From assembly GCF_029266855.1 (NCBI RefSeq), contig NZ_JAQSWB010000001.1, positions 186,001 to 250,000 of the forward strand: DNA of 64,000 bases, written 5' to 3'. Below, in pieces: positions 1 to 64,000 of the stretch. Below the pieces are notes generated by a model. The model searched no databases and was not told the DNA's origin. It saw only the letters and a program-made list of their open reading frames with translations. The number at the start of each line of letters is the position of its first letter. The first letter of the stretch is position 1. The stretch is from Fluviicola sp. GTDB lineage: Bacteria > Bacteroidota > Bacteroidia > Flavobacteriales_D > Crocinitomicaceae. Position numbers and translations under genes: made by a program.

Positions 1-855
1 CTCGATCCTGTGTTCGGGAATGTGCACTTGCTTGTAAAACGGGATGATCTGATACACCCGGAAGTTTCAGGGAATAAATGGCGAAAACTGAAGTACAACA
101 TCGACCTGGTCCTCTTTCAAAAGAAAGATGGGATTTTAACTTTTGGGGGAGCTTACTCGAATCATCTTTTAGCAACAGCCGCAGCCTGTAAGCTTGCCGG
201 ATTGAAATCCATCGGGATAGTTCGGGGTGAAGAGCTGAATGCGGATATCAATGAAAACCTGAAGCACTGCGCAGAATTGGGCATGGACCTGAAATTTGTT
301 TCAAGAGAAGCGTATGATTCCAGGAATGAAAAGTCTGCCCAGGAAACCTGGAAGGAAGAATATCCGTTTTACCTGCTGGTTCCTGAAGGAGGTGCGAATT
401 ACTACGGAATAGTCGGATGCCAGGAAATTTTAAAGGAATTACCGGCTAATATCGATCATTTATTCGTGGCACAGGGAACAACGACAACCAGCTGCGGTTT
501 ACTTGTCGGGATAGAAGAAAACACACAATTGCACGTGGTTCCTGTTTTGAAGGGATTTGATGCAAAGGCGGAGATGAAAAAACAACTTTTCCCGTTTTTA
601 ATTGACGAAGAAACGATAGTGGAACATCTGAACAAGGTAGAAGTACATCCGGATGCACATTTCGGGGGATATGGAAAATGGAATACGGAATTGACAGACT
701 TTATTTCGAAATGCGAGGAGAAATATAAGCTCCCACTGGACAAGATATACACCGGCAAAGCTTTTTACGCTTTGATGGATTGGCTGAAAGCTCAAAAATT
801 TGAAACCCCTCAAACAATTGTTTTCCTTCATACCGGCGGCTTGCAAAACGGTTAG
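1..855 (+). CDS. PLP-dependent ACC deaminase / D-cysteine desulfhydrase family protein (5' end outside window)
   Basis: The reading frame is open from base 1 to the stop at 855, so the N-terminus lies outside the window; the GTG at 10 is not a convincing start. The protein begins in the middle of the family's N-terminal block (DPVFGNVHLLVKRDDL), followed by SGNKWRKLKYN, which carries the lysine that binds pyridoxal phosphate, then GGAYSNH, which grips the substrate carboxylate. The family contains D-cysteine desulfhydrases (D-Cys to pyruvate, H2S and ammonia) and ACC deaminases; sequence alone does not separate them here. At about 285 visible residues it is near the usual full length of about 300. 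Transcription probably ends in the following palindromic intergenic region. Family certain, substrate uncertain. Confidence 0.85.
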   Translation, partial: LDPVFGNVHLLVKRDDLIHPEVSGNKWRKLKYNIDLVLFQKKDGILTFGGAYSNHLLATAAACKLAGLKSIGIVRGEELNADINENLKHCAELGMDLKFVSREAYDSRNEKSAQETWKEEYPFYLLVPEGGANYYGIVGCQEILKELPANIDHLFVAQGTTTTSCGLLVGIEENTQLHVVPVLKGFDAKAEMKKQLFPFLIDEETIVEHLNKVEVHPDAHFGGYGKWNTELTDFISKCEEKYKLPLDKIYTGKAFYALMDWLKAQKFETPQTIVFLHTGGLQNG

Positions 856-866
856 TGTTTTTATTT

Positions 867-1014
867 CCTCCCCCTTAGTCCCCCTCCAAAGGGGGAGTTT
901 TTAATCCTCCCAAAAAAGAGAATTACTTACCTGTAATTTAAAATATCGAAGAACGAATTGATTTTTAAAGATGAATCTTTGATTTCCCCCTTTGGAGGGG
1001 GACTAAGGGGGAGG
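867..1014. repeat. Perfect 30-bp inverted repeat pair between convergent genes
   Basis: Bases 867-896 (CCTCCCCCTTAGTCCCCCTC and on) and 985-1014 are exact reverse complements, separated by 88 bases of AT-rich DNA. Each arm also holds an internal hairpin of the type CCCCCTCCAAAGGGGG. The element fills the gap between two convergent genes. A degenerate relative lies at about 58121-58178. It could act as a bidirectional terminator or be a dispersed palindromic element; no transposase is nearby. Confidence 0.85.
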
Positions 1015-1020
1015 ACTGGG

Positions 1021-1602
1021 TTATTTTAACTGTTTCCCCCAATTCTCCACTTTTCCCAACCACTTCTCCCGCATTTCAGGAGTAGAACCTTTTATAATTC
1101 CGATATAGCTGACTTTTACTGGACTAATTCCACAAAATTGAAGCACGGAACGTTTCAATTGATTCACACTCGGTCTTCTGAAATAAAAGCGGTAAAACCA
1201 GCCCGGTTGATCCAAAGTGGTAATGATATGAGCTGTTTTTCCTTTCAGGAGTTTATCCCACATATGAGAGTTTTCCCTGTATTGAAAAGCAAAGCCCGGT
1301 AGAAACAGGCGGTCGATAAATCCTTTTGTTATTGCCGGGAGTCCGCCCCACCAAACCGGATGGATCCAAACCAAATGATCTGCCCATTGAATGTTTTCCC
1401 AGGCTTTTAGAAGATCGGGTTCCAGCTCGGTTCTTTTCTGGTAACCGAATTGCAGGTTCGGATTGAAATCCAGTTCCGCAATGACAATTTCCCTGATCTC
1501 TGAACCTGTGGATTCTGCACCTTTCCGGTAAGCTTCGGCAATGCCAAAATTGAATGATTCTTTGTTGGGGTGTCCGTTAATGATTAAGATTTTCCTGCTC
1601 AT
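1021..1602 (-). CDS. NAD(P)H dehydrogenase (quinone), flavodoxin-2 fold (KefF/MdaB-like)
   Basis: 193 residues with the Flavodoxin_2 layout: an N-terminal strand and FMN phosphate loop (ILIINGHPNKESFN), then the flavin-contacting block WIHPVWWGGLPAITKGFIDR around residues 99-118. The family is soluble and FMN-dependent and reduces quinones with two electrons, protecting against quinone stress; some members regulate potassium efflux. The gene lies 55 bases downstream of a Crp/Fnr-type regulator on the same strand, which may be co-transcribed and control it. No catalytic residue appears to be missing. Exact electron acceptor unknown. Confidence 0.85.
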   Translation of the reverse strand: MSRKILIINGHPNKESFNFGIAEAYRKGAESTGSEIREIVIAELDFNPNLQFGYQKRTELEPDLLKAWENIQWADHLVWIHPVWWGGLPAITKGFIDRLFLPGFAFQYRENSHMWDKLLKGKTAHIITTLDQPGWFYRFYFRRPSVNQLKRSVLQFCGISPVKVSYIGIIKGSTPEMREKWLGKVENWGKQLK

Positions 1603-1657
1603 ACTAATTGTTTAGAGCAAAGCTAGATTCACCGGTCGTATAAAAAAAGGACATATG

Positions 1658-2230
1658 TCACGAAACGAGTAGTTGTTTCCTGATCCGGCTCAAATGACGT
1701 TGTGTGATTCCTAGATAAGAGGCGAGGTGCTGTACCGATATTTGCCGGATGTATTCCGGTTGCTCTTTGATGAGATTTTCATAGCGTTCCTGGGCGGAAT
1801 CCCGCTGCAGTTGAAACACACGTCCTTCCAGTTCGAGGTATTGCTGTTCGGCTATGATTTTCAAAAAATGGATCCATGCCGGACTTTTCGTTAACAACTG
1901 ATCAATTTGATCTTTAGGGATGACCAATAGTTCCGTATCGGCAAGTGCCTGGATGTATTCCACACTTCCGTTTCCTGTGATGAACGCGGAATATGCTGCA
2001 ACCATTTCACCCGGAAAACGAAAACAATAGGTCATTTCATTGCCATTTGAAGTAACATAGAATGAACGGAAAACGCCAGATTCAACAAATGCTACTTCCG
2101 AACATTTTTCTCCTTCCCGGACAAAATAGCTTCCTTTTTTCAATGTACGTCGTGTAAACAGACGAACAGCTTCCCCGATTTCAGCTTCTGTGAAAAGATT
2201 AAACTGTGCTAAGAATGAGTTTAATTGCAT
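1658..2230 (-). CDS. Crp/Fnr family transcriptional regulator
   Basis: 190 residues. The N-terminal two thirds is a cyclic-nucleotide-binding-like beta-barrel (KGSYFVREGEKCSEVAFVES, then the FPGEMVAAYSAF segment where a Crp phosphate-binding cassette would lie). The C-terminus is a winged helix with the recognition helix region ISVQHLASYLGITQRHLSRI. The canonical cAMP-binding RxS signature is not obvious and there is no N-terminal cysteine set for an Fnr-type Fe-S cluster, so the ligand cannot be named. It precedes the quinone reductase gene on the same strand, its most likely target. Such short regulators are common in Bacteroidota next to oxidoreductases. Confidence 0.85.
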   Translation of the reverse strand: MQLNSFLAQFNLFTEAEIGEAVRLFTRRTLKKGSYFVREGEKCSEVAFVESGVFRSFYVTSNGNEMTYCFRFPGEMVAAYSAFITGNGSVEYIQALADTELLVIPKDQIDQLLTKSPAWIHFLKIIAEQQYLELEGRVFQLQRDSAQERYENLIKEQPEYIRQISVQHLASYLGITQRHLSRIRKQLLVS

Positions 2231-2239
2231 GAAACGAAG

Positions 2240-3343
2240 TTACGTTTTAGATTTGCCGCCTGCAAAACGATTTTTGTAATAAAGTCGAATACGATGCATG
2301 ATACCCCAATATAACGGCATGAGAATAATATATAGAAAAACGGAAAAGAAGGTATAGCCATGATACCTGCCGGCATGTGAGCCAATAATATGATCAATCA
2401 CATCGTAACTATAGCCATAGCCTATCAGAATAATGAACGGCAGGACCAAACTTCCGGAGATTACCAGAAATGAAGCAAGTTGATTTAGCTGTCGTTTTTG
2501 GGTGAACCTAATAAGCATAACATGAAAAACAAAGATCATCAAACCGAAAATTACGGTCATTCCTCGTGGTGAAACCGAAATAAGCATTTCAGCGGAATGG
2601 TTTAACGGCGGTTGGTAGCTTAACTGAATGTAATCGGAAGGGATTTTTGAAAACCTCCAGTAAGCATGTGTTTGAAGGTCCCCGGAATCGGGAGCACCCA
2701 AATTGGAATGGATTTTTTTGATAAAAGCAGAGGCATCTACAACTACATTCAGTGCATGAAATGATTTCCATTGCTTTGCGGGAGATAGAAAATAACGGAA
2801 ACTGTATTCGTTGACCCAATCGTTCTGATTTGTCCAGACTTTACCGGTATATTCTACGTTTATTTTGTGAATTCCAGGTTTCAAGCTGATCTCAAAATAA
2901 AGAAAGTCTGACAGTGGAAAATACCTTCCGCTATTGTAGCTTTCATCGATAAGAATGGATTTGTTCTGGTTTCCATGATTCTTTTTAAAAGAATTGGAAA
3001 AAGAATTGAATTTGACTGAGGTATCTTGCGGTTCAATTGGGATTTTCTTCAATTCAACAGGTTTTCCATCTACCCAAACCCTGAATTTGCCAAGATAATC
3101 CCTTGCATGGAACAATAATGGGATTTGTGTTCCTTCCAATTGATTCCGAATGGTGTACTCGATCTGATAGAAGGCGGTTTTGAAATGTCGATCGATTTTT
3201 ATATGCAGATTCTCATTAAGAACATCCATATCTCTGCTTGAAACAGCTGAGATGGCATGTGTCCCTCTCAGGATGGGAGAAGCCATATTTGCCTTACAAA
3301 AGTTACAGAGCAAGAGAAAAAAAATAAAAAGGTGCTTTGTCAT
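2240..3343 (-). CDS. Secreted/membrane protein of unknown function
   Basis: 367 residues. A signal peptide (MTKHLFIFFLLLCNFCKA) is followed by about 230 extracytoplasmic residues rich in beta-strand patterns. Three hydrophobic segments follow at about residues 262-283, 293-318 and 330-352, and a basic cytoplasmic end (RIRLYYKNRFAGGKSKT). The soluble part has YTIRNQLEGTQIPLLFHARDYLGKFRVWVDG-type text, suggesting an immunoglobulin-like or sandwich fold. It ends 9 bases before the Crp/Fnr gene on the same strand, so the three genes may form one unit. I recognise no family and assign no function. Confidence 0.7.
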   Translation of the reverse strand: MTKHLFIFFLLLCNFCKANMASPILRGTHAISAVSSRDMDVLNENLHIKIDRHFKTAFYQIEYTIRNQLEGTQIPLLFHARDYLGKFRVWVDGKPVELKKIPIEPQDTSVKFNSFSNSFKKNHGNQNKSILIDESYNSGRYFPLSDFLYFEISLKPGIHKINVEYTGKVWTNQNDWVNEYSFRYFLSPAKQWKSFHALNVVVDASAFIKKIHSNLGAPDSGDLQTHAYWRFSKIPSDYIQLSYQPPLNHSAEMLISVSPRGMTVIFGLMIFVFHVMLIRFTQKRQLNQLASFLVISGSLVLPFIILIGYGYSYDVIDHIIGSHAGRYHGYTFFSVFLYIILMPLYWGIMHRIRLYYKNRFAGGKSKT

Positions 3344-3402
3344 TTTATTAATAACGGAATATTTGAGGAAATGGCAAGTACCAGGGAAGAAATTGTGGGA
3401 AA

Positions 3403-4908
3403 TTAATGTTTGATCAATCGTCTACAAGTGTTTTCTCTTTGATTCCCTAAGAAAATAAGCTGGTACACACCTGAAGCAAGATGTCCTAAGGATAAACTGG
3501 TAGTTTCGGATGCCGGGTAGCTTTCAATTAATCTTCCAGAAGCATCTCTCAACTGAATTTCAGTAATAGATTCATCTTCGGAGGAAATTGTTAGTTCATC
3601 CGAAAAAGGATTGGGGTAAATCGAAATCCCTTTCAAATTAGCTGTTTCTACACTCAAGCTCTGACTAATATCGAGATTCACCAGCATGAAATCTGCATCA
3701 GCACTCAATAACCTGGATGAACCTGCAACGAGGATTTGGCCTGTTCCTGAAAGCTTCATTGTTTGCAGGTAATCATTCCCGGTGGAAATATCGGTGGTGA
3801 AAGTGCCCGTTCCATTGAAACTATTGTCCAAACTTCCATCCGCGTTCAGGCGGGTAATTGAAAAGCCATAATTGTATTCGCTGATTTCCTGGCTACCCCC
3901 GATCAGGAATTTTCCGTCCGCCTGAAGTTCCAGGTCGGCAAATGGATAGGAGTGGTTCAGGATTCCGTTTGTTCCAAACGAGTTATCTAAACTTCCGTCC
4001 GGATTGATTTTGATGATGAGAGATGTTGCCGAATAACCGGAAAGAATAATTTTCCCATTGTCAGTTTCTTTGGCCCCAGACAGGAATTCCGTAACGGAAG
4101 GAAATGTATTGTGCAGATCCATGATGACTTTTCCATTTTGACCGAAACCAGGAACGAAATCCCCATTCAAATCAATTTTGCAATAAGTAAGTTTTGAATT
4201 ATTGAAGTCATTCCCGTCGTATCCGACACAAATAACCAACTGGTCACTTAACAGGATGGCTTCCCAGAGAATCATCGTATAAGAGGCATCTGAGAGAAAT
4301 ACCGAACCGTTGGTTCCGAAGGAAGAATCGAGGACCCCATTTGGATCGATCCTGCTGATTGTGCCCGTTCCGTAACTGTTTCCTGCCAATAGAACAGAGC
4401 CATCTCCCAGGATAATCATTGAAACAATGTGGCTATCCGAATGCGGCAGTCTGAAGACACCATTGATAGCGAAACTGCTGTCCAAATCGCCATTTGTATT
4501 AAAACGCGCAACAAAGGAGTTATAATCTCCCGGACCACTTTGTGATGGCCCCAGATAGACAGACCCGGAGACCAGTATCTTTCCGTCTGCCTGTAATTTG
4601 ATATCTAAAGGAAATTCCGAATAATCAATTGGAGTAGAAACTATTCCGTTTGTCCCGAAATTCGCCGCGATTGCACCTGTGTTTGTGTGTTTTGTAATTG
4701 TCAGACGGTAAATTCCGCTACCCCCACTTTCAATGCTATATCCCGCGCTAAAAATGTTTCCATCCGGATCAACTGCTATACTGTTAATTTCTGTGGTGTT
4801 CGGTGTTATGACAATCCCGCCATTTCCGAAATTAGAATCCAGGTTCACGTTTTGCCCGAAAACAGGGATGGAAAGTAAAATAAAGGAAAGTGTACTGATT
4901 CGTTTCAT
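3403..4908 (-). CDS. Delta-60 repeat T9SS-secreted protein (copy 1)
   Basis: 501 residues from ATG 4908, chosen because it opens a clear signal peptide (MKRISTLSFILLSIPVFGQ); a longer frame to 5049 has no signal. The body is made of about seven delta-60 repeats, each with the marks 'DGKILVSGS' and 'LDSSFGTNG', expected to form a beta-propeller. The last 70 or so residues are a T9SS type A sorting domain (YPNPFSDELTIS ... GVYQLIF ... KRLIKH-like). It is therefore likely exported through the outer membrane and attached to, or shed from, the surface. The next gene upstream is a close paralogue in the same orientation, so a tandem duplication is likely. Ligand unknown. Confidence 0.9.
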   Translation of the reverse strand: MKRISTLSFILLSIPVFGQNVNLDSNFGNGGIVITPNTTEINSIAVDPDGNIFSAGYSIESGGSGIYRLTITKHTNTGAIAANFGTNGIVSTPIDYSEFPLDIKLQADGKILVSGSVYLGPSQSGPGDYNSFVARFNTNGDLDSSFAINGVFRLPHSDSHIVSMIILGDGSVLLAGNSYGTGTISRIDPNGVLDSSFGTNGSVFLSDASYTMILWEAILLSDQLVICVGYDGNDFNNSKLTYCKIDLNGDFVPGFGQNGKVIMDLHNTFPSVTEFLSGAKETDNGKIILSGYSATSLIIKINPDGSLDNSFGTNGILNHSYPFADLELQADGKFLIGGSQEISEYNYGFSITRLNADGSLDNSFNGTGTFTTDISTGNDYLQTMKLSGTGQILVAGSSRLLSADADFMLVNLDISQSLSVETANLKGISIYPNPFSDELTISSEDESITEIQLRDASGRLIESYPASETTSLSLGHLASGVYQLIFLGNQRENTCRRLIKH

Positions 4909-5306
4909 ATTGTAATACTCATTGTGTATTCGTAATACAATTGAACAAGCGAAGAGGTTGTCTGTTAAGGTGAAAAAAAGAATAGGTTCACGATGCTTCG
5001 GAGCATATGTATTATTCGCACCCAAACCTTTTCTACGATACAAAAACAATTATTTTACGGCAAATACGCAAATGTTTGAGGCGCTTACCAGTAGCCTCCG
5101 TATCTCATAAACAGTACTAATCATTGCTTATTTGGTCCAAAAGCGAGTGTCCGCCGCGGCGGAAGCCAATAATTTGTGAATTTGTGGTAGAAAATTAAGT
5201 CTGGGTGTGATCCCGATAACTATCGGGAGTTATTAATTCCCGATGCTTCGCGGACTCACATGCGCGAGAGCCCGCTTGCCTCGCGAACCTATATTCTTCT
5301 GATGAT
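4909..5306. other. Gene-free 398-base region with short palindromes
   Basis: No coding frame with a plausible start is present. It contains a 14-bp perfect palindrome TCCGCCGCGGCGGA (5150-5163), much richer in GC than its surroundings, and the imperfect palindrome CCCGATAACTATCGGG (5212-5227), related to the palindrome at 58079-58098. The part next to the gene ending at 5307 is unusually GC-rich (5238-5287). It would serve as 3' UTR of the upstream paralogue and promoter region of the downstream one. Confidence 0.6.
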
Positions 5307-6809
5307 TTATTGTTTGATCAATTTTTTGCTGATGCGTTCCTGTGCATCATTAACGAAAATTACCTGATACAACCCTGCAGGAAGGTGTGCTAAAGACAAA
5401 CTGGTGTGTTTTTCCGGGACATGACTTGAAATCAGTCTGCCTGATGCGTCAGTTAATTGAATGCTTGTAATGGATTCATCGGAAACCGAAATAGTCAGTT
5501 CATCGGAAACGGGGTTCGGGTAAAGCGTAACCTTGTCTGATTGATTGGTTTGTAAGTTCAATGACTGGCTCATGTCAATTTCCGTCAGCAGGAAATCAGA
5601 AGTATTTTGTATAAAATCCGTTTTACCGCCTACAAGCAAGCGATCCGGAGCTGTTAATATCATGCACCCCATGGTTTCGAAACCGGTTGAAAAATCGCAT
5701 TCAAATGAACCTGTTGTGTTAAAACTATTGTCTATAGTTCCATCTGTATTGAATCTTGAAATCACAATTCCCCAATTAAATTGTGCAAACTCCCTGCTTC
5801 CCCCGATCAGTATTTTCCCATTGGGTTGAACCACCATGTCCATATAAGGAAGTGAATGAACCAGGATACCGTTTGTTGCAAAGGTACTATCCAGTGTTCC
5901 ATCTGCCTTAAGTCGGATAAGTGCTTTGCTAATTGTTTCTCCAGCCAGAACAATTCTGCCATCGGGTAATTCCTGTGCTTTTGAAACCGTTTCCAAAGAA
6001 TTCGGATCGCTGGAAAAATCAATTGTTGTGATTCCGTTTTGCCCGAAAGAAGTAATAAGATCTCCTGAAGCGTCTGTTTTTATGCAGGTGAACTTAGGGT
6101 TGGAAAGACCGGTATCACCCAATCCGTATGATAAAATGGAACCATCGTTTAGGCGGATTGATCCAGAATTGAAGAAAAAGAATGTGCTTTGATCACTCAA
6201 TGCACGGTAGCCATTGGTTCCGAATGAAGAATCCAGCATTCCGGCAGAAGTCAGTTTGGTCATGTAAGTGATATTATCGGAATAGCCGATCAAACGCAGG
6301 GACTCGTCACTTTGTACAATGATCGAACTAAATTCACTCTGGTTGTAATCTGTTACCCGAAAAATTCCGTTTGTAGCAAAACTGGAGTCAATGACCCCAT
6401 TCGGGTGGTAGCGGACAACGAATGCATGGAGGATCGGTACTCCCGGACCTGAATCTGACCCTGTATAGGTTGACCCGGAAACCAGTATTTTCCCATCGGC
6501 CTGTAATTGGATGTCACGTACTTCATCTGCCACACTAATGGCCGTAAATGCAATTCCATTACTTCCGAATGTGAGGTCTTGTATTCCACCTGCATCGTGT
6601 TTTGTCAATACAATGTTAGATCCTCCTGAAACGGATTTATTTCCTGCACTGATGATACTGCCATCGGGATTCAAAGCAATTTTCCTGACCGATGTAGTGT
6701 TTTCAACATAGGTAAAACCCTCGTAGCCGAATTGACCGTTCAGAGTAATATTCTGGGCTGAGGCAGCTAAGCAGCAAAAAAAAGCAATGGGAGTAATAAT
6801 GGTTCTCAT
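5307..6809 (-). CDS. Delta-60 repeat T9SS-secreted protein (copy 2)
   Basis: 500 residues. Signal peptide MRTIITPIAFFCCLAASAQ, then delta-60 repeats (ADGKILVSGSTY, LDSSFGTNGYRAL, NGKILIGGSREF, IDNSFNTTGSF), and a C-terminal T9SS sorting domain beginning LYPNPVSDELTISVSDES and ending KKLIKQ. It matches its downstream neighbour almost domain for domain, including the sequence DESIT.IQL.DASGRLI in the sorting domain, so the two arose by tandem duplication. A 7-bp inverted repeat at 6819-6836 sits just upstream of the start. Surface beta-propeller of unknown ligand. Confidence 0.9.
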   Translation of the reverse strand: MRTIITPIAFFCCLAASAQNITLNGQFGYEGFTYVENTTSVRKIALNPDGSIISAGNKSVSGGSNIVLTKHDAGGIQDLTFGSNGIAFTAISVADEVRDIQLQADGKILVSGSTYTGSDSGPGVPILHAFVVRYHPNGVIDSSFATNGIFRVTDYNQSEFSSIIVQSDESLRLIGYSDNITYMTKLTSAGMLDSSFGTNGYRALSDQSTFFFFNSGSIRLNDGSILSYGLGDTGLSNPKFTCIKTDASGDLITSFGQNGITTIDFSSDPNSLETVSKAQELPDGRIVLAGETISKALIRLKADGTLDSTFATNGILVHSLPYMDMVVQPNGKILIGGSREFAQFNWGIVISRFNTDGTIDNSFNTTGSFECDFSTGFETMGCMILTAPDRLLVGGKTDFIQNTSDFLLTEIDMSQSLNLQTNQSDKVTLYPNPVSDELTISVSDESITSIQLTDASGRLISSHVPEKHTSLSLAHLPAGLYQVIFVNDAQERISKKLIKQ

Positions 6810-6818
6810 AAATTAAGG

Positions 6819-6836
6819 TTTGTGTTATGACACAAA
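6819..6836. promoter_or_regulatory. Inverted repeat TTTGTGT-N4-ACACAAA upstream of delta-60 copy 2
   Basis: Two perfect 7-bp arms separated by four bases, starting 10 bases before the start codon of the gene ending at 5307. It could be an operator or a hairpin at the mRNA 5' end. No homologous copy was seen upstream of the paralogue. Confidence 0.35.
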
Positions 6837-6872
6837 GAACGACGCAAAGCCGGATTCGGTTGGGTTGAAAAC

Positions 6873-6913
6873 AAAAAATCCCGAAGCAGATGTTTCCATC
6901 GCTTCAGGATTTT
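6873..6913 (-). terminator. Intrinsic terminator of the M16 pair
   Basis: On the minus strand a 13-bp stem (arms 6901-6913 and 6875-6887, one G-T pair) is followed by a run of six T. It lies about 70 bases beyond the stop at 6983. A second perfect hairpin, GATCAGCC-N2-GGCTGATC (6963-6980), directly follows the stop but has no T-run. Confidence 0.8.
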
Positions 6914-6982
6914 CTATTTCACATTGAATACTGTGTTAACTGTGCTAACGCTTGTTTGAATCGATCAGCCGTGGCTGATCTC

Positions 6983-9061
6983 TTACTCAAACAATGTTTT
7001 ATCTACTTCCGTATTGAATTCAATCGATTTAACAACTCCCGAAAGCGTCATTTCACCCATTACCTGGGTTAATTTGTGCGCAAACATAAAACCATTCACA
7101 TCTTTGTAATCATCATACAAAATGGTAGATTCCATAGTTTCTTCGCCTTGCTTTGTGATAGAAACCGTTTTGAATTTCATATTTGTAGCGACATCGAAGT
7201 AATCAAAGGCTTCTTTTTCACCATCGTTTGTAGTCAATACATAATAATCTTTTCCACTGATCGTTTCGATTCCCTTGATTTCGTATTTCATTCCCGAAGT
7301 TTTGTAGTTTACTTCAGGGAACAAACCTTCGCCTTTTTTCTTAGCAGCCAGTTCTTCGGCAGACATAGCCTCTTTTCCGGTTTGCATATTCATTTCAGAA
7401 CCTTTTGTCCCGTCGTAATACGAACTTTGGAAAACCATTCCCTGAGCTTCAATTTTCATTGCTTCTTTATTCGGAGCAACGAAAGCATCCGTCATGGTGA
7501 TCACCACCGGGATCTGAGCAGAAGAAAGTTCGATCTTTTTAACGACAGATTTCACCTTTTTCATTTTTTTAGCCAAATCCTTTGCTGAAGCTGTTTTTGT
7601 AACGGTGTTGATATATCTTTCGATCAACTGATCGGCAGTGATATCCGCTTTCTTCATTTCTTTTACAGGATTTCCGAACGGATCTAATTTTTCAATCACA
7701 CCGTCACTGTCGAATGCCTTCAGTTTCGGAAGAATATCTTCGTTACCTACAACAACGATATTGAATCCGTTTTTGAAATATTTCTGAGCCACTGTCAACA
7801 CATCGTCTTTTGAAATTGCATCCAGGCGTTTCAAATAAGTTTGGTAATAATCTGCAGGCAGGTTATCGCGGATGATATTCAAAGCGAAACGCGCAACAGT
7901 TTGCGGTCTTTCCAATGAGCGGGCAAAGCTTCCTGCCATTGCTGATTTCGCCAGGTTTAATTCATCATCTGTTACATAGCTGTCACTGATTTTTGTGATC
8001 TCGGACAATAATTCTGTGATCGCAGAATCCGTTACTTCATTTCTAAAGCTTCCGGATGTTCCGAACCAGCTTCCGTCTCTTGTAACTTCAAAAGAAGTAT
8101 AAGCACCGTAGGTGTATGCTTTATCTTCACGCAAATTCTGCATGATACGCGCTCCGAAAGATCCGCCGCCCAAAATGCTGTTCATTACATTCAAAGCAAT
8201 TTGATCCGAAGCTCCCGGTTTCATTTCAATCGGGAAAGTAATAGAGATCACAGATTGCACAGCTCCCGGTTTGTTCACAAAGATCACGCGGTTTCCTTTT
8301 GCTTTTAATCCGCTTCCGAAATCTTCTTTGTACGCCGGAGCACCTTTCCAGTTTCCGAAATACTTCTCAGCCAGTTTCATTGCGTTGTCTTTTGTAATAT
8401 CACCTACAATAACAAGGTATGCCCCGTTCGGAGTAAATACTTGTTTGTAGTTGTTTTTCACATCGTCCAAACTGATTGCTGCCAAAGAAGCCTCATCCAT
8501 TACTCCACCAAGCGGGTGGTTCGGGAAATCGACCTTCATTTCGGCATTTGAAGCCATGGTATTTGGATCTGATTTCGCAGATAATAAGCCCGATTCGTTT
8601 TGTTTCTTGATACGCTCAAATTCACTTTGCGGGAAAGCCGGGTTCATCGCTACATCCTGCATGATGTCCAAGCCGTTTTCCATGTGTTTTGTTAAACAAG
8701 AAAAATAGATAGAACTTCCGTCAGCACTTAAAGATGCTCCCATGTTATCTACTTCTTTGTCCAATACATCTTTGGAACGCTTTGCAGTTCCGGAAGTAAG
8801 CAATTGCCCCATCATATTGTTTGTTCCTGCTTTAGAACCTTCAATCATCGGTGAAGCTCCCATTGTAAGCGAAAAAGAAACGCGGGGTAGTTTATGGTTT
8901 TCAGAAAGGATCACAGTGATTCCGTTACTCAATTTGAAAACCTCTGAGTTTTTAATATTAATAGTTGGTGCTGCAGCTGCAGCCGGTCTTACAGAACGAT
9001 CAATTTGTCCGTAAACCCCTGTGAATGCTGTTAAAGCAACAAGTGTAATTAACTTTTTCAT
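6983..9061 (-). CDS. M16 family peptidase-like protein, non-catalytic partner with extra C-terminal domain
   Basis: 692 residues with a signal peptide (MKKLITLVALTAFTGVYG). Residues of about 35-460 match two M16 (pitrilysin/insulinase) domains. The zinc motif HxxEH expected at the end of the first helix is replaced by GTNNMMGQLLTSG, so this subunit cannot bind zinc in the usual way. Residues of about 490-692 form an additional beta-rich domain (reaching KMKFKTVSITKQGEETMES) that I cannot name. The gene lies 12 bases after an M16 gene with an intact motif. This is the catalytic/non-catalytic pairing seen in mitochondrial processing peptidase and in many bacterial M16B pairs, so a periplasmic heterodimer is likely. 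Confidence 0.88.
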   Translation of the reverse strand: MKKLITLVALTAFTGVYGQIDRSVRPAAAAAPTINIKNSEVFKLSNGITVILSENHKLPRVSFSLTMGASPMIEGSKAGTNNMMGQLLTSGTAKRSKDVLDKEVDNMGASLSADGSSIYFSCLTKHMENGLDIMQDVAMNPAFPQSEFERIKKQNESGLLSAKSDPNTMASNAEMKVDFPNHPLGGVMDEASLAAISLDDVKNNYKQVFTPNGAYLVIVGDITKDNAMKLAEKYFGNWKGAPAYKEDFGSGLKAKGNRVIFVNKPGAVQSVISITFPIEMKPGASDQIALNVMNSILGGGSFGARIMQNLREDKAYTYGAYTSFEVTRDGSWFGTSGSFRNEVTDSAITELLSEITKISDSYVTDDELNLAKSAMAGSFARSLERPQTVARFALNIIRDNLPADYYQTYLKRLDAISKDDVLTVAQKYFKNGFNIVVVGNEDILPKLKAFDSDGVIEKLDPFGNPVKEMKKADITADQLIERYINTVTKTASAKDLAKKMKKVKSVVKKIELSSAQIPVVITMTDAFVAPNKEAMKIEAQGMVFQSSYYDGTKGSEMNMQTGKEAMSAEELAAKKKGEGLFPEVNYKTSGMKYEIKGIETISGKDYYVLTTNDGEKEAFDYFDVATNMKFKTVSITKQGEETMESTILYDDYKDVNGFMFAHKLTQVMGEMTLSGVVKSIEFNTEVDKTLFE

Positions 9062-9073
9062 GACGCTGTTCTG

Positions 9074-10540
9074 TTAGTTTGCCTTTGGTAAATAATATAA
9101 AATGATTCGGTTGTCCTGAGTCAAATACTTTTTGGCAACACGCTGAATGTCTTCGCGAGTAATGCTCATGTAGATATCCATCTGTTTGTTGATTAATTCA
9201 GTATTTCCGAAATACATTTTGTTTTGAGCTAAATTTTCAGCAATTCCTGCTACTGTTGAGTTGGAACTTACAATTTGATTTTCAAACTGGTTGCGCACCG
9301 CCTGGAACTCTTCTTCAGAAATTAAGTTATCCTGGATCGATTTGATTTGTTCGTCCAATGATTTTTCCAAATCCTCCACTTTCGTTCCGTTTGCCGCAAT
9401 TGCAGCAACGATACCCAATCCCGGATCTTCCATATTGAATGCAAAAGAGAAAGCAGCAACAGCTTGTTGTTTTTTCTCAACGATCTCTTTATTCATGCGG
9501 GAAGAATTACTTCCGGATAAAACAGCATTTAATAATTCGATGGCTGCAAAATCCTTGTCTGTTTCTTTCGGGAATTTGTAACCCATAAATACAGCAGGTA
9601 ATTGAATATTATCGTAAACAGTTTCTCTTACAACTCCGCTGATCGGCTCAAAAGTAGCGTTCGGTTTCGGAACCACACAAGGCATAGCGCTGTATTTTTT
9701 CAGCAATTCTTTTGCCTTAGGGTCTGTAGGATTATTAAAGTTTTTCGGATCAAAAGCCAGTTTCTCCACACCGTATTTTGTTTTGAAATCTCCTTCACCC
9801 AGGTTCTCATAATCACGGAACAGGTTGATAGCTTCTCCTTTCGGAACTGAAGCGAAGTATTTATCGATCCATTTTTTCGTTTGATCGATATTGATATCTC
9901 CTGCAATAGAAAGTATTGCATTGGAAGGCACATAAAATGTGTGGTAGAAATTAACATAATCAATTTCCTGTGCAGCATTCAGATCTTCCATACTTCCGAT
10001 CGGAACCCAACGGTAAGGATGGTTCTTGTAAGCCAGCTTAAACAGGTTTTCCATGAAAGTTGCGTACGGCTGATTGTCTACACGCTGTCTTTTCTCTTCT
10101 TTTACAACTTCACGTTGCGTATCAACACCTGTTTGATCTACTTTGGCATGCAGCAAACGCTCACTTTCCAGCCACAATCCCAATTCCAATTGGTTTGAAG
10201 GAAGGATTTCGTAATAGTAAGTTCTGTCCTGGCTTGTATTTGCATTCAGGGCGCCACCATTTTTCTCCACTAATTCCGAGTATTCTCCTCTTTTAATATT
10301 GGTGGAACCTTCAAATAGTAAATGCTCAAAAAAGTGTGCAAATCCTGTTCTGGAAGGATTTTCGTTTTTTGAACCTACGTGATACATTACTGAAACAGCT
10401 ACAATTGGAGTAGCGTGCTCTTCATGCAAGATAACATGCATTCCGTTTGCCAGGTCATATTCGATGTATTTCACTTTCTCCTGGGAGAAGCTATAGATCG
10501 AAGATGAAAGCAACAATGCTGTAAAAAGACTTTTTTTCAT
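9074..10540 (-). CDS. M16 family zinc metallopeptidase (catalytic subunit)
   Basis: 488 residues, signal peptide MKKSLFTALLLSSSIYSFSQ. The zinc motif HFFEH is at residues 69-73 within GFAHFFEHLLFEG, and an acidic stretch REVVKEEKRQRVDN about 75 residues later supplies the third zinc ligand in this family. Two M16 domains fill the protein. It is first in a two-gene operon with the M16 protein lacking the motif, and the two probably assemble into one periplasmic peptidase degrading peptides or processing secreted proteins. Length is usual for M16B. Confidence 0.92.
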   Translation of the reverse strand: MKKSLFTALLLSSSIYSFSQEKVKYIEYDLANGMHVILHEEHATPIVAVSVMYHVGSKNENPSRTGFAHFFEHLLFEGSTNIKRGEYSELVEKNGGALNANTSQDRTYYYEILPSNQLELGLWLESERLLHAKVDQTGVDTQREVVKEEKRQRVDNQPYATFMENLFKLAYKNHPYRWVPIGSMEDLNAAQEIDYVNFYHTFYVPSNAILSIAGDINIDQTKKWIDKYFASVPKGEAINLFRDYENLGEGDFKTKYGVEKLAFDPKNFNNPTDPKAKELLKKYSAMPCVVPKPNATFEPISGVVRETVYDNIQLPAVFMGYKFPKETDKDFAAIELLNAVLSGSNSSRMNKEIVEKKQQAVAAFSFAFNMEDPGLGIVAAIAANGTKVEDLEKSLDEQIKSIQDNLISEEEFQAVRNQFENQIVSSNSTVAGIAENLAQNKMYFGNTELINKQMDIYMSITREDIQRVAKKYLTQDNRIILYYLPKAN

Positions 10541-10815
10541 GTTGAATTTTTCGACTTGTTTTTACGAAAATAACAACAAATATTGCTTTACAATCAATTA
10601 GATGAATTTCGGATATAAAACTGGACGAACGGCATTTATCTAATTACGAATGCCGAATTATGAATTGCGAATGCGGTTTACTTCGAAATTCAAAACTTTA
10701 ATGATGTGATAAGGAATCGATAATAAAGGTAATTCTTAATCCATGATCTCTAATTCGTGCATTCGGACCTCGGAATTCGGAATTAATTAGCATGGTTTTT
10801 GCTATCTTCGGTTCC

Positions 10816-11898
10816 ATGAAATTATTGACTCTTTGCTCATTGCTTCTTTCAAGTGGTCTTTTTGCCCAGAAGCAGACAGTTTTTGCCTATATGGATTATA
10901 ATAACTTTTTCCATTCGTTTAAAGACGGGTATTTTAACCAGGTTGATCACCAGGCAGTAAGCGGTATTGCTTATGGAGATGAAGTTATTGCTTATTACAA
11001 TAATCAGCGCGATTTTAAAATCTATGACGGAACATTTTCAAGAGTAATGACGAATCAGCCTGCTGTTTTTAAAATTTCAGATCACATGGCTGCATGGAAT
11101 ATCGGTCAGCTTCTTTATTATTACGAGAACGGAAAACCTCACAACCTGACTTCTTTTGGTGGAGACTATTGGGTCACGGATTCGTTAATTACATACCAGG
11201 ATTTACGTTACAATTCATTGAATGTCGTATACCAGGGTAAAATTTCAACATTGGTTCAAAGTACAACAGCACTTCCTGTCCCGGTTGTTCAGGGAGATAA
11301 TTTGCTTGTGTTTAAAGATAACGGAGATATTTACAAGGTTTTTTACAGAGGTCAGATCTATGATCTTGGAACGTATAACGGAACAGAATTTGAGTTTTTT
11401 GCCGGAACAGATATCCTTGGATTCAATGATCCGCAAACACGCACATTTGCTGTTTTCCAGGATGGTGAGTTTTTGGATGTGGAAGAATTCAGAGCTCCGA
11501 AAGTAAAGGCAGGAAGAGGTTTCGTAGCTTACGAAGACCTGCAGGGAAACCTGAAATACTATGGAAAAGGAAAATACGAGACCTTAAGTTCTTTTGCCCA
11601 GTTCTGGGATGCAAAGGATGATTTGGTTGTTTGGGGAGATGCAAACACCACGTACCAGTTTTACAAAGGAGAAAAGAAGAACCTGGCAAATTTTGTAGTG
11701 AAAGAATGGCAAATGAAAAACGATGTCGTTGCATTCCGTACCCTGATGGGCGGAGTCGGTGCATCGATCGGAGGAGTGTATAAAGAAGTAACTACTATTA
11801 ATAATACGGATTTCATCATTAACGGACACGGAGTAATGGTGACACTTCCGAACCGGGCAGTGATGGTTCTGTATAACGGACGGATCTACCGGGATTAA
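10816..11898 (+). CDS. Secreted protein of unknown function, aromatic-rich repeats
   Basis: 360 residues from ATG 10816, chosen because it opens a signal peptide (MKLLTLCSLLLSSGLFAQ); the in-frame ATG at 10792 would add eight residues before it. The mature part is rich in Tyr, Phe, Asp and Asn and repeats short units such as YYNNQRDFKIYDG, YYYENGKPHNL, VFKDNGDIYKVFYRGQIYDL and YYGKGKYETL. This suggests a beta-propeller or beta-solenoid. There is no T9SS tail and no lipobox, so it is probably periplasmic. A TATCTTCG sequence (10803-10810) resembles a -7 element directly before the start. Function unknown. Confidence 0.75.
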   Translation: MKLLTLCSLLLSSGLFAQKQTVFAYMDYNNFFHSFKDGYFNQVDHQAVSGIAYGDEVIAYYNNQRDFKIYDGTFSRVMTNQPAVFKISDHMAAWNIGQLLYYYENGKPHNLTSFGGDYWVTDSLITYQDLRYNSLNVVYQGKISTLVQSTTALPVPVVQGDNLLVFKDNGDIYKVFYRGQIYDLGTYNGTEFEFFAGTDILGFNDPQTRTFAVFQDGEFLDVEEFRAPKVKAGRGFVAYEDLQGNLKYYGKGKYETLSSFAQFWDAKDDLVVWGDANTTYQFYKGEKKNLANFVVKEWQMKNDVVAFRTLMGGVGASIGGVYKEVTTINNTDFIINGHGVMVTLPNRAVMVLYNGRIYRD

Positions 11899-12012
11899 GG
11901 TCACTTCGACTTCCATGGACGCTTAGGTCAAGGTTTTCAACGCTCCATGCCCTTTGTTTCTTGACTAATCTTCTTCATGAAAGTTGACTGAGTGGAATCG
12001 AAGTCAACTTTC
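11899..12012. repeat. Intergenic hairpin repeat, one long and one short copy
   Basis: Bases 11899-11948 are the reverse complement of the repeat found twice at 41195-41312 (core 'GAGCGTTGAAAACCTTGACC' on the opposite strand). Bases 11979-12012 are a short relative: an 11-bp stem GAAAGTTGACT / AGTCAACTTTC around GAGTGGAATCGA. Both variants share ends of the type ACTGAG...TCGAAGT. They occupy the 3' flank of the preceding gene. Confidence 0.75.
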
Positions 12013-12043
12013 GGAATTTTAACGTAATCACTTTTGAATTTTT

Positions 12044-12061
12044 AATTTTGCCTTTTGAATT
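12044..12061. repeat. 18-bp word shared in inverted orientation with 22924-22941
   Basis: AATTTTGCCTTTTGAATT occurs here and, as its exact reverse complement, at 22924-22941. Both are intergenic and surrounded by similar AT-rich text. Probably a small dispersed element or relic. Confidence 0.5.
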
Positions 12062-12066
12062 AGTAG

Positions 12067-12074
12067 TATCTTTG
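12067..12074 (+). promoter_or_regulatory. Candidate -7 element TATCTTTG for the DUF4494-pdxH-M16 unit
   Basis: Exact match to the Bacteroidota TAnnTTTG -7 consensus, 21 bases before ATG 12096. A TTTG at 12047-12050 lies 16 bases upstream, shorter than the usual spacing of about 19-20 bases, so the -33 assignment is weak. Confidence 0.45.
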
Positions 12075-12095
12075 TTTCTCTAAAAAATTTGATAA

Positions 12096-12698
12096 ATGAA
12101 TAGTTGGTTTACCGTTAAGGTTAAATATACAAAGCAGCTGGAAGATGGTACTTTCAAGCGCGTTTCAGAACCCTATTTAGTGGCTGCAATGACATTCACT
12201 GATGCGGAAGCGAGAATTTACGAAGAATTGGGGAGCCTGATCCGCGGTGAGTTCGTAGTAACGGGCATTACCAGAACAGATTTCCATGATATTTTCCATT
12301 ATGAAGATGCTGATGTCTGGTATAAGTGTAAAATCACTTACGAAGCCGGAGGAGATGGTGGAGAAGAGGGTGCAAAAGCGAAGAAGGTATCTCAAAACTT
12401 TATTGTTACGGCTCATTCCGTGAAAGATGCTTTTGAGCGTTTGAAAGAAAGTTTGGGTGGTATGATGATTGATTATGTGATCCCATCCATTATTATTTCG
12501 CCGATCGTAGATGTTTTTCCTTTCGGAGATGAATCTGAAGACCGCGTAGCTGTTGACTTTGAAAAACAAGTGAAAGCAGAAGTTGCTGAACATGCACTTG
12601 GAACAAAAACGGTATTTTCAGCTCCCGGATCTGACGTAGATGAATTCGCAGATGATGAAGATTCTGTTATTGACGATCAATTCGGAGAAGAGGAATAA
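12096..12698 (+). CDS. DUF4494 domain-containing protein
   Basis: 200 residues. The N-terminal 150 residues match the Bacteroidota family DUF4494, recognisable by MNSWFTVKVKYTKQLEDG and the SEPYLVAAMTFTDAEARIYE block. The last 50 residues are acidic and low in complexity (DEFADDEDSVIDDQFGEEE). No signal peptide or membrane segment, so cytoplasmic. It is the first gene of a tight unit: pdxH follows after 3 bases and an M16 peptidase gene after 3 more. No function is known to me for the family; co-occurrence with pdxH is the only hint. Confidence 0.85.
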   Translation: MNSWFTVKVKYTKQLEDGTFKRVSEPYLVAAMTFTDAEARIYEELGSLIRGEFVVTGITRTDFHDIFHYEDADVWYKCKITYEAGGDGGEEGAKAKKVSQNFIVTAHSVKDAFERLKESLGGMMIDYVIPSIIISPIVDVFPFGDESEDRVAVDFEKQVKAEVAEHALGTKTVFSAPGSDVDEFADDEDSVIDDQFGEEE

Positions 12699-12701
12699 GG
12701 A

Positions 12702-13349
12702 ATGGATGACTTTCTGAATGTAATTCGAAACGACCATCATCAATTCGACAAGGGGAAGCTGGAAGATCATTTTGGCAACGAACCTTTTGCTCTCATGGCA
12801 AGATGGTTGAGAGAGGCTATTGAAAAACCGGCCTCGGAACCCAATGCGATGATGGTTTCAACTTTGGGCCTGGATGGTTTTCCGAGAACCCGGGTGGTTT
12901 ACTGGAAAGAATTATTGGAAGAAGGAATTGTTTTTTATACCAATTACAACAGCGATAAGGGAAGGGCAATAGATGCCTATCCCCAGGTACATGCTTTATT
13001 GTACTGGCCGGAATTGGAGCGACAAATCAGTATTACCGGACTTGCAGAGAAAGTTCCCGCTGAAATGAGCGATGCGTATTTTGAATCGCGGCCGCGAGGA
13101 AGTAAGCTGGGAGCCTGGGCATCTCAGCAGAGCCAATTACTGACGTCAAGAGATGAACTGGAGAAAAGAGTAGGAGAATACGCTGAAAAATTTCCGGATT
13201 TTGTCCCGAGACCCGAACATTGGGGAGGTTATTTGATTAAACCGATCAACGTGGAATTCTGGCAGGGGAGACCATCCCGATTGCATGACCGCATTGTTTT
13301 TAATTTGAAACCGGACAATTCTTGGGAATTATATCGCAAGAATCCTTAA
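12702..13349 (+). CDS. pdxH: Pyridoxamine 5'-phosphate oxidase
   Basis: 215 residues, the usual length. PdxH uses FMN and oxygen to oxidise pyridoxine or pyridoxamine phosphate to pyridoxal 5'-phosphate, the last step of vitamin B6 synthesis and salvage. Family marks visible are MMVSTLGLDGFPRTRVVYWK, FYTNYNSDKGRAI (FMN phosphate contacts), SRPRGSKLGAWASQQS and the C-terminal EFWQGRPSRLHDR followed by W-x-LYRKNP. Cytoplasmic dimer. Second gene in a three-gene unit with 3-base spacings on both sides, so translation is probably coupled. Confidence 0.96.
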   Translation: MDDFLNVIRNDHHQFDKGKLEDHFGNEPFALMARWLREAIEKPASEPNAMMVSTLGLDGFPRTRVVYWKELLEEGIVFYTNYNSDKGRAIDAYPQVHALLYWPELERQISITGLAEKVPAEMSDAYFESRPRGSKLGAWASQQSQLLTSRDELEKRVGEYAEKFPDFVPRPEHWGGYLIKPINVEFWQGRPSRLHDRIVFNLKPDNSWELYRKNP

Positions 13350-13352
13350 CGA

Positions 13353-14597
13353 ATGATTGAATTATTACCTCATATTTATACTCTTTCAAATGGGTTGCGG
13401 CTGGTGTATTTACATACCGGTTCTCCTGTTGCCCATTTGGGAGTCACGGTTCTGGCAGGTTCAAGATTTGAAGAAGATCATGAAATTGGCTTGGCACATT
13501 TCTTAGAACACAGCATTTTCAAAGGAACCGGTAAACGAAGAGCTTTTCATATTTTATCCCGCCTGGATTCAGTGGGAGGAGAATTGAACGCTTACACCAC
13601 AAAGGAGGAGATTTGCCTGTATGCTTCTTTTGTGAAGACACACCTGAATCGTGCAGCCGAGTTGCTTTCTGATATTGCTATCAACAGTAACTTTCCGGAG
13701 AAAGAGATCCAAAAGGAGAAAGAAATTGTACTGGACGAGTTGAATTCGTATTTGGATAATCCTAGTGATAAAATCTTTGATGATTATGAAGCACTGATCT
13801 TTCCGAATCACCCGCTTGGAAACAATATTCTCGGAACACCCGAATCCGTTCAGTCTTTTAGCAGAGAATCTTTGAAAAGCTATGTCGAGAAGTTTTTCTT
13901 TACAGAGAATGCAGTTATTTCTTTTGTAGGAGATATTCCCTTGAATACATTGGTCAAATGCCTGGAAAAACATTTTCATTCGATGCCTTCCGGAAAGGTA
14001 AAAGCAACACCGCGACCATTTGACACGTATGTACCTGTTAAGAAAAGAGTAGAAGAAGGAAATTACCAGGCCCATGCAATTATTGGCGGGATTGCTCCCG
14101 GTTACAATAGTGAACACCGAAGAGGAATGACTATGCTGACGAATGTTTTAGGAGGTCCTGCTATGAATTCCCGGTTGATTCTTTCTGTTCGTGAAAAATA
14201 CGGTTATACGTACAATATTGAAGCACAGTATTCCCCTTATCCGGATTTGGGTTATTGGTCTATTTACTTTGGAACAGATCAAAAGTACCTGGCTAAAACC
14301 ATGAAGATCATTTATTCCGAATTGAAGAAGTTGCGCGAAATCCCATTAACAGCAAAGCAGTTATATCAGGCAAAAGAGCAGTTAAAAGGTCATATCGCTT
14401 TGTCTTTGGATTCAAATTTAGGTTTGATGCAGGGCTTGGGAAAATCATTGCTGCTGTTCAACCAGATCGATACGATCCAGGAAATGTATGCCGGGATTGA
14501 CAAATTGACCAGTGAAGAATTGCAGGAAATAGCTCAAACGTATTTCAGGGAGGAGAATATTTCGGAGTTGATCTATGATGTAAAGCTGGATTCATGA
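13353..14597 (+). CDS. M16 family zinc metallopeptidase, cytoplasmic type
   Basis: 414 residues without a signal peptide. Intact zinc motif HFLEH at residues 49-53 (GLAHFLEHSIFKGTG) and the downstream glutamate region EKEIQKEKEIVLDELNSY. The C-terminal M16 half is present (GGPAMNSRLILSVREKYGYTYNIEA). The length fits the single-chain M16B processing-peptidase type (YmxG/PepR-like). It follows pdxH by 3 bases. A hairpin overlaps its stop codon (14592-14613). This is a third M16 gene in the window and, unlike the pair at 6983-10540, appears to be cytoplasmic and self-sufficient. Confidence 0.92.
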   Translation: MIELLPHIYTLSNGLRLVYLHTGSPVAHLGVTVLAGSRFEEDHEIGLAHFLEHSIFKGTGKRRAFHILSRLDSVGGELNAYTTKEEICLYASFVKTHLNRAAELLSDIAINSNFPEKEIQKEKEIVLDELNSYLDNPSDKIFDDYEALIFPNHPLGNNILGTPESVQSFSRESLKSYVEKFFFTENAVISFVGDIPLNTLVKCLEKHFHSMPSGKVKATPRPFDTYVPVKKRVEEGNYQAHAIIGGIAPGYNSEHRRGMTMLTNVLGGPAMNSRLILSVREKYGYTYNIEAQYSPYPDLGYWSIYFGTDQKYLAKTMKIIYSELKKLREIPLTAKQLYQAKEQLKGHIALSLDSNLGLMQGLGKSLLLFNQIDTIQEMYAGIDKLTSEELQEIAQTYFREENISELIYDVKLDS

Positions 14598-14613
14598 TAT
14601 TGTGATATCATGA
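14592..14613 (+). other. Perfect 9-bp hairpin overlapping an M16 stop codon
   Basis: TCATGATAT-TGTG-ATATCATGA; the stop TGA (14595-14597) lies in the 5' arm. There is no T-run, so it is more likely an mRNA 3' stability hairpin than a terminator. Confidence 0.5.
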
Positions 14614-14721
14614 TATTATTATTTCGTGATATAACGAAGAGCTTTTTACATTCTTGAAATCCTAAATATAATCACACAATTTATTTATCGTTTTTTATAC
14701 CTGTTCCAGATGAATTGAAAC

Positions 14722-14729
14722 TAACTTTG
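14722..14729 (+). promoter_or_regulatory. Candidate -7 element TAACTTTG for the thioredoxin-fold gene
   Basis: Exact TAnnTTTG match 19 bases before ATG 14749. No convincing -33 box was seen at the expected distance. Confidence 0.4.
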
Positions 14730-14748
14730 ATCATTCAAATTTAGGATC

Positions 14749-15330
14749 ATGACGTTTCAAACTTATTTAGAACAATTCGAACAAATTCTAAACTCACCCA
14801 ATCCACCGGCACCATACGATAACCCGGATTACTTCAATTATACGAAGCTAAACTGGTCGCGGATGAATCGATGGATGAAAAAAGGAGAAATCCTTCCGCA
14901 TGTAAAAGAGAAAATCGAGGCAATTAAGAAAGCACAGGAATGGATCGTAATTACGGAACCCTGGTGTGGGGATGCGGCGCATATTGTACCGTTTATCCAA
15001 ATGATGGCAGATCTGAATCCTTTGATCCGGATCGATTTTGAGCTAAGGGATTCAGAACCCAATCGTATCCAGGATTATTTGACAAACGGAGGCAAGGCAA
15101 TTCCGAAATTGATCATCCGAAATACAAATGGGGATCGCATGTCGCCAATAGCTTCAGCGACGGCACAAGATTTGGCGACCTGGGGACCACGTCCTGCCGA
15201 GTGCCAGGAATTATACACAAAAATGCACGCAAGCCAGGCGTCGTTTGAAGAAGTGAAGATTCAACTTCAGAATTGGTACAATGAGCACCAGGGAGTAGAA
15301 ATCCAGGAAGAGATTGCGGCTTTGTTATAA
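14749..15330 (+). CDS. Thioredoxin-fold family protein with a single active-site cysteine
   Basis: 193 residues, cytoplasmic. The thioredoxin strand-loop-helix is visible in WIVITEPWCGDAAHIVPFI; the motif is WCGDA instead of CxxC, so only the N-terminal cysteine remains. A cis-proline strand (KAIPKLIIR) and a Trp-Gly-Pro-Arg-Pro block follow, typical of a small Bacteroidota/Firmicutes thioredoxin-like family. One cysteine argues against a dithiol reductase; it may act in thiol transfer or be non-catalytic. The stop overlaps the stop region of the convergent trmN6 gene by 6 bases. Confidence 0.82.
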   Translation: MTFQTYLEQFEQILNSPNPPAPYDNPDYFNYTKLNWSRMNRWMKKGEILPHVKEKIEAIKKAQEWIVITEPWCGDAAHIVPFIQMMADLNPLIRIDFELRDSEPNRIQDYLTNGGKAIPKLIIRNTNGDRMSPIASATAQDLATWGPRPAECQELYTKMHASQASFEEVKIQLQNWYNEHQGVEIQEEIAALL

Positions 15331-16026
15331 AGAACGGTCGTGAAATTCTTTCGTCAGTACTTTATATTCCTCAGTATACGAGCCGTCTTCAGTTCTGATG
15401 CATAAGGAGGAAATTCGCAGTTCAGAAGCCTTTTTCTCAAACGATAGAATAACGCGTGTTGCTTTGTCGGGTTTCCCGAAAATTGTAATGAGATCAGAAA
15501 CAAATAAGTCGTTCGCTTTTGCCAGTTGAATGAGTTGCTCCTTGCTTTCAAAAGGAACAATGATCCATGCTTTTCCATCTTTACTTAACAATCTTGCAAT
15601 GGATTGAATTAACTCTAAAAAGGAAAGACTTTCCGTGTGACGTGCTAATGATTTGTCCGCATCCGGATTTTTGGAACTGTTTTCGAAGAAAGGGGGATTG
15701 CTGATAATTGCATCAAATTCTCCGGCAGGCTTATAGTCCTGGATGGATTGGTTTAAGATAGAGATCTTCGATGGAAACGGATTGTTTTGAGCATTGATCT
15801 GTGCATCAGTAAAGGCTTCTTCCGAAAGCTCGATACCGGTAATTTTTTCGAATGAGAAACGCTGAGCGCACATGAGGGACAAAACCCCTGTTCCTGTTCC
15901 GATATCCAGCAGGAGTTTGGGATTTTTCCAGTTGCAAAGCGAACCGAGAAGCATGGAATCGGTGCCGACTTTTAATGCTGCGTTTTTTTGGTGGATTTGA
16001 AAGTGTTTGAAGTTAAAAACACTCAT
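15325..16026 (-). CDS. trmN6: tRNA1(Val) (adenine(37)-N6)-methyltransferase (YfiC/TrmN6 family)
   Basis: 233 residues. The SAM-binding motif LLDIGTGTGVLSLMCAQR and the adenine-N6 catalytic motif NPPFF (DAIISNPPFFENS) are both present; the N-terminus FKHFQIHQKNAALKVGTDSMLLG is diagnostic for this family. It methylates N6 of A37 next to the anticodon of one tRNA-Val. The start overlaps the rimM stop by 4 bases (ATGA), so it is translationally coupled to rimM. In many bacteria the gene after rimM is trmD; here another tRNA methyltransferase takes that place. Confidence 0.92.
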   Translation of the reverse strand: MSVFNFKHFQIHQKNAALKVGTDSMLLGSLCNWKNPKLLLDIGTGTGVLSLMCAQRFSFEKITGIELSEEAFTDAQINAQNNPFPSKISILNQSIQDYKPAGEFDAIISNPPFFENSSKNPDADKSLARHTESLSFLELIQSIARLLSKDGKAWIIVPFESKEQLIQLAKANDLFVSDLITIFGKPDKATRVILSFEKKASELRISSLCIRTEDGSYTEEYKVLTKEFHDRSL

Positions 16027-16553
16027 TCTCCCATATACATTTCAATCAATCCTTCGGGAGAAGTTACGTGAATTGTTTTTGCTTTTCGATCGACCTTTTG
16101 TACAAGTCCGTCAATGAATGGAATCAGGATTTCTTTTTCCCCGTTCATTACCTGGATCAATGGATTTACATTGTTGTCAATCACTTGCTCAACAATTCCA
16201 ACTTCCCCGTAACGCGTATCATGTAACTTGAAACCGATGATCTCGTGGTCGTAGAAATGCTTATCGTCCAGCGGTGGGAGGATTGATAATGGAAGGTAGC
16301 AGCTTTTGCGAAGAATCATCTTTGCGTCGTTCTCAGAATCGACCCCTTCTAATTTCACAGCTGCAAAACCTTTATTTTTTAATGTAAAGGACTTAACAAA
16401 AAAGGGCGTAAGTTGTCCGTTGATATCGATGAAGAATGCATCGAGTGTTCGGTAATCTTCCGGATTGGTTACATCTAAAAAAAGCGAAACTTCACCTTTG
16501 TATCCGTGAAGTTTCGCAATATAACCAAGTTGAAAGCAATCAGAATGTTGCAT
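16023..16553 (-). CDS. rimM: Ribosome maturation factor RimM
   Basis: 176 residues, the normal size. The N-terminal RimM barrel is marked by FQLGYIAKLHGYKGEVSLFLD, the C-terminal PRC-barrel by HFYDHEIIGFKLHD and IPFIDGLVQKVDRKAKTIHV. RimM binds S19 in the 30S subunit and helps 16S rRNA processing and head maturation. It lies 18 bases downstream of rpsP and overlaps trmN6 by 4 bases, the conserved rpsP-rimM order. Confidence 0.95.
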   Translation of the reverse strand: MQHSDCFQLGYIAKLHGYKGEVSLFLDVTNPEDYRTLDAFFIDINGQLTPFFVKSFTLKNKGFAAVKLEGVDSENDAKMILRKSCYLPLSILPPLDDKHFYDHEIIGFKLHDTRYGEVGIVEQVIDNNVNPLIQVMNGEKEILIPFIDGLVQKVDRKAKTIHVTSPEGLIEMYMGE

Positions 16554-16571
16554 TGATCAACTTTTAATGAA

Positions 16572-17216
16572 TTAAGCCTTAGCTTCTCCTTCTTCTTCAG
16601 CAGCAGGAGCATCTTCAGCCGGAGCTTCAGTTGTTTCCTCAGCAGCAGCTTCAGGTGCAGTCTCTTCTGCAGGAGCTTCAGTTGCTTCTTCAGTAACAGC
16701 TTCAGGAGCAGTTTCTTCAGTTGCAGCCTCTTCCACTACAGGAGCTTCTTCAGCAGCAGGCGTGTTTTTAGCTTCAATTGCTTTTGCTTTAGCTTCGTTT
16801 GATTCAGCTTCAGCTTTCAAACGTGCAGCTTTATCAGCAACAGCGTCTTTTCCAAGACCTTCAATTTTACCTTGGATTTTAGATGCTTTATCAGCTTCCC
16901 AAGCAGAAAATTTAGTTTCTACCTGCTCTGCAGTCAAAGCTCCTTTTGTTACACCTTTCAATAGGTGATTTTTGTACAAAACTCCTTTATAAGAAAGAAT
17001 TGCACGAGCAGTATCTGACATTTCAGCTCCTGTACCAACCCATTTTAAAGTTGATTCAAAATTGATGTCAATTGTTGCCGGGTTCGTGTTCGGATTGTAA
17101 ACTCCCAATTTCTCGATGAATTTACCATCACGCTTAGCGCGAGAATCAGCTACTACCAAATGGAAAACTGCTTTTCCTTTTTTACCGTGTCTTTGCAAAC
17201 GAATACGTGTTGCCAT
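16572..17216 (-). CDS. rpsP: 30S ribosomal protein S16 with long Ala/Glu-rich tail
   Basis: 214 residues, against about 80-90 for a standard S16. Residues 1 to about 82 are the S16 core (MATRIRLQRHGKKGKAVFHLVVADSR is its start). Residues 83-145 are a charged, probably helical extension. From about 146 onward the tail is low-complexity Ala-Glu-Pro-Thr (blocks like EETAPEA and EEATEAP repeated). Extended S16 proteins are common in Bacteroidota. The tail is encoded by short DNA repeats and probably varies in length between strains. A consensus promoter and a leader hairpin lie upstream (17231-17320). Confidence 0.95.
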   Translation of the reverse strand: MATRIRLQRHGKKGKAVFHLVVADSRAKRDGKFIEKLGVYNPNTNPATIDINFESTLKWVGTGAEMSDTARAILSYKGVLYKNHLLKGVTKGALTAEQVETKFSAWEADKASKIQGKIEGLGKDAVADKAARLKAEAESNEAKAKAIEAKNTPAAEEAPVVEEAATEETAPEAVTEEATEAPAEETAPEAAAEETTEAPAEDAPAAEEEGEAKA

Positions 17217-17230
17217 AATGTTAATTGTTT

Positions 17231-17245
17231 GAGGTACGAAACCTC
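17231..17245 (-). promoter_or_regulatory. Hairpin in the rpsP mRNA leader
   Basis: GAGGT-N5-ACCTC inverted repeat 15-29 bases before the rpsP start, inside the predicted leader RNA. Ribosomal protein leaders often bind their product; no homologous rRNA fold was checked, so this is a weak suggestion. Confidence 0.3.
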
Positions 17246-17289
17246 GGTTAAAATGAATATTAACTTCTGCTTAGCGAATAAACAGGGTG

Positions 17290-17320
17290 CAAAGATAGTA
17301 AAAGCTTCAAAATCTGCAAA
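17290..17320 (-). promoter_or_regulatory. Consensus Bacteroidota promoter of rpsP-rimM-trmN6
   Basis: On the minus strand TTTG (17320-17317), a 19-base spacer and TATCTTTG (17297-17290) match the -33/-7 consensus TTTG-N19-TAnnTTTG. Transcription would start near 17283, giving a leader of about 65 bases. Confidence 0.65.
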
Positions 17321-17321
17321 T

Positions 17322-17352
17322 AAAAAAGGGCAGGATATTTCTACCTTGCCCC
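17322..17352 (-). terminator. Intrinsic terminator of the outer-membrane beta-barrel gene
   Basis: Minus strand: GGGGCAAGG (17352-17344) pairs with CCTGCCC (17334-17328) with one bulged base, followed by TTTTTT. It lies 24 bases beyond the stop at 17376. Confidence 0.8.
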
Positions 17353-17375
17353 TTTAACCAATAATAATTTGAAGA

Positions 17376-18203
17376 TTAGTCACCAAATGTGATCTTGAAA
17401 CCAACCTGTATAAAGAAATTGCTGAAGTTTGCTACCTCTCTCAAATCTTCCCGTGCACTGTTCTGGTCCGTTCCCGTAGGATTTGTTCCTGTATTATTTG
17501 ACGAATTGGTTAATTCATCAACGTAAACGGTTTCTCTGTCGTAAGTATCCATGTTTCCAAGTTCATCACTTCCGTTAACAACATACTTGGTGATCTCTGT
17601 TTCTTTTGATTTTACCCGTAAACTATTAGCTCCGACTTCTGCAAAGAACCCGAATTTCTGACCAAAATGGACGTTTAATCCGACAGCTCCGGTGTAACCC
17701 AAGCTTACTTTTCCGGTAGTTTTCAATTCTACTTCCGTAACAGCTGCAGGATTTGTGCTATTATTAACTTCAGATCGAACGGATCCTATTAACGGAAGAA
17801 CCAAACCTCCGCGTGCATATGCAGAAATCTTTTCCCCGCCTGATTTAATAACGATTGCAGGTGAAATCCGGAACTGATTAGATGATTGAATACGCTCGTA
17901 ATTGCCTGTTGGCACAGTTGCTTCATCGACTACGGTTTTAGATCCGAAAAATCCGTTCAGACCCAATTCAATTCCAAAATGCTCTCCGAACATGTAACCG
18001 GGAGTTAAATTGGCCAGGATACCGCTTCCCAATGTTCCGTAGATGTTTTCTTCGTTGTAGGAAGAAAGCGTGGAAGTTGTACTTGTACCCATTACATGGC
18101 CAGGTGATCCGATCCCATAACCCGCCGAAATACCAAGATTAAATTGTGCAGATGCAGTTCCAAGGGTCATAACTGCCAATACAGGTAAAATTAATTTTTT
18201 CAT
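17376..18203 (-). CDS. Outer-membrane beta-barrel protein
   Basis: 275 residues from ATG 18203, chosen for the signal peptide MKKLILPVLAVMTLGTASAQ; the frame runs 9 codons further to 18230. The mature chain alternates short hydrophobic strands with Gly-rich turns (FNLGISAGYGIGSPG, HFGIELGLNGFFG, KISAYARGGLVLPLIGS, KVSLGYTGAVGLNVHFGQ) and ends FFIQVGFKITFGD with a terminal aromatic strand. This matches the 8-10-stranded OmpW/PorT-like barrels. Residues of about 222-262 form an insert rich in Asn, Thr and Asp, probably a surface loop. Function unknown. Confidence 0.85.
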   Translation of the reverse strand: MKKLILPVLAVMTLGTASAQFNLGISAGYGIGSPGHVMGTSTTSTLSSYNEENIYGTLGSGILANLTPGYMFGEHFGIELGLNGFFGSKTVVDEATVPTGNYERIQSSNQFRISPAIVIKSGGEKISAYARGGLVLPLIGSVRSEVNNSTNPAAVTEVELKTTGKVSLGYTGAVGLNVHFGQKFGFFAEVGANSLRVKSKETEITKYVVNGSDELGNMDTYDRETVYVDELTNSSNNTGTNPTGTDQNSAREDLREVANFSNFFIQVGFKITFGD

Positions 18204-18248
18204 AAGAGAGATTTTAGATTTTATTTGCAATTTAAAGTGTTTTAATTA

Positions 18249-18264
18249 CTTATGCAAGCATAAG
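18249..18264. promoter_or_regulatory. 16-bp palindrome between divergent genes
   Basis: CTTATGC-AA-GCATAAG, perfect 7-bp arms, in the 83-base gap between the divergently transcribed barrel gene and the HD hydrolase gene. Its size and position fit an operator for a dimeric regulator; the regulator is unknown. Confidence 0.4.
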
Positions 18265-18286
18265 ATCATAATATCAGGAAAGTAAA

Positions 18287-18934
18287 ATGAATTTGTTAGA
18301 GGAAGTTAGAAGTATTGTAGAACAGAAGTTTAGAAATGAAAGCGCAGATCACGATTGGTATCACATCGAACGGGTCTTGAAATTGGCAGAATACATCCAG
18401 TCGAAGGAGGGCGGAGATCTGTTGGTGATCCAGCTGGCAGCCTTGCTTCACGATATTTCGGATCACAAGCTGAACGGCGGAATCAAAAATGATTGCGGAA
18501 GGGTTTCAAGAGAGATACTAACCCGTTTAAATGCCGATGAGAAGTTAACTGAACGCGTATGTGATATCGTGGACAAAGTTTCTTTCAAAGGAGCAGGAGT
18601 GAGTGATGTGTATGAAAGCCTTGAACTGGATATTGTGAGGGATGCGGATCGGCTGGATGCGATAGGGGCAATAGGGATTGCAAGGGCTTTTCATTACGGT
18701 GGAAAAAATAACCGGTCTTTCTATGAGCCGGATTTAGGTCCGTCGCTGCACACCGATTTCGATTCCTATTCTTCCGATAAGTCACATACCCTGAATCATT
18801 TTTACGAGAAACTATTGCTTATAAAAGACAGGCTTCGCACAAAAACCGCCCGGGAAATCGGAACAGAGCGGCATCAGATAATGGAGGGATTCGTATCTTC
18901 TTTTCTGAAAGAATGGAATGTTAATTTAAGATGA
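18287..18934 (+). CDS. HD domain phosphohydrolase (YedJ/YpgQ-like)
   Basis: 215 residues, cytoplasmic. The HD metal ligands are visible: H in ADHDWYHIERVLKLA, HD in LAALLHDISDHK, and the final D in IVRDADRLDAIGAIGIARAF. The spacing and the DADRLDAIGAIG block match the YedJ/YpgQ group, which hydrolyse nucleotides or related phosphate compounds in vitro. The in vivo substrate cannot be deduced. It stands alone, with the ROK gene 62 bases downstream on the same strand. Confidence 0.85.
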   Translation: MNLLEEVRSIVEQKFRNESADHDWYHIERVLKLAEYIQSKEGGDLLVIQLAALLHDISDHKLNGGIKNDCGRVSREILTRLNADEKLTERVCDIVDKVSFKGAGVSDVYESLELDIVRDADRLDAIGAIGIARAFHYGGKNNRSFYEPDLGPSLHTDFDSYSSDKSHTLNHFYEKLLLIKDRLRTKTAREIGTERHQIMEGFVSSFLKEWNVNLR

Positions 18935-18996
18935 AGCGATTTGCTAAATCAGTTTACTAAAATTTAATTCTCAAAAAAAAATCCCATTTTTACAAC

Positions 18997-19944
18997 ATGA
19001 TTGAACATGTTGCATTAGGCATAGATATCGGTGGAACCAATACAGCTTATGGTTTGGTGAACCGAAATGGGGAGGTGTTATTTGAAGAATCTATAACAAC
19101 AACGGACTATTTGGATCCGGAAGACCTGGTAGATAAAATTTACCAGGATGTTAAGGAGCATGGTTTTCTGGAAGGGTTACTTGGATTGGGAGTTGGCGCG
19201 CCGAACGGAAATGCTTTTACGGGAAATATTGAATTTGCACCCAATCTCAAATGGAAAGGAATTATTCCTATCGCGGAATTATTTGAGCAGAAATTTCACA
19301 GACCAACCTTGCTTGCAAATGATGCCAATGCGGCTGCAATCGGCGAACATTTGTTCGGAAATGCGAAAGATTTGAATGATTTTGTGCTGATCACACTTGG
19401 GACCGGTTTGGGTTCGGGAATTTTCATCAATGGAGAACTGGTTGTGGGATCACAGGGATTTGCCGGTGAATACGGACATATTCGGGTTGTTCACAACGGA
19501 CGTTTATGTGGCTGTGGAAGAAATGGCTGTTTGGAGACGTATGTTTCAAGTACAGGTGTGGTTCGCAGTGTGAAAGAATTGGAGAGCATTCATAAAGCAG
19601 ATTCCCGCTTAAATGAACTCTCGAAAATTACAGCAAAGGATGTTTTTCAGGCTGCAAGTTCCGGGGATGAATTCGCTTGTGAGATCGTCGATTATACGGC
19701 TGAAATGCTGGGTTCTGCTTTGGCAGACTTTGCGGCTTTTTCCAATCCGAAAGCGTATGTTCTTTTTGGAGGATTGGCACAGAGCGGTGCATATTTCTCC
19801 GAAAAAGTAAAAAAACACATGGAGGCAAACCTGCTTCAAATATACCAGGGGCATATTGAAATTCGTAATTCAGCTCTTCACGACATGAATGCCGCAGTAT
19901 TAGGTACGGCAGCTTCCATGTTCTGGAAAGCGATCAAAAAGTAA
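18997..19944 (+). CDS. ROK family sugar kinase (glucokinase-like)
   Basis: 315 residues. The ATP phosphate loop is LGIDIGGTNTAYGLV at the start and the ROK zinc site is CGCGRNGCLETYVS at about residues 168-181. The segment NDANAAAIGEHLFGNAKD provides the catalytic aspartate region. There is no DNA-binding extension, so it is a kinase rather than a repressor. It is 4 bases upstream of a GH92 mannosidase gene, which suggests that the phosphorylated sugar is one released from a glycan, mannose or glucose. Substrate inferred from context only. Confidence 0.9.
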   Translation: MIEHVALGIDIGGTNTAYGLVNRNGEVLFEESITTTDYLDPEDLVDKIYQDVKEHGFLEGLLGLGVGAPNGNAFTGNIEFAPNLKWKGIIPIAELFEQKFHRPTLLANDANAAAIGEHLFGNAKDLNDFVLITLGTGLGSGIFINGELVVGSQGFAGEYGHIRVVHNGRLCGCGRNGCLETYVSSTGVVRSVKELESIHKADSRLNELSKITAKDVFQAASSGDEFACEIVDYTAEMLGSALADFAAFSNPKAYVLFGGLAQSGAYFSEKVKKHMEANLLQIYQGHIEIRNSALHDMNAAVLGTAASMFWKAIKK

Positions 19945-19948
19945 GGGC

Positions 19949-22918
19949 ATGAAAAATATTCTACTAGCAGTTACACTTATTTATTCCTCGGCAGGTTTTT
20001 CTCAAATCCAGGAATTAAAAACTAATTCGGATGCGGCAAGAGGTAAAGTTGTTCCAAATAAAATGGTCGATGTGAGACCAAATCCATCTCAATATGTAAA
20101 CACATTTGTTGGGACGGGTGGACACGGACATACTTTTCCGGGGCCGGTTCTTCCCTTCGGGATGGTTCAGGTTGGTCCTGATACACGTTATGAAGGATGG
20201 GACGGATGCGGAGGCTATCACTATTCGGATTCGGTAATTTACGGATTCAGTCACACACACTTAAGTGGTACGGGAATTCCGGATTATGCAGATGTTTTGT
20301 TAGTTCCCCAGCAGGGAAAACTAAATGCCGTTCCGGGATATAAAAAAGCCGGGGGATTTGGTTCCGCTTTTAAACATTCGAAAGAAACGGCAGTTCCTGG
20401 ATATTATCATGTGGAAATGGAAAATGGCATTACTGCCGATCTGACTGCAACTTTGCATTGTGCTTTGCACCGTTATCGCTTTTCAAATCCGAAAGGAAAA
20501 CGATATATTATTATTGATTTGGGATACCGGGACCGCGTTTTGGAAGTCGCTGCAACCAAAACTTCCGCTACTTCAGTTTCCGGCAGACGTATTTCCGAAG
20601 CCTGGGCTGCTCATCAGCACTTGCATTTTAATCTGGAAACTTCTGTTCCCTTCACGAAAACAAAATGGATTGAAGACAAAGAAGAAGGAAATTATTTGTT
20701 TGTAATGGAATTTCCCGAAGGAGTAAAAGAGATCTCGGTACGTGTAGGGATTTCAGGAACAGATGAAGAAGGTGCTGCCTCCAATCTGAAAGCGGAACTG
20801 ACAAATTTCGACTTTGATATTGTGCGTGCAAGAGCAACTTTAGCCTGGGATACGGAATTAGGTAAGATCCAGGTTAAATCTTCACAGAAGGATGTTTTAA
20901 CCAATTTCTATACAGCGCTTTATCATACTTGTGTTCATCCTTCACTTTGGACGGATGTAGACGGAAGGTACCGCGATTACAAGGACCAGATTCAGAAATC
21001 GGAAAGTTCCCTGTATTCTGTTTTTTCTTTGTGGGATACTTACAGGGGCGCAAATCCGCTGTATACCATTACGCAGCCTCGAAAAGTGTTGGATTTTGTC
21101 GAATCTTTCCAGCAACAATACAAGAATACGGGCTTACTTCCTGTTTGGACATTATCCAACAATGAAACGAATTGCATGATCGGGTATCATTCGGTGTCGG
21201 TCATTACGGATGCTTATTTGAAAGGCATTCCCTTAAAGGATCCGGAAGGATTGTTGGAAGCGATGATCGCCAGCAGTACTGCAGATCAATTCGGAAAAAA
21301 ACAATACGATGAGATCGGTTTCATCTCTGCAAATACGCTTGCGGAGTCTGTTTCCAGGACGCTTGAATATGCATACGACGATTGGTGTATTTCGAAATTT
21401 GCCGAGAAACTGGGGAAAGCGGATATAGCAAAAAAATACCAGGTCCGTTCGGCAAACTGGATGAATTTAATACATCCCGAAACGCGTTTCTTTCAACCGA
21501 GAAAAGACGGTGTTTTCTTGCCTTTCTTCAAACCGAATGAGGTAAACCACCATTTTACGGAAGCGAACGGGTGGCAATATTCTTTGGCTGCCCCACAGCA
21601 CATCCAGGCTTTGATTGATATGCACGGTGGAAATGAAGGAATGGTAAATTTCCTGGATACTCTATTCCTGGGTTCTTCTTCTATGTCGGGTAGAGAGCAG
21701 GCGGATATCACGGGATTGATCGGTCAGTATGCACACGGGAATGAACCATCGCATCACATGGCATATACCTACAATTATTGCGGTGCTCCCGAAAAGACAC
21801 AGTTTTTCGTTGATTCCATTTTAAAAACGTTTTATACCAATACGCCCGACGGACTTTCAGGTAATGAAGACTGCGGACAAATGTCGGCATGGTATGTACT
21901 AAGTTCTATGGGCTTTTACCCGGTTGCTCCGGGAAGTCCGACTTATGCAATCGGAAGACCAATGATGGATCAGGTATTGATTCATGGCGAAAAGGCTGAT
22001 TTTGAAATCAAAGTGCTTAAAAATTCGGCAGAGAATAAATTTGTGCAGTCGATTTCCTGGAACGGAAAGGCGTACCAGAAACTGTATATCACTCACCAGA
22101 TGATCGCGGATGGCGGGATTTTGGAAATTTCCATGGGACCGAAACCGAATAAACAGCTTGTAAATTATGAGCTGGATCTAAGAAATGAAATAAGTCCGGC
22201 TTTTGTTCCTGTTCCTTTTTTCACGACCAATCAAACCATGTTCGAAACGAATATGGAGTTGGGAATTGATGTTCTTTTCTTCGAAAAAGGTAAAATATAC
22301 TACAGTTTCGACGGAGTAAAATTCCAGCCATTCTACAAGCAGGGAGGCAAAAATATCCGGCTTGCCGAAACAACGGAAGTCTATGCAAAAGTCGTTCGTG
22401 AAGACGGAAATGAAAGCAAGGTGATTAAAACCTTACTGACAAAATATGTGCGGGACAAGAAGATCACTTTGTCGACAGAATATGCCAATCAATATTCAGG
22501 TGGCGGTTCTCAGGCTTTGGTCGACGGACAAGAGGGAACCGAAGAATACCGTGGGACGGAATGGCAGGGCACTTTCGGGAAAAATGTACAGGGCGTGATC
22601 GAATTGAATGAGGTGAGAGAGATTTCCCTGGTTCAGTTTTCTTACCTGCAGGACCAAAAATCTTGGATTTTCCCTCCGAAAAGTGTGAGCATGGAAGTTT
22701 CGACCGACGGAGTTAATTACCGCAAATTGGGCAAAGTTCCAGGTGTAACGGTAAAAGAAGGAGCAGGCCTGAAAACTGGAGAGATCAGTTTCGAAATTGC
22801 CCCGACTACCTGTAAGTTTATCCGCTTCAGTGTCGAAAACTACGGGCCATGTCCGGATTGGCATTTGGGTAAGGGAAATCAAACCTGGTTGTTCCTGGAT
22901 GAAATCACAATAAAGTAA
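19949..22918 (+). CDS. GH92 alpha-mannosidase with C-terminal discoidin-like domain
   Basis: 989 residues with a signal peptide (MKNILLAVTLIYSSAGFSQ). Residues of about 45-290 are the GH92 N-terminal beta-sandwich (NTFVGTGGHGHTFPG, DGCGGYHYSD). Residues 300-760 are the catalytic helical barrel (SLWDTYRGANPLYTI, HGNEPSHHMAYTYNYCG, GNEDCGQMSAWYV). A short chitobiase-like segment (KIYYSFDGVKFQPFY) and a discoidin/F5-8 type domain (about 840-989, ending TWLFLDEITIK) follow. GH92 enzymes are calcium-dependent exo-alpha-mannosidases acting on N-glycans or yeast mannan. No T9SS tail, so probably periplasmic. Linked to the ROK kinase by a 4-base gap. Confidence 0.93.
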   Translation: MKNILLAVTLIYSSAGFSQIQELKTNSDAARGKVVPNKMVDVRPNPSQYVNTFVGTGGHGHTFPGPVLPFGMVQVGPDTRYEGWDGCGGYHYSDSVIYGFSHTHLSGTGIPDYADVLLVPQQGKLNAVPGYKKAGGFGSAFKHSKETAVPGYYHVEMENGITADLTATLHCALHRYRFSNPKGKRYIIIDLGYRDRVLEVAATKTSATSVSGRRISEAWAAHQHLHFNLETSVPFTKTKWIEDKEEGNYLFVMEFPEGVKEISVRVGISGTDEEGAASNLKAELTNFDFDIVRARATLAWDTELGKIQVKSSQKDVLTNFYTALYHTCVHPSLWTDVDGRYRDYKDQIQKSESSLYSVFSLWDTYRGANPLYTITQPRKVLDFVESFQQQYKNTGLLPVWTLSNNETNCMIGYHSVSVITDAYLKGIPLKDPEGLLEAMIASSTADQFGKKQYDEIGFISANTLAESVSRTLEYAYDDWCISKFAEKLGKADIAKKYQVRSANWMNLIHPETRFFQPRKDGVFLPFFKPNEVNHHFTEANGWQYSLAAPQHIQALIDMHGGNEGMVNFLDTLFLGSSSMSGREQADITGLIGQYAHGNEPSHHMAYTYNYCGAPEKTQFFVDSILKTFYTNTPDGLSGNEDCGQMSAWYVLSSMGFYPVAPGSPTYAIGRPMMDQVLIHGEKADFEIKVLKNSAENKFVQSISWNGKAYQKLYITHQMIADGGILEISMGPKPNKQLVNYELDLRNEISPAFVPVPFFTTNQTMFETNMELGIDVLFFEKGKIYYSFDGVKFQPFYKQGGKNIRLAETTEVYAKVVREDGNESKVIKTLLTKYVRDKKITLSTEYANQYSGGGSQALVDGQEGTEEYRGTEWQGTFGKNVQGVIELNEVREISLVQFSYLQDQKSWIFPPKSVSMEVSTDGVNYRKLGKVPGVTVKEGAGLKTGEISFEIAPTTCKFIRFSVENYGPCPDWHLGKGNQTWLFLDEITIK

Positions 22919-22923
22919 TTAAA

Positions 22924-22941
22924 AATTCAAAAGGCAAAATT
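22924..22941. repeat. 18-bp word, inverted copy of 12044-12061
   Basis: Exact reverse complement of the word at 12044-12061, located just after the GH92 stop codon. See that entry. Confidence 0.5.
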
Positions 22942-23094
22942 CAAAATAGGAGGATTTGTTTAAGTTGAAGGATTTCAACTCTAAGGACTTTTTGCATTTT
23001 GCATTCATAATTTTGAATTAATATTATACAAACGGTCAATTGTACACATTAAAAAGTTGTTACCTTTAGCGCTCTTTTAAAATAAATCTAAAGA

Positions 23095-25221
23095 ATGAAA
23101 AAAATACTAATCGTTTTGGTCTTATTGACCTATTCAATGGGTAACATTGCTCGTGCAGATGAGGGAATGTGGCTTCCGTTTTTGATCGGGAGAAACTATG
23201 AAGACATGAAAAAACATGGCTTGAAATTAACTCAAGAGCAAATTTACTCAATCAACAAGTCGTCATTAAAGGATGCAGTAATCTCTTTCGGAGGTTTTTG
23301 TACCGGTGAGATCATTTCGAACCAAGGTTTGGTTTTGACAAATCACCACTGTGGTTACGATGCAATTGCAGGAGCTTCAACGAAAGAACATAACTACCTG
23401 GACAATGGTTTCTGGGCAAAGAATTTCAAAGAAGAAATCGCAGTAAAAGGATTGACGGCAACCTTCATGATCCGCATGGAAGATGTAACTTCCCAGGTGA
23501 TGAAGGAATTGAATGCTAAAATGACTCCGGAGGAGCGTGCTAAGAAAATCAAAGAAGTAACGGATATTTTGGTGAAAGACGCTACAACAGGTACTCATTA
23601 CGAAGCATTTGTTCGCGATTTTTATGATGGAAATGAATTCTATTTATTCGTTAAGGAAACGTTCAAAGATGTTCGTTTGGTAGGAACACCTCCGCAATCC
23701 GCAGGAAAATTCGGTGGAGATACGGATAACTGGGAATGGCCGCGTCATACTGCAGATTTCTCTATGTTCCGCGTTTACGCAGGATCGGATAACAAGCCGG
23801 CTGATTTCAGCGATGACAACGTTCCTTTGAAACCAAAACACTCTTTACCAATCTCATTGAAAGGTGTGAAACAAGGTGATTACGCAATGATCATGGGCTT
23901 CCCGGGAAGAACTAACCGTTATTTGACTTCTTACGGTGTTGAGCAGGCAATTTCTTTGGAGCAACCTAAAATTGTTGACATCCGTGCTAAGAAATTAGAG
24001 ATCATGAAAAAATACATGGATAAAGATGTAACAGTTCGTTTGCATTATTCTTCTAAATATGCGCAGGTTGCCAACTACTGGAAATACTTTATCGGTCAGA
24101 CAAAACAGTTGCAGGGAAATCATGTTGCTGATAAGAAAAGAAAAATCGAAGATGATTTCACGAAGTATTCAGCCGGAAAGGCAGAATACACCAATGTGCT
24201 TTCGGATATTGAGTCTGCTTTCAAAGCTACGAATGATGTAGTTTATATCAAGGTGTACCAAAGTGAGTTTGTTCGCCAGGTAGATATCAATTCGGTAGTT
24301 TATTTCTACAAAATGGCATTGGACGCGAAAAAATCAGGAAACGAGGAGCGTTACAATATGATCCTGGATGCTGCAAAAGCAACTGCCGAAGAAATTTACG
24401 CTGAGCGTTCAATGGATATCGAGTTGGAGACTTTGGAAGAAGTATTGAAAATGTACATCCGCGACGTTCCGATGGAACAGCAGGTTGGAATTACACGATC
24501 TATCGGTGCTGACGGTCTTGCTGCTTTCATGAGCCGCATCAAAATGAATTCCATTTTCGCTTCGAAAGAGCGTTACGAAGAATTCATGAAAAACTTCGAC
24601 GCAGAGAAATTGAGCCAGGATCCTTTGTTCATTTTGATCAAAGATTTGGACAATGCGTACCAGGCTGCAATGGGGCAGGAAGCGGTTAAATCTGCAAATG
24701 CGAAATTAACACTTGCAAACCGTGCGTTTGTAAAAGGAGTTCGCGAAATGCAGCCAAACAAAAAGTTCTATCCGAATGCAAACTCAACGATGCGTTTGAC
24801 TTACGGAAATGTATTGGATTACGATCCGCGTGACGCTGTTCATTACGACTATTTCACAACGCTTGACGGTGTGATGCAGAAAGAAGATCCAAACAACCCG
24901 GAATTCGTTGTAGATCCGCGTATCAAGGAATTGTGGATGAAGAAAGACTACGGTCAGTACGCTTCCAATGGGAAATTGCCTGTAAACTTCCTTTCGAACA
25001 ACGACATCACAGGAGGTAACTCCGGTTCACCGGTTATCAATGCAAACGGAGAATTGATCGGTACGGCATTTGACGGTAACTGGGAAGCAATGTCCGGCGA
25101 CATCTACTTCGAACCGAACATTCAGCGCACAATCTCTTTGGACGTACGTTACACGCTTTGGTTGGTAGACAAGTGCTACGGAGCAACGAATTTGATTAAT
25201 GAAATGAAATTGGTTAAATAA
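23095..25221 (+). CDS. S46 family dipeptidyl-peptidase, DPP7-like
   Basis: 708 residues, typical for S46. Signal peptide MKKILIVLVLLTYSMGNIARA, then the chymotrypsin-fold halves separated by a long helical domain (about 240-560). The triad is visible: His85 in TNHHCGYDA, Asp221 in WPRHTADFS and Ser643 in GGNSGSPV. The residue 18 positions after the catalytic serine is Gly661 (AFDGNWEAM). In this family Gly here goes with DPP7 (bulky hydrophobic P1) and Arg with DPP11 (Asp/Glu P1), so I infer DPP7-type specificity. It releases N-terminal dipeptides in the periplasm during peptide feeding. Confidence 0.93.
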   Translation: MKKILIVLVLLTYSMGNIARADEGMWLPFLIGRNYEDMKKHGLKLTQEQIYSINKSSLKDAVISFGGFCTGEIISNQGLVLTNHHCGYDAIAGASTKEHNYLDNGFWAKNFKEEIAVKGLTATFMIRMEDVTSQVMKELNAKMTPEERAKKIKEVTDILVKDATTGTHYEAFVRDFYDGNEFYLFVKETFKDVRLVGTPPQSAGKFGGDTDNWEWPRHTADFSMFRVYAGSDNKPADFSDDNVPLKPKHSLPISLKGVKQGDYAMIMGFPGRTNRYLTSYGVEQAISLEQPKIVDIRAKKLEIMKKYMDKDVTVRLHYSSKYAQVANYWKYFIGQTKQLQGNHVADKKRKIEDDFTKYSAGKAEYTNVLSDIESAFKATNDVVYIKVYQSEFVRQVDINSVVYFYKMALDAKKSGNEERYNMILDAAKATAEEIYAERSMDIELETLEEVLKMYIRDVPMEQQVGITRSIGADGLAAFMSRIKMNSIFASKERYEEFMKNFDAEKLSQDPLFILIKDLDNAYQAAMGQEAVKSANAKLTLANRAFVKGVREMQPNKKFYPNANSTMRLTYGNVLDYDPRDAVHYDYFTTLDGVMQKEDPNNPEFVVDPRIKELWMKKDYGQYASNGKLPVNFLSNNDITGGNSGSPVINANGELIGTAFDGNWEAMSGDIYFEPNIQRTISLDVRYTLWLVDKCYGATNLINEMKLVK

Positions 25222-25242
25222 GTTTTGACCGATACGAAATAG

Positions 25243-25272
25243 AAAAAGCCCCGACATATTGTTGGGGCTTTT
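25243..25272 (+). terminator. Intrinsic terminator of the S46 peptidase gene
   Basis: Stem GCCCCGACA / TGTTGGGGC (25248-25268, one G-T pair) flanked by AAAAA and followed by TTTTCTTTT, about 22 bases past the stop codon. Confidence 0.88.
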
Positions 25273-25371
25273 CTTTTACATAGCATTTGAATAGGGTGTT
25301 ATTTCTAACAAATGAAAGGTAATCATAGCTGAATACTCATGAACAGTCATGTTTTTTTTAATCATTTAGGT

Positions 25372-26376
25372 TTATTCAATCAGTAATTTTTCTCTCACCT
25401 GTTCGCCCTTGATATTGCTAAATTGAAGGAAGTATAAACCCGCAAGCAAATGTGAGATACTTATTTTGTCGCTTTTTTCAAGCGTAAGTGTTTGTCCGAG
25501 CTGGTTTGTTACCAGGACATCGCTGTTTAGATTTTCGATGGATATAAAATCTGAAGCCGGATTCGGGTAGATAAGTACTTGTTCGGCAGTTTGTTCATCA
25601 ATACCCAAAACTGCTCTGTGTTTAGTCAGGTAGTACTTCAAAGGTCCGTTTGTGTTGTGCCAGAACTCAATGAACAGGTTTTCCTCATCCATAAACTTGA
25701 TGTAGCGCAGTTCATACTCGTTAGTGCTAACCCCAAAATCGATCGTAATGTGTCCGTTTGCATATCCCGAAGCCAAAATATTATAGACGCTCATGGTTTT
25801 CAGATTAGAAGCCTGGGTTATTCCGTAATAAAAAACGGGGAGAAAGGTGTCATCGTTTGGACCCAAACAACTCGTTGATGTGGTCGTGTCGATATAATTT
25901 CCGTTAGACAGAATCTTTACCTTGACCGAATAATCGCAGGTCCAGGGAGTCGAAGTATAGCCGAACCAATCGCCAGGAAGATAGTTGTTGTATTGTGTCC
26001 AGGATAGATTTGTCAGGTAGTTTGCATTTGGATTGTAGCTGTAATCGATCACATAAGTGGCGGAACTTATAAAGCTTTGTAAGGCTCCTTTAATGGCAAT
26101 TGCTTTCAACGTTACCTGGTTACCATTTCCTGAAATGGGGATAATGCCTGTGTATTGGGTTGATGAACTGGTGGGTGCTGAACCGTCCAATGTATAATAG
26201 ATCGTACAATTTGGAGTAGTAGGTGTAAGGGTCACTTGAATATTGGAATTGTACCTTCCGGATAAGTGAGAGAATTTCGGAGAATAGACATTCGAATTTG
26301 TCTGGGAAAATGTGCTGCTGACAAAAAGGAATAGCACGGCAATGAATGATACTAATTTAGATGGTTTACGCGTCAT
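25372..26376 (-). CDS. T9SS-secreted protein with chitobiase-C-terminal-like domain
   Basis: 334 residues. Signal peptide ends at STFSQ (residue 25). Residues of about 30-110 match the CHB_HEX_C-like fold: a beta-sandwich often attached to glycoside hydrolases (LTPTTPNCTIYYTLDGSAPT ... VTLKAIAIKG). The middle (115-255) is unrecognised and aromatic-rich. The last 75 residues are a T9SS type A sorting domain (VLIYPNPASDFISIENL, then GLYFLQF and EKLLIE). Surface-exposed; possibly a carbohydrate-contacting protein, but no catalytic domain is visible. Confidence 0.85.
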   Translation of the reverse strand: MTRKPSKLVSFIAVLFLFVSSTFSQTNSNVYSPKFSHLSGRYNSNIQVTLTPTTPNCTIYYTLDGSAPTSSSTQYTGIIPISGNGNQVTLKAIAIKGALQSFISSATYVIDYSYNPNANYLTNLSWTQYNNYLPGDWFGYTSTPWTCDYSVKVKILSNGNYIDTTTSTSCLGPNDDTFLPVFYYGITQASNLKTMSVYNILASGYANGHITIDFGVSTNEYELRYIKFMDEENLFIEFWHNTNGPLKYYLTKHRAVLGIDEQTAEQVLIYPNPASDFISIENLNSDVLVTNQLGQTLTLEKSDKISISHLLAGLYFLQFSNIKGEQVREKLLIE

Positions 26377-26471
26377 GTTTTTAGATTTAAGTTGTTTTCA
26401 AAAACACTCCATCCTACATAATTTATGCCAAAAAATCCCAATTCAATATGTTTTGATCTCCTGAAATGTCG

Positions 26472-26516
26472 GAACTACTCGAATTGACATGAACGGAATG
26501 TATCGGGAATGACAGG
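26472..26516. repeat. 45-bp intergenic direct repeat, copy 1
   Basis: 40 of 45 bases match 27830-27874 in the same orientation (starts GAACTACTCGAATTGAC, ends GACAGG). It lies in the 3' flank of the WG-repeat gene (minus strand). The ends CTCGA and TCGGG are near-inverted. Confidence 0.8.
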
Positions 26517-26549
26517 GGGAAGGCTCGCTCTTTGCGGTAAAAAAGAAAC

Positions 26550-27653
26550 TCACTTCATATTCTTGTCCCTGATAGCCAGGTAGATTAGTTTGTATCCGTC
26601 GTCGGTACGTAGAAATTCATAATGGTCCTGTGGAAAGTCTGTTTTGTTATGATGAGAAATAATGATCGACATCGTTGGATAGATCCACTCTTTCAACTCG
26701 CCGCAATTGGTGAAATAGTGCTCGAATACGGGGCCATCAAACATCAGTGGATTCAGACCGCTATTGGATATAAAGTATTCGGTTTTAGGTTCTAAGATTT
26801 CCATTAACCCGTTTTTCAGGATAGTGAAATTTTCCGTAATGAGTTGTTTACCGGCTGTTTTGTTCCAGCCATCTTCTGTTTCCCTGGTAATCGTATCGTA
26901 TGAGGCCTCAATTAATTTTTCTACCGTTAAATCGGGTAACAACTCTTTCATAACCCACTGCTCGAATTCTCTTTGAAAGTCAATAAAGGAATAATAGCTT
27001 CCATCCACCGCTAAAAAAGAGACACGTGTACTATCCGGGTGTGCTGCTTCTGTTTTTTGAAGACTGAAGAAATTTAGTCCTTCATTGAAGGGGAATTTTT
27101 CAACGAGTATCTTGTTTGAAGTGTCTATTAAAACTTCCTGGCCGCCTGTCCAGCTGAAATGATTGCATCCGGAATGTTTGTCTTTGTCCCAAAACTTTTT
27201 CTCAGCCCCTTTCAGCCCGATGACCATTCCGTTTCGGACACGTGTCAATTCATTGTAAACAGCAGGAATAACTACTTTTCCTGTTCTGTCGAATAAGCCC
27301 ACCTGGTCTGTTTTTTTGTCTCTGAAACGAATAAAGCCTTCACTTTCGCAATCAGCACTGTTGTCAAAAATGTGCAGACTGTCCCTGCCAATTGCTTTCC
27401 CGGCCTTAGTCAGGTAATAACTCGTCCATTTACCGTCATTTTCTTCGGTAGCGGCAATAATATTGTCAAACCTGCCTGCATTTGAAAACCCGGTAAATTT
27501 CGGCTCAATCTTCACCACACCGTTTTTGTCCTTATATCCGATCATTGTCGTGTCTTCATTCCAGAACGAAATCCAGGTATCATTGCTTTGCCCGCGTAAG
27601 CTCAAACTGGAAACGGGGATCAGAAACAGCAGGAAGTATAATTTCATTCTCAT
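26550..27653 (-). CDS. WG-repeat-like secreted protein
   Basis: 367 residues (alternative start ATG 27647, two codons in). Signal peptide ends near LSLRGQ. WG-type repeats are visible in the N-terminal half: TMIGYKDKNGVVKIEPKF, then DQVGLFDRTGKVVIPAVYNE. The C-terminal half (about 200-367) is an unrecognised domain with LPDLTVEKLIEASYDTI and YEFLRTDDGYKLIYLAI. No T9SS tail. Function unknown; WG repeats are usually in secreted or periplasmic Bacteroidota proteins. The gene is bracketed by two copies of a 45-bp repeat in the same orientation. Confidence 0.75.
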   Translation of the reverse strand: MRMKLYFLLFLIPVSSLSLRGQSNDTWISFWNEDTTMIGYKDKNGVVKIEPKFTGFSNAGRFDNIIAATEENDGKWTSYYLTKAGKAIGRDSLHIFDNSADCESEGFIRFRDKKTDQVGLFDRTGKVVIPAVYNELTRVRNGMVIGLKGAEKKFWDKDKHSGCNHFSWTGGQEVLIDTSNKILVEKFPFNEGLNFFSLQKTEAAHPDSTRVSFLAVDGSYYSFIDFQREFEQWVMKELLPDLTVEKLIEASYDTITRETEDGWNKTAGKQLITENFTILKNGLMEILEPKTEYFISNSGLNPLMFDGPVFEHYFTNCGELKEWIYPTMSIIISHHNKTDFPQDHYEFLRTDDGYKLIYLAIRDKNMK

Positions 27654-27721
27654 TTGAAGATCGTTTATTCAATACTAAGTAAAATTCTGAAATGAAAACA
27701 GCAGGTGCTTTATTTGGGTAC

Positions 27722-27753
27722 AAAAAAAGTGGAATCGCTTTCACAATTCCACT
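27722..27753 (-). terminator. Intrinsic terminator downstream of gcvT
   Basis: Minus strand: AGTGGAAT (27753-27746), 10-base loop, ATTCCACT (27735-27728), then TTTTTT. It is about 170 bases past the gcvT stop, so the gcvT transcript would include the 45-bp repeat at 27830-27874. Confidence 0.8.
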
Positions 27754-27829
27754 AGAGTATGTTTTCAATTCCTCTGTCAGTTCGATAATTCCGTCCACTA
27801 TTCTAGATACGTTCCGACTATGCATATCT

Positions 27830-27874
27830 GAACTACTCGAATTGACGTGTACGGAATGTGTCGAGAACGACAGG
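27830..27874. repeat. 45-bp intergenic direct repeat, copy 2
   Basis: Partner of 26472-26516 with five substitutions. It lies in the gcvT 3' UTR between stop and terminator. Here the terminal inverted repeat CTCGA/TCGAG is perfect. Confidence 0.8.
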
Positions 27875-27923
27875 AAGAATAAGATTTAAGTCTTAATATC
27901 CTGAAATCCCGATGTCCTAAAAT

Positions 27924-29006
27924 CTACTTTTGATAAAAAGGCATCTTAACCACTTTCGCCAATACGCCCTTATCTCTGATCTCAATAAAGATTTCTGTAT
28001 CAGGAGCAGCAAATTCGGTATTTACATAACCCATTCCGATTGCTTTTTTTACACTTGGTCCCTGGGTTCCGGAAGTTACTCTTCCGATTGCATTTCCGTT
28101 TGCATCTAAAATGCGGTAATCGTGGCGTGGAATTCCGCGGTCGATCATTTCGAAACCAACAAGTTTTTGTGAAACACCCGCTTCTTTTTCTGCTTTCAGT
28201 TTGTCAGAATCAACAAAATCCTTTGTGAATTTAGTGATCCATCCCAATCCTGCTTCAAGCGGAGAAGTGGTATCGTCGATATCGTTTCCGTATAGACAGA
28301 AGCCCATTTCCAAACGCAAAGTATCGCGTGCAGCTAAACCGATCGGTTTGATTCCGAAAGCAGCACCGGCTTCGAACACTTTGTCCCAAACTTGTTTTAC
28401 CTCGGAATTCTTGCAGTAAATTTCAAATCCTCCCGAACCGGTATAACCTGTTGCGGAAATAATGACGTAATCGACACCCGCAAATGGTCCGACCTCGAAA
28501 TGATAGTATTTGATTACAGAAAGATCGACAGATGTCAATGACTGCATTGCTTCAACCGCTTTGGGTCCCTGGATTGCCAACAATGAATAATCATCGGAAA
28601 GGTTTCTCATGGATACGTTCTTCGTGTTGTGGGAAGAGATCCAGTTCCAATCCTTTTCTATATTGGAAGCATTCACTACTAATAGGTATTCTTCTTCTTT
28701 GATGCGGTAAATAATCAAATCGTCAACAATACCGCCTTTTCCATTCGGAAGACAAGAATACTGGGCACGACCGATCGTTAGGGTAGAAGCATCATTTGTT
28801 GTTACACGCTGGATCAGATCCAGTGCATCCGGACCGGAAAGCAAAAACTCTCCCATGTGGGAAACATCGAATACACCAACCGCATTTCGAACAGTTTCGT
28901 GTTCAGCGATTACACCTTCATATTGAACTGGCATATTGAATCCGGCAAATGGAACCATTTTAGCTCCTAAAGCTTCGTGCACAGCAGATAACGCAGTATT
29001 TTTCAT
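27924..29006 (-). CDS. gcvT: Glycine cleavage system aminomethyltransferase (T protein)
   Basis: 360 residues from ATG 29006 ([20 protein letters not shown]), the usual family start; the frame extends to 29081 without similarity. GcvT transfers the methylene group from the lipoyl arm of H protein to tetrahydrofolate and releases ammonia. Family blocks visible are [26 protein letters not shown]-type text ([17 protein letters not shown]), [29 protein letters not shown] and [11 protein letters not shown]. Other gcv genes are not in the window. A TACCTTTG -7 element lies 21 bases upstream. Confidence 0.96.
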
Positions 29007-29026
29007 TGGATATTTAATTTGAGCCT

Positions 29027-29034
29027 CAAAGGTA
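29027..29034 (-). promoter_or_regulatory. Candidate -7 element TACCTTTG of gcvT
   Basis: Exact TAnnTTTG match on the minus strand, 20 bases before the gcvT start. No clear -33 TTTG at the usual distance. Confidence 0.4.
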
Positions 29035-29066
29035 ATAAAACTGTGATTCGGAAAACAGGATGAAAC

Positions 29067-29096
29067 AAAAAAGAGAGGCAATTAAGCCCCTCTTTT
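29067..29096 (-). terminator. Intrinsic terminator of the 914-residue T9SS gene
   Basis: Minus strand stem AAAGAGGGGC / GCCTCTCTTT with one G-T pair, loop TTAATT, followed by a T-run; 32 bases past the stop at 29128. Confidence 0.75.
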
Positions 29097-29127
29097 GTTC
29101 TAACCTTCTCTCTTTGATTTAAAATGG

Positions 29128-31872
29128 TTAGTGATTAACAACCAACCTGAGTATTTCCGGATGATCCTCTATGCAAATCAGGTATACCCCATTAGCCAAA
29201 TTATCTGTCCTGATTTCAAGAGAATCATCAGAAATAACATGTATTTCAGGACTTACTTTTCTGCCTGCATTATCCAATATGGTAATTGTTTTGTTTGCAA
29301 TCCTTTTTTGGATCAGTTGCGCATTAAACGTTGCCGGATTCGGGAATAAATAAATTTCAGATCCCAAATCGAGATTTACAACACGAATATCAGAGTAGGT
29401 GTAGCTTCCATTCAGATCAAATTGTTTTAATCGGTAGTAGTTTACACCAACAACAGGTGATGGATCAATACTTGCATACCTGGTAATTAGTGTAGATTCT
29501 CCCTGTGCCTGCACATAGTCTATTGTCTTCCAATCTTTTCCCTCCAGTTTTTGAACTTCGAAGTAATCGCTGTTATTTTCGGATTCCGTATACCAAACAA
29601 GATCAACATACCTGTGATTTTTGTTTAAAGTAGCTTGAAAATCAAGAAGGGTAAGGGGAAGCGGGGTGATTGGATTTATCGATGCAATGGTGATGAATCT
29701 TGTCGCGTTGTTTGGTATATGTGTTACACTGATGTTACTGACAGTAATCGTTGGGCTTGAATAGCTGAATGTAATTCCTGTCCCGTCTCCATTGTAATAA
29801 CATTGGGTTCCGCCGTTTGCAAAATTGCCATCGTCATCTACCAATAAACGCAGGTGGGTGATATCAACGGATCCCGGGGCACCACATGTGGCCAGTTTTA
29901 CATCCATGTTGTAGTTTTGTGCCATATTGGTACGTGTAACTTTCCATTCGCGTTCCAGGCGGGAATAAAGAAGGCAATTCGTTAATCCTAAGGGCATCTC
30001 TGAGATGGAAGCAGCTGTTGCACAATATGCACCACTGTTATCTCCCATAACGACATAAGATCCGTCTGTTGAGAAGCTTGAACCGTTCGCCGGATTCATA
30101 GCAGCCAGCGCACCCAAATAAATCCGCGCATTATCATCGTCATAATGTGATTGCTTTTGATTCAAGAGTTCTGCATCATCTCTGCCGATTCCAATGATAT
30201 TATTGTTGTAAGGCGAAGCGACAGTGAAAATGTTTGTACCGTTAGTACTTAAATAGTTGTTCGGTAAAGTGATCCCGTATTTGATTGCCAGATAAGAATC
30301 CACCTTTCTTCTTTCGGTAACGGTTAATGCATTCCGGAACCCGATGATCTCAGCTGCCGGACCTTTCCAGTCGCGTACATGACCGGCAAAACCGCTTGAA
30401 GGAGTTTGATCATCCTGTCCGCCGAGAAAAGCGTTAAGAGTCGTATTTCCCCCGGTTTGGCAAAGTGCAGACAAGATATGTTTGGTATTTACATGATTAG
30501 AGTTGGATAGAATATTCGCTTGATTCCGCTGCCAGGTGCCTGCAGGTGAACCGGTTCCGAAATCGCTGATGTCGTAAGCTTCCAATAGGATCGAAGCACT
30601 CGCTCCGTTCGCATCTCCATGCCAGGTTCCGTTTGTAGGTGTTGACATGGTTACTCCTTTAACGGTTGCAGTATGAGTATTTAAACGGGTTAGATCATTC
30701 AGCTGAAAGGTGAAGAATAGGGTTTTGTAGTCAATGCCACTGATTCCCGTGTATCCGTTGAGTAAAATACATTGTCTGCTGGCTGCAACACCGCCGTCAA
30801 GCGTCGCTGCCGGAGCAGCAAAGTCTACGTAATAATTATAGTTATATGAAGTATTTGTCTGGTTCAGTGATGGATTCCCATTGAGATTTGTGGCAGTTCC
30901 GGTTGAAACCTGGTTTGACCAGCCGGTCATTGATGCGGTCCCGCTTGTTCCAATATCTGCTCTTAACCATGTTTCCAACCCCGAATTTACACCACCCGGC
31001 GCATAACAGGCAGTTGTAGTCCTGCTTCCTGCTGGTGCAGTGGTGGAAGGCGTGTAATTGGCAGCTGACAGTGTAAATTGAGTGATTGCTGCATCAATTG
31101 TTGTTCCGGCCGTTGCAGATGTGCTCAGATCATACACCAGCCAGAAATAGTTGGTCCCGGTTGCCAGGGTTTGAGCTCCTGAAATGTTGTAAGCAGAAGT
31201 TGAGGCGGTTGCGCTTCCGAAAACGGAACTTGTTGCGAAAGTACCGGATGTTCCGGTATAATAGATTCGTGATGCCGGTATTCCTGCAATTGGAGCGGTT
31301 CCTGTAAAATTTGTCTGAATATTGGTAAGACTTAAAGGGGAAGTTCCTCCGCTTACCGAGACTTCCAGACGAATTACCTGTACATCGGATGCACAATTCA
31401 CTGTAGAGGAAGTTGAACTTTGAGTGACGGTAGAACTGTTGTAAACCATCGGTGTTGTTGGCCCGACCAGTGTAACTGTGGTGGTGTGACAGGTTGCATC
31501 CGTACCGCATCCGATAGCTGTCCAGCGTGCTTTGTAAGTTGCTGTTGAGGGAGGTATGAAATTCAATGGAGAATTCCCCCAGGCAACTGCTACGTTTGAA
31601 GCATCAAAAACAGTTACGTATCCGCCGGGAGCAGTCAAAGTATATTGATTTCCCACAGTGAACCCGGTCAAAACCGAATATTCCCCGAAATAGTTACAAG
31701 TGGAGACGGTAGCAGTTGTTCCGTTCGTTGCTGGTACGGCAACAGATGTGCCGGGATATTGAGTCCCGCCGAATGTGCATTGCGCCTGTGCAGTATTTCT
31801 GGAATTACTGTAGCTGAGAATCAGGAGGAAAATGAAAAATGTTTTTAGTTGAGTAGAAGTTTTGATTGCCAT
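29128..31872 (-). CDS. Large T9SS-secreted surface protein
   Basis: 914 residues. Signal peptide ends at NTAQAQ (about residue 31). Residues 32-290 are Thr/Ser-rich beta-sandwich text with cysteines (CTFGGTQYPGTSV). Residues of about 295-560 carry the Bacteroidota surface-protein module beginning GVNSGLETWLRADIGTSG and containing GFRNALTVTERRKVDSYLA, resembling concanavalin/LamG-type modules. Residues 560-750 include SYVVMGDNSGAYC. A fibronectin-like segment (LTLLDFQATLNKNHRYVDLV) and a T9SS sorting domain (EIYLFPNPATFNAQLI ... GVYLICI) close it. Likely a cell-surface adhesin-like or matrix protein. The upstream 270 bases have short direct repeats (31973-32040). Confidence 0.88.
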   Translation of the reverse strand: MAIKTSTQLKTFFIFLLILSYSNSRNTAQAQCTFGGTQYPGTSVAVPATNGTTATVSTCNYFGEYSVLTGFTVGNQYTLTAPGGYVTVFDASNVAVAWGNSPLNFIPPSTATYKARWTAIGCGTDATCHTTTVTLVGPTTPMVYNSSTVTQSSTSSTVNCASDVQVIRLEVSVSGGTSPLSLTNIQTNFTGTAPIAGIPASRIYYTGTSGTFATSSVFGSATASTSAYNISGAQTLATGTNYFWLVYDLSTSATAGTTIDAAITQFTLSAANYTPSTTAPAGSRTTTACYAPGGVNSGLETWLRADIGTSGTASMTGWSNQVSTGTATNLNGNPSLNQTNTSYNYNYYVDFAAPAATLDGGVAASRQCILLNGYTGISGIDYKTLFFTFQLNDLTRLNTHTATVKGVTMSTPTNGTWHGDANGASASILLEAYDISDFGTGSPAGTWQRNQANILSNSNHVNTKHILSALCQTGGNTTLNAFLGGQDDQTPSSGFAGHVRDWKGPAAEIIGFRNALTVTERRKVDSYLAIKYGITLPNNYLSTNGTNIFTVASPYNNNIIGIGRDDAELLNQKQSHYDDDNARIYLGALAAMNPANGSSFSTDGSYVVMGDNSGAYCATAASISEMPLGLTNCLLYSRLEREWKVTRTNMAQNYNMDVKLATCGAPGSVDITHLRLLVDDDGNFANGGTQCYYNGDGTGITFSYSSPTITVSNISVTHIPNNATRFITIASINPITPLPLTLLDFQATLNKNHRYVDLVWYTESENNSDYFEVQKLEGKDWKTIDYVQAQGESTLITRYASIDPSPVVGVNYYRLKQFDLNGSYTYSDIRVVNLDLGSEIYLFPNPATFNAQLIQKRIANKTITILDNAGRKVSPEIHVISDDSLEIRTDNLANGVYLICIEDHPEILRLVVNH

Positions 31873-32142
31873 AATTTATAGTTGTAGCGTTATTATGGCA
31901 AATGTCACTTATATCGATTGAGCAAAAAAAAAAGAAGCGTTAATTGACGTTATTTGCAAGGCTGTTTTGAGATTTTTTTCGTTAATACCACTTACCTAAC
32001 TAATTGATTGTTAGTTGGCTGAATCTTTTTTTTCGTTAATCTGCCGAAAGCGAATTTGGATGCGCTAAAAACGATATTTCACCTTTAATAGCATGTGAAT
32101 GAATCAATTAAATACGAATTGATCCATTGAAGTGTATCTGTT

Positions 32143-33867
32143 TTAGTTGTACAATGATTGCAGATATTCATTCAGATTGGATTCTTTTGATAAGCCAATC
32201 TTGTTTTTTATTTTGTTTTTTGCGACTCTAACGGATACGTCACTTAGTTTTAGTAATAATCCGATTTCTTTTGCAGTTAATGCGCTTGCAAAATAGTTGC
32301 ACATTAAAAGTTCCGTCTGAGTGAGTTCAGGGTGCTTTTCTTTTATTTTCAAATTTAGATCCTGATCCAGGTCGAGCGGTATCGGACTTTCTACGATCAT
32401 CTTTTTATCGATATCAAAGAGGTTGGTAAGTCCGATCTGGAGTTCCTGGATCACTTGCTCGGTCGTTATATTACGGTTTCTTTTCAGCTGTTTCACTTTT
32501 TCGAGAAAGCCGGTTTCCTTCTGATGTTTGATCTTTAGATTGGTAACGAGTGTTCTGAGTTGCTGCTGCTGGCTCTCCATTTCTTTTTCAAGAAGCTGTT
32601 GCTGTGCTTTGATCATTTCTTCCTGTTGCCTTTGAGCAATCAACTCCCGTTTATTTTTTTCAACCCGTGATCGAAGAATCAGGTAGCCGCCAATGATAAT
32701 AATTAAAAAAGCAAGACATATAATTAGCGCAACGACGAATTTTGAATGCTCACCCTGCTGAATAGCGGTTACTTCTTTTTTCTCATTGATACTTTTTTCT
32801 ACCAGCGCTTTGATTTTTTCTTCGTAAAGAAAATTGCTGAGGTCGTCGTGAAGTTTTTCTTTTTGAGTGAGGTGATTGATCAGTATTTGGTTTCTTAAAA
32901 TGCTAAGCGATTTTTCCGTTACACCTATCGGTTTGCGTGCAGCAATAGTAATTAAAGTATCTATAGCTGTCAAACTGTTCGAGTTCGCTGCAATTTTTGA
33001 ATCGTTCAACCCTTCATACAATTCCCGGGAAAGTTTCTTCAATTCGGTATCGTCATTGAGTCGATCCGCAAGTGAAAGAAGCTGAATCATAGTACTGAGA
33101 TAATTTGCAGAAAAGAAGCCGTTCTGACGATAGTATTCGGCTTCATCGTTTAATATCTTTTTTCCTTTTTCAATTTCTCCCATTTGTACATAGGTACTTC
33201 CCATGTTTCCAAGAATTAATTCATAGAAAGCGTCTTCTTTTTCTCCGGGCAGTGTTTTAAGGATCTCCAACCCTTTTGAATAATTATGCAATGCTTTTTC
33301 ATAATGTTTGAGTTCGTAATGACATAAAGCGATGTTATTGTAATCCGATGCTCTTTCCTTGAAGTTCGTCACAGGATTGTGTTTCTGTGCGTCAATGAAT
33401 GCGTTGCATGCTTTTTGGTATTCCATCAGTTGGAAGTAAATCCCGGCCTTGTTTTTATAAGAATAATATAAAAGGCGTTTTTCACCGATAGCCTTGGAAT
33501 AATAGATCGCGCGATTGGAGTATTCCAGTGCAAATGGAAATATTTTATACGCGTTAAGTACACAGGACAAGTGATAATTGGCGAAAGCACTATAGAAATT
33601 CTTTTTACCGCTGTTCCTTTCTGCCAGTCTGATAAGCAGTTCTACGCGCTCAATAGAGTTTTCTTTGCGGGAAGTCAGAAAATATTCAAGTGCGAGAACA
33701 AAATTTTCGTCCGTGCCGCTTTTTTTTCTTCGCGCAATCTCATCTGCGAGTTCCTGGTCGGTGGAATTTTGTGTCCCCCAATGATCGAATTGATCCATCA
33801 GGCTTTGCGGGGAAGCATAACACATTGGAACGAAAATGGTAAATAATAGGAAACAGAAAGTTCTCAT
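32143..33867 (-). CDS. TPR sensor-regulator with membrane helix, coiled coil and LuxR-like HTH
   Basis: 574 residues. Signal peptide MRTFCFLLFTIFVPMCYA; tetratricopeptide repeats over about residues 60-330 (ALHNYSKGLEIL, GNMGSTYVQMGEIEKGKKIL). There is one membrane helix at about 378-398 (FVVALIICLAFLIIIIGGYL), a Gln/Glu-rich coiled coil (405-470), and a C-terminal LuxR/GerE-like helix-turn-helix (LTQTELLMCNYFASALTAKE ... SVRVAKNKIKNKIG). This is a one-piece transmembrane regulator: a periplasmic TPR domain facing a cytoplasmic DNA-binding domain. A palindrome TTTACACTTGTAAA lies just upstream and may be an autoregulatory operator. Confidence 0.88.
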   Translation of the reverse strand: MRTFCFLLFTIFVPMCYASPQSLMDQFDHWGTQNSTDQELADEIARRKKSGTDENFVLALEYFLTSRKENSIERVELLIRLAERNSGKKNFYSAFANYHLSCVLNAYKIFPFALEYSNRAIYYSKAIGEKRLLYYSYKNKAGIYFQLMEYQKACNAFIDAQKHNPVTNFKERASDYNNIALCHYELKHYEKALHNYSKGLEILKTLPGEKEDAFYELILGNMGSTYVQMGEIEKGKKILNDEAEYYRQNGFFSANYLSTMIQLLSLADRLNDDTELKKLSRELYEGLNDSKIAANSNSLTAIDTLITIAARKPIGVTEKSLSILRNQILINHLTQKEKLHDDLSNFLYEEKIKALVEKSINEKKEVTAIQQGEHSKFVVALIICLAFLIIIIGGYLILRSRVEKNKRELIAQRQQEEMIKAQQQLLEKEMESQQQQLRTLVTNLKIKHQKETGFLEKVKQLKRNRNITTEQVIQELQIGLTNLFDIDKKMIVESPIPLDLDQDLNLKIKEKHPELTQTELLMCNYFASALTAKEIGLLLKLSDVSVRVAKNKIKNKIGLSKESNLNEYLQSLYN

Positions 33868-33876
33868 GACAAGTAA

Positions 33877-33890
33877 TTTACACTTGTAAA
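33877..33890. promoter_or_regulatory. 14-bp palindrome upstream of the TPR regulator
   Basis: TTTACA-CT-TGTAAA, 10-23 bases before the start at 33867. Possible operator; also overlaps where a promoter -7 region would be. Confidence 0.35.
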
Positions 33891-33919
33891 CATAAGAGAT
33901 TTTAATGAAATTTCAGATG

Positions 33920-34315
33920 CTAATTTGGATTCAATTTCGAGAATCGAATGCAATAGTCTTTTTCGGTAGCCATTGGATTTTCAAAAGAACCGAAACGTAA
34001 TGTCGCAATCGATTTATCCATGAAATAATGCTGCTCCAAAATGGGTTTGATGGCCTGGAAGATCTGGTCGGCATTTTCCCCGTTGAAATAAAGATAACCG
34101 TCTCCGAAATCCATTGAAATTTCATGTCCTTCATATTTCCCAAGGGCATTAATTGTAATGTTTGAATCCAATTGCTTTTCCAACTCATGCAACTCATTCA
34201 GGTCCTCAATTCCATAAAAGAACTGAATAACTACCAAATGATTTTCAGTGACCGGTTGGGGTTTTTCTTTAGTTGTCTCCATATTCTTTCTATGAAAAAA
34301 ATTAAACAAGCCCAT
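33920..34315 (-). CDS. Small cytoplasmic protein of unknown function
   Basis: 131 residues from ATG 34315 (MGLFNFFHRKNMETT); an in-frame ATG at 34330 adds MKDYI. No signal peptide or membrane helix. The body alternates strands and helices (ENHLVVIQFFYGIEDLNELH, DFGDGYLYFNGENADQIFQA, ATLRFGSFENP) and ends with a short strand CIRFSKLN. The pattern looks like a compact alpha/beta fold. I do not recognise a named family. It is divergent from glutamine synthetase across a structured 266-base region, but a functional link is only a guess. Confidence 0.65.
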   Translation of the reverse strand: MGLFNFFHRKNMETTKEKPQPVTENHLVVIQFFYGIEDLNELHELEKQLDSNITINALGKYEGHEISMDFGDGYLYFNGENADQIFQAIKPILEQHYFMDKSIATLRFGSFENPMATEKDYCIRFSKLNPN

Positions 34316-34408
34316 GATGTAATCTTTCAATTAAAAAGTAAGTTAAAGAAAAAAAATGAAAGTTACGTGCTTGATTATTTATTTAACAATCTGTGAATCA
34401 TTTGTTTG

Positions 34409-34464
34409 ACAGGAAGTTTTTGAAAGATGTCTTTCACACGGTAAAAAGATTGTTCTCTTCCTGT
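34409..34464 (+). other. Structured element upstream of glutamine synthetase
   Basis: Outer arms ACAGGAAG (34409-34416) and CTTCCTGT (34457-34464) enclose an inner hairpin TGAAAGA-TG-TCTTTCA (34421-34436); TTTT follows the outer arm. A further inverted repeat TATATG/CATATA (34468-34488) follows. It resembles the 3' end of a small RNA with a terminator, or a regulatory DNA/RNA element of glnN. Confidence 0.4.
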
Positions 34465-34501
34465 TTTTATATGGTTTTTGATCATATAAGTTGAAATTAA
34501 C

Positions 34502-34546
34502 AGGGGGTGTTTATAAAATTTCATACTTTTTATTGGAATACCCCCT
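34502..34546. promoter_or_regulatory. Inverted AGGGGGT/ACCCCCT half-sites around the glnN -33 region
   Basis: AGGGGGT at 34502-34508 and its reverse complement ACCCCCT at 34540-34546, 31 bases apart, bracket the predicted -33 box of glnN. G/C-runs of this kind stand out in an AT-rich intergenic region and may bind a nitrogen regulator. Confidence 0.35.
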
Positions 34547-34564
34547 CTAAAAATTGTAGTTTTG
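34532..34564 (+). promoter_or_regulatory. Candidate promoter of glutamine synthetase
   Basis: ATTG (34532-34535), 21-base spacer, TAGTTTTG (34557-34564), a full TAnnTTTG match 17 bases before ATG 34582. Confidence 0.5.
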
Positions 34565-34581
34565 TCAAAAATTTTGGATTC

Positions 34582-36768
34582 ATGGCAACAAAGCGATTAC
34601 AAGCGTATCAGGATGTACTCAATCGTACACCAAAACACATCGATTATGATGGGAAAGTTTCCGATTTATTCGGAAAAAATGTATTTCATGCAGAAGTTAT
34701 GCGGGAATACCTTCCTTCAGATGCATATAAATCTATGATGGAGTCCATCCAAAACGGAACTCGCCTGGATCGTAAAATGGCTGATCAGGTTGCTTCTGCA
34801 ATGAAAGATTGGGCATTGACAAAAGGAGCCACACATTATACGCACTGGTTTCAGCCGTTAACAGGAACAACCGCAGAAAAGCACGATGCATTTTTTAAAC
34901 CTGTAGGACCGGGACGTGCAATTGAACGTTTTGACGGAGAATTGTTGGTACAGCAAGAACCGGATGCATCTTCCTTTCCGAACGGTGGAATTCGAAACAC
35001 TTTCGAAGCAAGAGGATATACTGCCTGGGATCCGTCTTCTCCGGCTTTCGTAATCGGCAAGACTTTGTGTATTCCTACGATTATGATCTCCTATACGGGT
35101 GAGTCTTTGGATTACAAGATGCCTTTATTGAAAGCTTTGCATGCTGTGGATAAAGCAGCTGTGGAGGTTTGTCAGTATTTTGATAAGAACGTTACAAAAG
35201 TAAATGCAACATTGGGCTGGGAACAGGAATACTTCCTGGTAGACCAGGCTTTGTTTAACTGTCGTCCGGATCTGATGATGACCGGTCGTGCATTATTTGG
35301 TCATGCGCCTGCAAAAGGTCAGCAATTGGAGGATCATTATTTCGGTTCTATTCCTGAACGTGTAACAGCTTTCATGCGTGAGTTTGAAACTGAAGCAATT
35401 TTGTTGGGAATTCCGGTTACAACGCGTCACAATGAGGTTGCTCCGAATCAGTTCGAGTGTGCGCCGATTTTTGAGGAATGTAACCTGGCAAATGACCACA
35501 ATATGTTGTTGATGGATTTGCTCGAAAAAATTGCACGTAAGCACGACTTCCGAGTTTTGTTGCATGAGAAACCGTTTGCAGGGGTAAATGGATCCGGAAA
35601 GCACAATAACTGGTCTTTGTCTACTGATACGGGTGTGAACTTGTTGCAGCCTGGGAAAAACCCGAAAACAAACTTACAGTTCCTGACCTTCTTCGTGAAT
35701 ACAATTAAAGCAATTCATGATAATGATGATTTGTTGCGGGCTTGTATTGCTTCCGCAAATAACGATCACCGCTTAGGGGCAAACGAAGCTCCTCCGGCAA
35801 TTATCTCCACATTTATCGGTTCCCAGTTGTCGGGTATGCTGGACGAACTGGAGCAGAACGTGAAAGCCGGAAAAATGACTCCGGAAGAGAAAACAGAATT
35901 GAAACTGAATATTGGTAAAATTCCGCAGATCATGCTGGATAATACGGATAGAAACAGAACTTCTCCGTTTGCATTTACCGGGAACAAATTCGAATTCCGT
36001 GCTGTTGGCTCTTCGGCAAACTGTGCATCGGCAATGATCGTGCTGAACACCATTATGGCGAAACAATTGCAGTTGTTCAAAGTGAGTGTAGATGCGCGTA
36101 TTGATAAAGGTGAGGCGAAGGATGAAGCTATTCTGAAAGAACTTCAGATCCTGATCAAGGAATCGAAGAGAATTCGTTTCGAAGGAAACGGTTATGGAGA
36201 CGAGTGGGTGAAGGAAGCTGAAAAAAGAGGTTTGAATAATTTCAAGGATACACCACGTGCATTGAAAGCATGGGGAGAAAAAAAATTCGTGAAGCTGTTT
36301 GATGAAATGAACGTATTGACTCCACGTGAATTGGAAGCGCGTCAGGAGATCGAATATGAAAGCTATACCATGAAAATTCAAATCGAAGCACGATTGATGG
36401 GAGATTTGGTTCAGACGCATATTTTACCTGCCGTATTTGAATATCAAAACCGCTTGTTGACAAATATCCAGGGAATCATGAATGCCTTGGGTGAAAAGGC
36501 TGGAAAAGATGCAGCAGCAGCTCAAATCGAATTGGTTACCAAAATTTCGATGCATTTGAATAAAATGAAAGCTACCTGTGATACAATGCTTCAGGCTAGG
36601 AAAGCGGCCAATAAAATTGAGCATTCCGAAGAAAAAGCAATAGCATATTGTGATAAGGTAAAAGTTTATTTTGACGAAATCCGTTACCATGCAGATAAAT
36701 TAGAGTTATTGGTAGACGATGAGTTATGGCCTTTGCCGAAATTCAGAGAAATGTTATTTACTCGTTAG
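34582..36768 (+). CDS. glnN: Glutamine synthetase type III
   Basis: 728 residues from ATG 34582 (MATKRLQAYQDVLNR); the frame runs upstream to 34507 through the promoter, so that longer start is rejected. The size fits GSIII (about 700-730) rather than GSI (about 470). Visible blocks: TLGWEQEYFLVD, TRHNEVAPNQFECAPIFEE, FAGVNGSGKHNNWSL and DNTDRNRTSPFAFTGNKFEFR, which carry the metal, glutamate and ATP sites. It makes glutamine from glutamate, ammonia and ATP as a dodecamer, the main ammonia assimilation enzyme in many Bacteroidota. The upstream region is rich in inverted repeats. Confidence 0.97.
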   Translation: MATKRLQAYQDVLNRTPKHIDYDGKVSDLFGKNVFHAEVMREYLPSDAYKSMMESIQNGTRLDRKMADQVASAMKDWALTKGATHYTHWFQPLTGTTAEKHDAFFKPVGPGRAIERFDGELLVQQEPDASSFPNGGIRNTFEARGYTAWDPSSPAFVIGKTLCIPTIMISYTGESLDYKMPLLKALHAVDKAAVEVCQYFDKNVTKVNATLGWEQEYFLVDQALFNCRPDLMMTGRALFGHAPAKGQQLEDHYFGSIPERVTAFMREFETEAILLGIPVTTRHNEVAPNQFECAPIFEECNLANDHNMLLMDLLEKIARKHDFRVLLHEKPFAGVNGSGKHNNWSLSTDTGVNLLQPGKNPKTNLQFLTFFVNTIKAIHDNDDLLRACIASANNDHRLGANEAPPAIISTFIGSQLSGMLDELEQNVKAGKMTPEEKTELKLNIGKIPQIMLDNTDRNRTSPFAFTGNKFEFRAVGSSANCASAMIVLNTIMAKQLQLFKVSVDARIDKGEAKDEAILKELQILIKESKRIRFEGNGYGDEWVKEAEKRGLNNFKDTPRALKAWGEKKFVKLFDEMNVLTPRELEARQEIEYESYTMKIQIEARLMGDLVQTHILPAVFEYQNRLLTNIQGIMNALGEKAGKDAAAAQIELVTKISMHLNKMKATCDTMLQARKAANKIEHSEEKAIAYCDKVKVYFDEIRYHADKLELLVDDELWPLPKFREMLFTR

Positions 36769-36787
36769 TAAAATTCAACTTAGATTC

Positions 36788-36826
36788 AGCCCCGATGTTT
36801 CAACAGAAAGTCGGGGCTTATTTTTT
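36788..36826 (+). terminator. Intrinsic terminator of glnN
   Basis: AGCCCCGA (36788-36795) and TCGGGGCT (36811-36818), 15-base loop, then TATTTTTT; 20 bases past the stop. Confidence 0.88.
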
Positions 36827-37095
36827 GATCATATATGAGGATATTGATTTTTCTTGAAGGGAAAATCCTTTTTCATTTCGAACTTGCTATTTGTTCTCCC
36901 TATTGAGTATTGAGAAAAATAAAGAGAGTATTATTCTCTGTGATCCTCCGTGTTCATCTGTGGGAGATATCAAATGAAATTTAAGACTACATTTCAAGTC
37001 GCTTATAGATGTGAATGTCCGCCTTTGCGTTCTTTTCGCTCTCCGCGGTTCAAATAAAACATTGTATCCGGCAATTCATTACCTTTGTTTTGAAG
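36827..37095. other. Gene-free stretch upstream of ispH with simple dispersed words
   Basis: No coding frame. Two stretches are low-complexity 'ctgtgatcctccgtgttcat' (36939-36958) and 'tttgcgttcttttcgctctc' (37023-37042), words that recur in many intergenic regions of Bacteroidota genomes. The ispH -7 element (37080-37087) ends the region. Confidence 0.5.
37080..37087 (+). promoter_or_regulatory. Candidate -7 element TACCTTTG of ispH
   Basis: Exact TAnnTTTG match 8 bases before ATG 37096; an ATTG at 37061-37064 is only 15 bases upstream, shorter than consensus. Confidence 0.4.
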
Positions 37096-38307
37096 ATGAA
37101 ACAATTTGATATTCCGTCCATATTTCGTTCGCCGATTATTTCAAAAGTGAAGGCGTTTCGTAAAAACCAGGATCCCAGGAAAAAGGATTTCTCGTCTACA
37201 TTTCTGGATTTCGGAAATCTTCATCTCTATATCGCACGACATTTTGGATTCTGTTATGGAGTAGAAAATGCGATCGAAATTGCTTATCGTGCGGTTGAAG
37301 AAAATCACGGAAAGCGTATTTTTCTTTTAAGTCAAATGATTCACAATCCGACAGTGAACGAGGATCTGACACAACGCGGCATCGAATTTATCCAGGATAC
37401 TTCCGGAAAACAATTGATTCCCTGGGAAGAATTAAACCCCGATGATGTGGTAATTATTCCTGCATTCGGGACAACTTTGGAAATCGAACAGATTTTAAAG
37501 GATCGCGGTGTTTCTACCGAAAAGTACAATACCACTTGCCCTTTCGTAGAGAAAGTTTGGAATAGGGCAGAGAAATTGGGGAGCGAAAAGCATACATTGG
37601 TTATTCATGGTAAATACGATCACGAAGAAACACGGGCAACTTTTTCTCATACGGCTTTAAATTCTGAAGCTGTCATCGTCAAGAACATGGAAGAAGCTGC
37701 TTTTTTGGCAAAATGTATTACGGGTGAAGCTTCAAAGGACGAGTTCTATGTCTTTTTTAAAGGAAAACATACTCCAAACTTCGATCCGGAGACCCACTTA
37801 AGTAAGATCGGGGTAATTAACCAAACAACGATGCTTGCAAGTGAGACCCAGGAAATCGCTGAGTTTCTGAAAAGGGTAACGGAAGATTTTGCTGAGCAGG
37901 CAAACGTAAATAAAACTTTTGCAGATACACGCGACACACTTTGTTATGCTACAAATGACAATCAAAGTGCTACGGAAGCCTTGATGAATGAACCTCTGGA
38001 TTTCGCAATAGTGGTTGGCGGATATAACAGTTCAAATACTTCTCATTTAGTAGAGTTACTTGAACAGCGTTGCACTGTTTATTTTATAAAGGATGAAACG
38101 GAGATCTTAAGTGTAGATACGATTCGGAGTTTCAATATTCATACGCATCAGATCGAGCAAATCGAAGGATGGATGAAGGGGACTAAGATCGGGATTACTT
38201 CCGGGGCTTCCTGTCCGGATTCTATTATTGACAGTGTGATCTCAAAGGTTCTGGAACTGAAGGGAAGCACTAAATCCATTGATGAAGTAATCTCCGGATT
38301 GTCTTAA
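37096..38307 (+). CDS. ispH: 4-hydroxy-3-methylbut-2-enyl diphosphate reductase
   Basis: 403 residues from ATG 37096 (MKQFDIPSIFRSP); an upstream extension to 37015 is non-conserved text overlapping the promoter. It is the longer IspH form of about 400 residues, against about 310 in E. coli. The three Fe-S ligands are visible in HFGFCYGVENA, NTTCPFVEKVW and SGASCPDSIID. IspH is the last enzyme of the MEP isoprenoid pathway, producing IPP and DMAPP with a 4Fe-4S cluster and reducing equivalents from ferredoxin or flavodoxin. Monocistronic, ending in a strong terminator. Confidence 0.96.
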   Translation: MKQFDIPSIFRSPIISKVKAFRKNQDPRKKDFSSTFLDFGNLHLYIARHFGFCYGVENAIEIAYRAVEENHGKRIFLLSQMIHNPTVNEDLTQRGIEFIQDTSGKQLIPWEELNPDDVVIIPAFGTTLEIEQILKDRGVSTEKYNTTCPFVEKVWNRAEKLGSEKHTLVIHGKYDHEETRATFSHTALNSEAVIVKNMEEAAFLAKCITGEASKDEFYVFFKGKHTPNFDPETHLSKIGVINQTTMLASETQEIAEFLKRVTEDFAEQANVNKTFADTRDTLCYATNDNQSATEALMNEPLDFAIVVGGYNSSNTSHLVELLEQRCTVYFIKDETEILSVDTIRSFNIHTHQIEQIEGWMKGTKIGITSGASCPDSIIDSVISKVLELKGSTKSIDEVISGLS

Positions 38308-38350
38308 ACATAGGCGATTATTTTTTGTCCAATAGCTTAATAGAAATAAA

Positions 38351-38379
38351 AAAGCCCTGACATTTATCGTCAGGGCTTT
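38351..38379. terminator. Bidirectional terminator between ispH and a T9SS gene
   Basis: AAAGCCCTGAC / GTCAGGGCTTT, 11-bp perfect stem, 7-base loop, A-run on one side and TTTCTTTAT on the other. It serves both convergent genes. Confidence 0.9.
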
Positions 38380-38399
38380 CTTTATAATTGAAGTTTCAA

Positions 38400-39299
38400 T
38401 TAGTTCTTAACGAAGTTTCCTGTACCAACTTTACCAGAGATAGTTGTTACTTGGTAAATGTACATTCCTGCATTCAATTCAGCTACATTAATGTTGCTTG
38501 AGTTAGAAGTAGCAACAACTTTTCCATCTGCTGCTGTAATAACTACAGAAGCAACCTCTTCAGTTGTTTTAATGTTCAACTCAGCATTAGCCGGGTTAGG
38601 GTAAACAGAAGAAGTGATTTCGTTCTCGTTCAATCCTAAAGTAAAGTCAACGATAGGGAAAACTGTAATTGCAGCATCTAGTCCCCAACTGTTTGGAGAT
38701 ACTTGATCATCAAATAAAACAAATGCATCATCACCTTGAATCTCACCAGTATGAGTTGCACCGTCACCAGCGAATGGAGTACTCAATGCTGTAGCGAAAA
38801 TATTACCAGCTCCTGTTGGCAAAATAAAACCAGCCCAGAATTTCCCGTTAGCAGGAATTGCAACCGGAGTTGTGAAGGTAATTACATTGTTAAAGAAGTT
38901 TCCGTCAGCCAATCCCATTGTAGAAGCAAGAGCAGTATCAATTGCAGTTAATGCAACAACTTTTGATGCTAATGGAGCAGCATAATTAGGTTGTCCTGCA
39001 TTATCAGCCCAGATAGCGAAAGTCATATTTCCTGCACCTGCTTTGAAAATACAAGGAATTGCGATAGCATTAATTGTACCACCACCTGTTACACCGTGAG
39101 TTGCATCAAACAATTGCATTTTAGCTTTGTCACCGTACATATTGTTTCCAACGATGAAACCTGAATCGATAGGCATTACATCATCCAACAAACCTGAAAA
39201 TAATGTTGATGAGCTACAGTGACCAGAAAGAGTGTCCATTTGAGCATTTGCAGCGAATGTTGCAGCGAATACTGATAAAGAAAGTAAAAGTTTTTTCAT
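38400..39299 (-). CDS. T9SS-secreted protein of unknown function
   Basis: 299 residues from ATG 39299, which opens the signal peptide MKKLLLSLSVFAATFAANAQ. The middle (25-225) is a beta-rich domain with GNMTFAIWADNAGQPNYAAP and FTTPVAIPANGKFWAGF, a text seen in secreted Bacteroidota proteins without known role. The last 70 residues are a T9SS sorting domain (SVYPNPANAELNIKTTE ... GMYIYQV ... GNFVKN). The codon use is regular and Ala/Gly-rich, as in highly expressed genes, and a -7 element TATATTTG lies 22 bases upstream. Probably an abundant surface or released protein. Confidence 0.85.
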   Translation of the reverse strand: MKKLLLSLSVFAATFAANAQMDTLSGHCSSSTLFSGLLDDVMPIDSGFIVGNNMYGDKAKMQLFDATHGVTGGGTINAIAIPCIFKAGAGNMTFAIWADNAGQPNYAAPLASKVVALTAIDTALASTMGLADGNFFNNVITFTTPVAIPANGKFWAGFILPTGAGNIFATALSTPFAGDGATHTGEIQGDDAFVLFDDQVSPNSWGLDAAITVFPIVDFTLGLNENEITSSVYPNPANAELNIKTTEEVASVVITAADGKVVATSNSSNINVAELNAGMYIYQVTTISGKVGTGNFVKN

Positions 39300-39320
39300 A
39301 GTTATTTTAAAAAGTTTGAA

Positions 39321-39328
39321 CAAATATA
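39321..39328 (-). promoter_or_regulatory. Candidate -7 element TATATTTG of the T9SS gene
   Basis: Exact TAnnTTTG on the minus strand, 21 bases before the start at 39299; no clear -33 box. Confidence 0.4.
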
Positions 39329-39491
39329 ATTTTTTTAATCAATTCTTAATAATAGAATCGATATTATTCTTAACGATAGATTGTTTAAATCGCAGAAGGT
39401 TGGAAATTTCTTTCAATCTTATAATTGCATTTTTTTAAAGATTATGTTTACTTTCAATTTTAGTAAACAACTGTAATAAACTGATTCATTA

Positions 39492-41192
39492 ATGGAGCGC
39501 CTGATTAATATTCTAATTATTGACGAAAAAGATTCAGATAAATTAGCAATAAAGGAAATCCTCGGCGGAGGAGGAAATATTTTGCTGTTTTGCGATTCCA
39601 TTGAAGATGCACATGAAATTCTGAAACGGCGGGAGGTTGGTATTATCCTGATTGATGTGGATAGTCCGAATTTTTCATCAATGGACGATTTTAAGGATTT
39701 GCTGCAGGTGCATGCTTCTCACACGCATTATTCCATCATTATTACTGAAAATACGCGAACCGGTTCCAAATTGTTGAAGGGCTTTAATTCGGGTGCTGTG
39801 GATTTTATTACCAAACCGTTTAATCCCCTGCTGATCCAGGCAAAGTTGGATGTCTACAAATCACTCTATTATAAAGACCAGCGAATTGCTCAGTTACTTG
39901 GGAATATCCTGCCTGAGAATGTATTGGACGATTTAAATCAGTACGGAAAATTCTCTCCTAAAAGGGTCGACAAAGGGGTAGTGTTGTTTACTGATTTTGT
40001 GGACTTCTCTATGAAATCGAAATCGATCAAGCCGATCAAACTGGTAAAACGGCTGGAATATTACTTTACGGCCTTTGATGAGATTGTGGAACGTTACAAA
40101 CTGGAAAAGATCAAGACAATCGGTGATGCCTATATGGCTATTGCCGGGGTGAATGAGGATAATAACGAACCTATTTTAAGAGCCTGTATGGCTGCTTTGG
40201 AAATGCGCAATTTCATCCGGAATGAGAAGGAACTGGCGAAAGCCATGAAGAAGGACTTTTGGGAAATCCGAATCGGTGTTCACGCCGGACCATTGGTTGC
40301 CGGGATCATTGGTTCTAAAAGATATTCATTTGATGTGTGGGGAGATACGGTAAATATCGCCGCAAGAGCACAGCAGTTTAGTGGAATTGACCAAATCACG
40401 ATCACTCAGGCGATCTATGATGAATGTTGCAGCTATTTTGATACGAAGGATCTGGGGAATGTTCCGATCAAAAAGCGGGGAGGTTCGATGGAAATATTTG
40501 AATTGGAATCCCTGAAGTCGGAATACAGTTTGTACGCGAACGGAAAGGTTCCTTCCGTTGAATTGCGCGTTCTGTGCCAGATTGCAACGGTCGATTTTGA
40601 ACATATGAGAAGTGATATTCTGAATAAACTCAAATCCATGCTGCCGGACGAAGTAATTTATCATGACCTGGGGCATACCCTGAATGTGGAAAAAGCCGCT
40701 ATCCGTTTGGGAAAACTGGAGGGTTTGGATGAGGAGGAAATGCTCTTGCTCAGAACTGCTGCCTTATTCCATGATACAGGTTTTATTTTTACTTATCATC
40801 AGAATGAGCTTCATGCAGTAAGATTAATGGAGCAAATGCTTCCGAAATACGGATTTAATGCAATCCAGATCCAGCAAATCCGTGAAATGATCCTGGCGAC
40901 GGCTTTGGATATCGAACCGGTGGGACTGTTGCAGGAAATTTTGTGTGATGCCGATCATGATTACCTGGGAAGAGCAGATTATTATGTTGTTGCATCCAAA
41001 TTAAGGGATGAAATGATTGCGTTCGGAATGGATTTATCTGAGGAAGACTGGATTCGAATGCAGATTCGTTTCCTAGGTGAAACTCACCGCTTTTATACTA
41101 TAACGGCATTGAATATCCGTGAAAAAGGAAAGACAAATCGCTTGGCAGAATTGAAAATAACCCTGACTGAACTGCAAAATCAACAGGTTTGA
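39492..41192 (+). CDS. Receiver - class III adenylate cyclase - HD phosphohydrolase fusion
   Basis: 566 residues, no membrane segment. Residues 1-120 are a response-regulator receiver domain: acidic Asp11/Glu12, phospho-acceptor Asp55 (IILIDVDSP) and Lys108 (FITKPF). Residues 155-340 are a class III cyclase: metal Asp168 (FTDFVDFS) and Asp212 (TIGDAYMA). The substrate residues Lys208 (KIKTIGD) and Asp281 (FDVWGDTVN) mark ATP rather than GTP, and the transition-state Asn288/Arg292 are present. Residues of about 365-555 carry an HD domain (His395, His427-Asp428 in AALFHDTGF, aspartates in CDADHDYLGR). One chain may thus make cAMP under two-component control and hydrolyse a phospho-compound. The partner histidine kinase is not nearby. 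Confidence 0.9.
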   Translation: MERLINILIIDEKDSDKLAIKEILGGGGNILLFCDSIEDAHEILKRREVGIILIDVDSPNFSSMDDFKDLLQVHASHTHYSIIITENTRTGSKLLKGFNSGAVDFITKPFNPLLIQAKLDVYKSLYYKDQRIAQLLGNILPENVLDDLNQYGKFSPKRVDKGVVLFTDFVDFSMKSKSIKPIKLVKRLEYYFTAFDEIVERYKLEKIKTIGDAYMAIAGVNEDNNEPILRACMAALEMRNFIRNEKELAKAMKKDFWEIRIGVHAGPLVAGIIGSKRYSFDVWGDTVNIAARAQQFSGIDQITITQAIYDECCSYFDTKDLGNVPIKKRGGSMEIFELESLKSEYSLYANGKVPSVELRVLCQIATVDFEHMRSDILNKLKSMLPDEVIYHDLGHTLNVEKAAIRLGKLEGLDEEEMLLLRTAALFHDTGFIFTYHQNELHAVRLMEQMLPKYGFNAIQIQQIREMILATALDIEPVGLLQEILCDADHDYLGRADYYVVASKLRDEMIAFGMDLSEEDWIRMQIRFLGETHRFYTITALNIREKGKTNRLAELKITLTELQNQQV

Positions 41193-41194
41193 AC

Positions 41195-41312
41195 GGTGAC
41201 TGAGCGTTGAAAACCTTGACCTAAGCGTCAATGGGAGTTGAAGTCACCTCAATTTTTAAAGAACACTGAGCGTTGAAAACCTTGACTTAAGCGTCAATGG
41301 GAGTCGAAGTGT
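41195..41312. repeat. Two direct copies of a 50-54 base hairpin repeat
   Basis: Copies at 41195-41248 and 41263-41312 share a 46-base core with two differences. It begins ACTGAGCGTTGAAAACC and ends GTCGAAGT or GTTGAAGT. Each copy is closed by a different short stem (GGTGACT/AGTCACC and ACACT/AGTGT). A third copy lies at 11899-11948. They sit between two convergent genes. Confidence 0.85.
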
Positions 41313-41321
41313 GTTTTTTCC

Positions 41322-42128
41322 TCAGAAGCTCGGCTCTATCAAACTAAGTAAATCAGTTGTTTTAATGCTGGGTTTAAAGTCTTTTGCCGGTTCTGCATAA
41401 AATCCTCCGGGATGTAAATCTGCATCCAGACCTGCTTTGGAGAAGCTTTCCGCATCACCATCCTTTGTTTCCTTTTCTTTACTAGCGTTGAAATAATAAG
41501 TGACAGGAGCAGCAGGCTGAATCTTTTCAGATTTTTTGCCTGGTTCATCACTTTTTTTCAATAAAGCTGAAGTATAGGAATAACTGGTGCCATTGGTTAA
41601 AATACTGGTTTCCGGTGCTTCATCTGCTGGAATGTTTGAATCCGCTGTAAACTGCTTTTTTGTTCCCTCATTTAAAGGGAACTTCTTTTTAGGTTCAGCT
41701 GCTGTCTTCTCTTCACGCAGCATGGTGTCATTGCTCGCCGTCATCTGAACCTTTTCCTCACTGGCTAATTGATTTTCAGACATGGAAAACCATATGGTTG
41801 TAACTCCGGCAGATAACACAAGCAATGCTGCTACACGGAATAATGTGCGGTTGTATAAAGGAATAACTTTCTTTTCCGCTGCTTCCGGGGCGTTCCAGTT
41901 CTGGCTGATGCCGGGATGCTTGGCCTGAAATACCGAGTTTAAGCTGGACTTCACGGAAGGCGAAACTTCTGCTATGTTTGAAATAGCCAATTGGTCAATT
42001 CCGGCATAAAACGATTTCATTTCATTGTACTCTTCTTCAGAAGATACCAACTCCCGGATAACTTCCAGTTCGTTCGGAGTTAAATCGCTATAAGCCTTTG
42101 TCTGTATGATTTCGTCAAAAGTATTCAT
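41322..42128 (-). CDS. Putative anti-sigma factor
   Basis: 268 residues. N-terminal 75 residues are helical and charged (LTPNELEVIRELVSSEEEYNEMKSF), a single membrane helix at about 94-111 (LFRVAALLVLSAGVTTIWF), then a periplasmic Lys/Glu/Pro-rich region to the end. This is the topology of Bacteroidota anti-sigma factors without a zinc motif. The start overlaps the stop of the ECF sigma gene by 4 bases (ATGA), so they are translationally coupled. Assignment rests on topology and neighbour; no zinc-binding HxxxCxxC is present. Confidence 0.7.
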   Translation of the reverse strand: MNTFDEIIQTKAYSDLTPNELEVIRELVSSEEEYNEMKSFYAGIDQLAISNIAEVSPSVKSSLNSVFQAKHPGISQNWNAPEAAEKKVIPLYNRTLFRVAALLVLSAGVTTIWFSMSENQLASEEKVQMTASNDTMLREEKTAAEPKKKFPLNEGTKKQFTADSNIPADEAPETSILTNGTSYSYTSALLKKSDEPGKKSEKIQPAAPVTYYFNASKEKETKDGDAESFSKAGLDADLHPGGFYAEPAKDFKPSIKTTDLLSLIEPSF

Positions 42129-42724
42129 GATTGTTTTGTATGATGTTCTGGTTGGTATTCTTTTAATCCTTGTGCCAAATACTTGGTTGCATAAAATAAA
42201 CGGGATTTGATTGTCCCTTCACTGATTGCCAGGGCTTCGGCTATTTCTTTAATCGATAATCCGTCGAAATGGCGCATTTCAAATACCTCCCGGTGTTTAT
42301 CTTCCAGTTGTGTGACCTGGTAGTCATAAGCCTCCTTAAATAGAGTATGGTGAACCTGGTTTTCCGTATTCTTATTTACGTCGCTCACAGAGTAGGTATG
42401 ATCTAATCCGTTGCTGGTGTTTTTTCTTATTTCCTGTTTTTTGTACTCATTCTTGCACATGTTATTTGCAACCGAATACATCCAGGTTTTAAAGGATCGT
42501 GTCGTGTCGAAAAGTTCTGGCCGGTGAATTAGCTTGGTAAAGAAGTCGTGAACAAAGTCTTCGGATTTTTCCCGGTCGCGCCACAGCATGCGCATGAAAT
42601 ACGAGAGCAGGGCAGATGAATAACGGCCATAAAGCTTGTCAAAAGCTCTCTGATCGCCTCCAGCCATCCCAATGACCAATTGTTCGTCGGTCATTTGGTC
42701 GTATTCCTTTTTGATCATTCGCAT
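42125..42724 (-). CDS. ECF-type RNA polymerase sigma factor
   Basis: 199 residues. Region 2 (FDKLYGRYSSALLSYFMRML ... SFKTWMYSVANNMCKNEY) and region 4 (EMRHFDGLSIKEIAEALAIS, then EGTIKSRLFYATKYLAQGL) are intact. The long linker between them (about residues 95-130) is Asn/Thr-rich. It starts one base inside the stop of the upstream secreted-protein gene (TGATG) and overlaps the anti-sigma gene by 4 bases, making a compact three-gene operon. It likely directs transcription of an envelope-related regulon when released by the anti-sigma factor. Confidence 0.92.
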   Translation of the reverse strand: MRMIKKEYDQMTDEQLVIGMAGGDQRAFDKLYGRYSSALLSYFMRMLWRDREKSEDFVHDFFTKLIHRPELFDTTRSFKTWMYSVANNMCKNEYKKQEIRKNTSNGLDHTYSVSDVNKNTENQVHHTLFKEAYDYQVTQLEDKHREVFEMRHFDGLSIKEIAEALAISEGTIKSRLFYATKYLAQGLKEYQPEHHTKQS

Positions 42725-43923
42725 CAGCGCTTAATTTTTGAAAGTTGACCGGTTTTACGTGCCCTCGTGGCAACACTCATAATGAGCTGATTAATTTCCT
42801 TGACTTCTTCTGTCTTGTTATATTCTTCGTATATTCTTGCAACGCTGATGAGTGCGGGAAGGTAATTGGCGGAAAGAGCATCTGATTGTTGATCTTTCGA
42901 AATTCCCAACTCCTGTTTTTTCCATTTTGTTTCTATTAGTGTGGAATTCCAGGTATTGTAATCAAGCATTGTTTGATCGTAAGCAAAAGTCAGACCAACT
43001 GTATTCAGTGAAGAAGTGATTCCCTGAAAATACTCTTTCGGAAAAGACATCGAAAGGTAAATGTTTTTCGAAACGTTCAGGGCACAGAAAGTTTGTACGA
43101 ATGTGGTATCAACGAATGTAGAATTAGGCATCACATATCCTTTGGATTCAAGGCTCGCCTGGTAAGCGGGACTTTGCATCAGATCGACGGAAATTAATTC
43201 CAAGTCGGCCCTTCCAAGTGTGTTTCTCTCATAGTTAACTGGAATAAGTTCTGTGTAACCATGAAGTAAAAGGGTTCCGCTGTTTGGAACAGAATTGACA
43301 AGGTCTGTTGCATAAGTAAGTAAACCCCCGGTAATTTTGTTTTGAGCGATCATCTGAACGGCCACGCTATCTGCAAGTTCCTGATCATTCACAGCTATTC
43401 CGTATGCGGCCAATTCCTGCTGAACTTCCGTTTTGTTGGGTTCCAGTTTTGCAGCCTGCTTCAGTTCGGGGAAATGTTTCGGGTCGTATTTGTTCAATAA
43501 GTAGGAATAAAAGTGCTTTTCAAAACTTCCCGGAAGCATGTTTGCATACAACTGGGCACTTTGTTTCATGTTTAGTAATTCCTGCGTACTGGCACTTCTG
43601 CGGTATACCTGGTGTCGTGAACTCGAATAATTGGTTTCGAACTGATATTTAGCTCCTTTAAGCTGTTGCATGTTCAAATTGGAATCTTTATCGGCTTTTT
43701 CGTCTTGTTCAAATTGGGGCGATTTCACCGTTCTGAAGCTTTTTGTTTTTTTGGATTCAATGTGCATTTCTTCCAATTCAGGGGCCTGAGAAGTTGTATC
43801 CTGTTTTATGAGCGTGTTTCCGGAATTCGTATTGGTGTTGTTGTATACATTTTTTTCCTGCGACTGAGCTTTGCTGAAGGCAGTCGTAAAAAGCAGTAAA
43901 ACAAAAAGTATGTAATGACGCAT
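42724..43923 (-). CDS. Periplasmic protein of unknown function heading an ECF sigma operon
   Basis: 399 residues. Signal peptide MRHYILFVLLLFTTAFSKAQ, followed by a disordered Asn/Thr/Lys-rich stretch to about residue 95. A folded part then follows, with QSAQLYANMLPGSFEKHFYS, a short TPR-like helix pair (FPELKQAAKLEPNKTEVQQE) and a sensor-like alpha/beta region (SGTLLLHGYTELIPVNYERN). No sorting tail or lipobox. It is first in the operon with the sigma and anti-sigma genes and could be a periplasmic input or the regulated output. I do not recognise a family. Confidence 0.75.
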   Translation of the reverse strand: MRHYILFVLLLFTTAFSKAQSQEKNVYNNTNTNSGNTLIKQDTTSQAPELEEMHIESKKTKSFRTVKSPQFEQDEKADKDSNLNMQQLKGAKYQFETNYSSSRHQVYRRSASTQELLNMKQSAQLYANMLPGSFEKHFYSYLLNKYDPKHFPELKQAAKLEPNKTEVQQELAAYGIAVNDQELADSVAVQMIAQNKITGGLLTYATDLVNSVPNSGTLLLHGYTELIPVNYERNTLGRADLELISVDLMQSPAYQASLESKGYVMPNSTFVDTTFVQTFCALNVSKNIYLSMSFPKEYFQGITSSLNTVGLTFAYDQTMLDYNTWNSTLIETKWKKQELGISKDQQSDALSANYLPALISVARIYEEYNKTEEVKEINQLIMSVATRARKTGQLSKIKR

Positions 43924-43990
43924 ATAGCAATTTTTATCTGTAGTACAATCAGATTAAAATTAGGTTCAAAAAATGAAAGAAAAAAATTCC

Positions 43991-44671
43991 CTAAGAATTT
44001 GGGTCTGCGGCGAACAGGAATTTATTGGGAGATACTAAGTTTGTTTTTACCGCATAGATCACAATTCCGGCTGTGTTTTTTACCCCCAGTTTTGCCATGA
44101 TATTTTTGCGGTGTGTATTAATGGTGTGATTACTCAAACACAGTGAATCGGCGATCATTACATTCGTTAATCCTTCTGCGATCATGGTAATGATTTCTGT
44201 TTCACGCTCACTCAGTGTGATCGGTTCACAGCTGAACGAATCAAAATCAATATCATTCACATCAATAGAAGCATCGCGTATGGTTTCCAGGATTTGCCCG
44301 CAAAAGAATTTGTTTCCTCTCCAGGTCTCGCGGATCGAATCAATGATCTCGGAACTGTCGCAATCTTTTTTGATATAACTCTTTACTCCGGAACGCAATG
44401 CATTGACAAGGGTCTGTGCCGATTGTTCCGGTGTGATCGCAACAACATTCAGATCCGGTTTTTTTTGAAGAATTTGAGGAATGACATCAATCGAAAATCC
44501 TTTGGAAGTGTAATCGACTAAAATAATGTTTGCATCAAAGGCTTTGTTCAGGGCAATCAACTCTTCATTGTTTCTTGCTTCCCCAACAATTTGAATATTT
44601 CGCTCTGTAGACAACAGCGTACGCAAACCAATGCGTATAATTTCATTACTGTCGGCTAAAATGAGCTTCAT
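43991..44671 (-). CDS. NarL/FixJ-type response regulator
   Basis: 226 residues. Receiver domain 1-120: LILADSNEIIRIGLRTLL with one acidic pocket residue (Asp7 followed by Ser and Asn), phospho-acceptor Asp in IILVDYTSKG (about residue 53) and Lys in SYIKKD. The LuxR-type HTH is near 148-210 (LSERETEIITMIAEGLTNVM, then SLCLSNHTINTHRKNIM). The acidic pocket is reduced compared with the usual Asp-Asp or Glu-Asp pair. No kinase gene is adjacent. It is upstream of the sigma operon on the same strand but 67 bases away; a direct link is not shown. Confidence 0.9.
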   Translation of the reverse strand: MKLILADSNEIIRIGLRTLLSTERNIQIVGEARNNEELIALNKAFDANIILVDYTSKGFSIDVIPQILQKKPDLNVVAITPEQSAQTLVNALRSGVKSYIKKDCDSSEIIDSIRETWRGNKFFCGQILETIRDASIDVNDIDFDSFSCEPITLSERETEIITMIAEGLTNVMIADSLCLSNHTINTHRKNIMAKLGVKNTAGIVIYAVKTNLVSPNKFLFAADPNS

Positions 44672-44696
44672 TATTTAGATTAATTTTAAACAAGAC

Positions 44697-44704
44697 AAAA
44701 GTAA
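44697..44704 (-). promoter_or_regulatory. Candidate -7 element TACTTTTG of the response regulator
   Basis: Exact TAnnTTTG match on the minus strand, 25 bases before the start at 44671. No -33 box at the expected distance. Confidence 0.35.
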
Positions 44705-44760
44705 GGAAAAAACAATACCGGAAACTCATTCTTCCGATAAAACTTTTGGATGTCCTATGG

Positions 44761-45849
44761 CTAGTGGAATTCGTCTGAAAATAGGTGGAAACTTTCCTGT
44801 AAAAGGGGGAGGTTTTCGAAAGGAATCCTTTTTATTTTGAATGCCTTGTTTTGAATAATGACCAGACTTTCATCCCATTTGCACGAAATCTCACCATCGA
44901 GTGTAGTATACCTATGCGGAATGTGGGTATCTATTTTGTAGTCTTTAAACAGATCATCCTGCGACTGAAGGATCAGATAATGCTGACGGTGAATGAAGAG
45001 GTATTTGATTTGCGGATTTCCATAAACCCGGTAAGCACCATGATGTGCCAGGCGCGGAAATTGATCATCATTGAAGTTTCTGCTTGCAAGAGTGGGGTAA
45101 ATGCAGTCAGCGATGACGAGCAATGCGAAGAGGTATTTGATCACCCGGTGTTTTCTTGTGTCGTATAGCTGAATTTGCTTGCTTGAAAAACCAAAAACAC
45201 CCTTCCAGTTTTGATAGAAACTTAAACTGTAAATAAGGCTGAAGAGGAGGAGCGAACCGGACAGAAGTTTCACCGAGATATCAAACGAGAAATTGATTAG
45301 TACCACCTGCCCGAAAATAGCGATGCTGATTAATGAGGCTAAAAATCGGGTTCTCTTGAAAAGTAAAAGGACTGCTGCTAAAACTTCAATTATCCCCAAT
45401 ATAACGGTATAGGAAAATGAACTGCCGGCTAAAGACCAGTAAGCAATGTCTTTGGATAATTTCCCGAATGGAGTGGACAGGGTGTTCGGTTCAGGAAGGT
45501 AAAACTGCGCCTTTGTGATTTTATCCCAGCCGTATTTAAAAAGGAAGAAGAATAAAATAGCTGCAAGAATGGTTCTTAGAACTTCGGTAGTGCTCAGCTT
45601 CCATTTCTTGCAAACACGATTAATGAGCGGCGAGGAAAGAACTCCCAAAAGAAAACTGAGCGCGACCAGAACGTAGGTTCCATAAGTATCTGTTTCGAAG
45701 ATCAGGTCTTGGTCCATCGCTTTTAAAAGACCTGTAAATGGTTTTTGAATGAGTTTGAAGATCCCATCGAAAAGTGCATAATCGAAAGGAAGCAAGAGCA
45801 TCCACCATGCAGCGATCCCGATAAAACTCAGTTTCAGGTGCTCTTTCAT
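44761..45849 (-). CDS. DoxX-like polytopic membrane protein
   Basis: 362 residues with about six to seven hydrophobic segments between residues 8 and 260 (FIGIAAWWMLLLPFDYALF, YVLVALSFLLGVLSSPLI, TILAAILFFFLFKYGWDKI, TVILGIIEVLAAVLLLFKRT, LLSGSLLLFSLIYSLSFYQ, VIKYLFALLVIADCIYPTL). The block FKYGWDKITKAQFYLPEP followed by IIEVLAAVLLLF is reminiscent of DoxX-type proteins. The C-terminal 100 residues form a soluble domain (YRVYGNPQIKYLFIHRQHYL). The start overlaps the stop of the next upstream gene by 4 bases. It is the last gene of a three-gene envelope operon. Function unknown. Confidence 0.75.
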   Translation of the reverse strand: MKEHLKLSFIGIAAWWMLLLPFDYALFDGIFKLIQKPFTGLLKAMDQDLIFETDTYGTYVLVALSFLLGVLSSPLINRVCKKWKLSTTEVLRTILAAILFFFLFKYGWDKITKAQFYLPEPNTLSTPFGKLSKDIAYWSLAGSSFSYTVILGIIEVLAAVLLLFKRTRFLASLISIAIFGQVVLINFSFDISVKLLSGSLLLFSLIYSLSFYQNWKGVFGFSSKQIQLYDTRKHRVIKYLFALLVIADCIYPTLASRNFNDDQFPRLAHHGAYRVYGNPQIKYLFIHRQHYLILQSQDDLFKDYKIDTHIPHRYTTLDGEISCKWDESLVIIQNKAFKIKRIPFENLPLLQESFHLFSDEFH

Positions 45850-46370
45850 GTAGTAACCTGAGGTCTTAAGATCCGACTGAATAATCTCATTAACAACATT
45901 CCTCCTCCGGTAATTCCGAATAGGAATAGCAGGTAGGATTTTTTCTTTTTCCCGGGAGGATTTTGATTAACAGGTGTTTCCGATTCAATCGGTTTAATGG
46001 TTTCTATCTCTTGCAGTTGGAGGCCAGGAGTTTTTGGTCTTAATGAATCAGGAGAACCTTTGAAATTGATGTATTCAATGTGATCATATCGCGATCGTTT
46101 GATTGAATCAATATCCAGGTTGGAATTGATTCGGCCGCGAACTGTATCGTGATAAATGAACCCAGAGAATTCAGAAAAAACATTTACATAGGTTGAATCG
46201 TTTATACGGACAACCTGGATTAGTTGAGGGCCGGGTTCACCAAAATTGGTATTGGGATCCATAAAGAAATCCGCAGCGGATCCGGAATGGCTTTTGTGGG
46301 CAATGATTGCGGTTTGCGCTTGAACTGCCGAAGCAAGTAAACAAACGATTGATACAAGAATTGTTTTCAT
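45846..46370 (-). CDS. Small secreted protein with conserved C-terminal membrane tail (paralogue A)
   Basis: 174 residues. Signal peptide ends at AVQAQ, then the motif AIIAHKSHSGSAADFF, a beta-rich middle, a Pro/Glu/Thr-rich linker, and the tail KKSYLLFLFGITGGGMLLM followed by RLFSRIL. The tail (basic run, hydrophobic Gly-rich helix, basic end) and the HKSHSG motif recur in the next upstream gene. Probably periplasmic and anchored by the tail. Overlaps the DoxX-like gene by 4 bases, and the upstream paralogue stops only 2 bases before its start. I know no functional assignment. Confidence 0.78.
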   Translation of the reverse strand: MKTILVSIVCLLASAVQAQTAIIAHKSHSGSAADFFMDPNTNFGEPGPQLIQVVRINDSTYVNVFSEFSGFIYHDTVRGRINSNLDIDSIKRSRYDHIEYINFKGSPDSLRPKTPGLQLQEIETIKPIESETPVNQNPPGKKKKSYLLFLFGITGGGMLLMRLFSRILRPQVTT

Positions 46371-46372
46371 AG

Positions 46373-46942
46373 TTAAGCGATTGAAGAATGTATGTGTTTG
46401 GATCTTGCTAAAAGTTTCATCAACAGCATTCCGCCACCGGTGATTCCAAATAGGAACAGGAGGTATGACTTCTTTTTCTTCTTTGCAGGAGTTGCTTCTT
46501 GGTTGAGTTGTTGCTGAGATTCTAGTTGCCGTTTTTCAAGTTGTTCCTGTTTTTCTATTTCCTGCTTGTAGATTTCAAGATTTTCTGCTTTTTTGACGGA
46601 ATCGGCGTAGACATAGTGGAACATCATTGTTGAAAGACGCTTCTTGTTTGATAAAGTATCTACCTCAATAAGCTGTTGGTTCAGATCAGTAACTTCCAGG
46701 ATCATTATGGAATCATTCAACGGTTTGAAATTTTCTACCTTGTAAGGTTTTCGTTCGTATGTGATGTCCTTTGGTTGCTCAATTTGTTTTTCATAATCTA
46801 TTCTTCTCACACCAAAATTGCTGCTTGAAGCAATCAGGTAAGAACCGGAAGTTCCTGCATGACTTTTATGAGAAATTAATGGAGTTTGGGCATTTCCAAG
46901 TGATAGGAAAGCAGTAAAAGCAAGTATAATAAAGAATTTCAT
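46373..46942 (-). CDS. Small secreted protein with conserved C-terminal membrane tail (paralogue B)
   Basis: 189 residues from ATG 46942 (signal peptide MKFFIILAFTAFLSLGNAQ); a longer frame to 46972 adds ten residues before it. Mature protein starts TPLISHKSHAGTSGSYLIAS, matching the AIIAHKSHSGS motif of its neighbour. A long charged Gln/Glu/Lys coiled stretch (about 120-155) leads to the tail KKSYLLFLFGITGGGMLLM, identical over 19 residues with paralogue A. At DNA level the two tails differ at many third codon positions, so the protein sequence is being conserved. First gene of the three-gene unit. Confidence 0.78.
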   Translation of the reverse strand: MKFFIILAFTAFLSLGNAQTPLISHKSHAGTSGSYLIASSSNFGVRRIDYEKQIEQPKDITYERKPYKVENFKPLNDSIMILEVTDLNQQLIEVDTLSNKKRLSTMMFHYVYADSVKKAENLEIYKQEIEKQEQLEKRQLESQQQLNQEATPAKKKKKSYLLFLFGITGGGMLLMKLLARSKHIHSSIA

Positions 46943-47301
46943 GTGTTGTTGTTTGAAAATGGATACATCCATATCTCAATTTGGTTCAATTCATTTTTTA
47001 CAATAGGCACGTGATTAATTATGGTCTACTGTAATTCCAAAACCAATAAAAAACTCCCGGTTGCCGCCGAGAGTTCAGTTGTATTCCTACAACATTGTTT
47101 TGTGTATATTTCCCTTTACACATCGATGAAATGCAGATAGGTGAAAAAGTAACGGATTAATTTTGTTTACAGTGGTGAAAACCGGTATTTCAGAATGGAT
47201 TTGTAAACCTTTTAGTTAATTTGCTTACTAAATACAGGTAACTAACTCATCGTGAATTGATTATCCCTATTTATTAGTGAGTTAACTAAATCGTTAACAA
47301 T
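46943..47301. other. Gene-free 359-base region holding a terminator and promoter
   Basis: It contains the terminator at 47048-47075 and AT-rich promoter sequence for the paralogue operon. I see no coding frame, tRNA or other structure. Confidence 0.55.
47048..47075 (-). terminator. Intrinsic terminator downstream of the CorC/CNNM gene
   Basis: Minus strand AACTCTCGG (47075-47067), loop CGGCAA, CCGGGAGTT (47060-47052) with one G-T pair, followed by TTTTATT. It is about 225 bases past the stop at 47302, implying a long 3' UTR. Confidence 0.78.
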
Positions 47302-48582
47302 TTAGTCCTCAGGATCAATCTCACGAATAATCAGCTTATCAATCCGTGCTCCATCCATGTCTACAACCTCGATCTCGAAGTTTAACCAGTGAAATTTCTG
47401 ACCGGTAGACGGAACACTTCTAGATTCATTCAATACCAAACCGCCGATTGTAGTGAAGTTTAATTCGGAAGAATTATCCTCCAATCCGAACTGACGGAAG
47501 AATTCAGCGATAGGATATTGTCCGTCAATTAACCAGGAACCATCTTCGCGCTGAATAAATTCAAATTCTTCGGCGTAGAAATCATTGAAATCGCCGACCA
47601 AAGCCTGTAGCAGGTCATTTAAGGTAACGATACCTTGTGTCTGACCAAATTCATCGGTAATGATCCCGTAATGTGTTTTAGTGTCTTTAAAATGAACTAA
47701 AGCTTCGTATGCCGATATGTTCTCCATTAAGAACTGCGGCTTAAGGATCAGTTTTTTCAATTCGAAATCCTCGTGGTTGATAGTCCGGAACAAATCTTTC
47801 AATAGTACAACACCCAGAACATGCTCGCGCTCCTCATCAAAAATGGGATAAACGGAATGCATTTCCTTTTCAACCTGCTCACGAACTTCTTCACGGGAAT
47901 CTCCGATGTCAATAAAAATGACATCGTTGCGATGTGTCATCAGTGAACTGATATTCCGGTCACCCAGGTGAAAAACGCGTTCCACGATATCTTGTTCGAT
48001 CTCCTGGACTTCACCGCCTTCTGTTCCTTCCTGGATGATCGCTTTAATTTCCTCTTCCGTTACCTTCCCATCCGATGATTGTTTGATGCGTGCAGCCTTA
48101 AGAAGCAAGTCGGATGTAATTGTTAGTAACCAAACAAATGGTGCGGTGATTTTTGAAATGATCAGCATCGGACGAGCCATTGTTTTGGCAATGCCTTCCG
48201 GGTTGGTCAAACCGATACGTTTAGGAACCAATTCACCTAATACGAGTGAAAAGAATGTGATAATTACAACAACAGAGGTTACTGCCAGGAAATGAGCGTA
48301 TTCTTTCGTCAGATCAAAACTTTTGTAAAAACCTTCGATATCGCTTGTCATTTTTTCCCCTGAAAAAATACCCGTCAAAATCCCGATCAGCGTGATACCA
48401 ATTTGTACTGTTGAAAGGAATTTGTTTGGTGCATTCAGGGTTTCAATAACCAATTTCGCACTTTTGTCACCTCTTTTTGCGGCGGCATCCAGTTTGGATT
48501 TCCTGGCAGAAACCGTAGCGATCTCAGCCATAGAGAAAACTCCATTCAGGATTATTAAAAAGAGGATTATGAGTAGTTCCAT
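47302..48582 (-). CDS. CNNM/CorC family protein (hemolysin-like transporter or regulator)
   Basis: 426 residues. Residues 1-185 are a DUF21 membrane domain with four hydrophobic segments (LLIILFLIILNGVFSMAEIA onwards). About 195-330 hold two CBS domains (SSLMTHRNDVIFIDIGDS, VVLLKDLFRTINHEDFELK). About 345-420 are the CorC/HlyC C-terminal domain (HWLNFEIEVVDMDGARIDKL). Related proteins mediate magnesium or cobalt transport or its regulation. The start codon immediately follows the stop of the aminotransferase gene, so they are one unit. Confidence 0.9.
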   Translation of the reverse strand: MELLIILFLIILNGVFSMAEIATVSARKSKLDAAAKRGDKSAKLVIETLNAPNKFLSTVQIGITLIGILTGIFSGEKMTSDIEGFYKSFDLTKEYAHFLAVTSVVVIITFFSLVLGELVPKRIGLTNPEGIAKTMARPMLIISKITAPFVWLLTITSDLLLKAARIKQSSDGKVTEEEIKAIIQEGTEGGEVQEIEQDIVERVFHLGDRNISSLMTHRNDVIFIDIGDSREEVREQVEKEMHSVYPIFDEEREHVLGVVLLKDLFRTINHEDFELKKLILKPQFLMENISAYEALVHFKDTKTHYGIITDEFGQTQGIVTLNDLLQALVGDFNDFYAEEFEFIQREDGSWLIDGQYPIAEFFRQFGLEDNSSELNFTTIGGLVLNESRSVPSTGQKFHWLNFEIEVVDMDGARIDKLIIREIDPED

Positions 48583-49782
48583 TTATCTGATTGTTCCAGG
48601 ATAAATTTCCAACGCTTTTTCCAAACAAACAACTGCTTTTTTCAAAGAATCCTGATTTAACACATATGCAATACGTGCTTCCTGCATTCCAGCTCCCGGT
48701 GTAGAGTAGAAACCGTTTGCCGGAGCCATCATCACGGTTTGTCCTTCGAATTCGAAATCCTCCAGCAACCACTGGCAGAATTTTTCGGCATTATCTACCG
48801 GGAATTTGGCAACACAGTAGAAAGCACCGCTTGGTTTGGGGCAGAATACACCCGGAATGCTGTTTAGCCCGTCAACCATAATGTTTCTGCGCTGAACGTA
48901 TTCGGAAACCACATCGTCAAAATAGGATTGTGGTGTGTTCAAAGCCGCTTCTGAGGCAACCTGGTCAACTGTCGGAGGGGAAAGTCTTGCCTGACCGAAT
49001 TTCAAAGCCGCAGCCATTACTTCCTGGTTTTTGGAAACTAATGCTCCGATACGTGCACCGCACATCGAATAGCGCTTGGAAACAGAATCGATCATTATGA
49101 CGTTATTCTCAATTCCCTCTAAATTCAAAACAGAGAAAGGTTGTGCCCCGTCGTAACAGAACTCGCGGTAAACTTCATCTGCAAACAAGAACAGGTCGTG
49201 CTTTTTAACGATGTCGCGTAATTGCTCGAGTTCTTCTTTACTGTATAAATAACCTGTCGGATTTCCCGGGTTACAAATGACAATTGCTTTTGTTTTTGAT
49301 GTGATTTTTGCTTCAATCTCGGAAACAGGCGGCAAAGCAAATCCTGTTTCGATGCTGGAAGCAACCGGAACAACTGTTAAACCGGCAGTCACCGCAAAGC
49401 CATTGTAGTTTGCGTAAAATGGTTCCGGTATAATCACTTCATCTCCCGGATTACAGGTAGTCATGAATCCAAATATCAATGCTTCGGATCCTCCTGTGGT
49501 GATGATAATGTCTTCCGTATTTACCGGAAGACCTCCTTTTCTATATGTTTCAGCCAGTTTGGTTCTGTAAGATTCAAATCCTGCAGAGTGACTGTATTCA
49601 ATTACTTTATGATCAAAATTACGAATAGCATCTAAAGCTACCTGTGGTGTTTCAATATCCGGTTGACCGATGTTCAGGTGATAAACAGTTTTTCCGGCTT
49701 TTTTAGCTTTTTCAGCGTAAGGAACCAATTTACGAATTGGCGATGCTGGCATGTCAATGGCTTTTTGGGCAATTTTTGGCAT
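48583..49782 (-). CDS. Class I/II PLP-dependent aminotransferase (aspartate aminotransferase family)
   Basis: 399 residues. Family marks: TGGSEALIFGF (phosphate-binding), NPGNPTGYLYS, DEVYREFCYDG and the Schiff-base lysine in SVSKRYSMCGARIG, then a C-terminal domain with GAFYCVAKFPVD. The lysine context matches the fold-type I subgroup Ib aminotransferases, which act on Asp, aromatic or other amino acids; the exact substrate is open. A -7-like TACTTTTG (49806-49813) lies upstream. Transcribed with the CorC-like gene with no gap. Confidence 0.92.
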   Translation of the reverse strand: MPKIAQKAIDMPASPIRKLVPYAEKAKKAGKTVYHLNIGQPDIETPQVALDAIRNFDHKVIEYSHSAGFESYRTKLAETYRKGGLPVNTEDIIITTGGSEALIFGFMTTCNPGDEVIIPEPFYANYNGFAVTAGLTVVPVASSIETGFALPPVSEIEAKITSKTKAIVICNPGNPTGYLYSKEELEQLRDIVKKHDLFLFADEVYREFCYDGAQPFSVLNLEGIENNVIMIDSVSKRYSMCGARIGALVSKNQEVMAAALKFGQARLSPPTVDQVASEAALNTPQSYFDDVVSEYVQRRNIMVDGLNSIPGVFCPKPSGAFYCVAKFPVDNAEKFCQWLLEDFEFEGQTVMMAPANGFYSTPGAGMQEARIAYVLNQDSLKKAVVCLEKALEIYPGTIR

Positions 49783-49805
49783 TTCTTTCTTTATTTTGAG
49801 GACAA

Positions 49806-49813
49806 CAAAAGTA
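49806..49813 (-). promoter_or_regulatory. Candidate -7 element TACTTTTG of the aminotransferase unit
   Basis: Exact TAnnTTTG on the minus strand, 23 bases before the start at 49782; -33 box unclear. Confidence 0.4.
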
Positions 49814-49856
49814 CAGGAAATGTTGACATATGCATAAAAATCCTAATTTTTACACC

Positions 49857-50630
49857 ATGAAAACAATAGGTATTTTACTTCTGGGTGGATTATTGACAGG
49901 CGCTTGCTCGGAATCTGCCAGACAGGAAAATTCTGAACTTGCAGAACTTTCCGAAGAAATCCGTGCAGATAATGAGAAAAAAGAAATAAAACCACAGATT
50001 TCGAAAGGAGAAATGATTTTTCATAAAGGAGATACTTTAGTAAGTGTGGATTATTTTAATAAAAACATCTGGTGGGAGCTGAAATATGCTACAAAGGACA
50101 ATTTCATGCACAGGGTTTTGTACGATACGATCAAAAAAGTATATGTTCAAATGGATGTTGCCAGAAGGTTGGCCAGATCCCAGGAGTACCTGACAGGAAG
50201 AAACGCAAATTATCATTTGTTGGTATACGACGGATTAAGACCGATCAGTGTACAATGGGAAATGTGGAATGCCTTGGATACGATTCCTGCTTTGGAAAGA
50301 GGTAGGTTCGTGAGTAATCCGAGAAACGGGAGTGTTCACAATTACGGTGCGGCTGTTGATTTGACTATTTGCAACCAGTTGCGGAAACCCTTGGATATGG
50401 GAGCAGGGTATGATGATATTCGTAAAATTGCTTATCCGTCATTGGAATCTGAATTTTTGGCAGCAGGAGAGATCACACAGCAGCAAATTGATAACCGGAA
50501 ACTGCTCCGAAGAGCTTTGAAAAGCCAGGGATTTTCGAATATTCCTACCGAATGGTGGCATTTTAACGCTTTTCCAAGGCCTGTTGTGAAAGTAAAGTAC
50601 AGGCTGGTAACGAACGAAATCTCTGAATAA
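49857..50630 (+). CDS. VanX-like D-Ala-D-Ala dipeptidase lipoprotein (M15D)
   Basis: 257 residues from ATG 49857. The signal peptide ends in a lipobox (LLTGAC, lipid cysteine at 17); the frame's earlier ATG at 49830 would bury it. The zinc motifs are SVHNYGAAVDLTI (His and Asp ligands) and EWWHF (catalytic Glu and His ligand), as in VanX/DdpX. These enzymes cut D-Ala-D-Ala; in non-resistant bacteria they probably recycle peptidoglycan dipeptides. No vanA/vanH genes are nearby, so a housekeeping or recycling role is more likely than glycopeptide resistance. Confidence 0.92.
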   Translation: MKTIGILLLGGLLTGACSESARQENSELAELSEEIRADNEKKEIKPQISKGEMIFHKGDTLVSVDYFNKNIWWELKYATKDNFMHRVLYDTIKKVYVQMDVARRLARSQEYLTGRNANYHLLVYDGLRPISVQWEMWNALDTIPALERGRFVSNPRNGSVHNYGAAVDLTICNQLRKPLDMGAGYDDIRKIAYPSLESEFLAAGEITQQQIDNRKLLRRALKSQGFSNIPTEWWHFNAFPRPVVKVKYRLVTNEISE

Positions 50631-50679
50631 ATTTACAATCAATTTAATCTATAGAATAAGTAGATTATAAAAAAGCTGC

Positions 50680-50687
50680 TAGATTTG
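50680..50687 (+). promoter_or_regulatory. TAGATTTG element directly before the DUF2490 gene
   Basis: Exact TAnnTTTG match ending 4 bases before ATG 50692. If used, transcription would start at or near the start codon, giving a leaderless message. Confidence 0.35.
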
Positions 50688-50691
50688 CATC

Positions 50692-51354
50692 ATGAAAATG
50701 ATTCTCATGGGATGCTTATCCTTTTATTATTGCGCCTTTTCTTTTGGTCAAGAGAGAAACGCCACGAATACTTGGCTTCTGTTACAGACCCGTTTGGATT
50801 TTAAGAGATACCTGCATGTTATGGAAGCTGGCCATAGAAGGCAAGATGCATTCTTAATCAACCACCGGCAAAGTTTGCTTCGCTATACATTGAGTTATCA
50901 AACAAACTCAAAGCGAAGTGGTTTTGGAGGAGGAATAGCATGCTTTGTTCATGAAAGAAGAGATGCAGGAGATCTTGAAACTGAAATAAGACCCTTTTTA
51001 CAGTTTACCCAGGTTTTTTTTTCGAAAAACAAGCAGCTTCAACTGCGATTCCGGAATGAGTTCCGTTTTTTTAATGGCTTGACTAAGGATCAGGATCGCT
51101 TACGACTTCAAGCATTGTTTTCACACTTCCCGGTGCCTGAGTTCAGGACGAAACTCATTTATTTCAACGAATGGTTCCATATCTGCGGAGATCCCAGACC
51201 TTGGGAATGGAGAGCTGGAATCACTATTCAGCAGCCTGTTTTCGGGAATTGGAAAATAGGAGCCGGATACATTTACCAAAACAATGAAAACAGTAAGACC
51301 AGAAATATTCATATCATACAGATCTCCGCACTTTATGAATTCCTATTAGATTAG
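50692..51354 (+). CDS. DUF2490 family outer-membrane protein
   Basis: 220 residues. Signal peptide ends near AFSFGQ. The rest is DUF2490: NTWLLLQTRLDFKRYLHVM, LRYTLSYQTNSKRSGFGGGI, LQLRFRNEFRFF and a final WKIGAGYIYQNNENSKTRN. The alternating pattern fits a beta-barrel in the outer membrane. Role unknown; often found next to transport or regulatory genes. It is 15 bases before the Rrf2 gene and could be co-transcribed with it. Confidence 0.85.
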   Translation: MKMILMGCLSFYYCAFSFGQERNATNTWLLLQTRLDFKRYLHVMEAGHRRQDAFLINHRQSLLRYTLSYQTNSKRSGFGGGIACFVHERRDAGDLETEIRPFLQFTQVFFSKNKQLQLRFRNEFRFFNGLTKDQDRLRLQALFSHFPVPEFRTKLIYFNEWFHICGDPRPWEWRAGITIQQPVFGNWKIGAGYIYQNNENSKTRNIHIIQISALYEFLLD

Positions 51355-51357
51355 TAG

Positions 51358-51365
51358 TATATTTG
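51358..51365 (+). promoter_or_regulatory. TATATTTG element directly before the Rrf2 gene
   Basis: Exact TAnnTTTG match ending 4 bases before ATG 51370, spaced like the one before the DUF2490 gene. No -33 box visible. Confidence 0.35.
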
Positions 51366-51369
51366 ATTT

Positions 51370-51825
51370 ATGATACCAAAAAGATCCAAATATGCTATTC
51401 AGGCTTTGAAGTGTTTAGCGAAGGTTTATCGCGATAAGAAGCATTTGTCCATTGCCAGCATTGCCGAGGAGGAAAAAATTCCTCGTAAGTTCCTGGAAGC
51501 AATTCTGCTACAATTGCGAAATGGCGGCATGGTTGGAAGTAAAATGGGTGCGAATGGCGGTTATTTCCTGGTTAAACACCCGGATGAAATTGTACTGAGC
51601 AACATTATTCGGGCAACCGGTGGACCAATCGCTTTATTACCTTGCGTAAGCTTGAATTTTTACGAGGAATGTGCTGAATGTCCGCATGAAGATTTGTGCG
51701 GATTGCATGATGTAATGCTCGAAGTGCGTGAAGCAAGTATCCATATTTTATCAAAAACAAGTTTGGCTGATTTAATTTTACGCGAAAAAAAATTAGCACG
51801 AAAAGCTGAAAGCAAACGTAAATAG
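51370..51825 (+). CDS. Rrf2 family transcriptional regulator, probable regulator of sulfur assimilation
   Basis: 151 residues. Winged helix in the first 70 (SKYAIQALKCLAKVYRDKKH, then the recognition part IPRKFLEAILLQLRNGGMVG). Four cysteines at 92, 101, 104 and 110 (LPCVSLNFYEECAECPHEDLC) make a possible Fe-S or cysteine-sensing site, comparable to IscR (three) or other Rrf2 members. It lies immediately upstream of the sulfate assimilation operon, like regulators of the CymR type, and a candidate operator is at 51842-51868. The regulatory target is inferred from position. Confidence 0.9.
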   Translation: MIPKRSKYAIQALKCLAKVYRDKKHLSIASIAEEEKIPRKFLEAILLQLRNGGMVGSKMGANGGYFLVKHPDEIVLSNIIRATGGPIALLPCVSLNFYEECAECPHEDLCGLHDVMLEVREASIHILSKTSLADLILREKKLARKAESKRK

Positions 51826-51841
51826 CGACTTTTTTTATTTT

Positions 51842-51868
51842 AATTCCTACTTATCCGATAGGAGTAAT
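51842..51868. promoter_or_regulatory. Candidate Rrf2 operator
   Basis: TTCCTACTTATCCGATAGGA (51844-51863): TCCTA and TAGGA half-sites separated by nine bases and flanked by AAT/AAT. It lies just after the Rrf2 gene and about 25 bases before the predicted -33 box of the sulfate operon leader. Confidence 0.45.
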
Positions 51869-51888
51869 GGAAAATAATCCTGCTTTTC

Positions 51889-51920
51889 CTTGTTCGTTTA
51901 GAATTCAGCCCTTTACTTTG
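51889..51920 (+). promoter_or_regulatory. Candidate promoter of the sulfate operon leader
   Basis: CTTG (51889-51892), 20-base spacer, TTACTTTG (51913-51920), one mismatch from TAnnTTTG. It would place the start of transcription near 51927, about 13 bases before the leader reading frame. Confidence 0.5.
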
Positions 51921-51939
51921 CACTATCAAAAAAACAACA

Positions 51940-52011
51940 ATGAATCAAAAGAACTTCATGCTTCATATGCAGATGTGCTGTATGCCTGAAAAGGTATTGC
52001 GGAAGGAATAG
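51940..52011 (+). CDS. Met/Cys-rich leader peptide of the sulfate assimilation operon
   Basis: A 23-codon frame, ATG 51940 to TAG 52011, containing MLHMQMCCMPEK: five Met and two adjacent Cys in 23 residues. It lies between the predicted promoter and an intrinsic terminator at 52035-52069, 77 bases before the first structural gene. Its last codons (CGGAAGGA at 52000-52007) can pair with the 5' arm of that terminator. A ribosome stalled at the Cys codons (51976-51981) would leave them free, whereas one reaching the stop codon would cover them. This is the layout of an amino-acid attenuation leader peptide. Not experimentally proven. Confidence 0.65.
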   Translation: MNQKNFMLHMQMCCMPEKVLRKE

Positions 52012-52047
52012 TTATAAATTAACAATGAGTTATGACCCTTCTTCCGT
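51999..52047 (+). promoter_or_regulatory. Predicted antiterminator pairing
   Basis: CGGAAGGA (52000-52007) can pair with TTCTTCCG (52039-52046) in eight base pairs including one G-T, sequestering the 5' half of the terminator stem. It is mutually exclusive with the terminator. Confidence 0.55.
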
Positions 52048-52069
52048 TTCTGCGGGAGAAGGGTTTTTT
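52035..52069 (+). terminator. Attenuator terminator before the sulfate operon
   Basis: ACCCTTCTTCCG (52035-52046), loop TTTCTG, CGGGAGAAGGGT (52053-52064), a 12-bp stem with one G-T pair, followed by TTTTTTATTT. It stands upstream of the operon's first gene, not behind a gene, so it must be read through or prevented for expression. Confidence 0.85.
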
Positions 52070-52088
52070 ATTTAGCAAAACAGGAATA

Positions 52089-52967
52089 ATGAAAAAGGTA
52101 TATATAAACGAATACGGACCAAGAGTTTCAGCTGCGGTTTATGGTTTTTGGAGATGGACAGAGGAAGATCTTCAGGATACTAAAAACTTTGAAGATGTAG
52201 TTTTGTTTACCAGGGAATTGGGAATCGATACGTATGATTTGAGCCCGGGACATGGAGCGTATGAACTGGAAACACAATTTGGGAAGCTCATTGAGTCGGG
52301 AGTGATCAATCAGTCTGAACTGGTTCTTTCCAAGAAAGTTGGCCTTCGTGAATATTCCGGAGCGTACGGAAGCGGAATTTATTATGATTTAAGCCCACAG
52401 TATATAACGACAAGCGTAGAAGAATCCTTGAAGCGATTGAAAAGGGATAAGATTGAAATTCTAATTCTGGAAAACTTCGATTTTCTCTCAGATTTTGAAC
52501 AAACTGCTTCTGCATTGTTGAAACTGCAGCGAAGTGGGAAAATTTCTTACATAGGAGTTTCAAACTTTAATGTGTTTCAGCAACGTTTGCTTTCGGCTTC
52601 TCTTTCACAACCGATCATCACGAACCATTTGGAGTTGAATTTGCTCCAAACGGAAGCACTTCATGATGGCAGGTATGATTTTATCCGCGAGCAGCATGGC
52701 CGTGCAATGGCATTTTCTCCTTTGGCAGATGGCCGGATCCTGTTGGGTGAAGATGCTCAGGCAGTTAAATTACGCCTGGCACTCATTGAGATCGGTAAAA
52801 AGTACGAGGCAAATGTAGAGCAAATAGCAGTTGCATGGCTGAATAAACTGGGTGCTCTTCCAATCATTGGAAGTAAAGAAAAACGCCGAATTCAAAACGC
52901 TGCAACAGCTCATACGTTTGAACTTTCCCAGGAAGATTGGTACTTCCTCTATAACGCAACGAAATAA
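52089..52967 (+). CDS. Aldo/keto-reductase-fold protein with altered catalytic residues
   Basis: 292 residues from ATG 52089; the frame's first ATG (52032) lies inside the terminator and is rejected. The chain aligns throughout with the YdhF-type aldo/keto reductases (GFWRWTEEDL, LKLQRSGKISYIGVSNFNVF, AFSPLADGRILL, LPIIGSKEKRRIQNA). Of the catalytic Asp-Tyr-Lys-His set, Asp (IDTYDLSPGHG) and Lys (LVLSKKVG) remain. The Tyr position is Ser, and the His position, normally LIHRPD, reads LENFDF. It may be a non-reducing binding or regulatory protein. First gene of the sulfate operon, 3 bases before the sulfite reductase gene start. Confidence 0.85.
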   Translation: MKKVYINEYGPRVSAAVYGFWRWTEEDLQDTKNFEDVVLFTRELGIDTYDLSPGHGAYELETQFGKLIESGVINQSELVLSKKVGLREYSGAYGSGIYYDLSPQYITTSVEESLKRLKRDKIEILILENFDFLSDFEQTASALLKLQRSGKISYIGVSNFNVFQQRLLSASLSQPIITNHLELNLLQTEALHDGRYDFIREQHGRAMAFSPLADGRILLGEDAQAVKLRLALIEIGKKYEANVEQIAVAWLNKLGALPIIGSKEKRRIQNAATAHTFELSQEDWYFLYNATK

Positions 52968-52969
52968 TC

Positions 52970-55075
52970 ATGGAAAGTTTCAGAACAGAATACGAACACC
53001 AGGTTGAAGCGAAAAAACTGAGGATTGAAAAAGACATTCTGGAGTTAGGCGATAAAATTGCTGCTTTTAAAGACGGTAAGATTCCGGAGGACAAGTTTCG
53101 TTCTTTGAGATTGGCACGTGGAGTTTATGGTCAACGTCAGCTTGGAGTTCAAATGATCCGGATCAAACTCCCTTACGGAAAAGTAACTTCTAATCAATTG
53201 CGCAGAATTGCCCAGGTGAGTGATGAATACAGTACCGGAAGGCTGCACATCACAACCCGGCAGGATATCCAGATTCATCATGTTTCTTTAGACAGAACAC
53301 CACAGTTGTGGGCGGATTTGGAAAAAGACGATGTGACTTTACGGGAGGCATGCGGTAATACTGTTCGAAACGTGACTGCAAGTGATAATGCGGGAATTAA
53401 TCCGGATGAATTATTTGATGTGACTCCTTATGCGGAACAGGTCTTTCAGTACTTTTTGCGAAAACCCTTTGGCCAGGAACTGGGAAGGAAAATTAAAATT
53501 GCTTTTAGCTCGGATGACCGGGATGATGCGCTCACTTTTATTCATGATTTTGGATTTATTCCACGTATTGAATCGGAGACAAAAGGATTCAAAGTTATGA
53601 TTGGAGGAGGGTTGGGAGCACAACCATTTTTAGCGCATATAGCTTATGAGTTTTTGCCCGCAGATGAATTGATACCATTCATTGAAGCCTCCATTCGTGT
53701 ATTTGATCGCCACGGTGAACGAAAAAGCAGAAATAAAGCACGGATGAAATACCTCATTTCTAAAATTGGTTTGGAAACTTTTTTAGACTTGGTGAAACAA
53801 GAGAAAACAGCGGTTCAGTTTGGTTCTCCGGAAGATCAGCTAAAGGTGATTGATACTTTTGAATACGAGAAACTCGATCCGATTAGCCCAGACAAATTGT
53901 TCACGGACGACCAGGATTATAATCAATGGATCCGGAGCAACGTCTCTCTTCAGAAGCAAGCCGGTTATCTGGCAGTATACATCAAAGTTCCATTGGGTGA
54001 TTTTTACACGGATCAGGCTCGTTCGCTGGCTTATTTGCTGGATAGCTTGAAGCTTCCGGAACTTCGTTTTACGGTCAATCAGAATATTCAATTAAGAGGA
54101 GTAAGAGCAGAGCAATTACAAACGGTTTATTCACAGCTTTCACAGCTGAACTTGAATGAATCGGGATATGGCGGATTGGCTGATATCACTGCTTGTCCGG
54201 GAACGGATACCTGTAACCTGGGGATTTCGAACAGTACGAATGTTGCATTGGAACTGGAATCATTTATACGATTAAACTATCCGAAACTGATTGAAGAAAC
54301 AGGGATTAGTATCAAAATCAGTGGTTGTATGAATTCCTGCGGACAGCATGGATTGGCTCAGATCGGCTTTCACGGGAGTTCCATTAAAACTAAAGAAGGA
54401 ACGCTTCCTGCTTTGCAAGTATTGCTGGGTGGAGGAAAAACAGGAGCCGGTGCAGGAAGAATTGCAGAAAAAGTAATTAAGGTTCCCAGTAAACGAGTGT
54501 TAAAAGTTGTGCAGGCAATTCTGGATGATTACCTCCGATTTCATGAAAACGAGGAAGAATTCAATGCTTATTATGACAAACAGGGAAATACCTATTTCTA
54601 CAATTTGCTGAAACCTTTAACGGATTTAGAGAATCTAAACTCAAACGAATACCTGGATTGGGGACAAGATGAACGGTTTGCAACTGCAATTGGTGTCGGA
54701 GAATGCGCCGGGGTTATCATCGACCTGGTTGCGACCTTATTTTTTGATGCGGAAGAAAAATTGTCTTCTGCCCGTGAAGCGTTGAAGGAAAGCCGTTATG
54801 CGGATGCAATTTATTATGGTTATTCTGCAGGAATTCATTCTGCAAAAGCGAAATTGATTGAAAAGGGAATCCGATGTAACTCACAACAAGAAATTTTAAC
54901 TGATTTCGATGCGCATCTTGGAATGGATTTCGGTTGGTCTGAGCAGAATAGTTTCAGTGAATTCATTTTGAGAATTAACAAGGAAAAAGCGTCAGAATAC
55001 TTTGCGAACCAATATGTAACTGAAATAGAAGAATTAATGTTTCAACTAAGTCCGTCGACTGCCAAAGATTTGTAG
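52970..55075 (+). CDS. Ferredoxin-type siroheme sulfite (nitrite) reductase with C-terminal HEPN-like domain
   Basis: 701 residues. Two ferrite-reductase-like halves (about 50-260 and 320-520), with the siroheme/4Fe-4S cysteines at 409, 415, 453 and 457 (TACPGTDTCNLG and SGCMNSCGQHG). Siroheme-contacting arginines are likely in the RLHITTRQDIQIHHV block. Residues of about 585-700 are an added helical domain (AREALKESRYADAIYYGYSA) resembling HEPN, known in Bacteroidota versions of this enzyme. The setting in a sulfate operon points to sulfite as the substrate: SO3(2-) to sulfide with six electrons from ferredoxin. Confidence 0.93.
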   Translation: MESFRTEYEHQVEAKKLRIEKDILELGDKIAAFKDGKIPEDKFRSLRLARGVYGQRQLGVQMIRIKLPYGKVTSNQLRRIAQVSDEYSTGRLHITTRQDIQIHHVSLDRTPQLWADLEKDDVTLREACGNTVRNVTASDNAGINPDELFDVTPYAEQVFQYFLRKPFGQELGRKIKIAFSSDDRDDALTFIHDFGFIPRIESETKGFKVMIGGGLGAQPFLAHIAYEFLPADELIPFIEASIRVFDRHGERKSRNKARMKYLISKIGLETFLDLVKQEKTAVQFGSPEDQLKVIDTFEYEKLDPISPDKLFTDDQDYNQWIRSNVSLQKQAGYLAVYIKVPLGDFYTDQARSLAYLLDSLKLPELRFTVNQNIQLRGVRAEQLQTVYSQLSQLNLNESGYGGLADITACPGTDTCNLGISNSTNVALELESFIRLNYPKLIEETGISIKISGCMNSCGQHGLAQIGFHGSSIKTKEGTLPALQVLLGGGKTGAGAGRIAEKVIKVPSKRVLKVVQAILDDYLRFHENEEEFNAYYDKQGNTYFYNLLKPLTDLENLNSNEYLDWGQDERFATAIGVGECAGVIIDLVATLFFDAEEKLSSAREALKESRYADAIYYGYSAGIHSAKAKLIEKGIRCNSQQEILTDFDAHLGMDFGWSEQNSFSEFILRINKEKASEYFANQYVTEIEELMFQLSPSTAKDL

Positions 55076-55106
55076 ACGGGAGGCAGGAATCAATAAAACT
55101 GAAAAA

Positions 55107-55883
55107 ATGAAGAATAAAGAAAATACGCACATTTCATTGGTTGGAGCAGGACCCGGAGATGTCGAATTAATTTCTGTAAAGGGATTGAATCGCTTGAAAA
55201 AAGCAAAAGTAGTGCTTTATGATGCCCTGGTCAATGAAGAGCTATTGACTTATGCTCCTACTGCCCGAAAGATTTTTGTAGGTAAGCGCAAAGGATTTAA
55301 AACCTATGAGCAGGAACAAATTAATCAATTAATGATTGATTGTGCGAATGAGTTTGGAGATGTTGTTCGCCTGAAAGGTGGAGATTCGTTCGTTTTTGGA
55401 AGAGGTATGGAAGAAATTATATTTGCAAAACAACATCACATTACCACCGAGGTGATACCCGGAATTTCGAGTTCTATATCGGTTCCTGCATTAGCAAATA
55501 TTCCTGTAACGCACCGTGGAATGAGCAATTCATTTTTTGTGCTTTCCGCTACTTTGTCTGATGGCTCCTTAAATCCTGAATTGAAAAAAGCAGCGGATCT
55601 GGATGCTACAGTGGTGATTCTGATGGGTTTGAGTCAGGTTGAAAAAATTGCAGACTTGTTTCATGGAAGTGGAAAATCACAAACTCCGGTAGCGGTAATC
55701 TATAATGGTTCTTTGCCGGAACAGAAAACAATTGTTGGAACAATCGAAACAATTTCCGGATTACATGAACAGGCAGCAATAAAAGGTCCTGGTGTCATTG
55801 TGATCGGTGAAGTAGTTTCATTTGCATCGGCTGATCCGTATGAGTTTTGTACAAATTCATCTGAAACAATTCACCATTCATGA
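55107..55883 (+). CDS. cobA: Uroporphyrinogen-III C-methyltransferase
   Basis: 258 residues. Family marks: ISLVGAGPGDVELISVKGLN at the start, VVRLKGGDSFVFGRG, and PGISSSISVPALANIPVTHRG. It uses two SAM molecules to make precorrin-2 from uroporphyrinogen III, the first step to siroheme needed by the adjacent sulfite reductase. The stop overlaps the start of the next gene by 4 bases, the gene for the following siroheme steps. Usual symbol cobA or sumT; here it serves siroheme. Confidence 0.95.
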   Translation: MKNKENTHISLVGAGPGDVELISVKGLNRLKKAKVVLYDALVNEELLTYAPTARKIFVGKRKGFKTYEQEQINQLMIDCANEFGDVVRLKGGDSFVFGRGMEEIIFAKQHHITTEVIPGISSSISVPALANIPVTHRGMSNSFFVLSATLSDGSLNPELKKAADLDATVVILMGLSQVEKIADLFHGSGKSQTPVAVIYNGSLPEQKTIVGTIETISGLHEQAAIKGPGVIVIGEVVSFASADPYEFCTNSSETIHHS

Positions 55884-57361
55884 GGGAGGCAAATACCAAT
55901 GAGCTTTTTCCTATTTTCCTGAAAACCCAGGAATTAAATGTCTTGCTTGTTGGTGGTGGAGAAGTAGCGCTGGAAAAATTAAAAGCATTATTAGTGAATT
56001 CTCCGGATACGCCTGTTTCTGTAGTTGCGCGTGAATATTCGGATGCATTTATCGATTTTGCCGAACGGCACGAAAGTGTGTTTTTGGAAGTGCGCAACTT
56101 CAAACCGTCAGACATAGAAGGGAAACAGCTCATTATTACCGCCTTAAATGATGTGGAAACTTCAGAATACATCATGAATTTGGCGAGTGATTCGGGAATC
56201 CTGTATAATGCTGCAGATAAACCCGAACTGTGTAACTTTTACCTGGGGTCTGTGGTTCGAAAAGGACATTTGAAAATCGGGATTTCAACAAACGGAAGAT
56301 CACCGACACTCGCTAAACGGTTGAAAGAAATTTTGGATGAAAACCTGCCGCTTGAATTAAATGATTCGGCCTTGCAACTGAATGAGTTCAGAAATTATTT
56401 AAAGGGAGATTTTAAGCAAAAGGTAAAAAAAATGAATCAGGCCACAGCCGCTTTACTGGTGAAAGCAGATAGTCCCTGGTACTTTTTTTCTCTACGGAAA
56501 TTGTCTTTGTATTTGCTTGGAATTATAGGGGTTATGCTCACAGGACATTTGCTTTTCACTTTAATTCCTTTGGAAAGTATATGGAATTCAGCATCAGCTG
56601 CAATAGATTCTTTGACGATTGATTTCGCTTATTTCGTTTTAGCAGGGTTTATTGCACAAATGATAGACGGAGCTTTAGGAATGGCTTATGGGGTTAGCGC
56701 CACGACTTTCTTATTGTCGTATGGAATTACTCCGGCAGTTTCAAGTATGGCGGTACATGCCTCGGAGATTTTTACGAGTGGTGTTTCGGGGATTATGCAT
56801 TTGCGTTTCGGGAATGTGAATAACCGTTTATTCAGGTCTATTTTAATTCCCGGAGTTTTAGGAGCAATTGTGGGAGCTTATGTATTAACGGAATTCGAAT
56901 CATACAATGATATTATCAAACCGATAGTGAGCGCATATACCTTGTTTTTGGGAGGATTGATTATTTACAAGGTTCTTCGGAAGAAACAAGCCCGAAAAAA
57001 AGTGACAAAAGTTGGTTGGCTGGGACTTTTGGGAGGTTTTTTGGATTCCATTGGCGGTGGTGGCTGGGGACCGGTTGTTTCCTCTACTTTGATTGCAAGG
57101 GGAAAACATCCTAGAATGATTGTAGGATCGGTCAATCTTGCCGAGTTTTTTGTGTCCCTGGCAAGTTCATTTACTTTTTTCACTGTCATTGGCACATCGA
57201 ATGTGTGGCAACCGCTTGCAGGATTGGTTTTAGGAGGAGTTTGCGCAGCACCGATTGCAGCCTACTTGGCCTCTAAGTTGAATATCAAAGCAATGATGCT
57301 GTTTGTGGGAATTGTTGTGGTCATAGTCAGCCTGCGCAATTTTCTGACCTTAATATTTTAA
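55880..57361 (+). CDS. Siroheme synthase domain (Met8-like) fused to TSUP sulfite/sulfate transporter
   Basis: 493 residues in two parts. Residues 1-200 match precorrin-2 dehydrogenase/sirohydrochlorin ferrochelatase: NAD loop LLVGGGEVALEKLKALL, and NAADKPELCNFYLGSVVRKG with the catalytic-type Asp113, then GISTNGRSPTLAKRLKE. After a membrane helix (about 208-230), residues 248-493 are a TauE/SafE (TSUP) transporter with repeated motifs (FIAQMIDGALGMAYGVSATT and GFLDSIGGGGWGPVVSST). One polypeptide may thus complete siroheme synthesis and move sulfite, sulfate or a related anion across the membrane. Overlaps cobA by 4 bases. Confidence 0.9.
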   Translation: MREANTNELFPIFLKTQELNVLLVGGGEVALEKLKALLVNSPDTPVSVVAREYSDAFIDFAERHESVFLEVRNFKPSDIEGKQLIITALNDVETSEYIMNLASDSGILYNAADKPELCNFYLGSVVRKGHLKIGISTNGRSPTLAKRLKEILDENLPLELNDSALQLNEFRNYLKGDFKQKVKKMNQATAALLVKADSPWYFFSLRKLSLYLLGIIGVMLTGHLLFTLIPLESIWNSASAAIDSLTIDFAYFVLAGFIAQMIDGALGMAYGVSATTFLLSYGITPAVSSMAVHASEIFTSGVSGIMHLRFGNVNNRLFRSILIPGVLGAIVGAYVLTEFESYNDIIKPIVSAYTLFLGGLIIYKVLRKKQARKKVTKVGWLGLLGGFLDSIGGGGWGPVVSSTLIARGKHPRMIVGSVNLAEFFVSLASSFTFFTVIGTSNVWQPLAGLVLGGVCAAPIAAYLASKLNIKAMMLFVGIVVVIVSLRNFLTLIF

Positions 57362-57364
57362 AAA

Positions 57365-58051
57365 ATGATTGAAAAAATAAAGACAATACCTTATACAACC
57401 CTGGAAGATTATTTGTTCCGGATCGCTTCACAGGAAGGAGTAAGGGTGGCCTTTTCTTCCAGTTTGAGTTGGGAAGACCAAGTTTTGACTCATGTGATCT
57501 ATTCGCAGGAATTGCCCATCCGTGTATTTACATTGGATACCGGAAGATTGTTCCCTGAAACATACAGTGTGATCGAAGCGACACGCCAACGGTATCAAAA
57601 AGAACTGGAAATTTATTTCCCTGAACATCAGGCGGTGGAACAGTTAGTGACCAGGAAAGGCCCGATTAGTTTCTATGAATCACTGGAAAACAGGAAGGAA
57701 TGTTGTTTCATAAGAAAAGTAGAACCCTTGAACCGGGCATTGAAAGATGTAGATGTTTGGGTAACTGGGCTTCGAGCAGATCATTCGGAAAACAGATCCG
57801 GGTTGGAATTGGTTGAATGGGATGAACAACGCCAGATCGTAAAGATAAATCCACTTGCAAATTGGAGCCTGGAAGAAGTGAAAGCATACATCAGGCAATA
57901 CAATATTCCTTATAATCCGCTGCAGGATCGCGGATTTGTAAGCTTGGGCTGTCAACCTTGCACACGTGCAATTAAAGAAGGTGAATCTTTCCGTGCAGGA
58001 AGATGGTGGTGGGAAGATAATTCAAAGAAAGAGTGCGGATTACATAGTTAA
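57365..58051 (+). CDS. cysH: Phosphoadenylyl/adenylyl-sulfate reductase, APS type
   Basis: 228 residues. PP-loop-like SSSLSWEDQVLTHVI, GLRADHSENRSG, and four cluster cysteines at 113, 114 (RKECCFIRK), 196 and 199 (LGCQPCTR), plus the catalytic Cys224 in ECGLH. The four extra cysteines bind a 4Fe-4S cluster and mark enzymes that reduce APS directly, unlike E. coli PAPS reductase. That agrees with the absence of an APS kinase gene or domain in this operon. Three bases after the transporter fusion gene. Confidence 0.94.
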   Translation: MIEKIKTIPYTTLEDYLFRIASQEGVRVAFSSSLSWEDQVLTHVIYSQELPIRVFTLDTGRLFPETYSVIEATRQRYQKELEIYFPEHQAVEQLVTRKGPISFYESLENRKECCFIRKVEPLNRALKDVDVWVTGLRADHSENRSGLELVEWDEQRQIVKINPLANWSLEEVKAYIRQYNIPYNPLQDRGFVSLGCQPCTRAIKEGESFRAGRWWWEDNSKKECGLHS

Positions 58052-58059
58052 AATATTTT

Positions 58060-58180
58060 CTCCCCTTGAGGGTCTGACGTCCCGATAGCTATCGGGACTG
58101 ACGAGTATCAGACTCCGTCATGAGGAGACTAAGAGGGGGGGCAAACACTAAATGACATCCCCCTTCAAAAGGGGAAGAAT
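58060..58180. repeat. Palindromic repeat cluster between cysH and cysD
   Basis: A perfect 20-bp palindrome GTCCCGATAGCTATCGGGAC (58079-58098) lies within a wider inverted repeat GTCTGA/TCAGAC. Next to it are degenerate copies of the C/G-rich element seen at 867-1014 (AAGAGGGGGG, CCCCCTTCAAAAGGGG). There is no T-run, so it is probably an mRNA-processing or dispersed element. A partner palindrome is at 5212-5227. Confidence 0.7.
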
Positions 58181-58196
58181 AAAATAATTTAAAAAA

Positions 58197-59096
58197 ATGA
58201 AAGATTATTTAGACGAATTAGAGGCGGAAGCCATTTATATCCTGAGAGAAGTAGCAGGGCAGTTCGACCGGCCGGCTTTATTATTCTCAGGAGGAAAGGA
58301 CAGCATTTGTTTGGTGCATTTGGCGCTGAAGGCATTCAGACCGGGAAAATTTCCTTTTCCGCTGGTGCATGTAGATACAGGACACAATTTCCGGGAAGCA
58401 TTGGATTTTAGAGATTCCTTAGCAGCTGAACTTGGAGAACAATTAATCGTCCGAAATGTGGTGGATACAATTGCCAAAAATAAATTACAGGATGCGAAGG
58501 GAAAGTTTCCAAGTAGAAATGCATTACAAACTCATACACTTCTTGATGTAATCGAAGAATTTGAATTTGATGCGTGTATCGGCGGAGCACGAAGAGATGA
58601 AGAAAAAGCCAGGGCAAAAGAACGTGTGTTTTCTGTTCGGGATGAATTCGGTCAATGGGATCCGAAATTACAAAGACCGGAGTTATGGAGTATTTACAAT
58701 GGCAAAATTGAGAAAGGTGAAAACGTCCGGGTGTTTCCAATCAGCAACTGGACAGAACTGGATGTCTGGAATTACATCAAACGCGAAAACATTCAGTTGC
58801 CGCAGATCTACTTTACACATGAACGCGAGTGTGTTATAACGGAACATGGACAATTGATGGCAAACAACGAATTCCTGAACCTGGATGAAACAGACCGGAT
58901 CGTAACCAAGAAAGTTCGTTACCGCACAGTAGGTGATATGACTTGTACAGCGGCGGTTGAAAGTGAGGCCTTCACTGTTGATGATATTATTGCAGAAATT
59001 TCAGATGCAAAGATTTCGGAAAGGGGCGCAACGCGCATGGATGACCGGATATCAGAAGCAGCAATGGAAGACCGAAAGAAGGGAGGATATTTTTAA
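58197..59096 (+). CDS. cysD: Sulfate adenylyltransferase subunit 2
   Basis: 299 residues, the usual length. PP-loop pyrophosphatase motif ALLFSGGKDSICLVHLALKA, followed by GGARRDEEKARAKERVFSVR and the C-terminal RTVGDMTCTAAVESEA block. CysD catalyses AMP transfer from ATP to sulfate, giving APS, driven by GTP hydrolysis in CysN. It is 145 bases from cysH; the gap holds palindromic repeats. Confidence 0.97.
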   Translation: MKDYLDELEAEAIYILREVAGQFDRPALLFSGGKDSICLVHLALKAFRPGKFPFPLVHVDTGHNFREALDFRDSLAAELGEQLIVRNVVDTIAKNKLQDAKGKFPSRNALQTHTLLDVIEEFEFDACIGGARRDEEKARAKERVFSVRDEFGQWDPKLQRPELWSIYNGKIEKGENVRVFPISNWTELDVWNYIKRENIQLPQIYFTHERECVITEHGQLMANNEFLNLDETDRIVTKKVRYRTVGDMTCTAAVESEAFTVDDIIAEISDAKISERGATRMDDRISEAAMEDRKKGGYF

Positions 59097-59108
59097 TTAT
59101 TAATGAGT

Positions 59109-59160
59109 AATTATCAATGAAATAAGAGGATTCCTCTTGATAATTAAGCCATTGATAATT
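59109..59160. repeat. Nested inverted repeat between cysD and cysN
   Basis: Outer arms AATTATCAATG / CATTGATAATT (59109-59119, 59150-59160) and inner arms AAGAGG / CCTCTT (59124-59138). Probably a dispersed palindromic element inserted in the operon; could modulate the cysD:cysN ratio. Confidence 0.7.
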
Positions 59161-59174
59161 CATAATTCAACAAA

Positions 59175-60416
59175 ATGGATTTATTACGATTTTTCACAGC
59201 AGGAAATGTAGATGACGGGAAAAGCACTTTAATCGGACGATTACTTTACGACAGTCACTCAATTTCCACCGATATTATTGAAACACTGACACGTCAGAGT
59301 AAAACAAGGGGGGAAAACACCACCATAGACCTTGCTTTGCTGACAGATGGATTACGTGCGGAACGTGAACAGGGAATTACGATTGACGTGGCATACAAGT
59401 ATTTCTCTACAGACAAGCGAAAGTTTATCATTGCGGATACTCCCGGACATGCTCAGTATACACGGAACATGTTTACAGGAGCTTCAACTGCACAGCTGGC
59501 AATTATTCTCGTAGATGCCAGGAATGGGATTACCGATCAAACCAAACGACACAGTATTATTTCTGCAACGCTGGGAATTCCCCGTGTATTGCTGTGCATC
59601 AATAAAATGGACCTGGTTGCTTACAGCGAAGAACGGTTCAATGAAATTGTTTCCGAATACAACGTGTTTTCGCAGTTGATCGGTTTGAATCAAGTAGATT
59701 TCATTCCGGCCTCAGCTTTGGCAGGAGACAATGTTGTTCATCGGTCCGAAAGGCTGGATTGGTTTAAAGGATTACCCTTACTGGAATATCTGGAAACCGT
59801 AGAAACAGACCAGAGAGAACAGCTTGAAGCAGCGCGTTTCCAGGTACAATACGTTATTAGGCCTCAAACAGAAAACCTTCACGATTATAGAGGATATGCG
59901 GGAAGTATTTTGAGCGGTGAATTTCATACCGGAGATGAGGTACAGATTCTTCCATCCGGTTTAACTACGCGGATTTCCCGGATTGAATCCAATTTGAAGG
60001 ATGTTCCTTCTGCTGGGAAAAATCAGCCGATAGTAATGCACCTGGAAGATGATCTGGATGTTAGCCGGGGAAATACCATCGTTCCAAAAAATGCAGCTCC
60101 TGTTACGGAAAGATCATTGGAGGCAACCATTTGCTGGATGGACCATGCGGCATTTAATTCCACTCAGAAATTTCTGTTGCAGCAAAACAGTTTTCGGACC
60201 AAAGCAGTGATCAAAGCTGTTCATTCCAAAATTGATATTCACAGTTTCCGGGATTTGGAAAGTGACGGAAGTTTGAATTTGAATGAACTGGCTAAAGTTT
60301 CAATTAAAACAGCAGAAGCCGTCAGTTTTGATCCGTTCAGGGATTTACCGAAATCGGGAGCCTTTATTTTAATAAATGAAAATACAAACCAAACAGTGGC
60401 CGCAGGTGTCATTTAA
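59175..60416 (+). CDS. cysN: Sulfate adenylyltransferase subunit 1 (GTPase)
   Basis: 413 residues. GTPase motifs GNVDDGKSTLIGRLL, DTPGHAQYTRNM and NKMDLV, then EF-Tu-like beta-barrel domains. It stops where CysN ends, with no fused APS kinase (CysC) domain, so the operon supplies APS, not PAPS, to the reductase. CysN uses GTP to drive APS formation by CysD. Gap of 78 bases to cysD contains an inverted repeat. Confidence 0.96.
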   Translation: MDLLRFFTAGNVDDGKSTLIGRLLYDSHSISTDIIETLTRQSKTRGENTTIDLALLTDGLRAEREQGITIDVAYKYFSTDKRKFIIADTPGHAQYTRNMFTGASTAQLAIILVDARNGITDQTKRHSIISATLGIPRVLLCINKMDLVAYSEERFNEIVSEYNVFSQLIGLNQVDFIPASALAGDNVVHRSERLDWFKGLPLLEYLETVETDQREQLEAARFQVQYVIRPQTENLHDYRGYAGSILSGEFHTGDEVQILPSGLTTRISRIESNLKDVPSAGKNQPIVMHLEDDLDVSRGNTIVPKNAAPVTERSLEATICWMDHAAFNSTQKFLLQQNSFRTKAVIKAVHSKIDIHSFRDLESDGSLNLNELAKVSIKTAEAVSFDPFRDLPKSGAFILINENTNQTVAAGVI

Positions 60417-60430
60417 AACGAATAAAAATC

Positions 60431-61441
60431 ATGATTGAAACAGATATCATCATCATTGGAGCCGGTCCGGTTGGACTTTTCACCGTTTTTGAAGCAGGAT
60501 TATTGAAATTGCGCTGTCATTTAATTGATTCGTTACCGCAACCCGGCGGACAATGCTCGGAGATCTATCCCAAAAAACCGATCTACGACATTCCGGGATT
60601 TCCATCTGTTTTAGCCGGGGACTTAGTGACTAATCTTATGGAACAGGCTGCGCCTTTCAAACCAGGATTTACTTTGGGAGAAGCTGCATCTACGATTGAG
60701 AAACAAGCAGATGGTTCCTTCGTTGTTTCGACAGTTAAAGGTACCCGGCACAAAGCTCCGGTAGTAATGATTGCCGGCGGACTCGGAGTATTTGAACCAC
60801 GAAAACCGCCTATCGAAAGTATTGAGCTTTTTGAAGAAAAAGGAGTAGATTACATCATTAAAGACCCGGAAGTTTTCAGAGGAAAGAAATGTGTGATTGC
60901 CGGAGGTGGTGATTCGGCATTGGATTGGTCAATTTACCTGGCTGAAAATAACATTGCTTCGGAAGTGACTTTAGTACACCGCAGTGCTTCTTTTCGCGGA
61001 CATTTAGATTCTGTACAGAAAGTAATTGATATGGCCGATTCCGGGAAAATAGCCCTGATAACAGAAGCCGAAGTAACCGGGTTGAAAGGAGGAAAACAGT
61101 TGGAGGAAGTGGTTATCAGTCATTCCAAAAATGGGGAACTGATCACAAAAGCGGATCATTTTATTCCGTTGTTTGGTTTAAAGCCATCTTTGGGACCGAT
61201 CGCCGACTGGGGACTGGAAATAGAGAAGAATGCAATTAAGGTGGATACTCTGGATTATTCAACGAATATCCCGGGAATTTATGCGATCGGTGATGTCAAT
61301 ACTTATGAGAATAAGCTGAAATTGATCTTGTGCGGTTTCCATGAAGGTACTTTGGCTGTTCAGTCAGCGTTTGCACGGATCCATCCGGATAAAAAGAATA
61401 TCCTGAAATATACTACTGTGAATGGTGTGAATGGATTTTAA
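60431..61441 (+). CDS. Ferredoxin/flavodoxin-NADP reductase-like flavoprotein (thioredoxin-reductase fold)
   Basis: 336 residues. FAD loop DIIIIGAGPVGLFTVFEAG, NADPH loop VIAGGGDSALDWSIYL and a final FAD contact YAIGDVNTYENKL. No CxxC, so it is not a thioredoxin reductase; the sequence matches the YumC-type ferredoxin-NADP reductases. In this operon it would recharge the ferredoxin used by the sulfite reductase. Last gene of the unit, 14 bases after cysN, and followed by a strong terminator. Confidence 0.92.
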   Translation: MIETDIIIIGAGPVGLFTVFEAGLLKLRCHLIDSLPQPGGQCSEIYPKKPIYDIPGFPSVLAGDLVTNLMEQAAPFKPGFTLGEAASTIEKQADGSFVVSTVKGTRHKAPVVMIAGGLGVFEPRKPPIESIELFEEKGVDYIIKDPEVFRGKKCVIAGGGDSALDWSIYLAENNIASEVTLVHRSASFRGHLDSVQKVIDMADSGKIALITEAEVTGLKGGKQLEEVVISHSKNGELITKADHFIPLFGLKPSLGPIADWGLEIEKNAIKVDTLDYSTNIPGIYAIGDVNTYENKLKLILCGFHEGTLAVQSAFARIHPDKKNILKYTTVNGVNGF

Positions 61442-61454
61442 AGAAACCGCTAAA

Positions 61455-61489
61455 AACAAAAAGGCTCCGAATTTCGGAGCCTTTTTGTT
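61455..61489. terminator. Bidirectional terminator after the sulfate operon
   Basis: AACAAAAAGGCTCCGAA and TTCGGAGCCTTTTTGTT form a 17-bp palindrome around one base; T-runs exist on both strands. It serves the operon and the convergent His-rich gene. Confidence 0.92.
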
Positions 61490-61497
61490 ACATATTC

Positions 61498-61935
61498 TTA
61501 GTGCTTGTGACCGTCACCTTCTTTGTGTTCGTGTTCGTGGTTCTCAGTTGTTGAACAAAGTCCCTGAACCTGATGAAAAACATCGTGCAAACCGGAAAGA
61601 GATTTTGTGATCTTCTTATCACTTGCTCCGCTTTTGATAGAAGCTTGTAATTTTTCGCTGTCAGTTACCAGCTGATTAACTGCCTTTTTCATTTTTTCGT
61701 TATCATAATCCGCTGGAAACTTGGATGCTTGAAGCGCCTTTGCTTTCTCAACCATTTCACCGATTCGGGTTTTGATTGGTTCCAAATTTCCTTCCTCACT
61801 CGGATGGAACGTTTGAGCCATTACTTTGTGAAATTCTTTCAATTCCGGCCATTCTTGTTTGTTTTGTGCCGCAGCCTGATTTGCCAATGCAGTAATTCCA
61901 AAACCTACTAATAGTAATAAAGCTATTTTTTTCAT
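61498..61935 (-). CDS. Small secreted protein with His-rich C-terminus
   Basis: 145 residues. Signal peptide MKKIALLLLVGFGITALANQAAAQ, then helical text (WPELKEFHKVMAQTFHPSEE, KKAVNQLVTDSEKLQASIK) resembling a four-helix bundle, and the His/Glu-rich end HEHEHKEGDGHKH. The last part could bind Ni, Zn or Cu; the cysteine in GLCSTTE is single. Probably periplasmic. I do not recognise a named family; its position beside the sulfate operon is convergent and need not be functional. Confidence 0.75.
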   Translation of the reverse strand: MKKIALLLLVGFGITALANQAAAQNKQEWPELKEFHKVMAQTFHPSEEGNLEPIKTRIGEMVEKAKALQASKFPADYDNEKMKKAVNQLVTDSEKLQASIKSGASDKKITKSLSGLHDVFHQVQGLCSTTENHEHEHKEGDGHKH

Positions 61936-62061
61936 GATTATATTTTTGTTCCGTAAAATTAGGGATGATTTCTGTACCTAAATGATAAATAACAATAAAT
62001 TAAAGGTTTGATCGATCGAAATGAACTAAATAAATTGAATCTAAATAAAAACAGTAGACAT

Positions 62062-62092
62062 AAAAAAGTCGCTATCAAACAACAGCGACTTT
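62062..62092 (-). terminator. Intrinsic terminator of the M1 peptidase gene
   Basis: Minus strand AAAGTCGCT (62092-62084) / AGCGACTTT (62073-62065), 10-base loop, then TTT; 23 bases past the stop at 62115. Confidence 0.85.
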
Positions 62093-62114
62093 AAAAGTTT
62101 AGTTATCAGCGGAT

Positions 62115-64000
62115 TTAATGCTTAATTAATTCGGTAAATTTCTCTCCCGAATCTTTTGAAACAACCTGGAGAATATATGTTCCCTGTGCTTCATTTTTCA
62201 GGTCAAGTACAGTCCAGCTGTTGAACTCACGGGAAGCGATCACACTTCCTTTTGAATCCATTAGCACCAAACTATAGTCACCGGATGCACGCATTTCAAT
62301 TGTTACAGGTCCGTTGGAAGGATTCGGGAACACAGAAATACGTGGTTTGTTCGGATTGTCTTCAATACCCACTGTGAAGTTGAGATCTTTTACAATGCCG
62401 TTTGTTTTATTGCAGATCCAGTTATTCGGATCAATCTTAAGAATATTCACATAGTTTGAAGCATTCGAAATAATGAATTGATTCTGTGTACCGGTAATTT
62501 CAAACCGGATCGTTGTATCTGCAACACCGCTTCTGTCAAAACGCAATTCAAGATCATTAGTGAAAACAGGAGTTACGCCCGGCATAGAGGTAGTTTGATT
62601 GATCTCTAACAATAAATCGCTTCCTACCGAATTCCAGCGAACGGAATAGATTGGATATCCCTCTCCGAAATACCATTCTTCCAGGAAGTTCGAGAGATCC
62701 AAACCGCTTTCATTTTCAAATACGTCAACCAATTCAATTCCCGATGCCACTGAATCCGCATAGATTGTTTGGTAAGCTTTCAGGGCATCATAGAAAACCT
62801 GGTCGTCATTGATCAGGAATCGCAAAGTGTGAACAATAGCAGCTCCTTTGTCATAAACCAGTCTTCCTGAAAAAATACTGCCGTCACTCAAAGAATCTTC
62901 TACCCATACAGATCCGTCGGGATCGGACATAATATTATCGTGTCTGTCAAGCATATCCTGAAGCTCATCTCCCGGATATAAATTTTCCAGCATGATGTAT
63001 TCGGCGTAAGAAGCAAATCCTTCGTTTACCCAGATGTCTGCCCAGGAAGAACAAGTAGCGTGATCACCGAACCATTGATGAGCCAATTCGTGACAGGTAA
63101 GTGTCGGATTGAAAAAACCCTGTGTTGTCATTGTCTGATGTTCCATTCCCCCTGAAATCGGTGCCATACAATGACCATATTTTTCATCGGCAAACGGATA
63201 AGGTCCGAACAAATCGGCAAACAGTTCCATAAAATCAACTGTTTCGTCTATATCATCCTGGAAATTCGGTAAAGTCCCCGGGTTATCGTAAATGAAGTTT
63301 TGAATAAGTACTGGACCGGATCCTGCTGGATTTGCAGTGACATTGTATTCCACATAGCGTGCAACTGCGACCGAAATCAGGTAATAATCGATCGGGTGCC
63401 TGTGTTTCCATTCAAAGCGATGGGTTCCGTTTCCTAAATCAACTACTTGCTGGAGAATACCGTTGGAACCGGCTTTGCAATTTGATGGAACAGTTATCCA
63501 GACAGCACAGCTGTCGGCTTTGTCTTTTAATGATTGTTTTACAGGAAACCATTCATAGGCAGCAAACGGTTCTGATAAAGACCAGGTAACCTGGTTTCCC
63601 CAGGAGGGAGAACTCGCATTCGTCATTCCACCTCCGCCGAGCGGGTTTGTCGCTGCAGTAGGAGGAGTTCCGCTGTAATTTACATGGATAACAAAGTTTT
63701 CGCCTTGTAATTTATTTACCGGAATCTTCAATGCACTATTCTGACGTGAATAACTGACCGGGTTCCCATCCACTTCAATAGAAGCGATCACAAAGGTGTT
63801 AAAGAATTCAACCAGGGCAGTATCCAGGTTTGCTTTTGCTCTTGCATGAATTTCACCCGAACCGGATAAAGCGGTCGTTGTGTTGGTCATGTTCAGGTTC
63901 AAAAAGTAATAATGAACATCATAGAGTTCTGTTTGCGCTATTTGAGGAATAGTAAAGGTGTTGCTCTTCATCTGGTTATTTGAGTGCTTCTTTATGGAAG
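62115..64000 (-). CDS. M1 family zinc aminopeptidase with T9SS sorting domain (start outside window)
   Basis: The frame is open through the ATG at 63971 to the window end (at least nine more codons), and no signal peptide is visible after that ATG, so the N-terminus is outside. From 63971 there are 618 residues: an M1 N-terminal sandwich, the substrate motif GGMEH (274-278, where many M1 enzymes have GAMEN), HELAHQWFGD (294-303) and Glu317 in WVNEGFASYAEY, which complete the zinc site. The last 80 residues are a T9SS sorting domain (ISVFPNPSNGPVTIEM ... KFTELIKH). A secreted or surface aminopeptidase. Confidence 0.92.
   Translation of the reverse strand, partial: SIKKHSNNQMKSNTFTIPQIAQTELYDVHYYFLNLNMTNTTTALSGSGEIHARAKANLDTALVEFFNTFVIASIEVDGNPVSYSRQNSALKIPVNKLQGENFVIHVNYSGTPPTAATNPLGGGGMTNASSPSWGNQVTWSLSEPFAAYEWFPVKQSLKDKADSCAVWITVPSNCKAGSNGILQQVVDLGNGTHRFEWKHRHPIDYYLISVAVARYVEYNVTANPAGSGPVLIQNFIYDNPGTLPNFQDDIDETVDFMELFADLFGPYPFADEKYGHCMAPISGGMEHQTMTTQGFFNPTLTCHELAHQWFGDHATCSSWADIWVNEGFASYAEYIMLENLYPGDELQDMLDRHDNIMSDPDGSVWVEDSLSDGSIFSGRLVYDKGAAIVHTLRFLINDDQVFYDALKAYQTIYADSVASGIELVDVFENESGLDLSNFLEEWYFGEGYPIYSVRWNSVGSDLLLEINQTTSMPGVTPVFTNDLELRFDRSGVADTTIRFEITGTQNQFIISNASNYVNILKIDPNNWICNKTNGIVKDLNFTVGIEDNPNKPRISVFPNPSNGPVTIEMRASGDYSLVLMDSKGSVIASREFNSWTVLDLKNEAQGTYILQVVSKDSGEKFTELIKH

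What the first reader, a model, noticed from the sequence alone, without database searches (positions are those of the whole stretch)
51926..52088. Leader-peptide attenuator in front of a sulfate assimilation operon
Seen: a 23-codon frame with five Met and adjacent Cys-Cys codons, a strong intrinsic terminator 24 bases after its stop codon, and an 8-bp complementarity between the end of the frame (52000-52007) and the terminator's 5' arm (52039-52046). The antiterminator and terminator cannot form together. Established: this is the logic of trp/his-type attenuation, where a ribosome stalled at codons for the scarce amino acid prevents termination. Inferred: low charged Cys-tRNA (or Met-tRNA) turns on sulfate reduction. 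I know of no well-described attenuator of this kind for assimilatory sulfate reduction in Bacteroidota, though I cannot rule out a description.
Basis: partly seen in the sequence, partly recalled or inferred. Interest (0 to 1): 0.88.

Follow-up and report, generated by a model that had tools for sequence, protein, structure and literature searches.

The report
Cysteine-codon attenuator before sulfate-assimilation genes
A short leader reading frame with paired cysteine codons, an antiterminator and a transcription terminator sits before a sulfate-assimilation operon in a Fluviicola-like bacterium; similar leaders recur in many Bacteroidia families, which suggests that these bacteria sense cysteine shortage through a stalled ribosome.

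Summary
Observation confirmed. 51940-52011 encodes MNQKNFMLHMQMCCMPEKVLRKE; a strong terminator follows (52034-52069). A further hairpin holds a Cys codon, as in trp.

It is conserved. All 11 genus genomes with the sulfite-reductase gene carry it; the 3 without have no strong match. Of 141 non-redundant Bacteroidia sulfite-reductase operons, 67 are preceded by a Cys-clustered frame plus terminator, against 3 of 384 control genes (p 8.5e-41). Only Cys and Met are strongly enriched among 20 amino acids. Complementarity to the terminator's 5' arm far exceeds that at ordinary terminators (mean z -2.2 vs 0.04).

Best reading: trp-type ribosome-mediated attenuation read by Cys-tRNA, perhaps Met-tRNA too. 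Translation and termination are inferred.

Known relatives: Cys leaders in Actinobacteria and before cysS in Rhodobacterales. My searches found none in Bacteroidota. Side finding: poly-Cys frames directly follow a SAM-I riboswitch in 9 of 10 scanned loci of a second type, but in 0 of 30 other SAM-I loci.

Against: 74 of 141 lack the composite; no two-sided compensatory pairs in the genus; the ribosome-free fold also favours the antiterminator before the terminator is complete.

The parts
51370..51825 (+). Rrf2-family regulator gene upstream of the leader (neighbour, not part of the attenuator)
   Evidence: Pfam PF02082, E 1.1e-31
51890..51921 (+). Promoter-like element: TTG (51890-51892) and TTTACTTTGC (51912-51921)
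   Evidence: TTACTTTGC present in 10 of 10 genus leaders printed; the reading as a Bacteroidota promoter is recalled knowledge, not a call
51940..52011 (+). Leader frame MNQKNFMLHMQMCCMPEKVLRKE*
51976..51981 (+). Tandem Cys codons TGC TGT (codons 13-14), proposed stall site
   Evidence: at least two adjacent Cys codons in 9 of 10 genus leaders
51978..52002 (+). Hairpin 1 (1:2 type) holding the second Cys codon and the first bases of the antiterminator 5' strand, -10.4 kcal/mol
51999..52047 (+). Antiterminator: 51999-52007/52039-52047, 52011-52017/52030-52036, 52019-52021/52026-52028; -16.0 kcal/mol
   Evidence: complementarity test across families
52034..52069 (+). Intrinsic terminator hairpin with T run, mutually exclusive with the antiterminator
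52089..52967 (+). Aldo/keto reductase, first gene of the operon (the longer start at 52032 in the ORF list lies between the leader frame and the terminator; the related genes start at the equivalent of 52089)
52970..55075 (+). Sulfite reductase (NIR_SIR domains, C-terminal HEPN match)
55107..55883 (+). Tetrapyrrole methylase (uroporphyrinogen methyltransferase-like, siroheme)
55880..57361 (+). Siroheme-synthase N-terminal domains fused to a TauE/SafE exporter domain
57365..58051 (+). PAPS/APS reductase (CysH-like)
58197..59096 (+). Sulfate adenylyltransferase subunit (CysD-like)
   Evidence: Pfam PAPS_reduct domain; CysD is my reading
59175..60416 (+). CysN-like GTPase subunit
   Evidence: Pfam GTP_EFTU and GTP-eEF1A_C; CysN is my reading
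60431..61441 (+). Pyridine-nucleotide-disulphide oxidoreductase

Best explanation
This is a ribosome-mediated (trp-type) transcription attenuator for sulfate assimilation. Transcription starts just upstream of the frame. With enough Cys-tRNA the ribosome passes the Cys pair and reaches the stop codon, covers 51999-52007, and the terminator forms, so the operon is off. When Cys-tRNA is short the ribosome stalls at 51976-51981; its front edge (near 51990) leaves 51999-52007 free, the antiterminator forms as the polymerase makes 52039-52047, and the operon is read through. Anatomy, conservation and geometry are shown; promoter use, translation, stalling, termination and the direction of the response are inferred. 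Met codons cluster with Cys codons in these leaders, so the switch may also feel Met-tRNA.
For: Frame, Cys pair, antiterminator, hairpin 1 and terminator in the window. Covariance model: strong match (E 1.4e-21 to 7.0e-8) in 11 of 11 genus genomes that have the sulfite reductase (10 of these leaders built the model); of the 3 genomes without it, one has no match and two have E 0.034 and 0.051. Frames with >=3 Cys in 5 residues: 44/141 before sulfite-reductase operons vs 5/384 control genes, p 1.6e-22, mean 0.9 of 141 in 20 rounds of shuffling, 5 of 141 on the reverse strand; Met 20/141 vs 3/384, p 1.1e-9; the other 18 amino acids give p >= 0.024 uncorrected. Cys frame (>=2 in 5) plus terminator 67/141 vs 3/384, p 8.5e-41. 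Complementarity of the 53 nt before the terminator to its 5' arm: mean z -2.20 (70 leaders) vs 0.04 (150 gene-end terminators), p 3e-20. Geometry: antiterminator strand starts a median 24.5 nt (quartiles 22-29) after the first clustered Cys codon and 20.5 nt before the end of the stop codon in 58 of 67 leaders with a duplex of -10 kcal/mol or better; terminator starts 23 nt after the stop. Such frames also precede tetrapyrrole methylase genes in 9 loci and a gene I read as cysC in 3 of 30 cysD loci.
Against: 74 of 141 operons lack the composite, and in 6 of 24 families no sampled locus has even a loose Cys frame (f27 0/5, f77 0/4, f16 0/2, f46 0/2, f18 0/1, f73 0/1). RNAalifold on 10 genus antiterminators found 0 of 11 pairs with two-sided compensation. 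Codon changes in the frame are mostly nonsynonymous, so the peptide gives no sign of selection. L011 has only one Cys codon. Without any ribosome the RNA up to 52050 also folds into the antiterminator next to a shortened hairpin 1, and once the terminator is complete it is more stable in every state folded; so the outcome depends on kinetics and the fate of untranslated RNA is not predicted. No transcript or ribosome data.
Confidence: 0.9

Rival explanations
1. Dual sulfur amino-acid sensor: the same attenuator responds to shortage of either Cys-tRNA or Met-tRNA, because Met codons are part of the stall site.
For: Met is 10.1% of residues (first residue left out) in 70 Cys leaders with a terminator vs 1.9% in control short frames, concentrated at -3 to +5 of the first clustered Cys; leaders were picked by Cys and terminator only. 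Met clusters 20/141 vs 3/384.
Against: Some leaders carry Cys clusters without neighbouring Met (for example L045, L061). Some Met codons may serve as start sites or be shaped by hairpin 1. SAM-I riboswitches in the class mostly precede genes I read as methionine genes, so Met has its own sensor.
Confidence: 0.3
2. Nascent-peptide sensing: the Met/Cys-rich peptide binds copper, zinc or an oxidant and arrests the ribosome, rather than codon-level starvation.
For: Met- and Cys-rich composition could bind soft metals; the upstream gene is of the Rrf2 family, which is known to include iron-sulfur regulators (recalled).
Against: The peptides differ widely and share little beyond Cys/Met clustering; the controlled genes serve sulfate reduction, not metal resistance.
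Confidence: 0.05
3. Ordinary terminator of the Rrf2 transcript with a chance frame; the operon is controlled by other means.
For: The Rrf2 gene lies upstream, with a 263-nt gap to the first operon gene; the terminator could end its transcript.
Against: Only 19 nt lie between terminator and first gene, leaving little room for a promoter; frame, Cys codons and complementarity are conserved and enriched.
Confidence: 0.03

Closest known systems
trp/his-type leader-peptide attenuators of Proteobacteria (recalled)
   Same: Short frame with tandem regulatory codons, 1:2, 2:3 and 3:4 hairpins, intrinsic terminator before the first gene
   Different: Cysteine codons and sulfate assimilation; Bacteroidota
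uORFC-8-2 motif before cysS in Rhodobacterales (PMC8632094; passages seen)
   Same: Predicted Cys attenuator: tandem Cys codons usually at positions 14-15, first stem holds the Cys codons, run of U consistent with an intrinsic terminator
   Different: Controls cysteinyl-tRNA synthetase in alphaproteobacteria; no Met clustering in the passages seen
Cys leader frames before cys operons of Mycobacterium and P. acnes and before cbs of B. longum (PMC1262725; passages seen); polycysteine short frames of mycobacteria (Canestrari 2020: title seen in the reference list of PMC13236596; the paper itself is not held)
   Same: Runs of Cys codons in a frame before cysteine/sulfur genes; cysteine-responsive according to that title
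   Different: No conserved terminator hairpin reported; leaderless (title) and described as translation attenuation; Cys run near the stop codon
SAM-I riboswitch (RF00162)
   Same: Present in many genomes of the class and stands directly before the poly-Cys frames of a second type
   Different: No Rfam match in the window; a metabolite aptamer, not a codon sensor

Membership tests
Ribosome-mediated (trp-type) transcription attenuator | Short frame with tandem codons for the pathway's amino acid | tested here: met
Ribosome-mediated (trp-type) transcription attenuator | Intrinsic terminator between frame and first gene | tested here: met
   70 of 88 Cys frames in the 141-locus set
Ribosome-mediated (trp-type) transcription attenuator | Antiterminator that excludes the terminator | tested here: met
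   predicted by folding and complementarity
Ribosome-mediated (trp-type) transcription attenuator | Stall site leaves the antiterminator strand free, stop-codon ribosome covers it | tested here: met
   window: strand starts 23 nt after the first Cys codon; relatives: 44 of 58 leaders meet both limits set
Ribosome-mediated (trp-type) transcription attenuator | Covariation supporting the alternative stems | tested here: inconclusive
   one-sided changes only, 0 of 11 pairs two-sided
Ribosome-mediated (trp-type) transcription attenuator | Translation of the frame and starvation-dependent read-through | not testable with these tools
   needs RNA-seq, ribosome profiling or reporters
uORFC-8-2 | Lies before cysS in Rhodobacterales | tested here: not met
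   gene content; paper passages
Mycobacterial Cys leader frames | No terminator hairpin, Cys run near the stop codon | tested here: not met
   terminator present; nine codons lie between the Cys pair and the stop
SAM-I riboswitch or other Rfam family | Match at the curated score | tested here: not met
   0 matches in the window

The most novel reading that the evidence does not exclude
Bacteroidia hold a widespread family of sulfur amino-acid attenuators, without a match in Rfam where scanned, that read Cys and Met codons together; in Pontibacter-like and some other lineages it is joined to a SAM-I aptamer, so that one leader RNA combines a metabolite signal (SAM) with a tRNA-charging signal (poly-Cys frame) before sulfate-assimilation genes.
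Probability: 0.4. Interest if true: 0.78.

Novelty: new member of a known kind. Interest (0 to 1): 0.64.

Why it matters
I know of no described RNA switch for assimilatory sulfate reduction in Bacteroidota, and the searches named below found none. The finding gives a simple, testable rule (Cys shortage, ribosome stall, read-through) that seems to hold in many families. It suggests a division of labour: Cys leaders for sulfate assimilation, SAM-I riboswitches mostly for methionine genes. It also points to many short frames of likely regulatory role (88 by a loose rule in 141 loci); whether annotation holds them was not checked.

Tried and rejected
Extra copies in the genus: the covariance model gave secondary matches (E 7e-5 to 0.09). 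Nine of these (L250-L258) were fetched and looked like ordinary gene-end or chance terminators with no Cys-rich frame beside them; the two weaker matches in the window's own genome on C3 and C10 were not read. Only 150 first-look candidates per genome were scored, so further copies cannot be excluded.

Genus-level covariation: tried with RNAalifold, no two-sided changes. In one search the script cut L009 at an earlier GCGG, so hairpin 1 of L009 was not properly assessed; hairpin 1 is clear in 8 of 10 and weak in L011.

Peptide-level selection: tried, not supported. Sigma-70 promoter scan: 0 found, which covers only that consensus. Leaders before PF01053 genes (the 30 best loci from 40 genomes): 3 of 30 loci held Cys-clustered frames, 150-970 nt from the gene and chance-like by eye. 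In the 30 cysD loci of the same held such frames, 3 of them before the gene I read as cysC and 1 unrelated. RNA families in 10 loci whose operon has no Cys frame: SAM-I in 4 and Flavo-1 in 2; their target genes were not examined.

Rows dropped: 236 of 238 loci had a sulfite-reductase frame; 198 remained after removing identical ones, 144 after k-mer thinning and a length limit, 141 with 250 nt upstream. One search lists frames with >=2 Cys in 5 for 124 of 198, chance frames included; I relied on the controlled counts instead. Control genes exclude those labelled as sulfur genes by BLAST to the window but keep some possible members (the L161 frame before a homoserine-dehydrogenase-like gene, and L158), which makes the test conservative. 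Three of 70 leaders were too short for the duplex position tests.

Literature: searches; only open-licence PMC papers are held, so absence is weak evidence. A Flavobacterium psychrophilum study reports strong clues for leader-peptide attenuation before amino-acid biosynthesis operons; the passages seen do not name cysteine operons, and its supplements could not be read (PMC9723704).

Full report
What is there. The window lies in a Fluviicola-like genome (related records include Fluviicola chungangensis and Fluviicola sp.). Between an Rrf2-type regulator gene and an operon for sulfate assimilation (aldo/keto reductase, sulfite reductase, tetrapyrrole methylase, siroheme-synthase domain fused to a TauE exporter, CysH-, CysD- and CysN-like proteins, a disulphide oxidoreductase) is a 263-nt gap. 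It holds a 23-codon frame, MNQKNFMLHMQMCCMPEKVLRKE, at 51940-52011 and a 14-pair terminator with a T run. No Rfam family matches the window.

Structure. The terminator hairpin is -22.1. A first hairpin, -10.4, contains the second Cys codon and the first bases of the antiterminator strand. If a ribosome is placed on either Cys codon with its front edge 12 nt past the codon, the RNA up to the terminator loop folds into the antiterminator; if placed on the stop codon, that strand is covered and only the terminator remains (the footprint is recalled, not measured). Two results cut the other way: with no ribosome at all the RNA up to 52050 also folds into the antiterminator beside a shortened hairpin 1, and the complete terminator is more stable than the antiterminator in every state folded. 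The switch must therefore be kinetic, and the fate of untranslated RNA is not predicted.

Conservation in the genus. Leader frames at the same place read MIQRNFMLQMQMCCMSQKEMRKE, MIQKNFMLQMQMCCMSQKEMRKE, MIKRNFMRNMYMQLCCMSRLGQRKV, MIKKNFMRQMPMQLCCMSRMGQRKE, MMRKNFMRNMSMQLCCMSLKGQRKV, MIQRNFMHNMQICCMSVKRRTAGGIII, MNKKFFHKAMCCCMRGMGLRME, MNKQFFHQAMCCCMPEKGLRME and, divergent, MNTHNRHNTMCSWMMAFYEGLREG. GCGG, GAGTT and CCCTTCT...AGAAGGGTTTT are invariant in ten aligned leaders. A covariance model from these ten finds a strong match in all 11 genomes of 14 that have the sulfite reductase; of the 3 without it, two give E 0.034 and 0.051 and one nothing. Codon differences are mostly nonsynonymous while adjacent Cys codons stay in 9 of 10. 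RNAalifold gives one-sided pair changes only, 0 of 11 pairs two-sided, so formal covariation is not shown.

Conservation beyond the genus. From 238 loci, 144 non-redundant sulfite-reductase loci were kept and 141 had enough upstream sequence. Frames with at least 3 Cys in 5 residues precede 44 of 141 against 5 of 384 control genes of the same loci (odds ratio 34, p 1.6e-22); shuffled regions give 0.9 of 141 on average over 20 rounds and the reverse strand 5 of 141. The same test over all 20 amino acids gives Met as the only other strong signal (20/141 vs 3/384, p 1.1e-9); Asn and Leu reach p 0.024 and 0.041 uncorrected. With at least 2 Cys in 5, 88 leaders were taken, 70 of them followed by a terminator of -8 kcal/mol or better. 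The composite is 67/141 against 3/384 (p 8.5e-41).

The alternative stem is a property of the class. The 53 nt before the terminator are complementary to its 5' arm with mean z -2.20 (70 leaders), against 0.04 for 150 gene-end terminators of the same loci (Mann-Whitney p 3e-20). In the 58 of 67 leaders with a duplex of -10 kcal/mol or better the antiterminator strand starts a median 24.5 nt after the first clustered Cys codon (quartiles 22 and 29), 17 nt after the last, and 20.5 nt before the end of the stop codon; 44 of 58 meet both limits set for stalling (at least 9 nt after the last clustered Cys codon) and masking (-35 to +12 of the stop). In the window the first distance is 23 nt.

Composition. 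In the 70 leaders Met makes up 10.1% of residues after the first, against 1.9% in control frames; it clusters from -3 to +5 around the first clustered Cys codon. Arg is common at +6 to +8, which fits a purine-rich antiterminator strand. Frames were taken from the farthest start codon, so some N-terminal parts may not be translated.

Which genes. Besides the sulfite-reductase operon, Cys-clustered frames were seen before tetrapyrrole-methylase genes in 9 loci, before a CysC-like gene in 3 of 30 cysD loci, before cysH (L179, L213, L230) and once before a homoserine-dehydrogenase-like gene (L161). The names CysC and homoserine dehydrogenase are my reading of the printed N-terminal residues, not a search.

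A second type. In 13 loci the frame ends in a run of 5-10 Cys, 141-448 nt before the gene; a terminator-like match within 420 nt was seen in 5 of 13, within 100 nt of the stop in 2 (L042, L230). In 9 of 10 such loci scanned, a SAM-I riboswitch aptamer ends 2-19 nt before the frame; L062 has none, and L039, L044 and L051 were not scanned. The 30 best-scoring SAM-I loci from 148 genomes of the class, mostly before genes that I read as metH and cystathionine-type genes, have no such frame within 350 nt (0 of 30). In 20 loci mostly of the first type only one SAM-I match was found, in L041 just before a separate poly-Cys frame. The window's genome has two SAM-I matches, both outside the window.

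Where it is missing. Of 24 families sampled, 18 have at least one locus with a loose Cys frame (chance frames included); 6 have none (f27 0/5, f77 0/4, f16 0/2, f46 0/2, f18 0/1, f73 0/1), and others are mixed, such as f63 4/12 and f24 2/8.

Known work. Cys frames before cys operons of Mycobacterium and P. acnes and before cbs of B. longum were reported without terminators (PMC1262725, passages). Tandem Cys codons with a probable terminator before cysS in Rhodobacterales were predicted as an attenuator (PMC8632094, passages). A 2010 survey said that leader-peptide systems had been shown only in Proteobacteria and Actinobacteria before its own Firmicutes case, ermC aside (PMC2965389, passages). 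For Bacteroidota I found general remarks on leader peptides (PMC9723704, PMC7366714, passages) and none on a cysteine attenuator.

Verdict. It is a new member of a known kind, with wide though patchy distribution in Bacteroidia, Met clustering, and a SAM-I-linked sister type as the parts that would interest a specialist.

Noticed in passing
L034, L040, L042, L046, L056, L066, L179, L213, L230: Poly-Cys short frames (6-10 Cys in a row near the stop) start 2-19 nt after a SAM-I riboswitch aptamer, before sulfite-reductase or cysH genes; 0 of 30 other SAM-I loci show this.
   Followed up: partly
L036, L041, L049, L050, L053, L080, L147, L155, L156: A second Cys-rich frame (for example MKKNYIHIKYEYCCCCMIMNSLA in L080) lies just before the tetrapyrrole methylase gene.
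   Followed up: no
L161, upstream of position 3604: Frame ending MCCCCCMCMC before a gene whose start resembles homoserine dehydrogenase.
   Followed up: no
window 52970-55075: Sulfite reductase carries a C-terminal HEPN-domain match (residues 590-642, 25.9 bits, cut-off 22).
   Followed up: no
window 55880-57361: Siroheme-synthase N-terminal domains fused to a TauE/SafE sulfite-exporter domain in one 493-residue protein.
   Followed up: no
window 45846-46972, minus strand: Two adjacent genes whose products share a HKSH motif near the N-terminus and a C-terminal KKKKSYLLFLFGITGGGMLLM stretch.
   Followed up: no
   Followed up: no
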